A stretch of DNA of 38,202 bases from an uncultured Rubrobacteraceae bacterium (lineage in GTDB: Bacteria > Actinomycetota > Rubrobacteria > Rubrobacterales > Rubrobacteraceae): positions 1 to 38,202 of the forward strand of contig CADCVE010000046.1 of NCBI GenBank assembly GCA_902806065.1. Reading direction: 5' to 3'. The notes beneath the pieces are model-generated. The model had not been told where the DNA came from and made no database searches. It worked only from the letters and a program-made list of their open reading frames with translations. Below, piece by piece: positions 1-38,202 of the stretch (position 1 is the stretch's first letter; each line of letters starts with the position of its first letter). The position numbers were made by a program, and so were the translations under genes.

Positions 1-1
1 C

Positions 2-232
2 TCGTGGGTCAAGATGGGCTCCGAGGGGGCGAAGCTGTGCCTGGAGGCCGGCTGCAACGACCTCGGCGGTACGCTGATGAACGAGAACATCTCCAGGGCG
101 GCCGGGGCGAGCCACGGCCAGGAGATGCTGCCCGAAGATCTAGAGCAGATGATTCGGGAGATCGGGCGTACCCCCCGTCGTCGCACCACGCTCTACGGTA
201 CGCCGGAGCGGGCATCTTACGTCTCGGGTTGA
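2..232 (+). CDS. FO synthase (CofH half or FbiC), C-terminal end, partial
   Basis: The frame is open from the window edge and ends at TGA 230-232, giving about 76 residues. The stretch with [17 protein letters not shown] is the signature near the C-terminus of the CofH half of FO synthase. This radical-SAM enzyme makes the deazaflavin chromophore of coenzyme F420 from tyrosine and a flavin-pathway intermediate. The catalytic CxxxCxxC region lies outside the window, so a separate CofH cannot be told from a fused FbiC. cofD and cofC-cofE lie about 18 kb downstream, and a likely dehydro-F420-0 reductase lies at 2609-3670, so most F420 genes cluster here. The convergent protoglobin gene ends 10 bp away. 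Confidence 0.85.
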
Positions 233-242
233 GTAGGCGCCC

Positions 243-713
243 CTAGCTCGCGGGCGCCTGGTAGGGAAGCAGCATGGGATCCAGGTGTGCGGTAAGCAGC
301 TTCATCCAGGCACCGGCCTCCGCCTCCTTCTCTGATCTGTCGCTCGCAAGAAGCGCCGAGGTAATGGTTCCCTGCACCCACCCTATGAGATGCACGATCT
401 GATAGGAGGGCACCCCGTAATCTCTATGAACCTTTCCTACCCGCACCAAATAATCCCAGTACTGTTCGTTTTGGGGACCTTCTATGGTACGGGTTAGCCA
501 GGAGACGAGCGACTGCTTGCGGTGCTGAATATCCTGAGTCTCAAAGAAACCTCGGGTCTCCGGCAGAGAGAACAAATGATCGTAAAGCGCATCCAGCACC
601 GCGGGGACCAACGGTCCTAGATACTCCGCGCTTCGTTGGATGTGTTCAGGATCCGCGGAGCCGAATCCAGAGATTTCGAACCCTCGCATCTCACCTGCAC
701 GCTCCGCTTGCAT
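243..713 (-). CDS. Protoglobin-like single-domain heme protein
   Basis: The 156-residue product matches the globin domain of globin-coupled sensors and protoglobins. It has the early helix pattern LGPLVPAVLDALYDHLFS followed by the F-helix region VGKVHRDYGVPSY, whose histidine is the expected proximal heme ligand. No HAMP, GGDEF or methyl-accepting domain follows, so this is a stand-alone protoglobin rather than a full sensor. Family members bind O2, NO or CO; the role here is not known. A second ATG at residue 9 is an alternative start. It is transcribed alone, with about 220 bp upstream in which I see no clear element. Confidence 0.75.
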   Translation of the reverse strand: MQAERAGEMRGFEISGFGSADPEHIQRSAEYLGPLVPAVLDALYDHLFSLPETRGFFETQDIQHRKQSLVSWLTRTIEGPQNEQYWDYLVRVGKVHRDYGVPSYQIVHLIGWVQGTITSALLASDRSEKEAEAGAWMKLLTAHLDPMLLPYQAPAS

Positions 714-931
714 CCACTACCTCCCGTTCGCCAACATCTGTCGGATTCTCCCACACAACGAGCCAAGGTACGTCTCAGCCGATCCAGGGTTTAGCCTCTC
801 CCACCTCGGGTTCGTCGAAGATAGACACCCAGCGAAGCGGCCCCGTGAAACCCGCTACTCTACACCTCTCGTCTCATAGCTCACGGTGTTCGAAGAAAAG
901 CGTCCCGATCCGCTCGCTGCGGTGAACGTAT

Positions 932-1321
932 TTAACTGAGGGTGCCGACATTCTGGAGCAACTGCAGCTTGCTCCGCCCGTGCGGCGACTCGTCTATGAC
1001 ATCGGTGAGGTCATAGCCACAGCGAGCCTGGCCCCCGGACGGAACGTGCTCGCCCATCGCCCACAGCGTGAAACCTTCGATGAGGTAAACGTCGCCGTCC
1101 ACCGCCACGAGACACTGGTTGGTCTCCTTACCATCGTACCGGGCCAACTCTTCAACGGTGAACGAGCGGTCGGTGTCCGCGGTAATGGTGTCGTTGCCAC
1201 CGCCGTTCGGGGAGGATGAGAGCTGCCAGTACACGGCGCCCCCGATCATGAGGACACCAAGGACTATGCTGGCGACGGTTGCCAGGATGATGTTCTTTGT
1301 CGGGCCGCTCTTGGTCGTCAT
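932..1321 (-). CDS. Membrane-anchored cytochrome b5-like heme-binding protein
   Basis: I start at ATG 1321 (MTTKSGPTK), because this ATG shares one base with the TGA stop of the upstream gene (TGATG), a coupling arrangement; the frame is also open further upstream. The 129-residue protein has one N-terminal membrane segment (about residues 10-32) followed by an exported cytochrome b5-like heme/steroid-binding domain. Visible landmarks are FTVEELARYDGK, the CLVAVDGDVY strand, W..GEH and DLTDVIDESPHG. The two histidines in GEH and SPHG are the likely axial heme ligands. Translational coupling to the Cys-rich protein at 1321-2457 suggests the two act together outside the membrane. Confidence 0.75.
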   Translation of the reverse strand: MTTKSGPTKNIILATVASIVLGVLMIGGAVYWQLSSSPNGGGNDTITADTDRSFTVEELARYDGKETNQCLVAVDGDVYLIEGFTLWAMGEHVPSGGQARCGYDLTDVIDESPHGRSKLQLLQNVGTLS

Positions 1322-2457
1322 CAGACGCTGGATCTGGGCTCTTCGAAGACTACATAGTACTCTTCGGCGGTATCCAGGCACACCTCGCGCAGGTCCGCGT
1401 CAAAGGACTCGCACAACTCCTTCGCCTCCGTGTCCCGGCTGTAGTACGAGATGAAGTCCTTGACCGCCCCGATAACGCAGTTCGACCGGGCCTCGTAGTC
1501 CTCGCCGAGCATGCAGTTGGCGTTGGTCTCTTCCACGTCGCTGACCGTGCTGCCGGAGGCGTCGCGTCCGAGGCTCTGGTAGCACGTCGGTCTGAACTCG
1601 CTCTCGACGGTCCCGCACAGCTCGAAGACACTGGCGAAGTCGTAGCTCTGCGTCTCCAAAGCATACGAGGTTTGCATCAGGTAGCACTGGGGTTTGTACT
1701 TCTCCTCCACGTCGGTGCAGGGGTACAGAGGCTCGTCGGCTCTCAGCTCCTTGGAGGGATGGCTCGGGTTGTCCTTCGCCATTATGTTCTCCATGAACGC
1801 CCCGCTGTAGCAGGACTCTCTCTCCCAGTCATCTGTCATCTTGTCGCAGACCTCCAGCGACTCGAATAGCTCGTTGTTCTGAATGCCCATGAAGCCGTGG
1901 CCGAGGCCGTGGACGCAGTTGTAGTGGTAGAAGGAGTACTTCTGGTCGCCCTCGGCAAGAGGGTCGCATATCGTGTCGGCTGTATCGAGTATCTTTTCCG
2001 GCCCGATCTTGGCGACGGCGGCCTCCATCGCCCCGTGGTAGTAACCCGACCAGCAGAAGTTGTCGCCCTTATTGTACGTGCTCGGGATGTCGCCATACAT
2101 GTCATTAGCTGCGCGGCCGATGACGTGCGTGATCTGGTGGCACTGAGCCTTTATAAACTCGTTCTCGTCATACTCGCTCTTCAGTTCGGTAAAGGCGGCC
2201 TCGACGCCCGAGCCCTTGACGAGAACCTGGTAACGCTCCTGGTAACAAGCGTAGTCGTTCGCGGAAGCGCCGGAGCAATCCCTCGGCTCCCCACCCGCCT
2301 CGACCGTCGCGTTTGCCGAAGCATTCGCCTGAGCAACTTCGGCGGAGGCCCCGCCCAGGAAAGACGGCTGGAGTAAGACGATACCCGCGGAGATCACGGC
2401 AGACATCATAAGGATGCCGATCGGCATCAGCCACCACCTGTTGAAGCTAGTAGTCAT
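1321..2457 (-). CDS. Exported Cys-rich repeat protein of unknown function
   Basis: The 378-residue product starts with a hydrophobic anchor or signal (residues about 8-30), then an Ala/Asn-rich linker. The body contains 16 cysteines, mostly as pairs. Repeated units read C-x(about 10-17)-C-(Y/V/L) followed by a small helical segment, for example CDKMTDDWERESCYSG, CGTVESEFRPTCYQS and CMLGEDYEARSNCVIG. Histidine-containing segments (CHQITH, CWSGYYHG, CVHGLGHG) lie in the first half. No CxxCH heme motif is present. The pattern suggests an extracytoplasmic alpha-hairpin solenoid held by disulfides, possibly metal- or heme-binding; this is inference. The stop overlaps the start of the cytochrome b5-like gene by one base. 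I do not recognise the family. Confidence 0.75.
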   Translation of the reverse strand: MTTSFNRWWLMPIGILMMSAVISAGIVLLQPSFLGGASAEVAQANASANATVEAGGEPRDCSGASANDYACYQERYQVLVKGSGVEAAFTELKSEYDENEFIKAQCHQITHVIGRAANDMYGDIPSTYNKGDNFCWSGYYHGAMEAAVAKIGPEKILDTADTICDPLAEGDQKYSFYHYNCVHGLGHGFMGIQNNELFESLEVCDKMTDDWERESCYSGAFMENIMAKDNPSHPSKELRADEPLYPCTDVEEKYKPQCYLMQTSYALETQSYDFASVFELCGTVESEFRPTCYQSLGRDASGSTVSDVEETNANCMLGEDYEARSNCVIGAVKDFISYYSRDTEAKELCESFDADLREVCLDTAEEYYVVFEEPRSSV

Positions 2458-2608
2458 GCTCTCCCCTCGCCACGGCCAACAATCCCCCGCCGCCCGATGT
2501 CCGGCAGAGGCAATATAAAGTGGGATCTACCCGGCGTTTGCCACGTCGGTATAGCACGCCGAGACTGTACTACTCACGCAAACACTCGTCAACGCTTTTC
2601 CCACGTCC

Positions 2609-3670
2609 TCAGCCCCGGTACACCACGAGGTCATCGAGAGGCCTGCGAGAACGACGCCTGGGCGGGTCCCCTTCGGCATAGCCCAACGTAAGGAGAGCAT
2701 GCGGGACGAGCTTCGAGTCGAGGCCGAGCGCCTCCGTCACCTTCCCAGGACAGAACAGAGGGGCGCACATCCAGCCCGCGTCTAGGCCCGAGGAGTAAGC
2801 GGCGAGCAAGGCATTCTGCGCCGCCGCGCCTAGAGACTGCACGGCCATAGTGGTCTCGTTCTCCTGCCGGCCAGCGTCCGGGTACGCGTCCAGGTCTCCG
2901 AGGTACAGGCAGAGCAATACGAGAACAGGCGCGTCCAGGAGCCTCATACGCGAGCCTTCCAGGCGCTTCTCGACCACTTCGGCGTCCTGGCCGTCCATCT
3001 CCAGGTTAGCCCGCCACTCCTCCCCCATCGCCTCCGCCAGCCGCTCCTTGTTCTCTCTACGCCTCACCACGGCAAAGCGCCACGGCTGCCGGCCGTGCGG
3101 CGACGGAGCCCAGCGGGCCGCTTCGAGCACCTCGTTCACGGCCTCCTCGGACACCTCCCGGTCCAGGTAGCGCCGCACCGAGCGGCGGCCCGTGAGCGCG
3201 TCCATGAGGAGGTGCGAGCTCTCCGCAGTGTCAAGCGCTCCCCACGAGGCGGCTCGCTCGGGGCGGATGGAGATGACCGGGTTGTCTTCGATCTTCATCT
3301 CCTCGTACTGATAGTACTTGCCGCGCAGGAGCCTCACGGCGGCGGCGTGCTCCTCCGTACCCGGTTCGACCAGTCCCGCCTGTCCGCGCACCATTACGTA
3401 GGCCAGAAGGTCCCAATCCTCGGAGTACCGGTCAGCGACGAGGGCAACATTCGGGTTCTCCAGGATGTTCCGCACCCGCTTGAGACGCGTTGCGGGCACG
3501 TCCTTTGGTTTCTCGTCGAGCGCAATGTGTATGCGGCTTCCATCGTAAGCGAAGCAGACCGGGATAGCATACGGCGCGCCAGCGGCATCCGCAGTGGAGA
3601 GACGAGCGACTCTCTGACGGACGAGGAATGAGGTCTGCTCGGGCGCGAGGACGGCAGCTCTTGCCTTCAT
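2609..3670 (-). CDS. F420-dependent PPOX domain fused to FbiB-C-like nitroreductase (probable dehydro-F420-0 reductase)
   Basis: I start at ATG 3670 because it overlaps the stop of the upstream fragment by four bases (ATGA) and begins the conserved domain; the frame is open up to 3814. Residues about 1-145 are a split-barrel domain of the PPOX class F420-dependent family (Rv0121 type; VARLSTADAAGAPYAIPVCF, DEKPK, SEDWDLL). Residues about 155-353 are a nitroreductase-fold domain (TGRRSVRRYLDREV, ARWAPSPHGRQPWRFAVV) close to the C-terminal half of mycobacterial FbiB, which reduces dehydro-F420-0 to F420-0. A separate cofE fused to cofC lies at 17609-18994, so this protein plausibly supplies the FbiB reductase activity. 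Whether the PPOX half is catalytic or only binds F420 is unknown. Confidence 0.75.
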   Translation of the reverse strand: MKARAAVLAPEQTSFLVRQRVARLSTADAAGAPYAIPVCFAYDGSRIHIALDEKPKDVPATRLKRVRNILENPNVALVADRYSEDWDLLAYVMVRGQAGLVEPGTEEHAAAVRLLRGKYYQYEEMKIEDNPVISIRPERAASWGALDTAESSHLLMDALTGRRSVRRYLDREVSEEAVNEVLEAARWAPSPHGRQPWRFAVVRRRENKERLAEAMGEEWRANLEMDGQDAEVVEKRLEGSRMRLLDAPVLVLLCLYLGDLDAYPDAGRQENETTMAVQSLGAAAQNALLAAYSSGLDAGWMCAPLFCPGKVTEALGLDSKLVPHALLTLGYAEGDPPRRRSRRPLDDLVVYRG

Positions 3671-3903
3671 GTCCGGACCACCTCGCAGACCTTTGGCGCG
3701 ACCTCGGTGGCGACCAGCGGAGAGGGGAAGTATCTGTCGTTCACGAAGTAGTGCTTCGAGAGCCACACGTCCGTAAAGCCGGGACTCTCGCCTTCCGAGA
3801 TCTTCTCCAGGCACTGGGCGTAGAAGTCGTCGTACCTCTCCACAAACGGCAACCGCTGCCGGAAGTCGTACCAGAGTCCGAAGGTTGGTGCGTTATTTGC
3901 CAC
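3667..3903 (-). pseudogene. Collapsed luciferase-like (LLM class, F420/FMN) monooxygenase
   Basis: The 78-residue frame starts with the typical N-terminus of bacterial-luciferase-like oxidoreductases (PTFGLWYDFRQRLPFVERY, then GFTDVWLSKHYFVNDRYFPSPL). It ends abruptly after about 55 homologous residues, whereas the family is normally about 300 residues or longer. The last residues (ATEVAPKVCEVV) resemble the end of such proteins, which would fit a large in-frame internal deletion; this is tentative. A GTG start at 3903 is preceded by GGGAGA. The stop overlaps the start of the next gene by four bases, so the fragment may persist as a translated leader. An active TIM barrel is not possible at this length. 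Confidence 0.6.
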
Positions 3904-3992
3904 AATGTCTCCCGGAAATGGGTTCGTCGCTACCCCGTTATAGCAACTTTACCTCAAGAGCGTCCCGGCTCGTCGCGAGCGACTCTTCACCA

Positions 3993-4021
3993 ACTATCAC
4001 ATGTTAGTAGCATGTGATAGT
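3993..4021 (+). promoter_or_regulatory. Probable autoregulatory operator of the vapBC pair
   Basis: A perfect inverted repeat has 11-bp arms (ACTATCACATG and CATGTGATAGT) around a 7-bp spacer (TTAGTAG). It lies 10-38 bp upstream of the antitoxin start at 4031. Antitoxins of this class normally bind such palindromes together with the toxin and repress their own promoter. The operator role is inferred from position and symmetry. Confidence 0.65.
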
Positions 4022-4030
4022 GTTTCCAGC

Positions 4031-4342
4031 ATGTCCAAGATGATACAGATACGGAACGTTCCCGACGAGCTTCACCGGACGCTGAAGGCAAATGCCGCGC
4101 GTCTTGGGATGACGCTCTCTGATTACCTGCTCTCCGAGATCGAGCAGGTAGCAGAGAAGCCGACGTTGAGCGAGATGATGGAGCGCCTGCGCAGTCGAGA
4201 ACCGGTGGAGTTGGACGAGCCTTCCGGAGGCAACTGTCCGTCGGATGTGGGACGCCGACGATCCTCGCAGTCTCGGCTAGAGAACTTTGGTCGTCCTCGA
4301 CGCTTCTGCCGTAGTTTCGATACTCCTGGATCCCGAGCCTGA
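4031..4342 (+). CDS. VapB/FitA-type antitoxin with frameshifted C-terminus
   Basis: I start at ATG 4031 (MSKMIQIRNVPDELH). The N-terminal half is a ribbon-helix-helix DNA-binding domain of the FitA/VapB type, followed by SDYLLSEIEQVAEKPTLSEMMERL. After about residue 65 (LDEP, near 4222) the reading frame becomes atypical and runs into the toxin gene, ending at 4342. The +1 frame from there reads LPEATVRRM...DPRSLG and stops at TAG 4278-4280, 6 bp before the toxin start, as expected for an intact antitoxin. One inserted base near 4220-4228 is the simplest explanation. The C-terminal tail normally binds and neutralises the toxin, so the change should matter. A sequencing error or programmed frameshift is also possible. 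Confidence 0.7.
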   Translation: MSKMIQIRNVPDELHRTLKANAARLGMTLSDYLLSEIEQVAEKPTLSEMMERLRSREPVELDEPSGGNCPSDVGRRRSSQSRLENFGRPRRFCRSFDTPGSRA

Positions 4343-4685
4343 CACTGAGCCTATCCGGGGAAGGATCGAGAGCCCGGGAGAGAGCGTTCACGTGCCGCAC
4401 CTTTTAGACGTCGAGGTGCTCAGCGTGCTGCGCCACCACACGCTGCGCCGCGTCCTCGCCAGGGAACGGGGCGCAACGGCTCTGCAAGACCTGAAGAACA
4501 TAAAGATGTCCCGCTATCCTAATACTTCGTTACTCGGTCGGATCTGGGAACTGCGAGACAACCTCACCGCCTATGATGCAGCTTACGTGGCACTCGCCGA
4601 AGCGCTTGGGGCACTCCTAATCACAAAGGATGAGCGGCTGGCGCGAGCACCAGGCAACCACGCCACCGTAGAGCTGTACCGGTAG
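4287..4685 (+). CDS. VapC-type PIN-domain toxin ribonuclease
   Basis: The 132-residue frame starts with TTG at 4287. It is a PIN-domain endoribonuclease of the VapC/FitB type. The expected acidic residues are present: D5 in VVLDASAVV, the glutamate in LDVEVLSVLR, the aspartate in LTAYDAAYVALAEAL and the aspartate in LLITKDERLA. These residues bind Mg2+/Mn2+ in the family, and VapC enzymes cut tRNA or rRNA. Its partner at 4031 has a frameshift before the toxin-binding tail, so the toxin frame is intact while the antitoxin may not be. Both are expressed from one promoter under the palindrome at 3993-4021. Confidence 0.82.
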   Translation: MVVLDASAVVSILLDPEPDTEPIRGRIESPGESVHVPHLLDVEVLSVLRHHTLRRVLARERGATALQDLKNIKMSRYPNTSLLGRIWELRDNLTAYDAAYVALAEALGALLITKDERLARAPGNHATVELYR

Positions 4686-4705
4686 ATCCGGCCCTCCGTC
4701 GCTCG

Positions 4706-5401
4706 TTACCCTACACCCACCGACTCGTATACCGTCGGGTCTCGCACACCCGCAATCTGGAAGGCTTCAATCCTCTCCCCACAAGTTGCGCATAGCCCGC
4801 AATGAAACTCACCACCCTCGTAGCAACTCCAGGTATCAGCGTACGGCACGCCTAACCGGGCGCCTGTCGTCACGATGTCGGCCTTACTCCACTCCACGAA
4901 TGGGGCGTGCAGCCTCAACGATGCGTCTCCGAACCCCTCCACCGCCTTCTTCTGCATCGCGCCGAACGCTTCGATGAACTCCGGCCGGCAATCCGGGTAG
5001 ACGAAGTGATCGCCTGCGTGGACGCCGGTAGCTACCAAGTCGGCCCCTTCCGCTACGGCTACACCGTAGGCGATGGACAGCATGATCGCGTTGCGGTTCG
5101 GGACGACCGTTGTAGCCATGTTAAGCGCAGCATAGTGTCCGTGCGGCACGGGAACATCGTCGGTCAAAGCCGAGCCCTTGAGCAGTCTTCCTATACTGGA
5201 AATATCAGCGACGTCGAACTCCGCACCCAACCTCTCTGCGCAGAGCTTCGCGTACTCCAACTCCTTGAGGTGCCGTTGCCCGTAGTTGATGGAGAGCAAC
5301 TGTAGAGAGAAACCCTCGGAGGCTAGCAAGTACGCGAGCGTCACTGAGTCCATTCCGCCGCTGACTATGGCGACCGCTTTCTTGCTGCCTCTAACGGGCA
5401 A
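4706..5401 (-). CDS. queC: 7-cyano-7-deazaguanine synthase QueC
   Basis: The 231-residue product converts 7-carboxy-7-deazaguanine to preQ0 using ATP and ammonia, in queuosine biosynthesis. The N-terminal ATP-pyrophosphatase P-loop reads SGGMDS (residues 14-19). INYGQRH follows, and the C-terminal zinc site has cysteines 193, 201, 204 and 207. Length is normal. The first usable start is TTG 5401, but the AGGAG directly abuts it, which is poor spacing. The frame stays open upstream toward the preceding gene, so the start is uncertain. It lies 17 bp downstream of the transporter gene and is probably in the same operon. Confidence 0.93.
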   Translation of the reverse strand: MPVRGSKKAVAIVSGGMDSVTLAYLLASEGFSLQLLSINYGQRHLKELEYAKLCAERLGAEFDVADISSIGRLLKGSALTDDVPVPHGHYAALNMATTVVPNRNAIMLSIAYGVAVAEGADLVATGVHAGDHFVYPDCRPEFIEAFGAMQKKAVEGFGDASLRLHAPFVEWSKADIVTTGARLGVPYADTWSCYEGGEFHCGLCATCGERIEAFQIAGVRDPTVYESVGVG

Positions 5402-5418
5402 CTCCTTCTCGAACGACT

Positions 5419-6123
5419 CTAACCCCTGATCAGAAGCGGATTGAAGCTGGTATCACGGTCGTAGGCATCCACCCCTTCGGTGCGCTTGAGGCGGTTGACG
5501 ACTGCGTAGGTCAGCGGTGTGGCGAGGGCTTCGTAGGCGCTCTTGACGAGCCACTGGGCGACTATTGCGGAGATCATGGCTCCGAGCGGGATGTTTCCGA
5601 CAAAGGCCAGGAAGACGAAGACGAGCGAGTCGAGGCCCTGCCCGACGAGGGTCGAGCCGATGGTGCGGCTCCACAGCCAACGCCCGTTCGTGGCAACCTT
5701 CATCCTGGCGAGGACGTAGGAGTTGGCGAACTCTCCTATCAGATACGCGAGGAAGGAGGCGGCGAGGAGACGCGGGGTGTAGCCGAGGATGCTCTCGTAG
5801 GCCTGCTGGTCTTGCCAGAATGGGGCTGCCGGGAGGATACCTCCGAGGTAGATGGCGGCGACGGCGAGGACGTTGCAGAGAAATCCCAGCCAGATCACCC
5901 GCCGCGCCACCCGGTAGCCGTATACCTCCGTCAACACATCTCCGCAGATGTAGCTCACCGGGAAGACGAGGATACCCGCCGGCAACACGAGCCCGAACAC
6001 TCCAAGCAGCTTCACCGCCGTAATATTCGCGGTGATAAGCGCGGTAACGAATAAGGCGACGACCACCACGAACGCGAGCGAATACTTCTCTCTCCCGTCG
6101 TCGTTTACGCTCCGCGTCGCCAA
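5419..6123 (-). CDS. Queuosine precursor transporter, YhhQ/VUT family
   Basis: The 234-residue integral membrane protein has about six hydrophobic segments. Family features include a conserved NITAVKLL stretch after the first helix, PVSYICGDVLTEVYGY, and the GLDSLVFVFLAF segment. The family imports queuosine precursors (preQ0/preQ1), which fits its position directly upstream of queC. A TTG start at 6123 is preceded by GGGAGG about 11 bp away. The gene sits behind a promoter with an embedded palindrome (6185-6221). Together the two genes allow uptake of precursor and completion of preQ0; other queuosine genes are not in the window. Confidence 0.9.
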   Translation of the reverse strand: MATRSVNDDGREKYSLAFVVVVALFVTALITANITAVKLLGVFGLVLPAGILVFPVSYICGDVLTEVYGYRVARRVIWLGFLCNVLAVAAIYLGGILPAAPFWQDQQAYESILGYTPRLLAASFLAYLIGEFANSYVLARMKVATNGRWLWSRTIGSTLVGQGLDSLVFVFLAFVGNIPLGAMISAIVAQWLVKSAYEALATPLTYAVVNRLKRTEGVDAYDRDTSFNPLLIRG

Positions 6124-6184
6124 ACCTCTGGAACCTCCCTGGCTCTTCTACCCTACAAGACGAAGCACCGGCGTCGGAACACCG

Positions 6185-6221
6185 GTAGGCAGAGTAAAAC
6201 ACTGCCTACAAGCAAGGTCAA
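6185..6221 (-). promoter_or_regulatory. Promoter with embedded palindromic operator upstream of the queuosine operon
   Basis: On the minus strand, TTGACC (6216-6221) and TTTACT (6193-6198) are separated by 17 bp, a plausible sigma-70-type promoter. A perfect 8-bp inverted repeat (GTAGGCAG / CTGCCTAC, 6185-6192 and 6202-6209, 9-bp spacer) spans the -10 element. A bound dimeric repressor there would block initiation. The lead gene starts at 6123. I see no preQ1 riboswitch consensus in the leader. Confidence 0.5.
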
Positions 6222-6265
6222 TTGTTGCTCGCGTCGCGCTTTTCGCTCCGTAGGTCGCGCCATCC

Positions 6266-7093
6266 TTATCCGTTTTCGATGCGTCTTAGCATCTCCTCTT
6301 GTGATGCGCTGAGGTCAGAGACGGCCTCCTGAACGCCCTCGGGTAGCTCTAGCTCGAGGTCTGACTCGTGGTCTATGCGGAGCTCGCCGTGGGAGATGCT
6401 GCACTCCAGCAGGTGCCCGCCGGCGCTTTTGTCCTCCGTAATGAAGTGGAAGTGGTAGCCAGGCACAATGAGCCCTCCGGTATAGTCGGGAAAGCGAAAG
6501 CCCACAAGGCTTCCTCGCACGTAGCGAAACTCAATGGTCGGTTGGTGCTCTACCACTTCGATAAGGGGTGGGTATGGCTTGCGCTGCCGGGGGACGCTGC
6601 GAGTCTTCACATAGTCGAAGCGTCCGTCCACGCGGACGGCATACACGGTTGTCGGATCGCCAAGGTTTCGGTCCAGGTGTGCCTGGAGCGCCGCGTAGTC
6701 CATCGGCCCGTCCAGCGTTTCGAGCTGTCCTGGCTCGAAGAACGTCACGACGGCGAACGGGGTCTTGGCCTGCTCGTCTACCTCGGAAGCTCGCCCGTCG
6801 GACGTTACCTGGTAGAAAACGCCGTCCAGGCCGACCATCTCCCCGTCCAACGCATTGAAGGTCCCAAGACCGAAGTCTCCCCGAGCACCGAGCTCCGCGA
6901 AGGTGACATCGCCGTCGTAATTCCCGTCTAGCAACGCCTCTACAGTCGAGGTCTGAAAGAGCGTATGGTGCGTTGGTTCACTCCCCCGGACCTCCTCCCT
7001 CTCCAAAAGCTCGACGTGCAGTGCCCCGATCACGCCCTCTTCCTCAAAACGCTCGACGCGCAACGCCTCGATCAAACCAGCATCGATTGGCAT
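6266..7093 (-). CDS. budA: Alpha-acetolactate decarboxylase
   Basis: The 275-residue enzyme converts 2-acetolactate to acetoin, the branch step of the acetoin/2,3-butanediol pathway. Family features are LFQTSTVEALLDGNYDG near the N-terminus, ALDGEMVGLDGVFYQV, and the zinc site GYHFHFI followed by GGHLLEC, which supplies the metal-binding histidines. I start at ATG 7093 because GAGGGGG lies about 7 bp upstream; the frame is open to 7162 with other ATGs. The gene stands alone and is divergent from the BCCT transporter. No acetolactate synthase gene is nearby, so acetolactate may come from the branched-chain amino acid pathway. Confidence 0.9.
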   Translation of the reverse strand: MPIDAGLIEALRVERFEEEGVIGALHVELLEREEVRGSEPTHHTLFQTSTVEALLDGNYDGDVTFAELGARGDFGLGTFNALDGEMVGLDGVFYQVTSDGRASEVDEQAKTPFAVVTFFEPGQLETLDGPMDYAALQAHLDRNLGDPTTVYAVRVDGRFDYVKTRSVPRQRKPYPPLIEVVEHQPTIEFRYVRGSLVGFRFPDYTGGLIVPGYHFHFITEDKSAGGHLLECSISHGELRIDHESDLELELPEGVQEAVSDLSASQEEMLRRIENG

Positions 7094-7348
7094 ACAACAA
7101 CCCCCTCTACCGTAACCGGCCGCTTCTCGAAATACCCCCTTCATCTTACAGTCTCGCCCCAAAAGAAGTAGCCGTGCCTCACTACCCTTGATACCCTCGT
7201 TGATCCTCTGGCTTATTGCACCGAGAGTAGCGTATAACTACGAAACCGTATGCTTCCACTCTTATGCTGGTCCCGGTACAAGTCCATGCACCCCCTGGCT
7301 ACCCATAACCGCGGGAATCTTTATGGGCGAAGGTGAGGGTCCCAGCGG

Positions 7349-7378
7349 TTGCGAGCAGGTCTCTCTGCAACATATAAT
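7349..7378 (+). promoter_or_regulatory. Promoter of the BCCT transporter gene
   Basis: TTGCGA (7349-7354) and a perfect TATAAT (7373-7378) are separated by 18 bp. They lie about 80 bp before the ATG at 7457. This is the best sigma-70-like promoter in the window. The rest of the 363-bp gap between the two divergent genes (7094-7456) holds no other element I can support. Confidence 0.65.
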
Positions 7379-7456
7379 GCCTGGGGCGAGGAGAGAGTAA
7401 GGGTATGCTTAAGCGTTGTTGCGGAACGCAGCGTGTTGAAAAAAGGAGGTCTAGGG

Positions 7457-9064
7457 ATGCAGGGCATACGAAACTTAACGTCTCAGGTTGGGATCGTGTT
7501 CTACATAACTATCGTCATTTCTCTGGCGTTCGTGGCGTGGGGCGTGTTCCTGACGAGCAGCTTCGATGCGGTCACCAGGACGGCTCTGGAGTTTGTCGTC
7601 GCGGACCTCAGTTGGTTTTACCTGATCGTGACTACCTTCTTTCTGGCGTTCGTCCTGTTTCTGGCCTTTAGCCGGTACGGAAAGATAAAGCTCGGAAAGG
7701 AGGACGAGGAGCCGGAGTTCGGCATGTTCTCGTGGTTCGCGATGCTCTTTCAGGCGGGGATGGGGATAGGCGTTATCTTCTGGGGCGTCTCAGAGCCGGT
7801 CATACACTACGCCACCCAGCCACCCTATGGCGGGGCGGAGCCGAACACGCCGGAGGCCGCCCGGCTCTCCATACAGTACTCGTTCTTCCATTGGGGACTG
7901 CACGCGTGGGCTATCTACGCCGTCGTCGCCCTCGCGGTCGCGTACTTCAACTTCCGCAAGGACAAACCTGGCCTTATAAGCGCGGTCCTCTCGCCCTTGA
8001 TTGGCGACCGCGCGAACGGCCCCCTTGGCAAAGCTATAGACACGCTGGCGATCCTGGCGACGCTGTTCGGCGTAGCGGTCTCTCTGGGACTGGGCACCCT
8101 ACAGATCGGCGCGGGACTCAGCGAGAGCTTTGGCATCTCCAACGGGGTCGGCCCGCAGCTAATTATTATCGGCGTCACCACGGTCGCCTTCATGCTCTCG
8201 GCTTCGACGGCAATCAACAAAGGGGTCAACTACCTGAGCCAGGCGAGCATCTACCTGGCTGCCGTCCTGCTGCTCTACTTTATCGTCTTGGGACCAACGG
8301 TCGTGCAGATCAACGCGTTCACGCAGGGTCTCGGCAACTACCTCGGCGAGCTCATCCCGATGAGCTTTACGATGAACGCCTTCAACCAGGATACGCCTTT
8401 CTTGAGCAGCCCAGCGGGTACCCTATTCTTGTTCGCGACATGGATCGCCTGGGCTCCTTACGTCGGGGTCTTCGTAGCGCGAGTCTCCAGAGGGCGCACT
8501 ATCCGGGAGTTCGTTATCGGCGTGCTGGTCGCCCCAAGCCTCGCAAACGCTTTGTGGTTCGCCGTATTTGGCGGTGCGGCCATAGACTACGACCGCAATG
8601 CGGGCGGTGTGATCAGCTCGGCGGCCCAGAGCGATCCGGCGTTGGGCCTCTTCACCTTTCTCCAGGCGTACCCGCTACCCCTGATCACCTCGGTCCTGGC
8701 GATACTGCTGCTGTTTATCTTCTTCGTGGCCGGGGCGGACGCGGCGACGATAGTGCTCGGCAGGATGTCCGCTGGCGGCGCCCTAAACCCGGGCAGGGTG
8801 CTACGGCTGGTCTGGGGGGCAATAATGGCCGCCATCGCCGCCGTCCTGCTCCTGACCGGGGGACTGGAGGCACTGGAACGGGCATCTATCCTGGCCGGTC
8901 TGCCGTTCGCACTAATCATGATCGCGATGTGCTGGTCCCTGTACAAGGGCCTCTCCGAGGACGCACGCGAAGCGGACCGAAACCAGCAAGGCCCCGAAGC
9001 GGAGAATCAGGAAAACTCCAAGGAGACGGAGGAGGGCCAGCCAGCACCGAGTCGCGGGAGGTAA
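7457..9064 (+). CDS. BCCT family betaine/carnitine/choline transporter
   Basis: I start at ATG 7457 because a near-perfect AAAGGAGGT lies 7 bp before it. The 535-residue protein has about twelve membrane segments and the family landmarks: the glycine stretch in FQAGMGIGVIFWGVSEP, IQYSFFHWGLHAWAIY, and the helix-8 region ending ARVSRGRTIREF. BCCT carriers import compatible solutes such as glycine betaine, usually coupled to Na+ or H+. The usual AWW Trp pair of the aromatic box region reads ATW here, so one tryptophan is replaced, while the other two helix-8 tryptophans remain. The C-terminal tail (last 45 residues) is charged and Glu-rich, as in osmoregulated members. Substrate cannot be told from sequence alone. 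Confidence 0.9.
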   Translation: MQGIRNLTSQVGIVFYITIVISLAFVAWGVFLTSSFDAVTRTALEFVVADLSWFYLIVTTFFLAFVLFLAFSRYGKIKLGKEDEEPEFGMFSWFAMLFQAGMGIGVIFWGVSEPVIHYATQPPYGGAEPNTPEAARLSIQYSFFHWGLHAWAIYAVVALAVAYFNFRKDKPGLISAVLSPLIGDRANGPLGKAIDTLAILATLFGVAVSLGLGTLQIGAGLSESFGISNGVGPQLIIIGVTTVAFMLSASTAINKGVNYLSQASIYLAAVLLLYFIVLGPTVVQINAFTQGLGNYLGELIPMSFTMNAFNQDTPFLSSPAGTLFLFATWIAWAPYVGVFVARVSRGRTIREFVIGVLVAPSLANALWFAVFGGAAIDYDRNAGGVISSAAQSDPALGLFTFLQAYPLPLITSVLAILLLFIFFVAGADAATIVLGRMSAGGALNPGRVLRLVWGAIMAAIAAVLLLTGGLEALERASILAGLPFALIMIAMCWSLYKGLSEDAREADRNQQGPEAENQENSKETEEGQPAPSRGR

Positions 9065-9135
9065 CCGCACCGCCGCACTACAGAGCTTCAAGGTAGGACA
9101 ACAGCACTCCAAAGAGGGCCTCTAACGAGCCTGGC

Positions 9136-9414
9136 TCACAACCGGGCGGCGTGCCCTTCCAGGCCGAAGACCTCCAGCGAGGCGCCCCCGCCCGGCGCCT
9201 CGTCGAGCGTAAAGACCTTGAGCTACGCAGGGCGGGACTTTGTGGCTAACAGCCCGGAGCTTATCACGACGTTGTCTAGCTTCCGCCGGGCGCCGGACGA
9301 GAAGGAGACGGCCTCGTAGCGCGAGAGGGCGTCGTCTCCTTACTTCACGATGAGGCCGTCGGTACCTAGCGACCAATGGTCTCCCTCTGATGACCGCAGC
9401 GGGATCGGAAGCAT
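9136..9414 (-). pseudogene. Unrecognised coding remnant with two in-frame stops
   Basis: The 9065-9643 gap holds no intact gene. On the minus strand one frame from ATG 9414 to TGA 9136 reads as protein-like sequence (DGLIVK, then ALSRYEAVSFSSGARRKLDN, then LEVFGLEGHAARL). It is interrupted by TAA and TAG. Codon composition looks coding and no other frame is better. I do not recognise the family. It is a guess that this is a decayed gene rather than chance. Confidence 0.3.
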
Positions 9415-9643
9415 GCCACACTCGCGGGTTTCGGATCAACCGCAGAGAGCAGTGCTGTTTCCGCGCTCATCGTGGGCTCCGCGGGTATTCTCCGCGCGCA
9501 CCATATGTTCGCCTTCAAAGGGATACGGCTTCTCCCCCTACAAGCTATGTGATCCCCCTCGCGGAGCCACACCGGCGGCGCTTTGACGCGCTGTAACCTC
9601 GCTGCTACGCTCCTCGAAGGGGCCCACGAGAAAGGGAACGACT

Positions 9644-10696
9644 TTGGCGCTAAACGAGGAGCTGTTGAAGAGGTTGGTCGAGATGCCCGGCGTGCCGGGA
9701 CGGGAGGAGCAGCAGCGGGAGATCGCCCGCGAAGAACTCGGCACTTTGACGGACGAGGTCCATACCGACCGTTTGGGCAGCGTCATTGGGACGAAAAAGG
9801 GACGAAACGAAGAGGTGCGCGTGATGGTCGCCGCGCACACCGACGAGATCGGCTTCCTCGTAAAACACGTGGACGACAAGGGCTTCTTGAGGCTTCAGAC
9901 TTTGGGCGGCCACGACCCGGCGAACATGGTCTCCCAGCGCGTCCTGGTTACGACCGCCAACGGCACGGCTCTGAAGGGTGCCCTGCAGCCTGCTCGTAAA
10001 CCACCGCACCTCTCACGCGGGCAAGAGCAGAAGTTGCCGCAGGCAGACGAGTTCTTCGTGGACCTCGGGATGCCCGTCGAGGAGGTCAAGGAGGCGGTGC
10101 GTATCGGCGACTACTTGACGATGGACCGGCCACTAGAGAAGGTGGGCGGCGGCTACATGAGCAAGGCGATGGACGACCGCATCGGCGTGTTCGTGATGCT
10201 GGAGGCGCTGCGCGCTATGGGCGAGCATGAAGCGACGATCTTCGCGGTAGCCACCTCGCAAGAAGAGGTAGGCTTGAGGGGTGCTGCGGCGAGCGGCTCG
10301 GCCCTAGAGCCGACGGTCGTGGTCGCGTTGGATATTACGCTTGCGATGGATATACCGGGTGGAGGCGGCGAGAATACCATCACCGAGCTTGGAAAGGGGG
10401 CGGCGATCAAGATCATGGACTCTTCCCTTATCTGCCACCCCAAAGTCGTCGAGCACTTCCGACAGATAGCGGAGCGCGAAGAGATACCGCACCAGATGGA
10501 GATCCTACCGGCCGGCGGCACCGACGCGGGCGGCGTCCAACGTCTACACGGCGGCATCCCCTCCATAACCCTCTCCATCCCCTGCCGCTACGTCCACACT
10601 CCGAACGAAATGGTGAACGCAGCAGACGTGCAGGCTTGCATAGACCTGCTCGCCCGCTACCTCGAAGAGGCCCACACCGGCGACTACGCTTTGTAG
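9644..10696 (+). CDS. M42 family metallo-aminopeptidase / glutamyl aminopeptidase-like
   Basis: The 350-residue protein belongs to the M42 peptidases, cytoplasmic dinuclear-metal aminopeptidases that often form large tetrahedral assemblies. Metal and catalytic residues are in place: H65 and D67 in AHTDEIGF, D177 or D178 in KAMDDRIG, E207/E208 in SQEEVG, D230 in VVALD and H318 in YVHTPNEM. The start is TTG 9644 with AAAGGGA upstream; length is normal. Some relatives were earlier annotated as cellulases, which is probably wrong for this fold. It is transcribed alone, facing the sulfate operon. Confidence 0.9.
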   Translation: MALNEELLKRLVEMPGVPGREEQQREIAREELGTLTDEVHTDRLGSVIGTKKGRNEEVRVMVAAHTDEIGFLVKHVDDKGFLRLQTLGGHDPANMVSQRVLVTTANGTALKGALQPARKPPHLSRGQEQKLPQADEFFVDLGMPVEEVKEAVRIGDYLTMDRPLEKVGGGYMSKAMDDRIGVFVMLEALRAMGEHEATIFAVATSQEEVGLRGAAASGSALEPTVVVALDITLAMDIPGGGGENTITELGKGAAIKIMDSSLICHPKVVEHFRQIAEREEIPHQMEILPAGGTDAGGVQRLHGGIPSITLSIPCRYVHTPNEMVNAADVQACIDLLARYLEEAHTGDYAL

Positions 10697-10808
10697 CTGA
10701 CAGCAACAAGGTCAAGGGTCCAAATTCAGCACACGAGAGACGGTACGGCCTGTCCGGTCCCGTCCCACTCCTCCGATGTACGCGGGACAAAAGCGGGCCG
10801 AAAGTGAA

Positions 10809-11597
10809 CTAGCTCAAAAGAAGCCGCGCGCCGACGAAGAGGAGCATTATGGCGAGGACGACGGTGAGGGGCTTGCCCGGCAGACGCGGGGCGAGCCGGC
10901 TACCGACGAGGACGCCGGGGATACTACCCAGGAGGAGTAGACCCGCGAGGCGGAGGTCTACGTTGCCGTTGTACAGGTGCGCGAAGCCGGTAACAAGCGA
11001 GAGAACGGTGGCGTGGGCGATATCGGTGCCGACCACGATAGCCGGTGCGAGCGGGTAGAGCAGGAGCAGTATGACGGCCATTACGCTACCGCTCCCTATC
11101 GACGTCAGGCCCACGAGGTAGCCCCCGGCCGCTCCGAAGAGGATGGTAAACAGGCGCCGCTTGAGGCTCATGGAGGTCTTACCGTCCCAGGTAGTCTTGC
11201 GACTCCGGGTCCAGCGTTCCGGCAGGAAGGCTTTGAAGATCAGCGAAGCGCCGACGAGGACGAGAGTAGCGGCGATGAGAGTGATCAGGATATCCCGCAC
11301 CGTGTCGGCGTCGTAGGAGGCCTGTATCCACTCTAGCGTCCACACCCCGAGCAGGCTCGCCGGGATACTCCCGATCCCCAGAAAGATCGCGACCTCCAAG
11401 TTGACCGAACGTTGGCGGTAATGCTGTACCGACCCGGTCATTTTCGTCACGGTCGCGAAGACCATGTCCGTCCCGATCGCCGTGGGCGCGGGGACTTGCA
11501 TAACCGCAACCAGAAACGGCGTCATCAGGGACCCGCCCCCTACCCCCGTGAGGCCTACCAGAAACCCGACGAGCAGGCCAAAAAGTACGGGGACCAA
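10809..11597 (-). CDS. TauE/SafE family sulfite/organosulfur permease
   Basis: The 262-residue integral membrane protein has two related halves, each with a Gly-rich motif (GLTGVGGGSLMTPFL at the N-terminus; GLTSIGSGSVMAVIL in the middle), as in the TauE/SafE (DUF81) family. The family is linked to export or uptake of sulfite, sulfoacetate and related anions. It is the last gene of the sulfate operon, 17 bp after cysC. It could be the sulfate/sulfite carrier or a safety exporter for toxic sulfite. The apparent start is TTG 11597. Confidence 0.82.
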   Translation of the reverse strand: MVPVLFGLLVGFLVGLTGVGGGSLMTPFLVAVMQVPAPTAIGTDMVFATVTKMTGSVQHYRQRSVNLEVAIFLGIGSIPASLLGVWTLEWIQASYDADTVRDILITLIAATLVLVGASLIFKAFLPERWTRSRKTTWDGKTSMSLKRRLFTILFGAAGGYLVGLTSIGSGSVMAVILLLLYPLAPAIVVGTDIAHATVLSLVTGFAHLYNGNVDLRLAGLLLLGSIPGVLVGSRLAPRLPGKPLTVVLAIMLLFVGARLLLS

Positions 11598-11614
11598 GTC
11601 CCCCGTGGCGTCGA

Positions 11615-12193
11615 TCAGGACACCTGGCGACCGTATTCCTTGACCGGCTGCAGGTATCCGAACTCTTCGAGCTTCGCGATGACCTTCTTCGCGCTATCCG
11701 CCGGCTCCTCCTCGTTCGTCCTCAGGGTGAGTTCGGGTGCGGCCGGCGGCTCGTAGGGGTCGGAGACGCCGGTAAACTGCGGTATCTCCCCGGAGTACGC
11801 CTTCTTGTACAGGCCCTTTACGTCGCGCTCGGCACACACCTCGACCGGAGCGTCCACAAAGATCTCGATAAAGCCGTCCCCGACCTCACGGCGCACCTGG
11901 TCGCGCACCTCCTTGAACGGCGAGATGGCCGAGACGATCACACCCACACCGTTGCGTGTGAGCAGGTTGGCGACGAACCCGATCCGGAGTACGTTCGTGT
12001 CCCGGTCCTCGCGCGAGAAGCCGAGCCCCTTGGAGAGGTTCGTCCGCACGATATCCCCGTCCAAAACCTCGACGCTGCCGATGCGCTCGCGTAGCTCGTG
12101 CTCGACGATCTCCGCAACCGTCGTCTTGCCGGCCCCCGAAAGACCCGTAAACCACAAGGTAAAGCCGCGATCCAGCTTGTTCCCATTCTCCAT
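11615..12193 (-). CDS. cysC: Adenylylsulfate kinase CysC
   Basis: The 192-residue enzyme phosphorylates APS to PAPS with ATP. The Walker A motif GLSGAGKTT lies at about residues 17-25. The family motifs DGDIVRTNLSKGLGFSREDR, FVDAPVEVCAERDVKGLY and GVSDPYEPP are all present. Length is typical of a stand-alone kinase. The start ATG 12193 has GGGAGGATT upstream. The gene lies between sat and the TauE/SafE gene. Its presence means the operon can make PAPS as well as APS, which bears on which substrate the unusual CysH uses. Confidence 0.93.
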   Translation of the reverse strand: MENGNKLDRGFTLWFTGLSGAGKTTVAEIVEHELRERIGSVEVLDGDIVRTNLSKGLGFSREDRDTNVLRIGFVANLLTRNGVGVIVSAISPFKEVRDQVRREVGDGFIEIFVDAPVEVCAERDVKGLYKKAYSGEIPQFTGVSDPYEPPAAPELTLRTNEEEPADSAKKVIAKLEEFGYLQPVKEYGRQVS

Positions 12194-12224
12194 GCTAATC
12201 CTCCCAGATTGATACTTTTTTGCG

Positions 12225-13409
12225 TTACTTAGCTTGCGCCCGAAGCCCTTCTATAAGGACCTCGACTACCTCGGGGCGGCTGAACTCCGGCGGCGGATAC
12301 TCGCCCCGGGCCAGCATCTCCCGCACCTTCGTCCCGCTGAAGAAGACGTGCGCCTCGGACTCATGAGGGCAGGTCTTGGTAGTCGCCATACCACCGCAGT
12401 TGAGGCAGAAGAACGAATGCTCGAACATGAGCGGCGTGATGCCCAACTCCCCGTCCTCGAACTCGTCAAAGATATGCTGCGCGTCATAGGTACCGTAATA
12501 GCTTCCTACCCCGGCATGGTCGCGGCCAACGATGAAGTGCGTGCAACCGTAGTTCTTGCGGCAGATGGCGTGGAAGATAGCCTCGCGCGGCCCCGCGTAA
12601 CGCATCGCCGCCGGAAAGACCGCGAGTACCGTCCGCTGCTTGGGATAGTAACGATCAAGGATGGTCTCGTAAGAGCGCATCCGAACGTCAGCCGGGATGT
12701 CGTCGGACTTGGTCTCGCCGACCAGCGGGTTTAGCAGGAGGCCGTCCACGGTTTCGAGGGCGCTCTTCTGGATGTATTCGTGGGCGCGGTGAACGGGGTT
12801 GCGGGTCTGGAATCCAACCACCCGCCTCCAACCTCTCTCGGCAAAGACCGCTCGTAGCTCCCGCGGCTCGTAGTAGTAGCCGGGGAACGGCCTCGGGTTG
12901 GGACTCTCGACGAGCAACGTCACCTCGCCGCCGACCAGAGTATTCCCCTGCCGGTACAACGCGGCCACGCCGGGATGGCTTCCATCCTCCGTGCGGTAAA
13001 CGGCCTTTGCCTCGTGGCCCTTGTCGTAGGAGTAGAGGTCCGTAATGGTAATCGTGGCGACTATACGACCTTCTCCGTCGGTAAGCGCCGCCTCTCCGCC
13101 TTCCTTTAGCCCGTTAGCCTCTTCATCGTTGGCGGAGAGGGTAATAGGCATACTCCACGCGAGACCGTTCGCCAAACGCATCGTATCGACGACCGACTCG
13201 TAGTCCTCCCGGCCCATAAAGCCGGTCAGCGGGCTGAAGACGCCGGTCGAGATCATCTCCAGATCCGAGAGAGCACGCGCGCCTACCGCGACCTTTGGCA
13301 ACTCCCCGGCCTTCTCCAGCCTCCCGGCCCGCTCACCTTCGGGTACCCGACGGTCTATGATCTCCCCGCCGTGCGGCGCTATCGCCGTGTACTCCGTCGC
13401 GGACTTCAT
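12225..13409 (-). CDS. sat: Sulfate adenylyltransferase (ATP sulfurylase)
   Basis: The 394-residue enzyme activates sulfate with ATP to APS and pyrophosphate. It has the N-terminal PUA-like part and the catalytic part with [11 protein letters not shown] (sulfate/ATP site) and [12 protein letters not shown]-terminal cysteine and histidine set (CLNCGG...CPHE) is also seen in prokaryotic Sat. I start at ATG 13409, which overlaps the stop of the preceding small gene by four bases (ATGA); the open frame continues to 13544 without homology. This is the monomer-type Sat, not the CysD/CysN pair. Confidence 0.94.
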
Positions 13410-13774
13410 CGGCCCGCTCCGCAAGAGGCGAGCTCCTGGCTCTGGTTCTTGTCCCGCCGGATATCCCGCTGGGGCAAACGCCTGAGGACGCGACCGGCGA
13501 GGCCGGCGACGCAGTGGTTCCAGGGACGCTCGCCCACGACCCACAGTCTTATCTCACCGGAGTAGCCGCGCGTGATCTCATCGAACCTCTCGCGTTCCAT
13601 ACCAGCCTCCAGGAGCTCCGCCCCCCACTCCTCCCACAGAAGTTCGGCTAGAGGGTGCCCGGCTTTTATGAGACGGTTGCCCTCTTCCGGGTCCTCTTCG
13701 AGAAAGGCGCGCGTCTCGGCGCGTAGCTCCCGGGGATCATCGGGCGGCATGAGTTTTTCGCGTGGATCAGCCAC
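13406..13774 (-). CDS. Small uncharacterised protein of the sulfate operon
   Basis: The 122-residue product starts with GTG 13774, directly abutting the stop of the FrhB-like gene. Its stop overlaps the sat start by four bases, so it is clearly co-translated. The N-terminal two thirds are acidic and helical ([18 protein letters not shown]); the middle reads [22 protein letters not shown]. The C-terminal 35 residues are basic and Arg-rich. There are two cysteines and no recognisable motif, signal or membrane segment. The position suggests a role with the F420 oxidoreductase and sulfite reductase, such as an assembly or adaptor protein, but this is only context. Confidence 0.75.
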
Positions 13775-14974
13775 TTAATACCTCACAGCGTCGTGTTCGA
13801 CCGGGGCCCGATCCGTCCCGGAGTAGTTCTCCAGGTGCTCCTCGAAGTCTATGAATAGAGGAGCGTCGGGGTCAAAAGCCCTCTTGAGGCTCTTGAACGC
13901 CACCCGCTTGTTCAAGGTGTCTAGCTTATCCAATGCTTGCGGCTTGTCAAGCTCGCGCATCTCCAGTTTCTCGCGCACATACTCGAACGCCGCCAAACCT
14001 TCGTCTGTACGAACGATGATGCTGGAGTATCCATCGGCGCTCCCGACGCTCCCGACGGAGATGTCAGCCGCGTGGCCCATGAAGTCCGCGCACTCGTCAC
14101 AGCCCTTGAGCGCGGCGCCGTGGAAGTCCCGGATCGGCTCCTCGAAGATCGTCTCCCCGTCGAGGTCTTGCACGATCATCTTCCCGCGGATGATGTCCAC
14201 GCGCCCCACATTATCCAGGTCCACGTCCCTCTTGTCCCGGATCTCCTCCAGCATCAACTTCTCGTAGTTGAAGCTCTTTGTGCACAGCAACGCAACGGTC
14301 AGCGTGATCGCCTCGACCTGCGAAGAGCCCCACGTCCACGGCCGCGCCTGCATGGCCTTTATCCCCTCGACCTCGCACGGAGTCCCAACGACAGCTATCC
14401 GGGGATTCGGCGGCAGATCGTAGCCCTTGAAGTCCACGTGACCGAGCGCGAGCGTCTGGTTGTAGAAGCTACCGGCGCACTCACGGACTTCTTCCGGCGT
14501 GGTCGCGAGGAACGGCTCGCCCTTCCACCGCTCTGTCTCGCTCTCGCGGGCGACGAGGGCTCCGTCGATCTCACCGGCTTCGAGCAGGGAGATCAAGAGC
14601 GCACTCACCACCCCGCCGTCCTGAACTCCTTCTATCATCGGGTTCACCCGCGCCGTGTAACTCTCCTCGACGTGCCCGATCCCCTCCAGCGTACGTGCCT
14701 CGGCATTGCCCACGATCTTCCACGTATTCTCATACTGAAGCCCACCGCGAGGACAAAAGTCCCAGCACAAAGAGCATCCAGTGCACATCTTCACTAGTGT
14801 CGGCAGGTCATCCTCTCCGATGCCGATTGAATCGGTCGGACAAGCGGCGACACACACACCGCACTGCACACACCGGTCTGCATCAATGACGGCCTTCTCC
14901 AGGCTCCAGAACCAGACCTTCCCGGGGGGCTCGTCTATGTCGCTCATCATGTCCCGGATATCAAAGCCGGCCAT
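13775..14974 (-). CDS. FrhB/FpoF-like coenzyme F420 oxidoreductase with two 4Fe-4S clusters
   Basis: The 399-residue protein belongs to the coenzyme F420 hydrogenase/dehydrogenase beta-subunit family. Residues 35-45 (CVQCGVCVAACP) and 64-74 (CTGCSLCWDFCP) are two ferredoxin-type 4Fe-4S motifs. The following FrhB domains carry GVVSALLISLLE, VVGTPCEVEGIKAMQ and GCDECADF, which in relatives bind FAD, a further cluster and F420. The domain order matches the N-terminal half of archaeal F420-dependent sulfite reductase Fsr. The gene abuts the sulfite reductase gene with no gap. The likely role is to oxidise F420H2 and pass electrons to the reductase. Confidence 0.85.
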   Translation of the reverse strand: MAGFDIRDMMSDIDEPPGKVWFWSLEKAVIDADRCVQCGVCVAACPTDSIGIGEDDLPTLVKMCTGCSLCWDFCPRGGLQYENTWKIVGNAEARTLEGIGHVEESYTARVNPMIEGVQDGGVVSALLISLLEAGEIDGALVARESETERWKGEPFLATTPEEVRECAGSFYNQTLALGHVDFKGYDLPPNPRIAVVGTPCEVEGIKAMQARPWTWGSSQVEAITLTVALLCTKSFNYEKLMLEEIRDKRDVDLDNVGRVDIIRGKMIVQDLDGETIFEEPIRDFHGAALKGCDECADFMGHAADISVGSVGSADGYSSIIVRTDEGLAAFEYVREKLEMRELDKPQALDKLDTLNKRVAFKSLKRAFDPDAPLFIDFEEHLENYSGTDRAPVEHDAVRY

Positions 14975-16612
14975 CTAGCCTCGCCCCCTGTTCCTGCCCG
15001 CGCTCCGCAACGTCGCCCGCAACTCCTTGTTCGGCTTCCGACGCGCCCACTCGTGGAACCGCTCGCCCTCCCGGCGCTCGTCCTCGAACTTCTCGAAGAC
15101 CGCGACCAGTGCCTCCGGTACGTCGTCGGCGGGCTTCGCGCCCTCCACCCAGTCTATAAATGCCGCGTCACGGCCGAGCGAACCACCGAGGCCGATGTCC
15201 ACGCCCTCGACGAGGGCGTCCTTCGTCTTCGCGGTCTCGCCACGGAAGCCGATGTCCCCGATCTGGGGCTGAGCGCAAGAGGCGGAGCAGCCCGAGAAGT
15301 GCATGCGTATAGCCTCCTGGCCTACGTCTCCGACCTTCTCGTCCATCTCCCGTGCCCACTCCACCGCCCGGATCTTGGTCTCCACGATCCCGAACCGGCA
15401 GAACTCACTGCCCGTACACGCCACTACCCCGCGCTCGAAAGCCCCGGGGTTCGGCGAGTACCGCTCCAGCAACGGCTCCGCGAGGAACTCGTCCAGCCGC
15501 TCCTCCGAGACCCCGGTAACGATGAAGTTCTGGTCGGTGGCGAGACGTATCTCACCGCCATACTCCCCTGCGAGCCGCGCCGCCTCAACGAAGTGCTCGC
15601 CGCTCATCCGCCCGACCGGCACGTTGAGCCCGACATAGTACAGCCCGTCTTCCTTCTGTGGATGAACTCCGATGTGATCGCCCCGGTAGTGCTTGGTGAG
15701 GTCTTCGCCCGCGGGTGTAAGCTCGAAGCTGGTACGCTTCTCAAGCTCTTCGCGGAAGCCTTCGGGGCCGAGTTCCTGGACGAGGTAGCGCATACGGGCC
15801 GTCCAGCGGTTCTCGCGGTCGCCGAGCTCGCCGAAGACCTGGGCGATGCCGCGTGTGATCTCCACGGCCTCCTCGGGCCTGACGAAGACATCTATATCCG
15901 ATGCCATCCTCGGCCCGTCCGAGAGCCCGCCGCCGACGCGCAGGTTAAAGCCCAGCGTGCCGTCTTCGAGGCGCGCGGGGAGCAGACCGATGTCGTTGAT
16001 CTCCGCCTGCGCGCAGTCCTCGACGCAGCCGGTTACGCTGAGCTTGAACTTTCTTGGCAGGTTGGCGTACTCGCGGTTTCCGGTGAAGTAGTCGGAGATC
16101 TCCTGGGCCACCGGGTATGCGTCGAGTATCTCGTCGTGGCCGAGACCGGAGACGGGACAGGAGAGGACGTTGCGGGCGGAGTCGCCGCAGGCCTGGACTG
16201 TGGTCATCCCAACCTCTTCGAGCCTGCGCCAGATCTCCGGGACGTCCTCCATGCGGATCCAGTGCATCTGCACGTCCTGGCGCGTGGTCAAGTCCAGGAA
16301 GTTGTTCCCGAAGTGCGGGTTGGAGATAGGGCCGTTCGCGAAGTCCACCGCTATCTGTCCTATTACCTCCGCCTGCTCGGGGCTCAGGACGCCGCCGGGG
16401 ATTTTCATGCGGATCATGAACGCGTCTCCGCCCTGCTTCTGCGGATAGATTCCGACCCACTTGAGCCGCTCTACCTCACCCGGCACGTCGTCCATCGTGG
16501 AGAGGTCCTTGGAGTAGCGGTCGATGACCGCCTCGCGCACCTCCAGCGGGTGGCGCTCCAGCTTGAGCCGCTCTACCCTATTGAGCTTCTGGTTCTTTCT
16601 AAGAATCTCCAC
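14975..16612 (-). CDS. Siroheme 4Fe-4S sulfite (or nitrite) reductase, ferredoxin type
   Basis: The 545-residue enzyme has two nitrite/sulfite reductase repeats. The siroheme/4Fe-4S ligands are C399 and C405 (CTGSEFC) and C442 and C446 (CSASC). The N-terminal repeat has SVTGCVEDCAQAEIND. It performs the six-electron reduction of sulfite to sulfide, or nitrite to ammonia. The operon with cysH, sat and cysC strongly favours sulfite. No NADPH flavoprotein (CysJ) is present; the adjacent FrhB-like gene is the obvious electron donor. The GTG start at 16612 overlaps the end of cysH by 14 bp. Confidence 0.9.
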   Translation of the reverse strand: MEILRKNQKLNRVERLKLERHPLEVREAVIDRYSKDLSTMDDVPGEVERLKWVGIYPQKQGGDAFMIRMKIPGGVLSPEQAEVIGQIAVDFANGPISNPHFGNNFLDLTTRQDVQMHWIRMEDVPEIWRRLEEVGMTTVQACGDSARNVLSCPVSGLGHDEILDAYPVAQEISDYFTGNREYANLPRKFKLSVTGCVEDCAQAEINDIGLLPARLEDGTLGFNLRVGGGLSDGPRMASDIDVFVRPEEAVEITRGIAQVFGELGDRENRWTARMRYLVQELGPEGFREELEKRTSFELTPAGEDLTKHYRGDHIGVHPQKEDGLYYVGLNVPVGRMSGEHFVEAARLAGEYGGEIRLATDQNFIVTGVSEERLDEFLAEPLLERYSPNPGAFERGVVACTGSEFCRFGIVETKIRAVEWAREMDEKVGDVGQEAIRMHFSGCSASCAQPQIGDIGFRGETAKTKDALVEGVDIGLGGSLGRDAAFIDWVEGAKPADDVPEALVAVFEKFEDERREGERFHEWARRKPNKELRATLRSAGRNRGRG

Positions 16613-17366
16613 GTACAGCCTTCCCTGCTACCCAGTGCAGTCCACACTCCGTCTTCTCCATGCCCGACCAGCGCCCGGCCCGCGGATCCTCGTCCCGCGA
16701 CACCGGACGGGTCTGAGGCTCGCAGCCGATGCTCTTGTAGCCCTTCTTCAGCAGCGGGTTGACGGGAACGTTGTGCTCGGCCACGTACTCGTGGACCCAC
16801 TCCTCGGTCATAGAGGCGAACGGGGCGAACTTGGCGGCCCCGAACCGCTCCTCCCACGCGACGATCCTGGTGTTGGCCCGCTGCGGCGTCTGGTCCCGGC
16901 GTATGCCGGTCATCCACGCGTCGTAGCCCGCGAGCGCCCTCTCCAGAGGCTCTATCTTACGCACCTGGCAGCAGAGATCCGGATTACAAGTCCTCATCCG
17001 CTCCCCGTACCTCTCGACCTGCTCCTCGATAGTGAGCTTCGGACGCAAGACCTCCAACGGCAGCTTGTAACGCCGCATGAACTCCTCGCGAAACTCAGTA
17101 GTCTCCTTGAAGAGGAAGCCCGTATCTATAGTAAGGACCGTAACCTCGTCGGTTATCTTGGAGACCATGTCTATAAGAGCCATCCCCTCGGGACCACCGA
17201 AGGAGGCCGATAACGCGAGCCTATTACCATAGGTCTCCACCGCCCACTCCAGTATCCTTTGGGGCGACGCACCCTCCAGATGCTCCGCCTCCCACGCAAG
17301 CTCCCACGGACCAGGAAGCGCATCCGGACTGCCAAAATGCCGCTCAGAACGCACGGTTTTAAACAT
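16599..17366 (-). CDS. cysH: APS/PAPS reductase CysH with an altered cluster ligand
   Basis: The 255-residue enzyme reduces APS or PAPS to sulfite. The nucleotide-binding SASFGG (residues 53-58), the Cys pair 132-133, C215 and the catalytic C241 (ECGLH) are present. APS reductases bind a 4Fe-4S cluster with CC plus CxxC. Here the second motif reads C215-E-P-Q218 followed by TRP, so the fourth ligand is glutamine (CAG at 16713-16715). A Cys-to-Gln change needs three base changes, so a single sequencing error is unlikely. ATG 17366 is preceded by GAGGAGGGAG. It is the first gene of the sulfate operon. Confidence 0.92.
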   Translation of the reverse strand: MFKTVRSERHFGSPDALPGPWELAWEAEHLEGASPQRILEWAVETYGNRLALSASFGGPEGMALIDMVSKITDEVTVLTIDTGFLFKETTEFREEFMRRYKLPLEVLRPKLTIEEQVERYGERMRTCNPDLCCQVRKIEPLERALAGYDAWMTGIRRDQTPQRANTRIVAWEERFGAAKFAPFASMTEEWVHEYVAEHNVPVNPLLKKGYKSIGCEPQTRPVSRDEDPRAGRWSGMEKTECGLHWVAGKAVRGDS

Positions 17367-17551
17367 CGTGCTCCCTCCTCGGAAAGAGAAAAAGACTTCA
17401 GAGAACTAAAAACAAAGAATGAAGTTCAGCGACGAACGCTACATCGGACGTTGGTATAAAAGACCCGGCGACCCAACCCAAATGCTTGTCCTCGTGAAGC
17501 TCCTAAATTCATGCCCCAGATACTAAGCAACACTCCCGCTACCGTCAATGT

Positions 17552-17578
17552 CAAATACGACATTTTTTGTCGGATTTA
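17552..17578. repeat. Imperfect inverted repeat between the F420 and sulfate operons
   Basis: Arms TCAAATACGACA and TGTCGGATTTAGA flank a T5 loop and pair at about 10 of 12 positions. The element sits in a low-GC patch about 31 bp after the cofC-cofE stop and about 190 bp before cysH. It may be an operator for the sulfate operon or part of a terminator; there is no clean U-tract on the minus strand. Confidence 0.35.
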
Positions 17579-17608
17579 GAGAATTTCCTCTGAAACATAG
17601 CCCAAACG

Positions 17609-18994
17609 CTACCGGAACAGGTCTCTTTCGGGCGGCATGAGCAGGTCGTGGGCAGTCCCGGAGCCTTTCTCGTAAGGGTAGTTGCGTATGACGGCGATGG
17701 GGACGCCTATAGTCTTGCCCATTACGAGCTCGGCGGTGGCGGCCAGCTCGTCGGCGACTGCGAGGATGCTGGCGGTAAGGAGATTGCCGTAAGGGTCGGT
17801 CTCGCCGCGATAGTCAGCGAGGGGTTGCATACCGGCGACGCCGATGGCGATGTTGGTGATGCCTTGACGCCACGCCCGTCCGAAAGAGTCCGAGACGACG
17901 ACGGCGAGGTCTTTTCCTGACTTTGCAACCAAGGCGTCACGCAGGCGTTGGGCGGAGGCGTCGGGGTCGAGGGGCAGAAGGCAGACGGTATCGTCGCCGG
18001 GGACGTTGGAGGCGTCCACGCCGGCGTTCGCGCAGACGAAGCCGTGGTGCGTCTCGGAGATGATGATGCCGCGGTCCATGCGTACGATGCGCTTGCTCTC
18101 GCGCAAAACCACCTCGACCTGGCGTGGGTCCTTGTCGTAGCGGGAGGCGAAGGCTTTAGCAAACGCCGACGGTTCGACTGTCCCGAGGTCGATCAGACGC
18201 CCTTCGGCCTTGCTCACAACCTTGTGGGTCACCACCACGATGTCGCCGTCCTGCAGGCCGTTCCTCACAGTCCCGGCGATAAGTGCCGCGAGGTCGTCGC
18301 CCGGCCGGACCTCTGGAAGGCCCGTCACGGGCAGCACCCGCAACTCCTCTGAGGAGGATTCGCTGTGTTGCGAGCTGGTCTCCACGCGTGCGCCGGGTAT
18401 CGCGTCGCCGAAGCGTCCGAGATCTTCGACGGTGTCGAGGTCGAAGGCGAGTCCGTCCCGCTCGCGGATGCAGGCCGGGGTGCCGCGCTCCCGGGCCGCG
18501 TTCAGGTGAGCCTCGAAGCTACCCGGGCCGAAGAGGAACGGCAGGGCGTGCGGCGGGCGCAAGAGGAGGGCGTTCGTGCCCGTGCCCGCCGCGTCCGGTG
18601 AGATCGCCGCTAGCGATCCTTCCGCCTCCTCAGCCAGTACCTCCAGGACTGCCTCGACGTCCGCCGACCGCAGAAGCGGCAGGTCGGCCGGGAGGACGAG
18701 CAAGGACGTCGCCCCTCTCTCGACCGCCCATCCTCTTGCTTCTTCGAGCGCCTCGTTCAGGCCCCGGCTCTGTTGAGGGAGCAGTATCGCGCCTGCTTTC
18801 CCAGCGGTCTGTAGGACTTTGCGGTCCGGGCTTATGACGCAGATGCGTTCTACTCCGGCCTCCCGGAGTGCCGCGAGGACGTTGTTCATCATGTGCAGTG
18901 TCAGGCTGGCCCTGTCGGCGCCGTCGAGGACAGGCTGGAGCCGGCTCTTGGTGTATGCCAGGTCTTTTACCGGCACTATTGCGAAGAGCGTCAT
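17609..18994 (-). CDS. Fused CofC/FbiD guanylyltransferase and CofE F420-0:gamma-glutamyl ligase
   Basis: The 461-residue protein joins two F420 enzymes. Residues about 1-200 are CofC/FbiD (VPVKDLAYTKSRL, LVLPADLPLL, GTGTNALLLRPP), which activates a phospholactate-type precursor with GTP. A Ser/Glu-rich linker follows at about 201-217. Residues about 218-461 are CofE (VVVTHKVVSKAEGRLIDL, VCANAGVDASN, VVVSDSFGRAWRQG), which adds glutamates to F420-0. In mycobacteria CofE is instead fused to the reductase of FbiB; here that reductase is at 2609-3670. ATG 18994 overlaps the cofD stop by four bases. Confidence 0.92.
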   Translation of the reverse strand: MTLFAIVPVKDLAYTKSRLQPVLDGADRASLTLHMMNNVLAALREAGVERICVISPDRKVLQTAGKAGAILLPQQSRGLNEALEEARGWAVERGATSLLVLPADLPLLRSADVEAVLEVLAEEAEGSLAAISPDAAGTGTNALLLRPPHALPFLFGPGSFEAHLNAARERGTPACIRERDGLAFDLDTVEDLGRFGDAIPGARVETSSQHSESSSEELRVLPVTGLPEVRPGDDLAALIAGTVRNGLQDGDIVVVTHKVVSKAEGRLIDLGTVEPSAFAKAFASRYDKDPRQVEVVLRESKRIVRMDRGIIISETHHGFVCANAGVDASNVPGDDTVCLLPLDPDASAQRLRDALVAKSGKDLAVVVSDSFGRAWRQGITNIAIGVAGMQPLADYRGETDPYGNLLTASILAVADELAATAELVMGKTIGVPIAVIRNYPYEKGSGTAHDLLMPPERDLFR

Positions 18995-19932
18995 ACGGTG
19001 TCCAGCTTCGAGCAGAGATTTAGGACCTCCCGCGCGAGGCGTCCCCGGTCGGGCTCGTCGCGCATCACCGCCTCCGTCGAGAGCACGCGCATCCCGAGGG
19101 CGGAGATGCTCGCCTCCTCGTTCTCATCGGCCCGGTCCATCACGAACCCGTCCACGAGCCCCTCGTACATCCGGGCGACGCCTGCGGCCGAGACTTCGTG
19201 ACCCAGGGACCTCAGCATCTCGTCCGCCGGGCCTTTGAGTGCCTTTCCGCCTATGATCGGGCTTACCGCGACCCTCGGTACGGGGCAGTTCGAGAGAAGT
19301 TCACGCATCTCCGGGACGGCGAGGATGGGGCCGATACTCACGACCGGATTCGAGGGGCAGAAGATTATCGCCTCAGCTTCAGAGACGGCGCTAGCGACCT
19401 CGACCGGGACGCGCGCTTTCTCTATACCGCGCAGCTCCACGCCGAGGACGTCGTCGCGCTGGCGGCGGCGGACGAAGTATTCCTGGAACTCCAGTAGTCC
19501 TTCCGGGGTTTCGAGCACGGTCGAGACGGGCTCGTCGCACATCGGCAGCAGCCTGTTGCGTATCCCGAGCGCGGCGGAGAGGTCGGCGGTTACCTGCGTG
19601 AGGGACATCCCGGCGCGGAGGCGTTGCGTGCGCAGGATATGGGTGGCGAGGTCGCGATCGCCGAGCTTGAACCAGGCGTCTTCTCCGTAGTCGGAGATCA
19701 TGGCGAGGGTATTGAAGGACTCGTCCGTAACGCCCCAGCCAGTCTCCCTGTTGGCGAGACCAGCGAGGGTGTACATCACCGTGTCGAGGTCCGGGCAGAT
19801 GCGCAGGCCCCACAGGTCGAAGTCGTCGGCCGTGTTCACGATGACCGAGAGATCTCCGGGCGGGAGGACGGCCTGAAGCCCCGCCGCGAGCTTCGCGCCG
19901 CCAACCCCGCCAGCAATGGCGCATACTCTCAC
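18991..19932 (-). CDS. cofD: CofD/FbiA phospholactate-type transferase
   Basis: The 313-residue enzyme transfers the activated C3-phospho moiety to FO, giving F420-0 or dehydro-F420-0. The N-terminus has [16 protein letters not shown], then [20 protein letters not shown], both diagnostic. [16 protein letters not shown] and [18 protein letters not shown] follow. I start at GTG 19932 because it overlaps the NUDIX stop (GTGA) and begins the conserved domain; the longer open frame to 20124 is unsupported. It is co-translated with cofC-cofE. Confidence 0.93.
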
Positions 19933-20486
19933 CCTTCCGCCCCGGTGAGAGTTGTGGTACGTCCGAGCATGTAGCTCATGATAGCAACGAGGCTGAGAGC
20001 GTCGGTGATCTCGCCGGAGAGAGCCATATCCAATGCTTCGCGCAGCGGGACGCGGCGGACGCTTAAAGCCTCCGTGCCCTCGGGCTGCTGTTTGCCGGGG
20101 ACGAGTCCGGTGGCGAGGAACCACACCGCGTACTCGTCCGCGACGGAGTTGGACAGGTATGCTTCTCCGAGTCTTTGCCAGTTTCTAGCTTCGAGACCGG
20201 TCTCTTCGCTCAGCTCGCGCTGGGCGGCACGCAGTGGTTCTTCGCCTTCCGGGCAGCCTCCTTCCGGTATCTCCCAGGAGTAGAGTCCAAGGGGGTAACG
20301 GTACTGTCCGACGAGATAGATGTGGTCTCCCTCTATAGGTAGGATGCCGACGGCGACGTTCTTGAAGTGTACGACGCCGTAGATGCCCGGCTCGCCGTCC
20401 GGACGGATGACTTGATCCTCGCGCACGGAGATCCAGGGGTTGTCGTAGACTTGCTCCGTCGAGACGATCCGCCACGGACCGCTCAT
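19929..20486 (-). CDS. NUDIX hydrolase, ADP-ribose pyrophosphatase-like
   Basis: The NUDIX box G-x5-E-x7-RE-x2-EE-x-G is complete at about residues 76-98 (GGCPEGEEPLRAAQREL then SEETGL). The rest of the protein matches ADP-sugar pyrophosphatases (GQYRYPLG, WEIPEGG). It should hydrolyse a nucleoside-diphosphate derivative with Mg2+. It is the first gene of the F420 operon, overlapping cofD by four bases, so it could act on a nucleotide by-product or as housekeeping; no direct link to F420 is established. ATG 20486 is chosen; GTG 20501 with GGAG 6 bp upstream is equally plausible. Confidence 0.82.
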   Translation of the reverse strand: MSGPWRIVSTEQVYDNPWISVREDQVIRPDGEPGIYGVVHFKNVAVGILPIEGDHIYLVGQYRYPLGLYSWEIPEGGCPEGEEPLRAAQRELSEETGLEARNWQRLGEAYLSNSVADEYAVWFLATGLVPGKQQPEGTEALSVRRVPLREALDMALSGEITDALSLVAIMSYMLGRTTTLTGAEG

Positions 20487-20688
20487 CCCATCCGTTGTCA
20501 CGGCGTACTCCACTCGCAGCAGGACCCGGGCACAACAATCCAGAGAGCATCGGGCCAAACCCGCGAGTAGCGGTTTAGGGAGGCGTTGCTCGAAGGAACC
20601 TCTCTTTCGAGGGCGGCTGCGGGGATGTCTGGCGGTGAGACCATCGATCTACTCAAGCTGCTATCTTAGCATTGTGGAAATATTGATC

Positions 20689-21441
20689 ATGAGGGGACTC
20701 TCCTATCCAGAAGACGGTTTCGGCCTGCAACAGGCCGTACTCGAAGAGGTATCCGCCGGCTCCCGCGCGCCAACGGCGCTCCTGTGGACCTCCTCCCGCT
20801 ACATCGGGGCAACGCATCCGGAGACACGCCTCCCCGGCTTCGGCGCGGCAGCGAAGCTGGCCGAAGAGGCCGGCTTCCCCGTCCTCGTCCGCAACTCGGG
20901 CGGGGGTGCCGTGGCGGCCAACGAGGGGAGCATCTCGTTCTCTCTAACCTCTCCCGTCAAGGACCTGCGACGCGGCTTGTACGAGCGGTACGCGGAGGGC
21001 GTGGAACTCACCGTGGCAGCGTTGCACAGCCTAGGTGTCGCGGCGGAGGCCGGGGAGGTGGAGGGTGAGTTCTGTCCGGGGGCGTACTCTGTGAGGTCGG
21101 GAGGGCATGCTGGCTTCAAGGTAGCGGGCCTGGCCCAACGGGTCACGCGCCGCGCCGCCCGGCTGGAGGCCTTGATCCTGGTGGAGAGAACAGCGGAGCT
21201 CCGGGGGATCCTGGAGCCCTTCTACAAAGCTCTAGAATTGCCCTTCCGCCCGGAAAGCGTCGCGGACCTCCCCGAAACCGGAGTGCCGCAAGCGATCAAG
21301 GCACTAGCGAACACAGTCGAGGAACGCTACGCAGCCATAGAGGTAAGGCCAGGCGAAGAAACCCTTCAAAGGGCACGTTCCCTACGCGAGAACTGGCACG
21401 CGCCTCCAGGCCTCTCCGGCCCGGTCTCCAGCAGCCTGTGA
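20689..21441 (+). CDS. LipL-like octanoyl/lipoyl transferase (BPL/LPL fold)
   Basis: The 250-residue protein has the biotin/lipoate ligase fold. RNSGGGAVAANEGSISFSL corresponds to the RRxGGGxxxHxxGxxxFS motif, with the usual histidine replaced. FCPGAYSV then GFKVAGLAQRV provides a catalytic-type cysteine and the invariant lysine; the Cys motif resembles LipL/LipM amidotransferases rather than ATP-dependent LplA. It probably moves octanoyl or lipoyl groups between GcvH and other E2 proteins. ATG 20689 starts the homology, but an upstream GTG in the same frame cannot be excluded. The gene is divergent from the F420 operon. Confidence 0.75.
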   Translation: MRGLSYPEDGFGLQQAVLEEVSAGSRAPTALLWTSSRYIGATHPETRLPGFGAAAKLAEEAGFPVLVRNSGGGAVAANEGSISFSLTSPVKDLRRGLYERYAEGVELTVAALHSLGVAAEAGEVEGEFCPGAYSVRSGGHAGFKVAGLAQRVTRRAARLEALILVERTAELRGILEPFYKALELPFRPESVADLPETGVPQAIKALANTVEERYAAIEVRPGEETLQRARSLRENWHAPPGLSGPVSSSL

Positions 21442-21564
21442 TAGAGGCTATTTCCTTGTAGACAGTGTAGAAAGGTGCGCGGAGCGCCGTGGCCGTTGTG
21501 CTCCTTGCGGAATCATACTTTCGGTCGCCGAAGATCATCCTTTTGAAGGGTTCGTACCCGGTAG

Positions 21565-21594
21565 TTCACATGAAACAATATTCCGCAATATGTT
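21565..21594 (+). promoter_or_regulatory. Candidate promoter of the CxxC/LytM-like gene
   Basis: TTCACA (21565-21570) and TATGTT (21589-21594) are separated by 18 bp in a locally AT-rich gap, 46 bp before the GTG at 21641. Matches are 5 of 6 and 4 of 6 to the sigma-70 consensus. Confidence 0.4.
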
Positions 21595-21640
21595 GTGTAT
21601 ATGACTAGAAGCAATGCTACGGAGGGGGGAAGGTCCGCGC

Positions 21641-23422
21641 GTGCCAAAGCCAACAGATAGAGAGGCTTCCGACAAGAGGTTAGTGTTGGGCTTCGATGGT
21701 GGATGTTCCGCGTGCGGCGAGTTGGCGCGGCGGATAGAAAAACGGCTTGCGGGCAGGCTCGAGGTCCGCAACCTCCGCGATCCGCTGGTTCAGGAGTGGC
21801 GCGAGAAGGCCGTCGGCGAAGGCCTGCCCCTGGCCCCGACTCTCTTCGAGGTAAGAGGGCAGCAAGTAGTTCGAGCGTGGACCGGTTGGCAGTTGGGGAC
21901 CAACCTGGGCCGTTTCTTGGGTCCCTTGGATACCTGGCGAGTCATGCAGGCGCTGGGCGAGGTCGAGGGTTGCACCGGGCCGGAAGTGTCGCCTGCTGGT
22001 TCCATCGAGACGTTCGGCGGCCGGTTGCGTCTCACACGCGGGCAATTCCTAAAGGGCGTTGGCGGCGCGGCGGTAGCGATGTCTGCGCTATCGGCTGCCG
22101 GGAGCCTGGCTTCTCCGGCGGAGGCTGCCCAGAGTCCGGCCTCGGGGGCTCTGGGACGGTCGAGGGACGATGCGGTTGGAGCTTCACTCTCGCATCCTGC
22201 GGAGTGGGAGGTCGAGCGTGAGCCGTTTACGTTCGAGGATACTCAGGGCTTCACGTTGTGGAAACCGAAGCAGGGCTCTCCAAGGGGCCAACAGGGTCAC
22301 CAGGACCATGATAAGACACCGGTGATACGCGTCGCGCTGGCCTACGGCCTCGAACCGGCGGGCATCGAGGAGAGAGTACGGGAGAGGCTCGCCACGTATT
22401 CCGATATTCCGGCCACCCGCGAAGAGGTGAGGGTGGGCAGGCGGGGACTCAAGGGCGTGGCAGTCGGTCCTATCCCGGGCAGCACACCTTCCACAGAGGT
22501 GTATGTGGTAGTGGAGGACCGGGTGTACCAGATCATTGTCTACGGGGAGACGCTAGACGCTGCGGGCAAGAAGCTGCTCCTGGATCTGGCCTTCAGCCCA
22601 CCTTCGCGGTCGGCGAGGTCTGCCACCGGGCTCCCGGACGCCAACGCGCCGGAGTTACTCTACGCCGCGCACGACCCGCGACTCGTCGAGCGAGAGCAGT
22701 CGGCGAAGGCTGCGGCGCGGGCGCGGGAAGGAGAGCCTGAGCTGTCGACGCAGGCGTATACCGAAGAGTTTCAGCTCGCGGAAGGATGCTGGCAAGCGGC
22801 GAGCGGATTCTTCTTCCAGACGCAGCACGGTATGTACGCCAACAAGCGCTGGGGCGCCGCATATACCGGCTGGACAATCGTAGGCCGGCCCAACTACTGG
22901 GGCCAGTACACCCACGGCAGCTTGGGCTACGGCCGGTGCATCTCGAAGATATACACGAACGACATGTACGCTGTCGACTACCCCTTGGGGAGCGGAGACG
23001 CCGTCTTCTCGCCCTTCGCGGGCGGCAAGGTGACGTTCGCTGGGCGAAACAACACCCACAAGAACTACGGCATCTTCGTGGTCATCCAGGCTGACAATGG
23101 CAAGTACGTGAGCATGTCAGCACACCTGAGCGGCCTTGCCTCGGGCATCTACCGGGGTGCCAGGGTCACCGACCAGACCGTTATCGGATACGCTGGCAAA
23201 ACTGGCGATCCCAGCATCCCCGTGGGCGAGACGCACCTGCACCAAGCCTACTACCGCTATCCCCGCTACAACCCCGACGGGTCACCCTACGGCGGTGCAG
23301 GGCTGAAGGCGATCTACCACCACTACGTCGGTACCGCAGCCGGCACCCGCCCCGGCGTCTACACGTTCGGCAAGAGGTCCACTGACAGTACCGTAGCCAA
23401 GGGTGATTGGATCAGCAACTAA
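21641..23422 (+). CDS. Membrane protein with N-terminal DCC-like CxxC domain and degenerate LytM/M23 domain
   Basis: The 593-residue product has an unusual order. Residues about 12-100 look like a DCC/thioredoxin-like domain (FDGGCSACGEL, C22 and C25). Residues about 130-162 form a Tat-like signal or membrane segment (LTRGQFLKG, then hydrophobic, ending SPAEAA), with RG in place of the twin arginine. An exported region of unknown fold follows, and the last 170 residues are LytM/M23-like (YAVDYPLG, FSPFAGGKVTFAG, MSAHLSG, THLHQAYY). The HxxxD motif reads MYAVD, so the first zinc histidine appears to be methionine, and the domain may be inactive. GTG 21641 follows a GGAGGGGGGAAGG tract; ATG 21614 is an alternative. 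Confidence 0.7.
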   Translation: MPKPTDREASDKRLVLGFDGGCSACGELARRIEKRLAGRLEVRNLRDPLVQEWREKAVGEGLPLAPTLFEVRGQQVVRAWTGWQLGTNLGRFLGPLDTWRVMQALGEVEGCTGPEVSPAGSIETFGGRLRLTRGQFLKGVGGAAVAMSALSAAGSLASPAEAAQSPASGALGRSRDDAVGASLSHPAEWEVEREPFTFEDTQGFTLWKPKQGSPRGQQGHQDHDKTPVIRVALAYGLEPAGIEERVRERLATYSDIPATREEVRVGRRGLKGVAVGPIPGSTPSTEVYVVVEDRVYQIIVYGETLDAAGKKLLLDLAFSPPSRSARSATGLPDANAPELLYAAHDPRLVEREQSAKAAARAREGEPELSTQAYTEEFQLAEGCWQAASGFFFQTQHGMYANKRWGAAYTGWTIVGRPNYWGQYTHGSLGYGRCISKIYTNDMYAVDYPLGSGDAVFSPFAGGKVTFAGRNNTHKNYGIFVVIQADNGKYVSMSAHLSGLASGIYRGARVTDQTVIGYAGKTGDPSIPVGETHLHQAYYRYPRYNPDGSPYGGAGLKAIYHHYVGTAAGTRPGVYTFGKRSTDSTVAKGDWISN

Positions 23423-23527
23423 TAAAAGATGGTGTGTTCGACCCTGCACTAGTTCTGCCTGGTCCCATAATCGGTTACAAGAGTTCCCGGGTTGGCTGGC
23501 TGGTGAGCCGAGGAGTAGAATCCCGTT

Positions 23528-24265
23528 ATGGCCCGGAGTGAGGTGTCGCGTGGTCCCATCATTATCGTCGGCGGGCATACAAGCTGGCCGGTGAGCTACA
23601 CAGGGCTGGCACGAATGCTCGCGGAGGTCTCGGGTTCCGAAGTTTACGTCGTGCCGCTCACACCGTTGGACTGGGTACTGGGCCGCGCCCGCGGGTACGG
23701 CCAACTCGTCTTCGAAGTCGCGACCACGGTCGACAGAGCGTTACTGGAGAGCAATTCGGGTAAAGCGGTGCTCGTCGGTCACTCGTCGGGCGGCATTCTG
23801 GCCCGCGTGTACATCGGGGGCGACCCACCCTACGGCGGACGCCGCTACTCCGGGCACCGCCGCGTCTCACACCTCATTACTCTGGGCACCCCGCACAACG
23901 TCCCGGAGGACGGTCCGCTCGCCCCGATCACCGAGGCCAACGTGCTCTTTCCCGGAGCTTTGCACGAGGGTATTAAATACCTCTGCGTAGCTGGCGCCGC
24001 CGCTGATGGCGCTTCCTCCCGCAGGGTCCGGGGGCGCTACGAGCGCTTCCTCGGCGACGGACGGGTCGAGGGGGATGGGAAGGTGCCCGTGCCGTCGGCT
24101 CTGCTGCCAGGGGCCGAACATCTAGTTCTCGACGGCGTGTACCATAGCCGTTGGCTTGGCTCTCCAAAGAGCCGCTGGTACGGCTCGGATCCGGAGACCG
24201 TCGAGCGCTGGTGGCCGGAGGAGCTTCGCGTGAGCGAGCGCCTTGTGGAAGAACGCCGCACGTAG
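23528..24265 (+). CDS. Alpha/beta hydrolase, lipase/PGAP1-like
   Basis: The 245-residue protein has the lipase nucleophile elbow GHSSGG after VLVGHSSGGILARVY, an oxyanion-type IIIVGGHTSWP strand at the N-terminus, and ITLGTPHNVP. The likely acid and base are the aspartate in GDGKVPVPSALL and the histidine in LDGVYHSRW. It should be a serine esterase or lipase acting on an unknown ester. There is no signal peptide, so it is cytoplasmic. GAGGAG lies about 12 bp before the ATG. It precedes the flavin reductase gene by 33 bp and may be co-transcribed with it. Confidence 0.82.
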   Translation: MARSEVSRGPIIIVGGHTSWPVSYTGLARMLAEVSGSEVYVVPLTPLDWVLGRARGYGQLVFEVATTVDRALLESNSGKAVLVGHSSGGILARVYIGGDPPYGGRRYSGHRRVSHLITLGTPHNVPEDGPLAPITEANVLFPGALHEGIKYLCVAGAAADGASSRRVRGRYERFLGDGRVEGDGKVPVPSALLPGAEHLVLDGVYHSRWLGSPKSRWYGSDPETVERWWPEELRVSERLVEERRT

Positions 24266-24298
24266 TAGCCTCCGGGCGTTCGCCGCGATAGCGGAAAC

Positions 24299-24979
24299 GT
24301 GACAGCGGAAACATGGGAGCACCTCGAATACTCTGAAAGAGAGATGGTATTGCCGGCTGAGGGAGAGCAGGACCTGAGAGAATACGGTTGGGAGAGCCAC
24401 GGGGCCGACGGACCCGTCCTGCGCGAGGTGATGGGCCTCTTCCCCACCGGGGTTACGGTCGTCACCACCGGCCACGGTGAAGAGACGGAAGGGATGACGG
24501 CGAACGCGGTGATCTCCGTCTCCCTGGACCCCTTGCTCTTCCTGGTGAGCGTACATAAAGACGCCCGGCTGAACCAGCGCATCAAGGAGGAGGGCTACTA
24601 CGCGGTCAGCCTCCTCGCCGCCGACCAGGAAGGCCTGAGCCGTCTCTTCGCCTCCCCCGAACGCTCCAGCGGACTGCAAGCGGCCAACTCCCTCGGCGGC
24701 GGCTACGGACGAACGGGCGCGCCGCTCGCGACGGGCGCCCTCGCGGCGATAGAGTGCGAGATAGAAGCCGTGTACCCCGGCGGGGACCATGACCTGTTTC
24801 TCGGGCGCGTCGTCGCGGTCCACAAGGGTGACGCCGGCAAGGGACCTCTGGTCTTCCACGAAGGCTCCTACCCGGCCTTGCACAGCACCCCTCGCCTCGG
24901 GGACTCCGGCGCTTTCATGGACTCCGTACGCGGCTTCGACGTGCGAACGAGCCGCATCTCGAACCGGAAGCGCCGCTAG
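24299..24979 (+). CDS. Flavin reductase-like FMN-binding split-barrel protein
   Basis: The 226-residue protein matches the flavin reductase (DIM6/NTAB) family: FPTGVTVVTT, GMTANAVISVSLDPLLFLVSV, and LFLGRVVAVH near the end. Members reduce free flavin for partner monooxygenases or bind FMN as one-component reductases. The first 40 residues (Glu-rich) are not part of the domain, so the GTG 24299 start may be too early. It directly abuts the methyltransferase gene. No monooxygenase partner is adjacent; the luciferase-like gene at 3667-3903 is broken. Confidence 0.82.
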   Translation: MTAETWEHLEYSEREMVLPAEGEQDLREYGWESHGADGPVLREVMGLFPTGVTVVTTGHGEETEGMTANAVISVSLDPLLFLVSVHKDARLNQRIKEEGYYAVSLLAADQEGLSRLFASPERSSGLQAANSLGGGYGRTGAPLATGALAAIECEIEAVYPGGDHDLFLGRVVAVHKGDAGKGPLVFHEGSYPALHSTPRLGDSGAFMDSVRGFDVRTSRISNRKRR

Positions 24980-25807
24980 TTGTTTCGCCGGGACCTACTC
25001 TCCATCGTCCACCCGAATCCGGCGAGCCGCGTGGCCCTGGATCTCGCCGAAGGCATAGAAGAGAACGGCGTTATATCCTCCGGCGTCGCCTACGACCCTG
25101 CGACCAACAAGAACTACCCCATAAAGAACGGCTACCTGGACCTCCTCGACGGTCGTAGCGGCGCGGACAACATAGCCAACCTCACCAACTTCCTCCCCGG
25201 CGCTGGTCGCGGGTACGAGCCCCTGTGGCGCGTACGTTCCCTGAACCTGCTGACCGGCGAGGAGTTCTCGAACCAGCGCGAGCTAGCCCTGATCTCCGAC
25301 CTCGCCGGGCTGGACCGCGGCGGGCTCTACCTGGACCTGGGCTGCTCGGCCGGCTTGTACACGAGAACCCTGGCCGCGCAACTCAAGGACAGAGGCGACG
25401 TTGTCGGGATAGACATCTCCCCCTCCATGCTGAAGGAGGCCGCGCGCCGCGCCCGCAAGCTCGGGACGACCCCTTCCTTCGCTCGTGCCGACGCCGAGAA
25501 CCTGGCCTTCGCGGATGCCTCCTTTGACGGGGCCGTCTGCGGCGGCTCCTTAAACGAGTTCGGTGACCCGGCGCGCGTTTTGCGGGAGACACGGCGGGTA
25601 CTGAGGCCTGGCGGGCGTGTAGCTATCATGGGCATATCCAAGGCGAAGACGCCTCGGGGCCGACGTTTGCAGAGCTTCCTCTCGACAGGCGGCGTCTGCT
25701 TCTTCGCGCCCGAGGAGGTCTTTAGCCTCCTGGATCACGCGGGGCTGGAACCCGACCCGCCGCAGACTTACGGCGCCGTATTCTTCGCCGGGGCTACCCG
25801 ACGCTGA
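24980..25807 (+). CDS. SAM-dependent class I methyltransferase
   Basis: The 275-residue protein begins with a Trm112-like segment (SGVAYDPATNKNYPIKNGYLD) and then a Rossmann methyltransferase: YLDLGCSAGLYTRTLA (SAM motif I), VVGIDISPSMLKEA (motif II), ADAENLAFADASFDGAVC and VLRPGGRVAIMGI. The arrangement resembles 23S rRNA or quinone/lipid methyltransferases; the substrate is not evident. The start is TTG 24980, immediately after the TAG of the flavin reductase gene, so the two are translationally linked. Confidence 0.85.
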   Translation: MFRRDLLSIVHPNPASRVALDLAEGIEENGVISSGVAYDPATNKNYPIKNGYLDLLDGRSGADNIANLTNFLPGAGRGYEPLWRVRSLNLLTGEEFSNQRELALISDLAGLDRGGLYLDLGCSAGLYTRTLAAQLKDRGDVVGIDISPSMLKEAARRARKLGTTPSFARADAENLAFADASFDGAVCGGSLNEFGDPARVLRETRRVLRPGGRVAIMGISKAKTPRGRRLQSFLSTGGVCFFAPEEVFSLLDHAGLEPDPPQTYGAVFFAGATRR

Positions 25808-25828
25808 GCTAGCCCGGCACCGAGCGCC

Positions 25829-26176
25829 TCACTTCTGGGGGTAGGACACCCGGAGCCAGGCATTCTCATACTTCTTCAGCCCCAGCTTTTTGGCTACGGC
25901 CGGCGTCAGGTCCACCCCGGCGGGGTTGAGTACCTTCCGGCCGAACCCGTCTCTGCCCTTATTATAGTTGTCGTAGAACGCAGCCTCGGCCTCCGGCAGA
26001 CCTCGCGACAGGTCGATCCACCTGGTGCGGTAGCGTGACTTATCCCACCAGTTATCCTGGAGGTTCCAGGGCCCTACCTCCTTGACCGGGGCCGACGCCG
26101 AGCGGTCGTCGAGAGACAGACTCACCTCGTAGCCTCCGTCGAACTTCAGCCCCTTGTGCGGCAGTGCGACCCCCTC
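25829..26176 (-). pseudogene. C-terminal remnant of a conserved exported protein
   Basis: About 110 residues look like genuine protein (EVGPWNLQDNWWD, WIDLSRGLPEAEAAF, RKVLNPAGVDLTPAVAKKLG) and end at a normal stop. Similar ends occur in extracellular, cell-wall-associated actinobacterial proteins, but I cannot name the family with certainty. Upstream the frame runs into unrelated sequence derived from an IS3-type insertion remnant, and no proper N-terminus is present. It is probably a gene truncated by an insertion event. Confidence 0.5.
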
Positions 26177-26179
26177 GCC

Positions 26180-26393
26180 CCCCTGCTCTCGCGTCCTCCT
26201 TCTCCTCCGTCGTGAGCCCCTCGCGCTCGCCTTCGTCGGTCTCGTCTTGCCTGACCCAGTTGCGCAGGGTCTCGGCCGTGACACTAAGCTCCGTTGGTAT
26301 TCTGGGGATGGAGTGGTCTTCGTCCGAAACACGTACGAGTCGGGTGGCCTCGCGGCGGAACTCCGGCGGGTACGGTGGCCTGGTTCTTGGCAC
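26180..26393 (-). mobile_element. IS3 family OrfA (helix-turn-helix) remnant
   Basis: From GTG 26393 about 70 residues match IS3-type OrfA: PPYPPEFRREATRLV, LSVTAETLRNWVRQDE, EREGLTTEEKE. The sequence then degrades into low-complexity Arg/Gly before the leucine zipper, and no OrfB is present. The region from about 26394 to 26450 (TGAATGTTCCCGTGAAGG on the minus strand) is probably the left end of the element. Only this fragment remains. Confidence 0.65.
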
Positions 26394-26526
26394 CTTTCCT
26401 CCTTCACGGGAACATTCAATACCAAGTCACTACCAGGCCACCTAACCGTAGCAAGTCCACTCCAACCTCAACGCTCCCCCTGAGTTAACGCCTCGCAGGG
26501 ACGCCGAACATCGACACCTACTGGTA

Positions 26527-27228
26527 TTAACCAACCTCGAAGGACTGCTCGATGTCCCCACTCTCGGCTTCCTGCTCAGTCTCCTGGGCGATTTCGGGAG
26601 CCCCATTGTTCGTGGGCCCATTGTTCGCGGGCCCATTGTTCGCGGGCCCATTGTTCGCGGGCCCGCCGGAGGGAGGCGACGGCTGTGGAGCCTGGAAATT
26701 GCACCCCCCACCCGCCACCGCGGGCTCCGTCACCTCGGTTGTTTCCTCGGCGCGGTTATTATTGGGATTGGGATCTATAACTGGATCGCTGCTCACGGTC
26801 GCGGTGTTCGTTGCAGTACCTGGCTCCGTCGGACAAACGAAGAACTCGACCATTCTCACCTCATTTGAGGGTATGTCGCCGAGCTCGCAGGTTACGACGT
26901 TCCCCGTATCGGTACATTCGGAACCGGGTACCGCGGAAAGGAAGCGCGTGTTGGAAGGCAAGTCGTCCCTGACGATCACGTTGGTTACGGTATTCTCTGT
27001 CTCCGGTATCACTTCGTTGTTTGCCACCTCCAGCGAGTACAAGAGCGGCTCTCCTACGGCGACTGTGTCGGGGGGGAAGTCAAACTTCTGGACGGACAAA
27101 TCTGCTACTGGCGCCGTTGACTCTGGCAAACCTGATACTTGTGTCCATGCCGGTAATACCGGCACGAGGATGCCCGCGGCCAGCATTAAGGCCAGCACAA
27201 ACCCACAGAAATATCTGGTCTTCGTCAC
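26527..27228 (-). CDS. Exported DUF11-domain protein with GPANN repeat tail
   Basis: The 233-residue protein has a signal peptide (residues about 1-30, ending near AWT). One DUF11/CARDB-like beta domain follows (ADLSVQKFDFPPDTVAVGEPLLY, TVTNVIVRDDLPSNTRF, PNPNNNRAEETTEV). The C-terminal tail contains Pro/Ser and four GPANN-type repeats, then an acidic end. Such domains are cell-surface or extracellular stalk modules. No sortase or membrane anchor is visible. The GTG 27228 start has TAGGAGGA upstream. It lies 144 bp downstream of phoD in the same direction. Confidence 0.8.
   Translation of the reverse strand: MTKTRYFCGFVLALMLAAGILVPVLPAWTQVSGLPESTAPVADLSVQKFDFPPDTVAVGEPLLYSLEVANNEVIPETENTVTNVIVRDDLPSNTRFLSAVPGSECTDTGNVVTCELGDIPSNEVRMVEFFVCPTEPGTATNTATVSSDPVIDPNPNNNRAEETTEVTEPAVAGGGCNFQAPQPSPPSGGPANNGPANNGPANNGPTNNGAPEIAQETEQEAESGDIEQSFEVG
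26602..26661. repeat. Four tandem 15-bp repeats encoding GPANN
   Basis: The unit CCCATTGTTCGCGGG is repeated four times at 26602, 26617, 26632 and 26647; the first copy has one change (GTGGG). It encodes GPANN (one copy GPTNN) in the tail of the DUF11 protein. Perfect identity between copies suggests recent slippage and likely length variation between strains. Confidence 0.9.
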
Positions 27229-27372
27229 TTCTAGTCCTCCTACTTGGTCAGTAGTATTCGCAGCGTCGTACCGGCAGGTTGCCGCCCGGTGGGCAGGCGA
27301 TACCCAGTCACGCTTCTAGACATTTGCCTGCCAGATCGCGGGCCAGTGTGCCCCTGGCTCTCGAATCCCGTT

Positions 27373-29298
27373 TCACGAAGTGGGGGTGATTACTTCGTTG
27401 ATCCTGATCTCCCCGGCCGGCACTTCGAACACCTTGAGCGTTTTTACGGGAGATTGAGGCGTTTTGATGGTGTCCACCGCCTTCATAGTGCAGGTCAGCT
27501 TCGTCGGCGTCACCTCTATAAGGTTGTAGCCATGGGTGGTCGAGTCGAGGTACACAATGTGAGGGTTAGCGGTCTGCGTCTGTAGGGTAAACGCGTCTCC
27601 CCCCTCGGGACCCGGGCCTGGTACCGCCGGTGGAGTCGGTCCTTGACCGAACGTCGCGATCTCTATAATGTTCGAGGAGGTCACCGATCCGCCCATGAAA
27701 CACACCCCGACCGCGTCCGGCGGAGGCAACTCTGGGACGGAGGGTTGATCATAGTTCTCCCTCGCGTAACCCGCTATAAAGGTGTGTAGATCGCCGGTTA
27801 TCACGACGAAGTTCTGTACACCCTTTGCCTCGTTGGCTTGTTTGAACGCCCGCGCGATCTCGTTGCGCTCGGCCTGGTAGCCGTCCCACTGGTCGAGGTT
27901 GAAGTAGAGCCCATCGTCGGTGCCGAGCTGTCCTTCGGGCTCCGGCGCGACTGTACCATTGCGCAGCGCATCTGCGTAGCTGTTCGCTATCTTCAGTTGC
28001 ATGAACATGGTCTCGTTGCCCCAGATTTTCCAGGTGCGATTCGAGCCGGTCATCTTCTCGATGAAGTATTCACGCTGGGTGGTACCGAGCATGGTACGAC
28101 CCTCGGCCTTAATCTCCGGGCAGCCCGGTGTCAGGAGACGATCCAAGGTGTCGAGACCACACGGTGGTTCGTCGCGGTAGAGACGTTCGTCGGTCAGCAC
28201 CAACTCTATGAGGTTACCGAACGCGAAGGAACGGTAGATCTGTATCTCCTCGACGGGGTCTTCGATACCGGCTTCGTAGCGGACCCTCCCGCTGTCGGGC
28301 GACGCGCTCAAGGGGCTTGTACCGACCGGGGTGTACTCGGCCCACGCCTGGTTCGCCGCAGATCGCCGCGGGACGTCCGGATTCGGGACCGGCTCGCCCT
28401 CCTGGTTCTCGCTCGGGGCCGTCCCGTCTGCATCCGGGGCGTTGGCTCCGTAGCAGTCGTTGGCGAACTCGTGGTCGTCCCAGATGGTGAGGAAGGCAAA
28501 GAGCTCGTGCACACGCTGCAGGTTCCTGTCGGACTTGTAAGTCTTGTAGAGGAAGCGGTAGTCTTCCACCGTGTCGGCCTCGAGGGCGTTGTCCACGCCC
28601 GTCGCGTCGTTCCCGCTCCGGTCGCTAGTTCCGTTCTTGTCCGAGGGGAACTGGATAGGCCGGACTTGGCCGCCCTGGAAGCTTCCCTCTTCCGTCGTCT
28701 CGTAGACGTAGTCCCCGAGGTGGACGACGAAGTCCACGGGCTCCTTCGCCAGATGAGAGAGCGCGGTGTAAAAACCGTTGGTGTAGTCCTGGCAGGAGAT
28801 GTAGCCGAAGCGTACCCGGTCCACGGACGCGCTCGGCGCCGGGAGAGTCTTGAAGCGCCCGGTGCGGCTCGCGTTGCCGTTGTAGATGAAGCGGTAGTAG
28901 TAAGTGGTAAAGGGCTTGAGCTCGGACCGGTTGCTCAGCTGAACCTTGAAGGTGTTGTCCTTGGCCGCGCTGGTATCTGCCGTGCCGCGCAGGACGGGAC
29001 TGCTAAACGTGGTGTTTGTGGCTATCTCGTAAGCAACCCGGGTACCGCTGCCCAGCGCCGCCACCCGGGTCCACAGCACGATACCGTTCTTTTGCGGGTC
29101 GCCGGAGGCCACGCTCTGGGGAAAGACAGCCGGGTCAACCTGCTTTACGGTGAACAGCGTCTGTGCCTCCGCCTCGGACAAGCCCATCCCCCGAGGTACC
29201 TGCGAGCCCGCCCATACCACAACGCTAGTAGCCAGGGAATACTTGATGAAGTCTCGCCTACTTATATTGTGGCGGTCCCGCCGATCCCGATTGCCCAA
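27373..29298 (-). CDS. phoD: PhoD-like alkaline phosphatase, Tat-exported
   Basis: I start at TTG 29298 because AGGAGG lies 6 bp upstream and the Tat signal follows at once (NISRRDFIKYSLATSVVVWAG); the open frame continues to 29652 without homology. The 641-residue protein has the PhoD N-terminal beta domain (SVASGDPQKNGIVLWTRV) and the metallophosphatase core: FVVHLGDYVYE, WDDHEFANDCYG and VVITGDLHTF, which bind Fe/Ca in PhoD. It should hydrolyse phosphomonoesters or diesters outside the cell under phosphate limitation. The C-terminal domain ends with ICFMGGSV-like and ITPTS segments. Confidence 0.9.
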   Translation of the reverse strand: MGNRDRRDRHNISRRDFIKYSLATSVVVWAGSQVPRGMGLSEAEAQTLFTVKQVDPAVFPQSVASGDPQKNGIVLWTRVAALGSGTRVAYEIATNTTFSSPVLRGTADTSAAKDNTFKVQLSNRSELKPFTTYYYRFIYNGNASRTGRFKTLPAPSASVDRVRFGYISCQDYTNGFYTALSHLAKEPVDFVVHLGDYVYETTEEGSFQGGQVRPIQFPSDKNGTSDRSGNDATGVDNALEADTVEDYRFLYKTYKSDRNLQRVHELFAFLTIWDDHEFANDCYGANAPDADGTAPSENQEGEPVPNPDVPRRSAANQAWAEYTPVGTSPLSASPDSGRVRYEAGIEDPVEEIQIYRSFAFGNLIELVLTDERLYRDEPPCGLDTLDRLLTPGCPEIKAEGRTMLGTTQREYFIEKMTGSNRTWKIWGNETMFMQLKIANSYADALRNGTVAPEPEGQLGTDDGLYFNLDQWDGYQAERNEIARAFKQANEAKGVQNFVVITGDLHTFIAGYARENYDQPSVPELPPPDAVGVCFMGGSVTSSNIIEIATFGQGPTPPAVPGPGPEGGDAFTLQTQTANPHIVYLDSTTHGYNLIEVTPTKLTCTMKAVDTIKTPQSPVKTLKVFEVPAGEIRINEVITPTS

Positions 29299-29873
29299 GA
29301 GGGCCTCCTGTCCAGAGAGTTCGTTGCGCTCGGTCGGATACCTCCGCCCGCACGAGGAGGGCCACGCGCCCATACGCCTCATTCTAGAGAGCGGGCAGAA
29401 GCCTTGTGTTAATGGAAAGTAAATAGAATAAAAACTCCTGGTTAAGCCCCTGGGAGCAAAGTACGGTCTCGCTCGGCGAGAGGACCGGAGCGAAGCAGGG
29501 CCCAAGCAGCCAGGAGGTTCTTTAGCGGTAGTCGTTGCAGTTGACCCACCTCCGTGCCAACGAGCCTCGAGGTTAGAACGCGGGGCGTCGGGTTCCCGAC
29601 AAGGTGACGCCGAGCGAGCGGAGGACCAAGAGGGATCAGTTACACAGCACACCGCTGTAGAATATTCGGCAGATGAGAGGCTACGTAGCTCCCGGGACGT
29701 TACGGATCAGAGCGGCCCCTAGGATGCCGGTTACCGCGCCGATTGCAGCCACCGTATCCACCTTTGTGGTGACAGCGGGTCTGGCCGATTCAATAGCGCG
29801 TTGTAATGAGCTGTATTAGCTAGATGGTCCACGGCTCCCAATCCAACCCATCGGCAGCTGAAAACCGAGCTCT
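29299..29873. other. Gene-poor stretch with a short coding remnant
   Basis: No intact gene is supported between phoD and the palindrome at 29874. On the minus strand 29681-29815 reads as a protein-like tail (SSLQRAIESARPAV, then VDTVAAIGAVTGILGAAL and a stop), resembling the hydrophobic end of a membrane protein, but it is preceded by an in-frame TAA. The rest shows nothing I can name. Confidence 0.35.
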
Positions 29874-29911
29874 AAGAACTACGAGCTTCTTCGAAGAAGC
29901 TCGTAGTTCTT
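29874..29911. repeat. 38-bp perfect palindrome
   Basis: The 19-base arm AAGAACTACGAGCTTCTTC is followed with no spacer by its exact reverse complement. As RNA it would form a hairpin with a 16-bp stem and a small TTCGAA loop. It lies just beyond the remnant phosphatase gene and is not followed by a T-tract on either strand. A recombination or protein-binding site, an extragenic palindromic element, or an old terminator are possible. Confidence 0.9.
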
Positions 29912-29946
29912 CACGATAATCCCCGCGGTATGCCTGGCGCCGTCGC

Positions 29947-30283
29947 TACACTCCAGGAGCTGGCGCACCGAAGCGAGAAACGCTGTATTGCAAGGAGTCG
30001 GTCTCCCCCAGCATCGCCTCGTCCACCTACCCGGCACGGTACACCCGGCGAAGACGATGGCCTCCTCGGCCGCTGCGCTCGCGTTCGGGCCATCTCTTCG
30101 TCCGCGAGCGCCAAGTCCCCGCGCTCGCCGCACACAGGGGAGTCCCCTATGCTCGGAGACGCCGTTGAGGATTGCCTCGGCCATCGGACTGCGGCATACG
30201 TTCGCCCTGCAGACGAAGAGCACCTTCCTCGGGTGAGTCCCCCTGGCTCCGCTCCCGGCCAACCGTCTCGCTCCCAATTCCAA
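29947..30283 (-). pseudogene. Low-molecular-weight protein-tyrosine phosphatase, frameshifted
   Basis: The N-terminus KVLFVCRANVCRSPMAEAIL is the P-loop of LMW phosphatases/arsenate reductases (CxxxxxCRS). After about residue 50 the homology jumps frames: LALADEEMA lies in a second frame, PNASAAAEEA in the first, and YRAG-stop-VDEAMLGETDS in a third. At least two frameshifts and one stop have accumulated, and the C-terminal catalytic aspartate region is lost. A functional enzyme is not possible. Confidence 0.65.
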
Positions 30284-30366
30284 CGGCTCCCAGCTCCCTT
30301 TTTATGCTAGTACTGTCCAAGTACAATCCTTCTAGTGTCACGTAATAGTCCACAAGAGGTGAGAGT

Positions 30367-30876
30367 ATGACGAGCGAGAAGCAGGCCCAAGCCAACCGGC
30401 AGAACGCCCGCAAAAGCACCGGGCCGAGGACCCCGGAGGGGAAGGATCGTGCCAGCAACAACGCTGTGAAGCACGGCCTCCTCTCACAGGAGGTGCTGAT
30501 TCGCGGAGAAGACGGGGCCGCCCTACGGGAGCTGAGCGAGCGACTGCGGGAAGAGTTGAAACCCGTAGGAGAACTAGAAGACATGCTCATGGACCGGATC
30601 GTCGCCGCCCATTGGAGGCTGCGCCGCCTCGGTCGAGTGGAGACGGACATATTCACCAACCTCAGCCGTGCGTCCGATAGCCTGGGTGGAGCCTTCATGA
30701 TAGATTCTCACCACGGCAACGCTTTCTCCAAGCTCTCCCGCTACGAGACTCCCATAGAGAGAAGCCTCTATAAAGCCGTCCACGAACTCCAACGCCTCCA
30801 GGCCGCCCGCCGGGCCGAGGACAGCGTCCCGCCGCCAGCGACCCTGGACATCGACGTCTCCGGGGTCTCCGGGTAA
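30367..30876 (+). CDS. Conserved hypothetical protein (NRxNARxSTGPRTPEGK family)
   Basis: The 169-residue protein starts with a basic segment (ANRQNARKSTGPRTPEGKDRASNNAVKHGLLSQ split across residues 9-41) seen in many bacterial proteins of unknown function, often several paralogues per genome and often near mobile elements. A helical, charged region follows (ELSERLREELKP, DMLMDRIVAAHWRLRRLGRVE). There is no enzyme motif, signal or membrane segment. GAGGTGAGAGT precedes the ATG. It is the only intact gene in a stretch full of broken ones. Confidence 0.7.
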   Translation: MTSEKQAQANRQNARKSTGPRTPEGKDRASNNAVKHGLLSQEVLIRGEDGAALRELSERLREELKPVGELEDMLMDRIVAAHWRLRRLGRVETDIFTNLSRASDSLGGAFMIDSHHGNAFSKLSRYETPIERSLYKAVHELQRLQAARRAEDSVPPPATLDIDVSGVSG

Positions 30877-31028
30877 GGGCCCTGAGGAAAATGGGTTCGT
30901 TTCGTAATAAGCGGGCTGCAGATCCCCGTTGGCATTATCGTTCCTTTGGCGTCAAAATCTCGCAACCGAAAACCGTGACAAACCACAAGCTGCCCAGAAC
31001 TTATACCCAAGGTAAGTAATCCGACGCA

Positions 31029-31465
31029 CTATATGGGCGGGGTCCCTGGCTCCTTTTGAACATCGAATCGTTCGGTCCTCGAAGAGAGATATTCTCCCGG
31101 CGGCAGACCTAGAATCCCCTCTATTGTCTTTCCGTAGTAGGGGCCAAAGTGCCGGAAGTTGCCGGTGAGCAGGTGCGTCGCCCCGACACCGATCGCCGCG
31201 AGCAGTACGGGCCAGCCTTTGTCGGCCATCTCCATGGTTGAGAAGAGCGGGTGATCCGTAGTGTCAGTGGTGGAAACGACCTCGACGCAGCCGAGTAGCC
31301 CCTCTAGCGCTCTGCTTGCCCGGGGTCACTCAGGGTCCTGCGGGCATTTTAGGCCGCGTAGGCCGAGGTGATAAGCTTCGTCCTAGATAGCCTCCAAAGC
31401 CTTCTAAGACCAGCGTCGGGGTAGTAGGCCACAGAAAAAAGGACGTTGGCGTCCGGAAATACCAC
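31029..31465 (-). pseudogene. PIN-domain (VapC-like) toxin, disrupted
   Basis: From GTG 31465 the frame reads VVFPDANVLFSVAYYPDAGLR, the N-terminal PIN motif with its first aspartate, and stops at TAA 31349-31351. Further along, the 68-residue open frame 31029-31235 contains the C-terminal PIN part (GWPVLLAAIGVGATHLLTG then FRHFGPYYGKTIEGILGLPPGEYL). The usual acidic residue after LLTG reads N. The middle is degenerate. It follows a broken AbrB-type antitoxin, so this was a complete toxin-antitoxin module. Confidence 0.6.
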
Positions 31466-31505
31466 ACCCACGGAGGAACTCGGGCGGACCTAAGGATTGA
31501 AGTGG

Positions 31506-31782
31506 TCAAATAGCGGCAGGGTCGAACCCCATTCTGCGAACCTCCTCCTCCTCCTCGGCGCAGGCAATCCTCTGCGTCCACGGCGTTAGAGAGAAGAAAC
31601 TCCGCTTTCCTCTCTTGGCTGTAGCTCTCCAAGGGCACCGCTACGGCGGGGCGAATGAGTATGCCCTCTTAACTATCCTCGGCTATGCTCAGGGACCCTT
31701 CCTCGATCCCGAAGCGCCGACGCAAAGCCTCCGGGATACCCACCATTCCCCGCTTACCAACCCTGCTCGTGCTCTGGGACAT
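31506..31782 (-). pseudogene. AbrB-type antitoxin, disrupted
   Basis: From ATG 31782 the frame reads MSQSTSRVGKRGMVGIPEALRRRFGIEEGSL, an AbrB/MazE swapped-hairpin DNA-binding domain. A TAA follows within SIAEDS. The rest continues in the same frame (ILIRPAVAVPLESYSQERKAEFLLSNAVDAED), then shifts frame to reach VRRMGFDPAAI and a TGA at 31506. One stop and one frameshift inactivate it. The order antitoxin then toxin matches intact modules of this type. Confidence 0.6.
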
Positions 31783-32066
31783 CCAAGCCTACTACGTCTT
31801 TGTATGGTTGTCTGAATGTTTGATGTACAGTTCATATACCACTTGAGTAGCTTGAGCTTCCTGCGAGTGCCCGAGAACCGCTATATAACAAACAGAGCAG
31901 GCAAAACGGTAAGGGCTGCAAGCTAGGGAAAGTTTGTTGTAGCAACTTTACCGAGCCTCACCTCTCGTAAGCTCGCGCCAATCCTAGAGTTCGCAGCTGC
32001 CTTGGTCGGCAAGGCGTAGAGAACCACAACTCCTCCTGTCGCTTCGCAGCCTAAAACGCAGGTGAA

Positions 32067-32291
32067 CTACTGTATTTTACCCTTACAAACCTTCAGAACC
32101 TTAAGCTCGAACGAGTAGACTATGCGCATCGTGCAGTTCTGCGCCCCTTCGCGAGCGCTGTCGCCCCGAGCTTTGGACTTATGGTTGCAGGGACAGAGTT
32201 TGAAAGCTTCCTCGAAGTCCCCGTCTGTCGTCTCGGAGAAGTAGCGGACCCAGCCCCTACCGCCACACCGCGAGCAGGTGGGAGCAGCCAT
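32067..32291 (-). CDS. Small zinc-ribbon-like protein
   Basis: The 74-residue product has one N-terminal CxxCxGxG motif (CSRCGGRGW), like a DnaJ zinc-ribbon unit, then CPCN, which together could form a four-cysteine zinc site. The C-terminal third is basic. Its ATG shares one base with the stop of the upstream gene (TGATG), so it is translationally coupled to it. No family is recognised; such small Cys-rich proteins are common in mobile elements. Confidence 0.55.
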   Translation of the reverse strand: MAAPTCSRCGGRGWVRYFSETTDGDFEEAFKLCPCNHKSKARGDSAREGAQNCTMRIVYSFELKVLKVCKGKIQ

Positions 32292-32593
32292 CAGTCACCC
32301 ATCCCCTCAAACACCGCTCGCCCCTGACTAAGCTCGGGGTGGCAGCCCAGGCAGTAAAAGGGCTGGTCCCACTCCCGGCGGTTGCGAAGCCCCATCAAGG
32401 CCTTGCCGCCCAGGCTGGGCCGACCGGCGGGCTCGCCGCACCCAGCGCACTGCCTACAGGGCCGGTACCCGCTACCGTCACAGCGGGGACACGCCTCGCT
32501 CTCGTGTCGGAAGCACCGGACGAATTCGGGTTTCCGAACCTCCGCGTCGGGGATGTTGGCAACAACACCCTGATGTAAAGTTGCCTCGATCAC
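32291..32593 (-). CDS. Small Cys-rich zinc-finger-like protein
   Basis: I start at GTG 32593 because AAAGGAGG lies 4 bp before it; the frame is open further to 32689 without homology. The 100-residue protein has repeated Cys pairs: CPRCDGSGYRPCRQCAGCG, then CLGCHPE near the end, suggesting one or two zinc-binding knuckles. It is coupled to the smaller Cys protein downstream and is divergent from the XRE regulator across an AT-rich region. The pair looks like cargo of an integrated element; the function is unknown. Confidence 0.6.
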   Translation of the reverse strand: MIEATLHQGVVANIPDAEVRKPEFVRCFRHESEACPRCDGSGYRPCRQCAGCGEPAGRPSLGGKALMGLRNRREWDQPFYCLGCHPELSQGRAVFEGMGD

Positions 32594-32624
32594 AGATCCT
32601 CCTTTCACCTTGGTCTGTGGTCTT

Positions 32625-32661
32625 GGCCCCGGAGTTGTGCTTGGCGGCTTACTCCGGGGCC
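32625..32661 (-). promoter_or_regulatory. Strong stem-loop in the leader of the Cys-rich gene pair
   Basis: Perfect 11-bp arms GGCCCCGGAGT (32625-32635) and ACTCCGGGGCC (32651-32661) enclose a 15-base loop, 32 bp upstream of GTG 32593. A very AT-rich stretch (about 32690-32770) beyond it probably holds the divergent promoters. The hairpin could be an attenuator, an mRNA-stabilising element or an operator. Confidence 0.55.
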
Positions 32662-32800
32662 TGTTTCTTCGTGCGCATGATAGCACCAAATCTCGCGTTT
32701 TTATATTGTTTTTCGACTATTTATTGCTATTTTTATTGTGTTTTTCTTTTATATTAGATGCGCTAATGCTATGGTCAAGCACGAGTAAAGGACCAGAAAA

Positions 32801-33019
32801 ATGGCTATGATGCGAACAGTGGCGACTACGGGTGAAAAGCTGAGAAGGCTGCGCCGCGGCAGCGCCATGACGCAAGAGCAGCTAGCCCAAGCGTCCGGCG
32901 TAAGCCCCAGCACTATAGTCGCCATAGAGCGCGGTGATAGGCCGAACCCGCACCCCGGGACTTTGGGCAAGCTTGCCAAGGCCCTCGGGGTGTCGCCCGC
33001 CGACCTCCTCGAAGACTGA
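32801..33019 (+). CDS. XRE-family transcriptional regulator
   Basis: The 72-residue protein is a single Cro/CI-type helix-turn-helix domain: GEKLRRLRRGSAMTQEQLAQASGVSPSTIVAIERG followed by a PHPGTLGKLAKALGV segment. AAAGGA lies 8 bp before ATG 32801. It is divergent from the two Cys-rich genes with a 207-bp AT-rich gap, the layout of a small element with its own repressor. The target is probably the shared intergenic region. Confidence 0.85.
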   Translation: MAMMRTVATTGEKLRRLRRGSAMTQEQLAQASGVSPSTIVAIERGDRPNPHPGTLGKLAKALGVSPADLLED

Positions 33020-33049
33020 GTATCGCCATTTCTCAGCCCGAAGCTCTTC

Positions 33050-33790
33050 TTACAGCGTGTTTCGTAGAAGATGGACGGGTAGATGGTAGCCGCTGTGTTC
33101 GAAGAAGCCCCGAGTGTCCCTTACGGTAACCGCCGGGATCGCTGCCCCCAGCGCTTCGATCGAGGCTTCGCGGGTTCTGGCTTGGGCCTTTCCCAAGGCG
33201 CCCTTGATTTTCGAGAAAGCTTCCTCGATAGGTCGAAGCCCGGCGAGTATGGTGGCAGAAAGAGTAGCTGGCAGCCCCGTCCTTCGATCAGCTTCCTGGC
33301 CCTCTCGCTCTTGTAAGCGCCGAGGTTGTACAGCACCATGATCTGCCGGCGTCTCAGGCTTGGGGCAAGCACTTGCTCGACGCAGGTCTCGATGACCGTG
33401 GTTATCGTGGCACCTTCCACCGCCAAACAAGACCCCATCTCCTACAAGCTCATACTCGCAAGCAGCGTGGTGTTCGCTCCACGGTTGCGCGAACCCGAGC
33501 GTGTGCCCTTTTCCCTTTGGGAAAGTAGGCGTACCGTGGGGAAAGCGAGGTGTTGGTGCCCATCTCGTCCACGGATACGAGCTTCTTGCGCGGGTCTATC
33601 GTTCCGGCTAGCGTCGCCCTCCAGGCCGCTCTGAGCCATTCGTCTCTTTCTGTAGCATCCACTGATCTTTTTTGCGAGTGTAGCCGAGGCGTTCGACCGT
33701 CCGGCAGATGGCCGAATTCTTGCTCACCCAAACCCCGAGCGTTACCAACATAGGCGCGAGCTCTCTGGAGCCAAGAATGGTAGAGTCACG
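33050..33790 (-). mobile_element. IS630 family transposase, frameshifted and truncated
   Basis: Homology to IS630/Tc1-type DDE transposases is spread over several minus-strand frames: VERLGYTRKK, then DEMGTNTSLSPRYAYFPKG (first catalytic Asp), then VEGATITTVIETCVEQVLA and LIEGRGCQLLFLPPYSP, and in another frame PIEEAFSKIKG (last catalytic Glu) through TRGFFEHSGY. The second catalytic Asp region reads VLYNLGAYK, where DNxxxHK is usual. At least two frameshifts are present and the N-terminus is lost. The element is dead. Confidence 0.75.
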
Positions 33791-34197
33791 CAGCATACAG
33801 AGGAGGCAGCTAATCGTAACACTACCTGGAGCGAAGGCTAAATATCCGACTGGGGCTACTTGCGGTATTGGTCGTGAATCTAAGTCTCCTAGGATTTGTG
33901 CCCCCAGTCTACAGCAATTCTTAAAACGATTGAGCTATCGGTTGAGGGCGGGGCAAATCTACGTGTGGAGTGCCAATACGTCTACGGCTGTTCCTCCAAG
34001 CTCTACTTGTCATGCTGTTAGCTCAGTTGTTTCGATAAACGCTGTAGGCACAGGTTCCCCAACATCCTCCAAGCGACTACCCGGCCGACTTCCAAGAAAC
34101 TCCGGTAACAGCCTCAGGCGAGGTTTCGTCGGGACAAGAGCTTACACCGGCCGAAATACCCCCAAGCGACGCTCCGCCGGTACAAGAGCTTCCACCG
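33791..34197. other. Stretch without a confident gene
   Basis: No intact gene with homology is seen. From about 34046 a Pro/Glu-rich frame (PSDYPADFQETPV, then QELTPAEIPPSDAPPVQELPP) is continuous with the membrane protein that starts at 34198, so that gene may once have begun earlier; an in-frame TAG at 34043-34045 closes it. A direct repeat ACAAGAGCTT occurs at both QEL units. Confidence 0.35.
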
Positions 34198-34929
34198 GTG
34201 CCCGAATCCGCAGCAACTGACCCCGCGGCATGGGACCCAGCTGCGACCAGCGGCCCCGGTTCTCCCGATCAGCCAACGAACGAGTCGAACACACTACCCG
34301 ATTCCCCCGAGACAGAGCAGCAACCTGTGCCCGCAGCACCATCAGATGCCAAGCTTTTCCCCGAGTCCCCTGCGAGCGAAGACCGTGCGCTCAGCCTGAC
34401 AGCCGTCGTGTCCATGCTTTTTGTCGCATTCTGTGACTTGGGTGTCATCCTGACCGCATCTTACGTCGCACTCCTTGTGGGAGGGAAACTACAGCTCGGG
34501 AAGCGCGCATTTGGTCCTCCTGCATGGTTGGTAATTCCCTTTAGGAGATACCTGGAGAACCGGCCTCTTCGCGATGGTCTCGAAGGTGCTACGCGTGTAT
34601 CCAACTCGACACCGAACCCGCCCGAAGACATGCAGAGTACCGATAGGCTCCAGAGTGCAGGTTTCGGGGATGCTCGTGGTGGTTCTGACCCGAGCAGGGG
34701 CGTCGAAAGGGAGGCCGTATCCGTTAGGCCTTATACCCTCGGAGGGAAATCGCGAGCCCCCGTGCCCTTGCAGGCGGACAGATCTGAGGCACTATTAGGC
34801 GAAGTAAGGGCTATGCGTCGGATCCTCGACGAGCACGGGGAAGACAGGCTCGAGGGACTGCAGAGCGAGGTAAGGACCCTGGGACGCATCCTCGGCGAGC
34901 AACGCGAGGACAAGGACGAGGCGCTGTAG
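34198..34929 (+). CDS. Proline-rich single-pass membrane protein with C-terminal repeat, unknown function
   Basis: The 243-residue frame starts with GTG 34198. The first 65 residues are Pro/Ser/Glu-rich and low complexity. One strong membrane segment follows (LSLTAVVSMLFVAF to ASYVALLVGG), then a cytoplasmic-looking region. The C-terminus has two copies of a heptad-like unit, LLGEVRAMRRILDEHGED and LQSEVRTLGRILGEQRED, likely a coiled coil. No family is recognised. The homogeneous Pro-rich sequence upstream of the start, in the same frame, suggests the true N-terminus was longer. Confidence 0.5.
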   Translation: MPESAATDPAAWDPAATSGPGSPDQPTNESNTLPDSPETEQQPVPAAPSDAKLFPESPASEDRALSLTAVVSMLFVAFCDLGVILTASYVALLVGGKLQLGKRAFGPPAWLVIPFRRYLENRPLRDGLEGATRVSNSTPNPPEDMQSTDRLQSAGFGDARGGSDPSRGVEREAVSVRPYTLGGKSRAPVPLQADRSEALLGEVRAMRRILDEHGEDRLEGLQSEVRTLGRILGEQREDKDEAL

Positions 34930-35199
34930 GAACACCTGAGGGCAATGGCGTTGACTCATGCGGCCTCGCTCTGTGGCTAGCCTGCCATTGGTAGCATCCA
35001 TGGGCTGCCCAGGAGGCTCTTCCCAATACGCGTCTTGCACCTCCGATACGTTACGGCCAACCACACTGCAAGGCGCCGTACGGGTAGCTTTGTGGTTACC
35101 AGGACACCAATGCAGAACACCACCGGCGTGCAGGGTGTCAGCTAAAGTAGATAGATTTCGGTCTGAGGCTTTATGGAATGGGCTCCAGCTCACAGTGCG

Positions 35200-35901
35200 C
35201 TATCCGCCGAACGACCTAAGTTCCATCCCTTCGGCGACGATGGTTGTTCGAACTCGGGGGTGACACAGAACCTTTACCTCCATCGCGCGCTCGCTAAGGT
35301 ACGTCGATTCCAGCTCGTCGTCGAGCCCCGGGTGACAAGCCAACTCCGTAACGCCGGGTGGTAGCGCCAAGAGGATTTCGATTAGCCCATCCACACTGAT
35401 TGCTTCGTGAAAGGGTAAACCCTTGGCCGTTTGCCCATAGAAATCGCCACAATAGTGGACCTTCGGAGCGTAATGTCGCAGAGGTAGTCCGAGCCCGTGG
35501 GCGACCTCTGTTAGCACCGAACGTAGCGGCTCTCGGCGGTGGACGTGTTGGTGAGAGTCTACGTGCGTAGGATCTCTGCCGACGAGCTGCCGGAAAAGCG
35601 CAAGTTGACGGTCCACTTCATCTGCCACCGCCCTTGTGTCGTCCACCGGGACCACCTCATATGCGGGCACCCAGGTCCCGTCGTCACGGTAAACCCACTC
35701 CCCGCAGTCAAAGTGCAAACCAAGGCTTAGGCCTGGATGTTCTCTGCCGTAGGCGCTAGCATCGGTAGCAGCGGGCCAACGCACCATCAGGCTAGCGCTC
35801 GTAACGATGCCCCTTTCGTGCGCTTCGACGATACCCCGATTCACGCCGCGGCTCCGACCGAAATCATCAGCATTGACGATCAAGTACCGCTTCTCAAGCA
35901 T
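35200..35901 (-). CDS. ChbG/HpnK/YdjC-like carbohydrate deacetylase
   Basis: The 233-residue protein matches the YdjC/ChbG family, which removes acetyl groups from N-acetylated sugars. The metal site is visible: NADDFG near the N-terminus (Asp pair), GLHFDCG and DSHQHVH. The C-terminus has GVTELACHPG, typical of the family. Length is close to normal. It is the last gene of a four-gene minus-strand group with a kinase, a methyltransferase and a glycosyltransferase, which suggests surface glycan or small glycoside modification. ATG 35901 is the start used. Confidence 0.88.
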   Translation of the reverse strand: MLEKRYLIVNADDFGRSRGVNRGIVEAHERGIVTSASLMVRWPAATDASAYGREHPGLSLGLHFDCGEWVYRDDGTWVPAYEVVPVDDTRAVADEVDRQLALFRQLVGRDPTHVDSHQHVHRREPLRSVLTEVAHGLGLPLRHYAPKVHYCGDFYGQTAKGLPFHEAISVDGLIEILLALPPGVTELACHPGLDDELESTYLSERAMEVKVLCHPRVRTTIVAEGMELRSFGG

Positions 35902-35941
35902 CAGTTAAAGTCCCATAGGATCGTCTCTCGAATATCATCTT

Positions 35942-36988
35942 TCACACCCCCAACTTCTCGGCCAAGCTCAGTGCTTCGTCCAGCCAGTTCTGTGCATGCT
36001 CGGGCGGGGGCGACCAATTCGAAGACCAGCCCAACCACTGAACGGCCAGGTGCAAACGGCAGTAGTCGAGCATCTCCAGGAAGACGGTTGGCGCCGGCGG
36101 CCAGCCGTCTTCTCGTGGCGTCAGCGCGGCATAGTAGGCCAGAGCCAACGCCGTCCTCTCGTCTGCGGTCCACTTGCCGGCGATGAGGGCAGCCAAGTCG
36201 ACTAATCCCGGTCCGATCGCCGCCATCTCCCAATCGACCGGACATACCCGCGCTTCTCTCGCTGGCTCGTGCACGAGCACGTTCGAGGCGTAGAATTCGC
36301 CGTGGATAAAGGTTACCGGCAACTCCACCAGCCGCTCTACGACGTGATCGTAACGGCCGGCCAGCCACTCTATAGCGTGCCGAGCCCCTTTTGATCGTGG
36401 CGACGCACCCTGACTCAAGAACACCCGAGCACGGCGCATCCACAGTCGGTAGAAGCCGCCGTCGTAGCTGAGCACGGGAGCTGCCCGCGCGAGCAGCTCC
36501 GTCTCCCCAGCAAAACGGGTGTGGAACGAGGCCAGCCAGCGAGCCGCTTGCTGCCAGGCAGCGAATTCTCCCACCTGGTAGAGCTCAATTCCCGGCACCT
36601 TCTCTAGAAAGAGCCAATAGCGCCCGATCCGATGGTCAGCTACGGACCCATAGCAGATAGCCGTCCCGAGCCGGCTGGGCGATAAGATGTTTCGGTACGT
36701 TTCGGTCTCGCGCAGCGGGTCGTAGAGAAAAGCGGGCTTTACCCGACGCGCGGTCTTCAGCAGTGCTTGCCGGCTCAAGTCCTTGAAAATTAGTTCTAAG
36801 GTCGTGCCGTTGGCGAGGCGCACGCCCAACTCTTCGAGGGTGAAGCTGGTGCAATAGGGAGTCCGCCGACGCTCTAGCCCAGCGATGCGCTGCTGCACCC
36901 CCGAGCGCTGGCTTAAAGCGTTCTCTAGCGCTGCACGCAGCTCGGCGGTGCCGACCCGTTGGCTCTGAGCACCCGCCCGTTGGGTCAA
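35942..36988 (-). CDS. Aminoglycoside phosphotransferase-fold kinase
   Basis: The 348-residue protein has the APH/choline-kinase fold. The Brenner motif reads HGEFYASN (usually HGDxxxxN, with D replaced by E), and the metal motif reads VDWEMAAIGPGLVDLAALI. The N-lobe has LELIFKDLSR, with the ATP-binding lysine. The substrate is not evident; in this context a sugar or glycan precursor is more likely than an antibiotic. The start is TTG 36988. The Asp-to-Glu change at the catalytic-base position is unusual and may affect activity. Confidence 0.8.
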   Translation of the reverse strand: MTQRAGAQSQRVGTAELRAALENALSQRSGVQQRIAGLERRRTPYCTSFTLEELGVRLANGTTLELIFKDLSRQALLKTARRVKPAFLYDPLRETETYRNILSPSRLGTAICYGSVADHRIGRYWLFLEKVPGIELYQVGEFAAWQQAARWLASFHTRFAGETELLARAAPVLSYDGGFYRLWMRRARVFLSQGASPRSKGARHAIEWLAGRYDHVVERLVELPVTFIHGEFYASNVLVHEPAREARVCPVDWEMAAIGPGLVDLAALIAGKWTADERTALALAYYAALTPREDGWPPAPTVFLEMLDYCRLHLAVQWLGWSSNWSPPPEHAQNWLDEALSLAEKLGV

Positions 36989-37000
36989 CGTACAACCTCG

Positions 37001-37549
37001 TTACTTGGTTGCCTCAACAAACAGGCTCTCCTCCTCCCGATTATCGAGCTCCACGATCTCAGGATGTGGGGTGCTGGTCTCCTTGTAGCCGCAATGACGC
37101 ACTCCCCCGAATCCGGCCTTGAGGAGAAGCTCCTCGATGAAATCGCGCGTAAAAAAGGTGCGAGAGTAACCGTACCAGATCAGATGGACGATAAACTTCG
37201 ACCCGAGGTTAGCAGCCTCTTCGTCCGGGATCGGGAAATAACTCCGGTCTTTTCGCAAGTAGGCCTGGATGGTCCTCTCTACGTCGGGCAAGCCCAGTCG
37301 GAGCACCCCGTCCGGCTTGAGAACTCTTCTAAGCTCCCCCAACACGGGGACCAAATCCGGGTACGGCACTTCCGGCAAGGCATGGATGCTGACGACGTAG
37401 TCAATGCTCTCGGTCTCGAGGGGCAGACCCTTGCGGATGTCGCAGCTGATGTCGATGCCAGGTCCCTCTTTCCGGTCCGCGTTGATCCATCCGGTTGGGC
37501 GCCAGGAACCGCACCCCCAGTGAAGCCGCTCGATCGTCGTCTCGCTCAC
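37001..37549 (-). CDS. SAM-dependent methyltransferase of a glycan locus
   Basis: The 182-residue form starts at GTG 37549, just before the homology (LHWGCGSWRPTGWINADRK). Further features are GIDISCDIRKGLPLE, DYVVSIHALPEVPYPDLV, LRRVLKPDGVLRLGLPD and a C-terminal ELDNREEESLFVEATK that is highly conserved in this family. These proteins are often found in exopolysaccharide and cell-wall glycan clusters. ATG 37618 is a possible longer start. The next gene, the kinase, starts 12 bp after its stop. Confidence 0.82.
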   Translation of the reverse strand: MSETTIERLHWGCGSWRPTGWINADRKEGPGIDISCDIRKGLPLETESIDYVVSIHALPEVPYPDLVPVLGELRRVLKPDGVLRLGLPDVERTIQAYLRKDRSYFPIPDEEAANLGSKFIVHLIWYGYSRTFFTRDFIEELLLKAGFGGVRHCGYKETSTPHPEIVELDNREEESLFVEATK

Positions 37550-37703
37550 CGCCTCCCACCACAAGTACGTTGCTCCCCCGGCTTGCGGGCGGAGCTCTCC
37601 TCTCGGCAGGGGTACCATGCCCGTGGCGGGCGATGAGGATGGCTCACGGCTTGCCGCTTGGCACAACGCGCCGACGGCCGTGCTCCTACCCCGAATACGC
37701 CCT

Positions 37704-38202
37704 TCAAGCGGCGCCCAATTTCTCCAGAAGCCGGCCCAAGACCTTGTCGGAGTCAAAATGGTCCTCGGCGATGGCGCGCGCGGCCCGCGCGTGGCGGGCA
37801 TAGTCGCGGTTTAGCGCCTCGATGCTCGCAAGCGCCTCGTCGCTCGTCTCGAAGGCGAACAGCCCTTCTCCGGTGGGCAGGAAGCGCCCGAAACCGGTCT
37901 CCTGGGCGACGACCGGGCGGCCCGAGGCGAGGTAGCAGATGCTACGGTCGCTGAACCAACCGCAACGCGCGACGACGTAGCCGCTCTTGGCGATCCCGAA
38001 TTCGGCTTTGGAGCCCCGGACGAACCGCTGGTAGTCACCTGGCGTGCTCGACACCCGCGCCGGGTCGATCAAGCGCCATCCGTTGTCGTCCAACGCCTTC
38101 AGGTCCTCCCCTTCGTCGGGGTGGATGGCGAGCGCCAGCACGAACTACTCCTCGGTTAGTGTAGGCAACGCTATGAATTGCCGCAGAGAGTGAGCTTTCT
38201 GT
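37704..38202 (-). pseudogene. Glycosyltransferase, C-terminal part with in-frame amber stop, partial
   Basis: The downstream part (37704-38141) matches the C-terminal half of CgeB/GT4-like glycosyltransferases: GSKAEFGIAKSGYVVARCGWFSDRS, CYLASGRPVVAQETGFGRFLP, GLFAFETSDEAL and HFDSDKVLGRLLEKLG. Upstream in the same frame, beyond TAG 38145-38147, the sequence continues as homologous protein (SLRQFIALPTLTEE-stop-FVLALAIHPDE) to the window edge. A CAG-to-TAG change is the simplest reading. The N-terminal half lies outside the window. Confidence 0.6.

Follow-up and report, generated by a model that had tools for sequence, protein, structure and literature searches.

Fsr of groups I and II, known from methanogens and ANME (7np8, 7npa), is built as one chain in which an FrhB-type F420H2 oxidase with an N-terminal two-cluster ferredoxin domain forms the N-terminal half and feeds a siroheme reductase, the latter being a single-repeat Dsr-like protein with an inserted ferredoxin domain. 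A two-subunit enzyme, aFsr, with an aSir-type alpha subunit and a beta subunit homologous to Fsr-N, was predicted from genomes in 2012 by Susanti and Mukhopadhyay; that paper describes aFsr for haloarchaea only, and the supplementary tree includes Rubrobacter xylanophilus Rxyl_0964 and a Thermobaculum protein (PMC3448663). Rxyl is also among the organisms of a 2022 alignment containing the aFsr-beta group, and no activity report for any aFsr was found in the literature searched. Two-cluster ferredoxin domains joined to an FrhB core occur furthermore in the zeta subunit of the F420-reducing CODH of Ca. Ethanoperedens and in FwdI (8riu_B, 8rja_E), both of which have been demonstrated to link their partner enzymes with F420.

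The gene pair analysed here, from an uncultured soil actinobacterium of the Rubrobacteraceae, resembles aFsr in its two-repeat aSir-type siroheme reductase subunit, in its separate FrhB core with two N-terminal ferredoxin-type 4Fe-4S motifs, and in the adjacency of the two genes, which belong to the same lineage as the haloarchaeal pairs. It departs from aFsr, as far as the accessible description goes, by its actinobacterial sulfate-assimilation operon, the flanking cof genes and a small protein, ORF122. The proposal itself is not new, but a rediscovery of the published aFsr prediction with a sharper genomic case; new are the complete operon for sulfate assimilation with F420 genes on either side, the status of the reductase as the sole one detected, and the conserved ORF122.

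The initial annotation had compared the pair with archaeal Fsr as a union of the same two kinds of module. This held for the Fsr-like FrhB half, but not for the reductase half, which is of the duplicated NirA/SirA type without a Fer4 domain (Pfam scan); moreover, instead of one chain there are two genes with a stop codon between them and the reductase first. With M. tuberculosis NirA/SirA (1zj8) the reductase shares the fold, the two repeats, the siroheme-cluster cysteines and the equivalent of Cys161 (C142), yet NirA is named ferredoxin-dependent, whereas here an FrhB-like candidate donor is encoded alongside. The partners of 8riu_B and 8rja_E are CODH or formylmethanofuran dehydrogenase, with electrons running toward F420, unlike in the proposed pair. 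Unlike NADPH sulfite reductase CysJI, the pair has no CysJ flavoprotein partner, as initially annotated: PF00667, the CysJ-type flavoprotein domain, was found genome-wide in none of 16 pair-bearing genomes, with E. coli and B. subtilis as positive controls.

Organisation of the locus

The window, i.e. the whole stretch of DNA that was analysed, comprised 38,202 nt (contig CADCVE010000046.1, positions 1-38,202, assembly GCA_902806065.1, uncultured Rubrobacteraceae bacterium); its relevant features are listed in Table 1. Genes are ordered cysH-SiR-FrhB-ORF122-sat-cysC-tauE, with cofC/cofE and cofD upstream on the same strand.

Table 1 Features of the sulfur and F420 genes in the window
Feature	Position	Strand	Basis
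CofH/FbiC C-terminal fragment, left window edge	2..232	+	TIGR03551 partial match, 96 bits
TauE/SafE-family transporter, operon end	10809..11597	-	Pfam PF01925
cysC, APS kinase	11615..12193	-	NF002059/TIGR00455 above cut-off
sat, ATP sulfurylase	12225..13409	-	NF003166/TIGR00339 above cut-off
ORF122, small conserved protein, GTG start right after FrhB stop, stop overlapping inferred sat start (ATGA)	13406..13774	-	conservation in Rubrobacteraceae loci and L061
FrhB-like, FrhB/FpoF/Fsr-N-like F420H2 dehydrogenase subunit, 399 aa including a 2x[4Fe-4S] domain at the N-terminus; candidate aFsr-beta	13775..14974	-	Pfam PF04432/PF04422/Fer4; best PDB relatives 8riu_B, 9tn7, Fsr 7np8, 8rja
SiR/FrhB stop/start junction TAG/ATG, no spacer, same frame in window	14972..14977	-	read from sequence
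SiR, siroheme sulfite reductase subunit, NirA/SirA type, two repeats, 545 aa; candidate aFsr-alpha	14975..16612	-	Pfam NIR_SIR x2 and NIR_SIR_ferr x2; best PDB relatives plant NiR and M. tuberculosis NirA 1zj8
cysH, PAPS/APS reductase	16599..17366	-	NF002537/TIGR00434 above cut-off
fused CofC-CofE, F420 biosynthesis, 461 aa	17609..18994	-	TIGR03552 and TIGR01916 above cut-off
cofD, 2-phospho-L-lactate transferase, F420 biosynthesis	18991..20124	-	TIGR01819 338.8 bits, cut-off 257

The initial annotation had placed both open reading frames of the pair correctly, including the minus strand and the gapless junction, at which the TAG of SiR is directly followed by the ATG of the FrhB-like gene (GGC TAG ATG GCC). 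Its sulfate-assimilation context was confirmed by Pfam and NCBIfam matches for cysH, sat and cysC, and its upstream F420 biosynthesis genes by family models for CofC, CofE and CofD. The cysH gene overlaps the SiR start by 14 nt. The start of sat is most likely the internal ATG at 13409, placed there because of the overlap with the ORF122 stop, although the longer ORF extends to 13544. Given these overlaps and abutments, from cysH over the SiR/FrhB junction and ORF122 to sat, the operon is tightly packed. Promoter matches (4 against 1.5 expected) and terminator matches (7 against 6.5 expected) did not give a firm operon boundary.

A natural single-chain fusion of SiR and FrhB, suspected from long open frames in three genomes (G009, G027, G077), was rejected, as SiR and FrhB occupy different frames in the loci that were read (L051, L061). 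Stop read-through was also rejected: at the junction in the window the two genes share a frame, interrupted by a single TAG, but in most relatives their frames differ, and the TAG was therefore taken as a real stop. CofC and CofE, fused in the window, are apparently also fused in L006 and L022, but many further loci of the family (L007-L010, L013, L023) have them as two genes. At the left edge, the CofH C-terminal fragment (window 1-247) is 97% identical to a complete copy located close to the end of a different contig of this assembly (C31), which suggests a strain mixture or an assembly break.

In nearly all loci of Rubrobacteraceae, and also in L061, ORF122 separates sat from the FrhB-like gene. 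Its homologues are about 100 aa long with many invariant W/G/R residues, and Pfam and PDB searches assigned it to no family. ORF122 is a possible third component of the enzyme.

Properties of the two subunits and proposed electron path

Pfam models matched the FrhB-like protein for FrhB_FdhB_C (3e-34), FrhB_FdhB_N (8.5e-23) and 4Fe-4S dicluster domains, and its closest solved structures were the F420-reducing CODH subunit (8riu_B), 9tn7, Fsr and the F420-reducing Fwd subunit. Two 4Fe-4S motifs had been annotated initially; both N-terminal motifs (C35/38/41/45 and C64/67/70/74) were recovered, but the total is three sites, the third being formed by C200/231/292/295, and all 12 cysteines are invariant in 16 homologues. 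In FrhB, the F420 contacts comprise S209, V210 and the IGKGK turn (163-IGKGK), next to four core Fe-S cysteines (PMC3591093). By alignment, S209/V210 correspond to S309/V310, the turn to IIRGK at 261-265, and the core cysteines to C200/C231/C292/C295; one lysine of the turn is conservatively replaced by arginine in the window, while the last is kept in Rubrobacter and variable in some haloarchaeal homologues. Loss of the F420-site residues had been named beforehand as a finding that would speak against the reading; they are largely kept. Superposition of the AF2 core (about residues 100-360, mostly pLDDT above 70) on FrhB 4ci0_C gave a TMt of 0.84 and an rmsd of 2.2 Å. Some haloarchaeal FrhB-like partners (L073:6482-8200, L075:6479-8203) carry an N-terminal extension of about 170 aa with Cys-rich stretches and no Pfam match.

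By sequence, SiR belongs to the ferredoxin-dependent NirA/SirA family, with a dedicated FrhB-like candidate donor adjoining; plant nitrite reductases and M. tuberculosis NirA (1zj8) were its closest solved relatives, Fsr being a remote match to part of the chain. The siroheme-cluster cysteines 399/405/442/446 and lysines K188 and K190 are invariant in its homologues, as is C142, which aligns with the active-site Cys161 of M. tuberculosis NirA, a position occupied by G or M in plant NiRs. According to its title, Schnell et al. 2005 deals with M. tuberculosis NirA as a sulfite reductase. The match of C142 to NirA and the operon genes sat, cysC and cysH jointly favour sulfite over nitrite as the likely substrate. 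Both PF01077 matches in this genome are the two repeats of the one SiR, so that no second siroheme reductase was detected in it, and the SiR is also the sole PF01077 protein in the complete single-contig genomes G016 and G027.

The pair is quite likely a two-subunit F420H2-dependent assimilatory sulfite reductase (aFsr), for which we infer complex formation, the use of FAD and F420, the electron path and the physiological role. The initial reading as an F420H2:sulfite oxidoreductase was correct in essence; it gained from the CysJ absence, the sole siroheme reductase and the assimilatory context, and lost its Fsr-kind reductase half. In its layout, the F420H2 oxidase half corresponds to that of the Fsr structure (PMC10229431). 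F420H2, formed with the aid of the neighbouring cof genes, would donate a hydride to FAD in the FrhB-like subunit, from where electrons would pass via the core cluster (C200/231/292/295) to the ferredoxin-domain clusters (C35-45, C64-74). The FrhB ferredoxin domain may dock on the NirA/SirA-type subunit at the site otherwise used by free ferredoxin, and electrons would be transferred from the FrhB-like subunit to this one, at whose siroheme-[4Fe-4S] centre sulfite would be converted to sulfide with six electrons. Sulfite would be supplied by Sat, CysC and CysH of the same operon, which would make the reaction the sulfite step of sulfate assimilation. AF2 prediction of the window read-through chain (TAG as Q, 23 rows) reached pLDDT 64 and pTM 0.55, too weak a model to reveal an interface; the ferredoxin domain was not resolved in it, nor in the other AF2 model, and no claim on an interface is therefore made.

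Distribution of the pair and association with F420

The adjacent pair was sought in other genomes, as the initial annotation had proposed, and recurs in Rubrobacteraceae, in other actinobacterial families and in haloarchaea. Of 39 sampled Rubrobacteraceae, about 32 gave a near-complete match to the FrhB-like protein, and the same gene order was seen in the loci that were fetched, so that the arrangement is not due to chance. Among 396 actinobacterial genomes, the FrhB profile gave 31 positives, 24 of them Rubrobacteraceae and 7 from four further families; in one of the latter (G182) the match was partial and lay at a contig edge, and no SiR was seen. Outside Rubrobacteraceae, L061 contains a fused cysC-sat, cysH, SiR, FrhB and an ORF122 homologue, L064 contains cysH, SiR and FrhB, and L118 contains FrhB, SiR and cysH; in L025-L029, L119 and L120 the pair is present and adjoining sulfate genes were not recognised. 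At L118:1485-5147 (genome G194, family f8), two different NirA-type reductases flank cysH, only one of which adjoins the FrhB-like gene.

Five haloarchaeal plasmid loci carrying the pair were read (Salinirubellus, Haladaptatus, Haloferax mediterranei, Natronococcus, Halomontanus), with 47-59% identity in both subunits over near full length. The reductase is annotated as rhodanese-like in two of the five, with rhodanese domains where scanned; the N-terminal regions concerned (L077:4556-6955, L078:4338-6878) suggest a possible link to a sulfur carrier. SiR and FrhB distance matrices from 13 loci correlate at 0.96 (p = 0.0002) and the trees largely agree, the plasmid rows being left out of one alignment. 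To judge from these comparisons, SiR and the FrhB-like protein have travelled as a unit across Bacteria and Archaea.

The initial annotation had also called for a check of co-occurrence with cofD, and an association was found. The gene (TIGR01819) was present in 29 of 31 FrhB-profile-positive against 199 of 365 negative genomes (Fisher p = 6e-6, with genomes that are phylogenetically non-independent and Rubrobacteraceae forming one lineage); without Rubrobacteraceae the count was 7/7 (p about 0.02), and cofD is widespread among Actinomycetota, occurring in 58% of the sample. G009 and G015 are the two exceptions; their contigs break off within about 1-2 kb upstream of the place of cysH, before the position of cofD, so that all informative pair-bearing genomes have cofD. 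No pair-bearing genome was shown to be F420-negative, a finding that had been named beforehand as speaking against the reading. Among targeted genomes cofD was found in 12/12, and in a second set cofH in 12/12.

F420 genes adjoin the operon in most Rubrobacteraceae; outside this family, cof genes do not lie beside the pair. In G010, G012, G016, G024, G027 and G028, cofH was found on the opposite strand, about 7-15 kb downstream from the FrhB-like gene, which, with cofD, cofC and cofE upstream, means that F420 genes flank the sulfur operon on both sides. A search for the F420H2 source in Rubrobacter gave npdG absent or below cut-off and FGD-like matches below cut-off; that these customary F420-reducing enzymes were not clearly present counts against the proposed reading.

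Alternative readings and meaning for the family

The FrhB-like protein might instead be a flavin/Fe-S adaptor that supplies SiR with electrons taken from reduced ferredoxin or NAD(P)H in place of F420H2. NirA-type reductases are normally ferredoxin-dependent, and FrhB-fold proteins without F420 use exist, among them HCAR (5dqr), a relative of FrhB that works with ferredoxin and was matched here by both sequence and fold; the GK lysine is also lost in some haloarchaeal homologues. However, the sequence is much closer to F420 enzymes (144 bits) than to the non-F420 HCAR (29 bits), in agreement with the fold search, and both the F420 genes beside the operon in most Rubrobacteraceae and the cofD of every informative pair-bearing genome speak against an adaptor, which is considered unlikely.

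A role mainly as F420H2-dependent nitrite reductase, or activity on both anions without dedication to sulfite, is less probable still. The best NCBIfam model for SiR is ferredoxin-nitrite reductase PRK09566, below cut-off, the Natronococcus pair adjoins nosZ, and group II Fsr of ANME-2c sets a precedent as an F420-dependent nitrite reductase (PMC9295563), but Sat, CysC and CysH are encoded in the same operon, no siroheme reductase other than SiR was detected in the genome, and C142 matches the M. tuberculosis enzyme and not plant NiR. Very improbable is an incidental adjacency, in which SiR would use free ferredoxin and the FrhB-like protein would serve another F420 reaction; operon partners need not form one enzyme, and the joint AF2 model gave no interface, yet the two genes have remained neighbours in Bacteria and Archaea alike despite changes in the flanking genes, and their trees are largely congruent.

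The pair provides a small, direct test of the aFsr prediction standing since 2012. To our knowledge, no bacterial F420H2-dependent sulfite reductase has been demonstrated so far, and the pair would be the first. If the proposal is true, FrhB-type F420H2 oxidases were joined to siroheme reductases at least two times in evolution, the reductase half being Dsr-like in Fsr and of the NirA type in aFsr. Chances are about even that sulfate assimilation in Rubrobacteraceae as such depends on F420, because the only sulfite reductase would be the proposed enzyme, which has two subunits, would require F420H2 and may include ORF122 as a third dedicated component. In bacteria, F420 is usually considered in the context of secondary metabolism, detoxification and sugar oxidation; here, if the proposal is true, a whole bacterial family would tie cysteine synthesis to F420, which would have an essential housekeeping role in Rubrobacteraceae.
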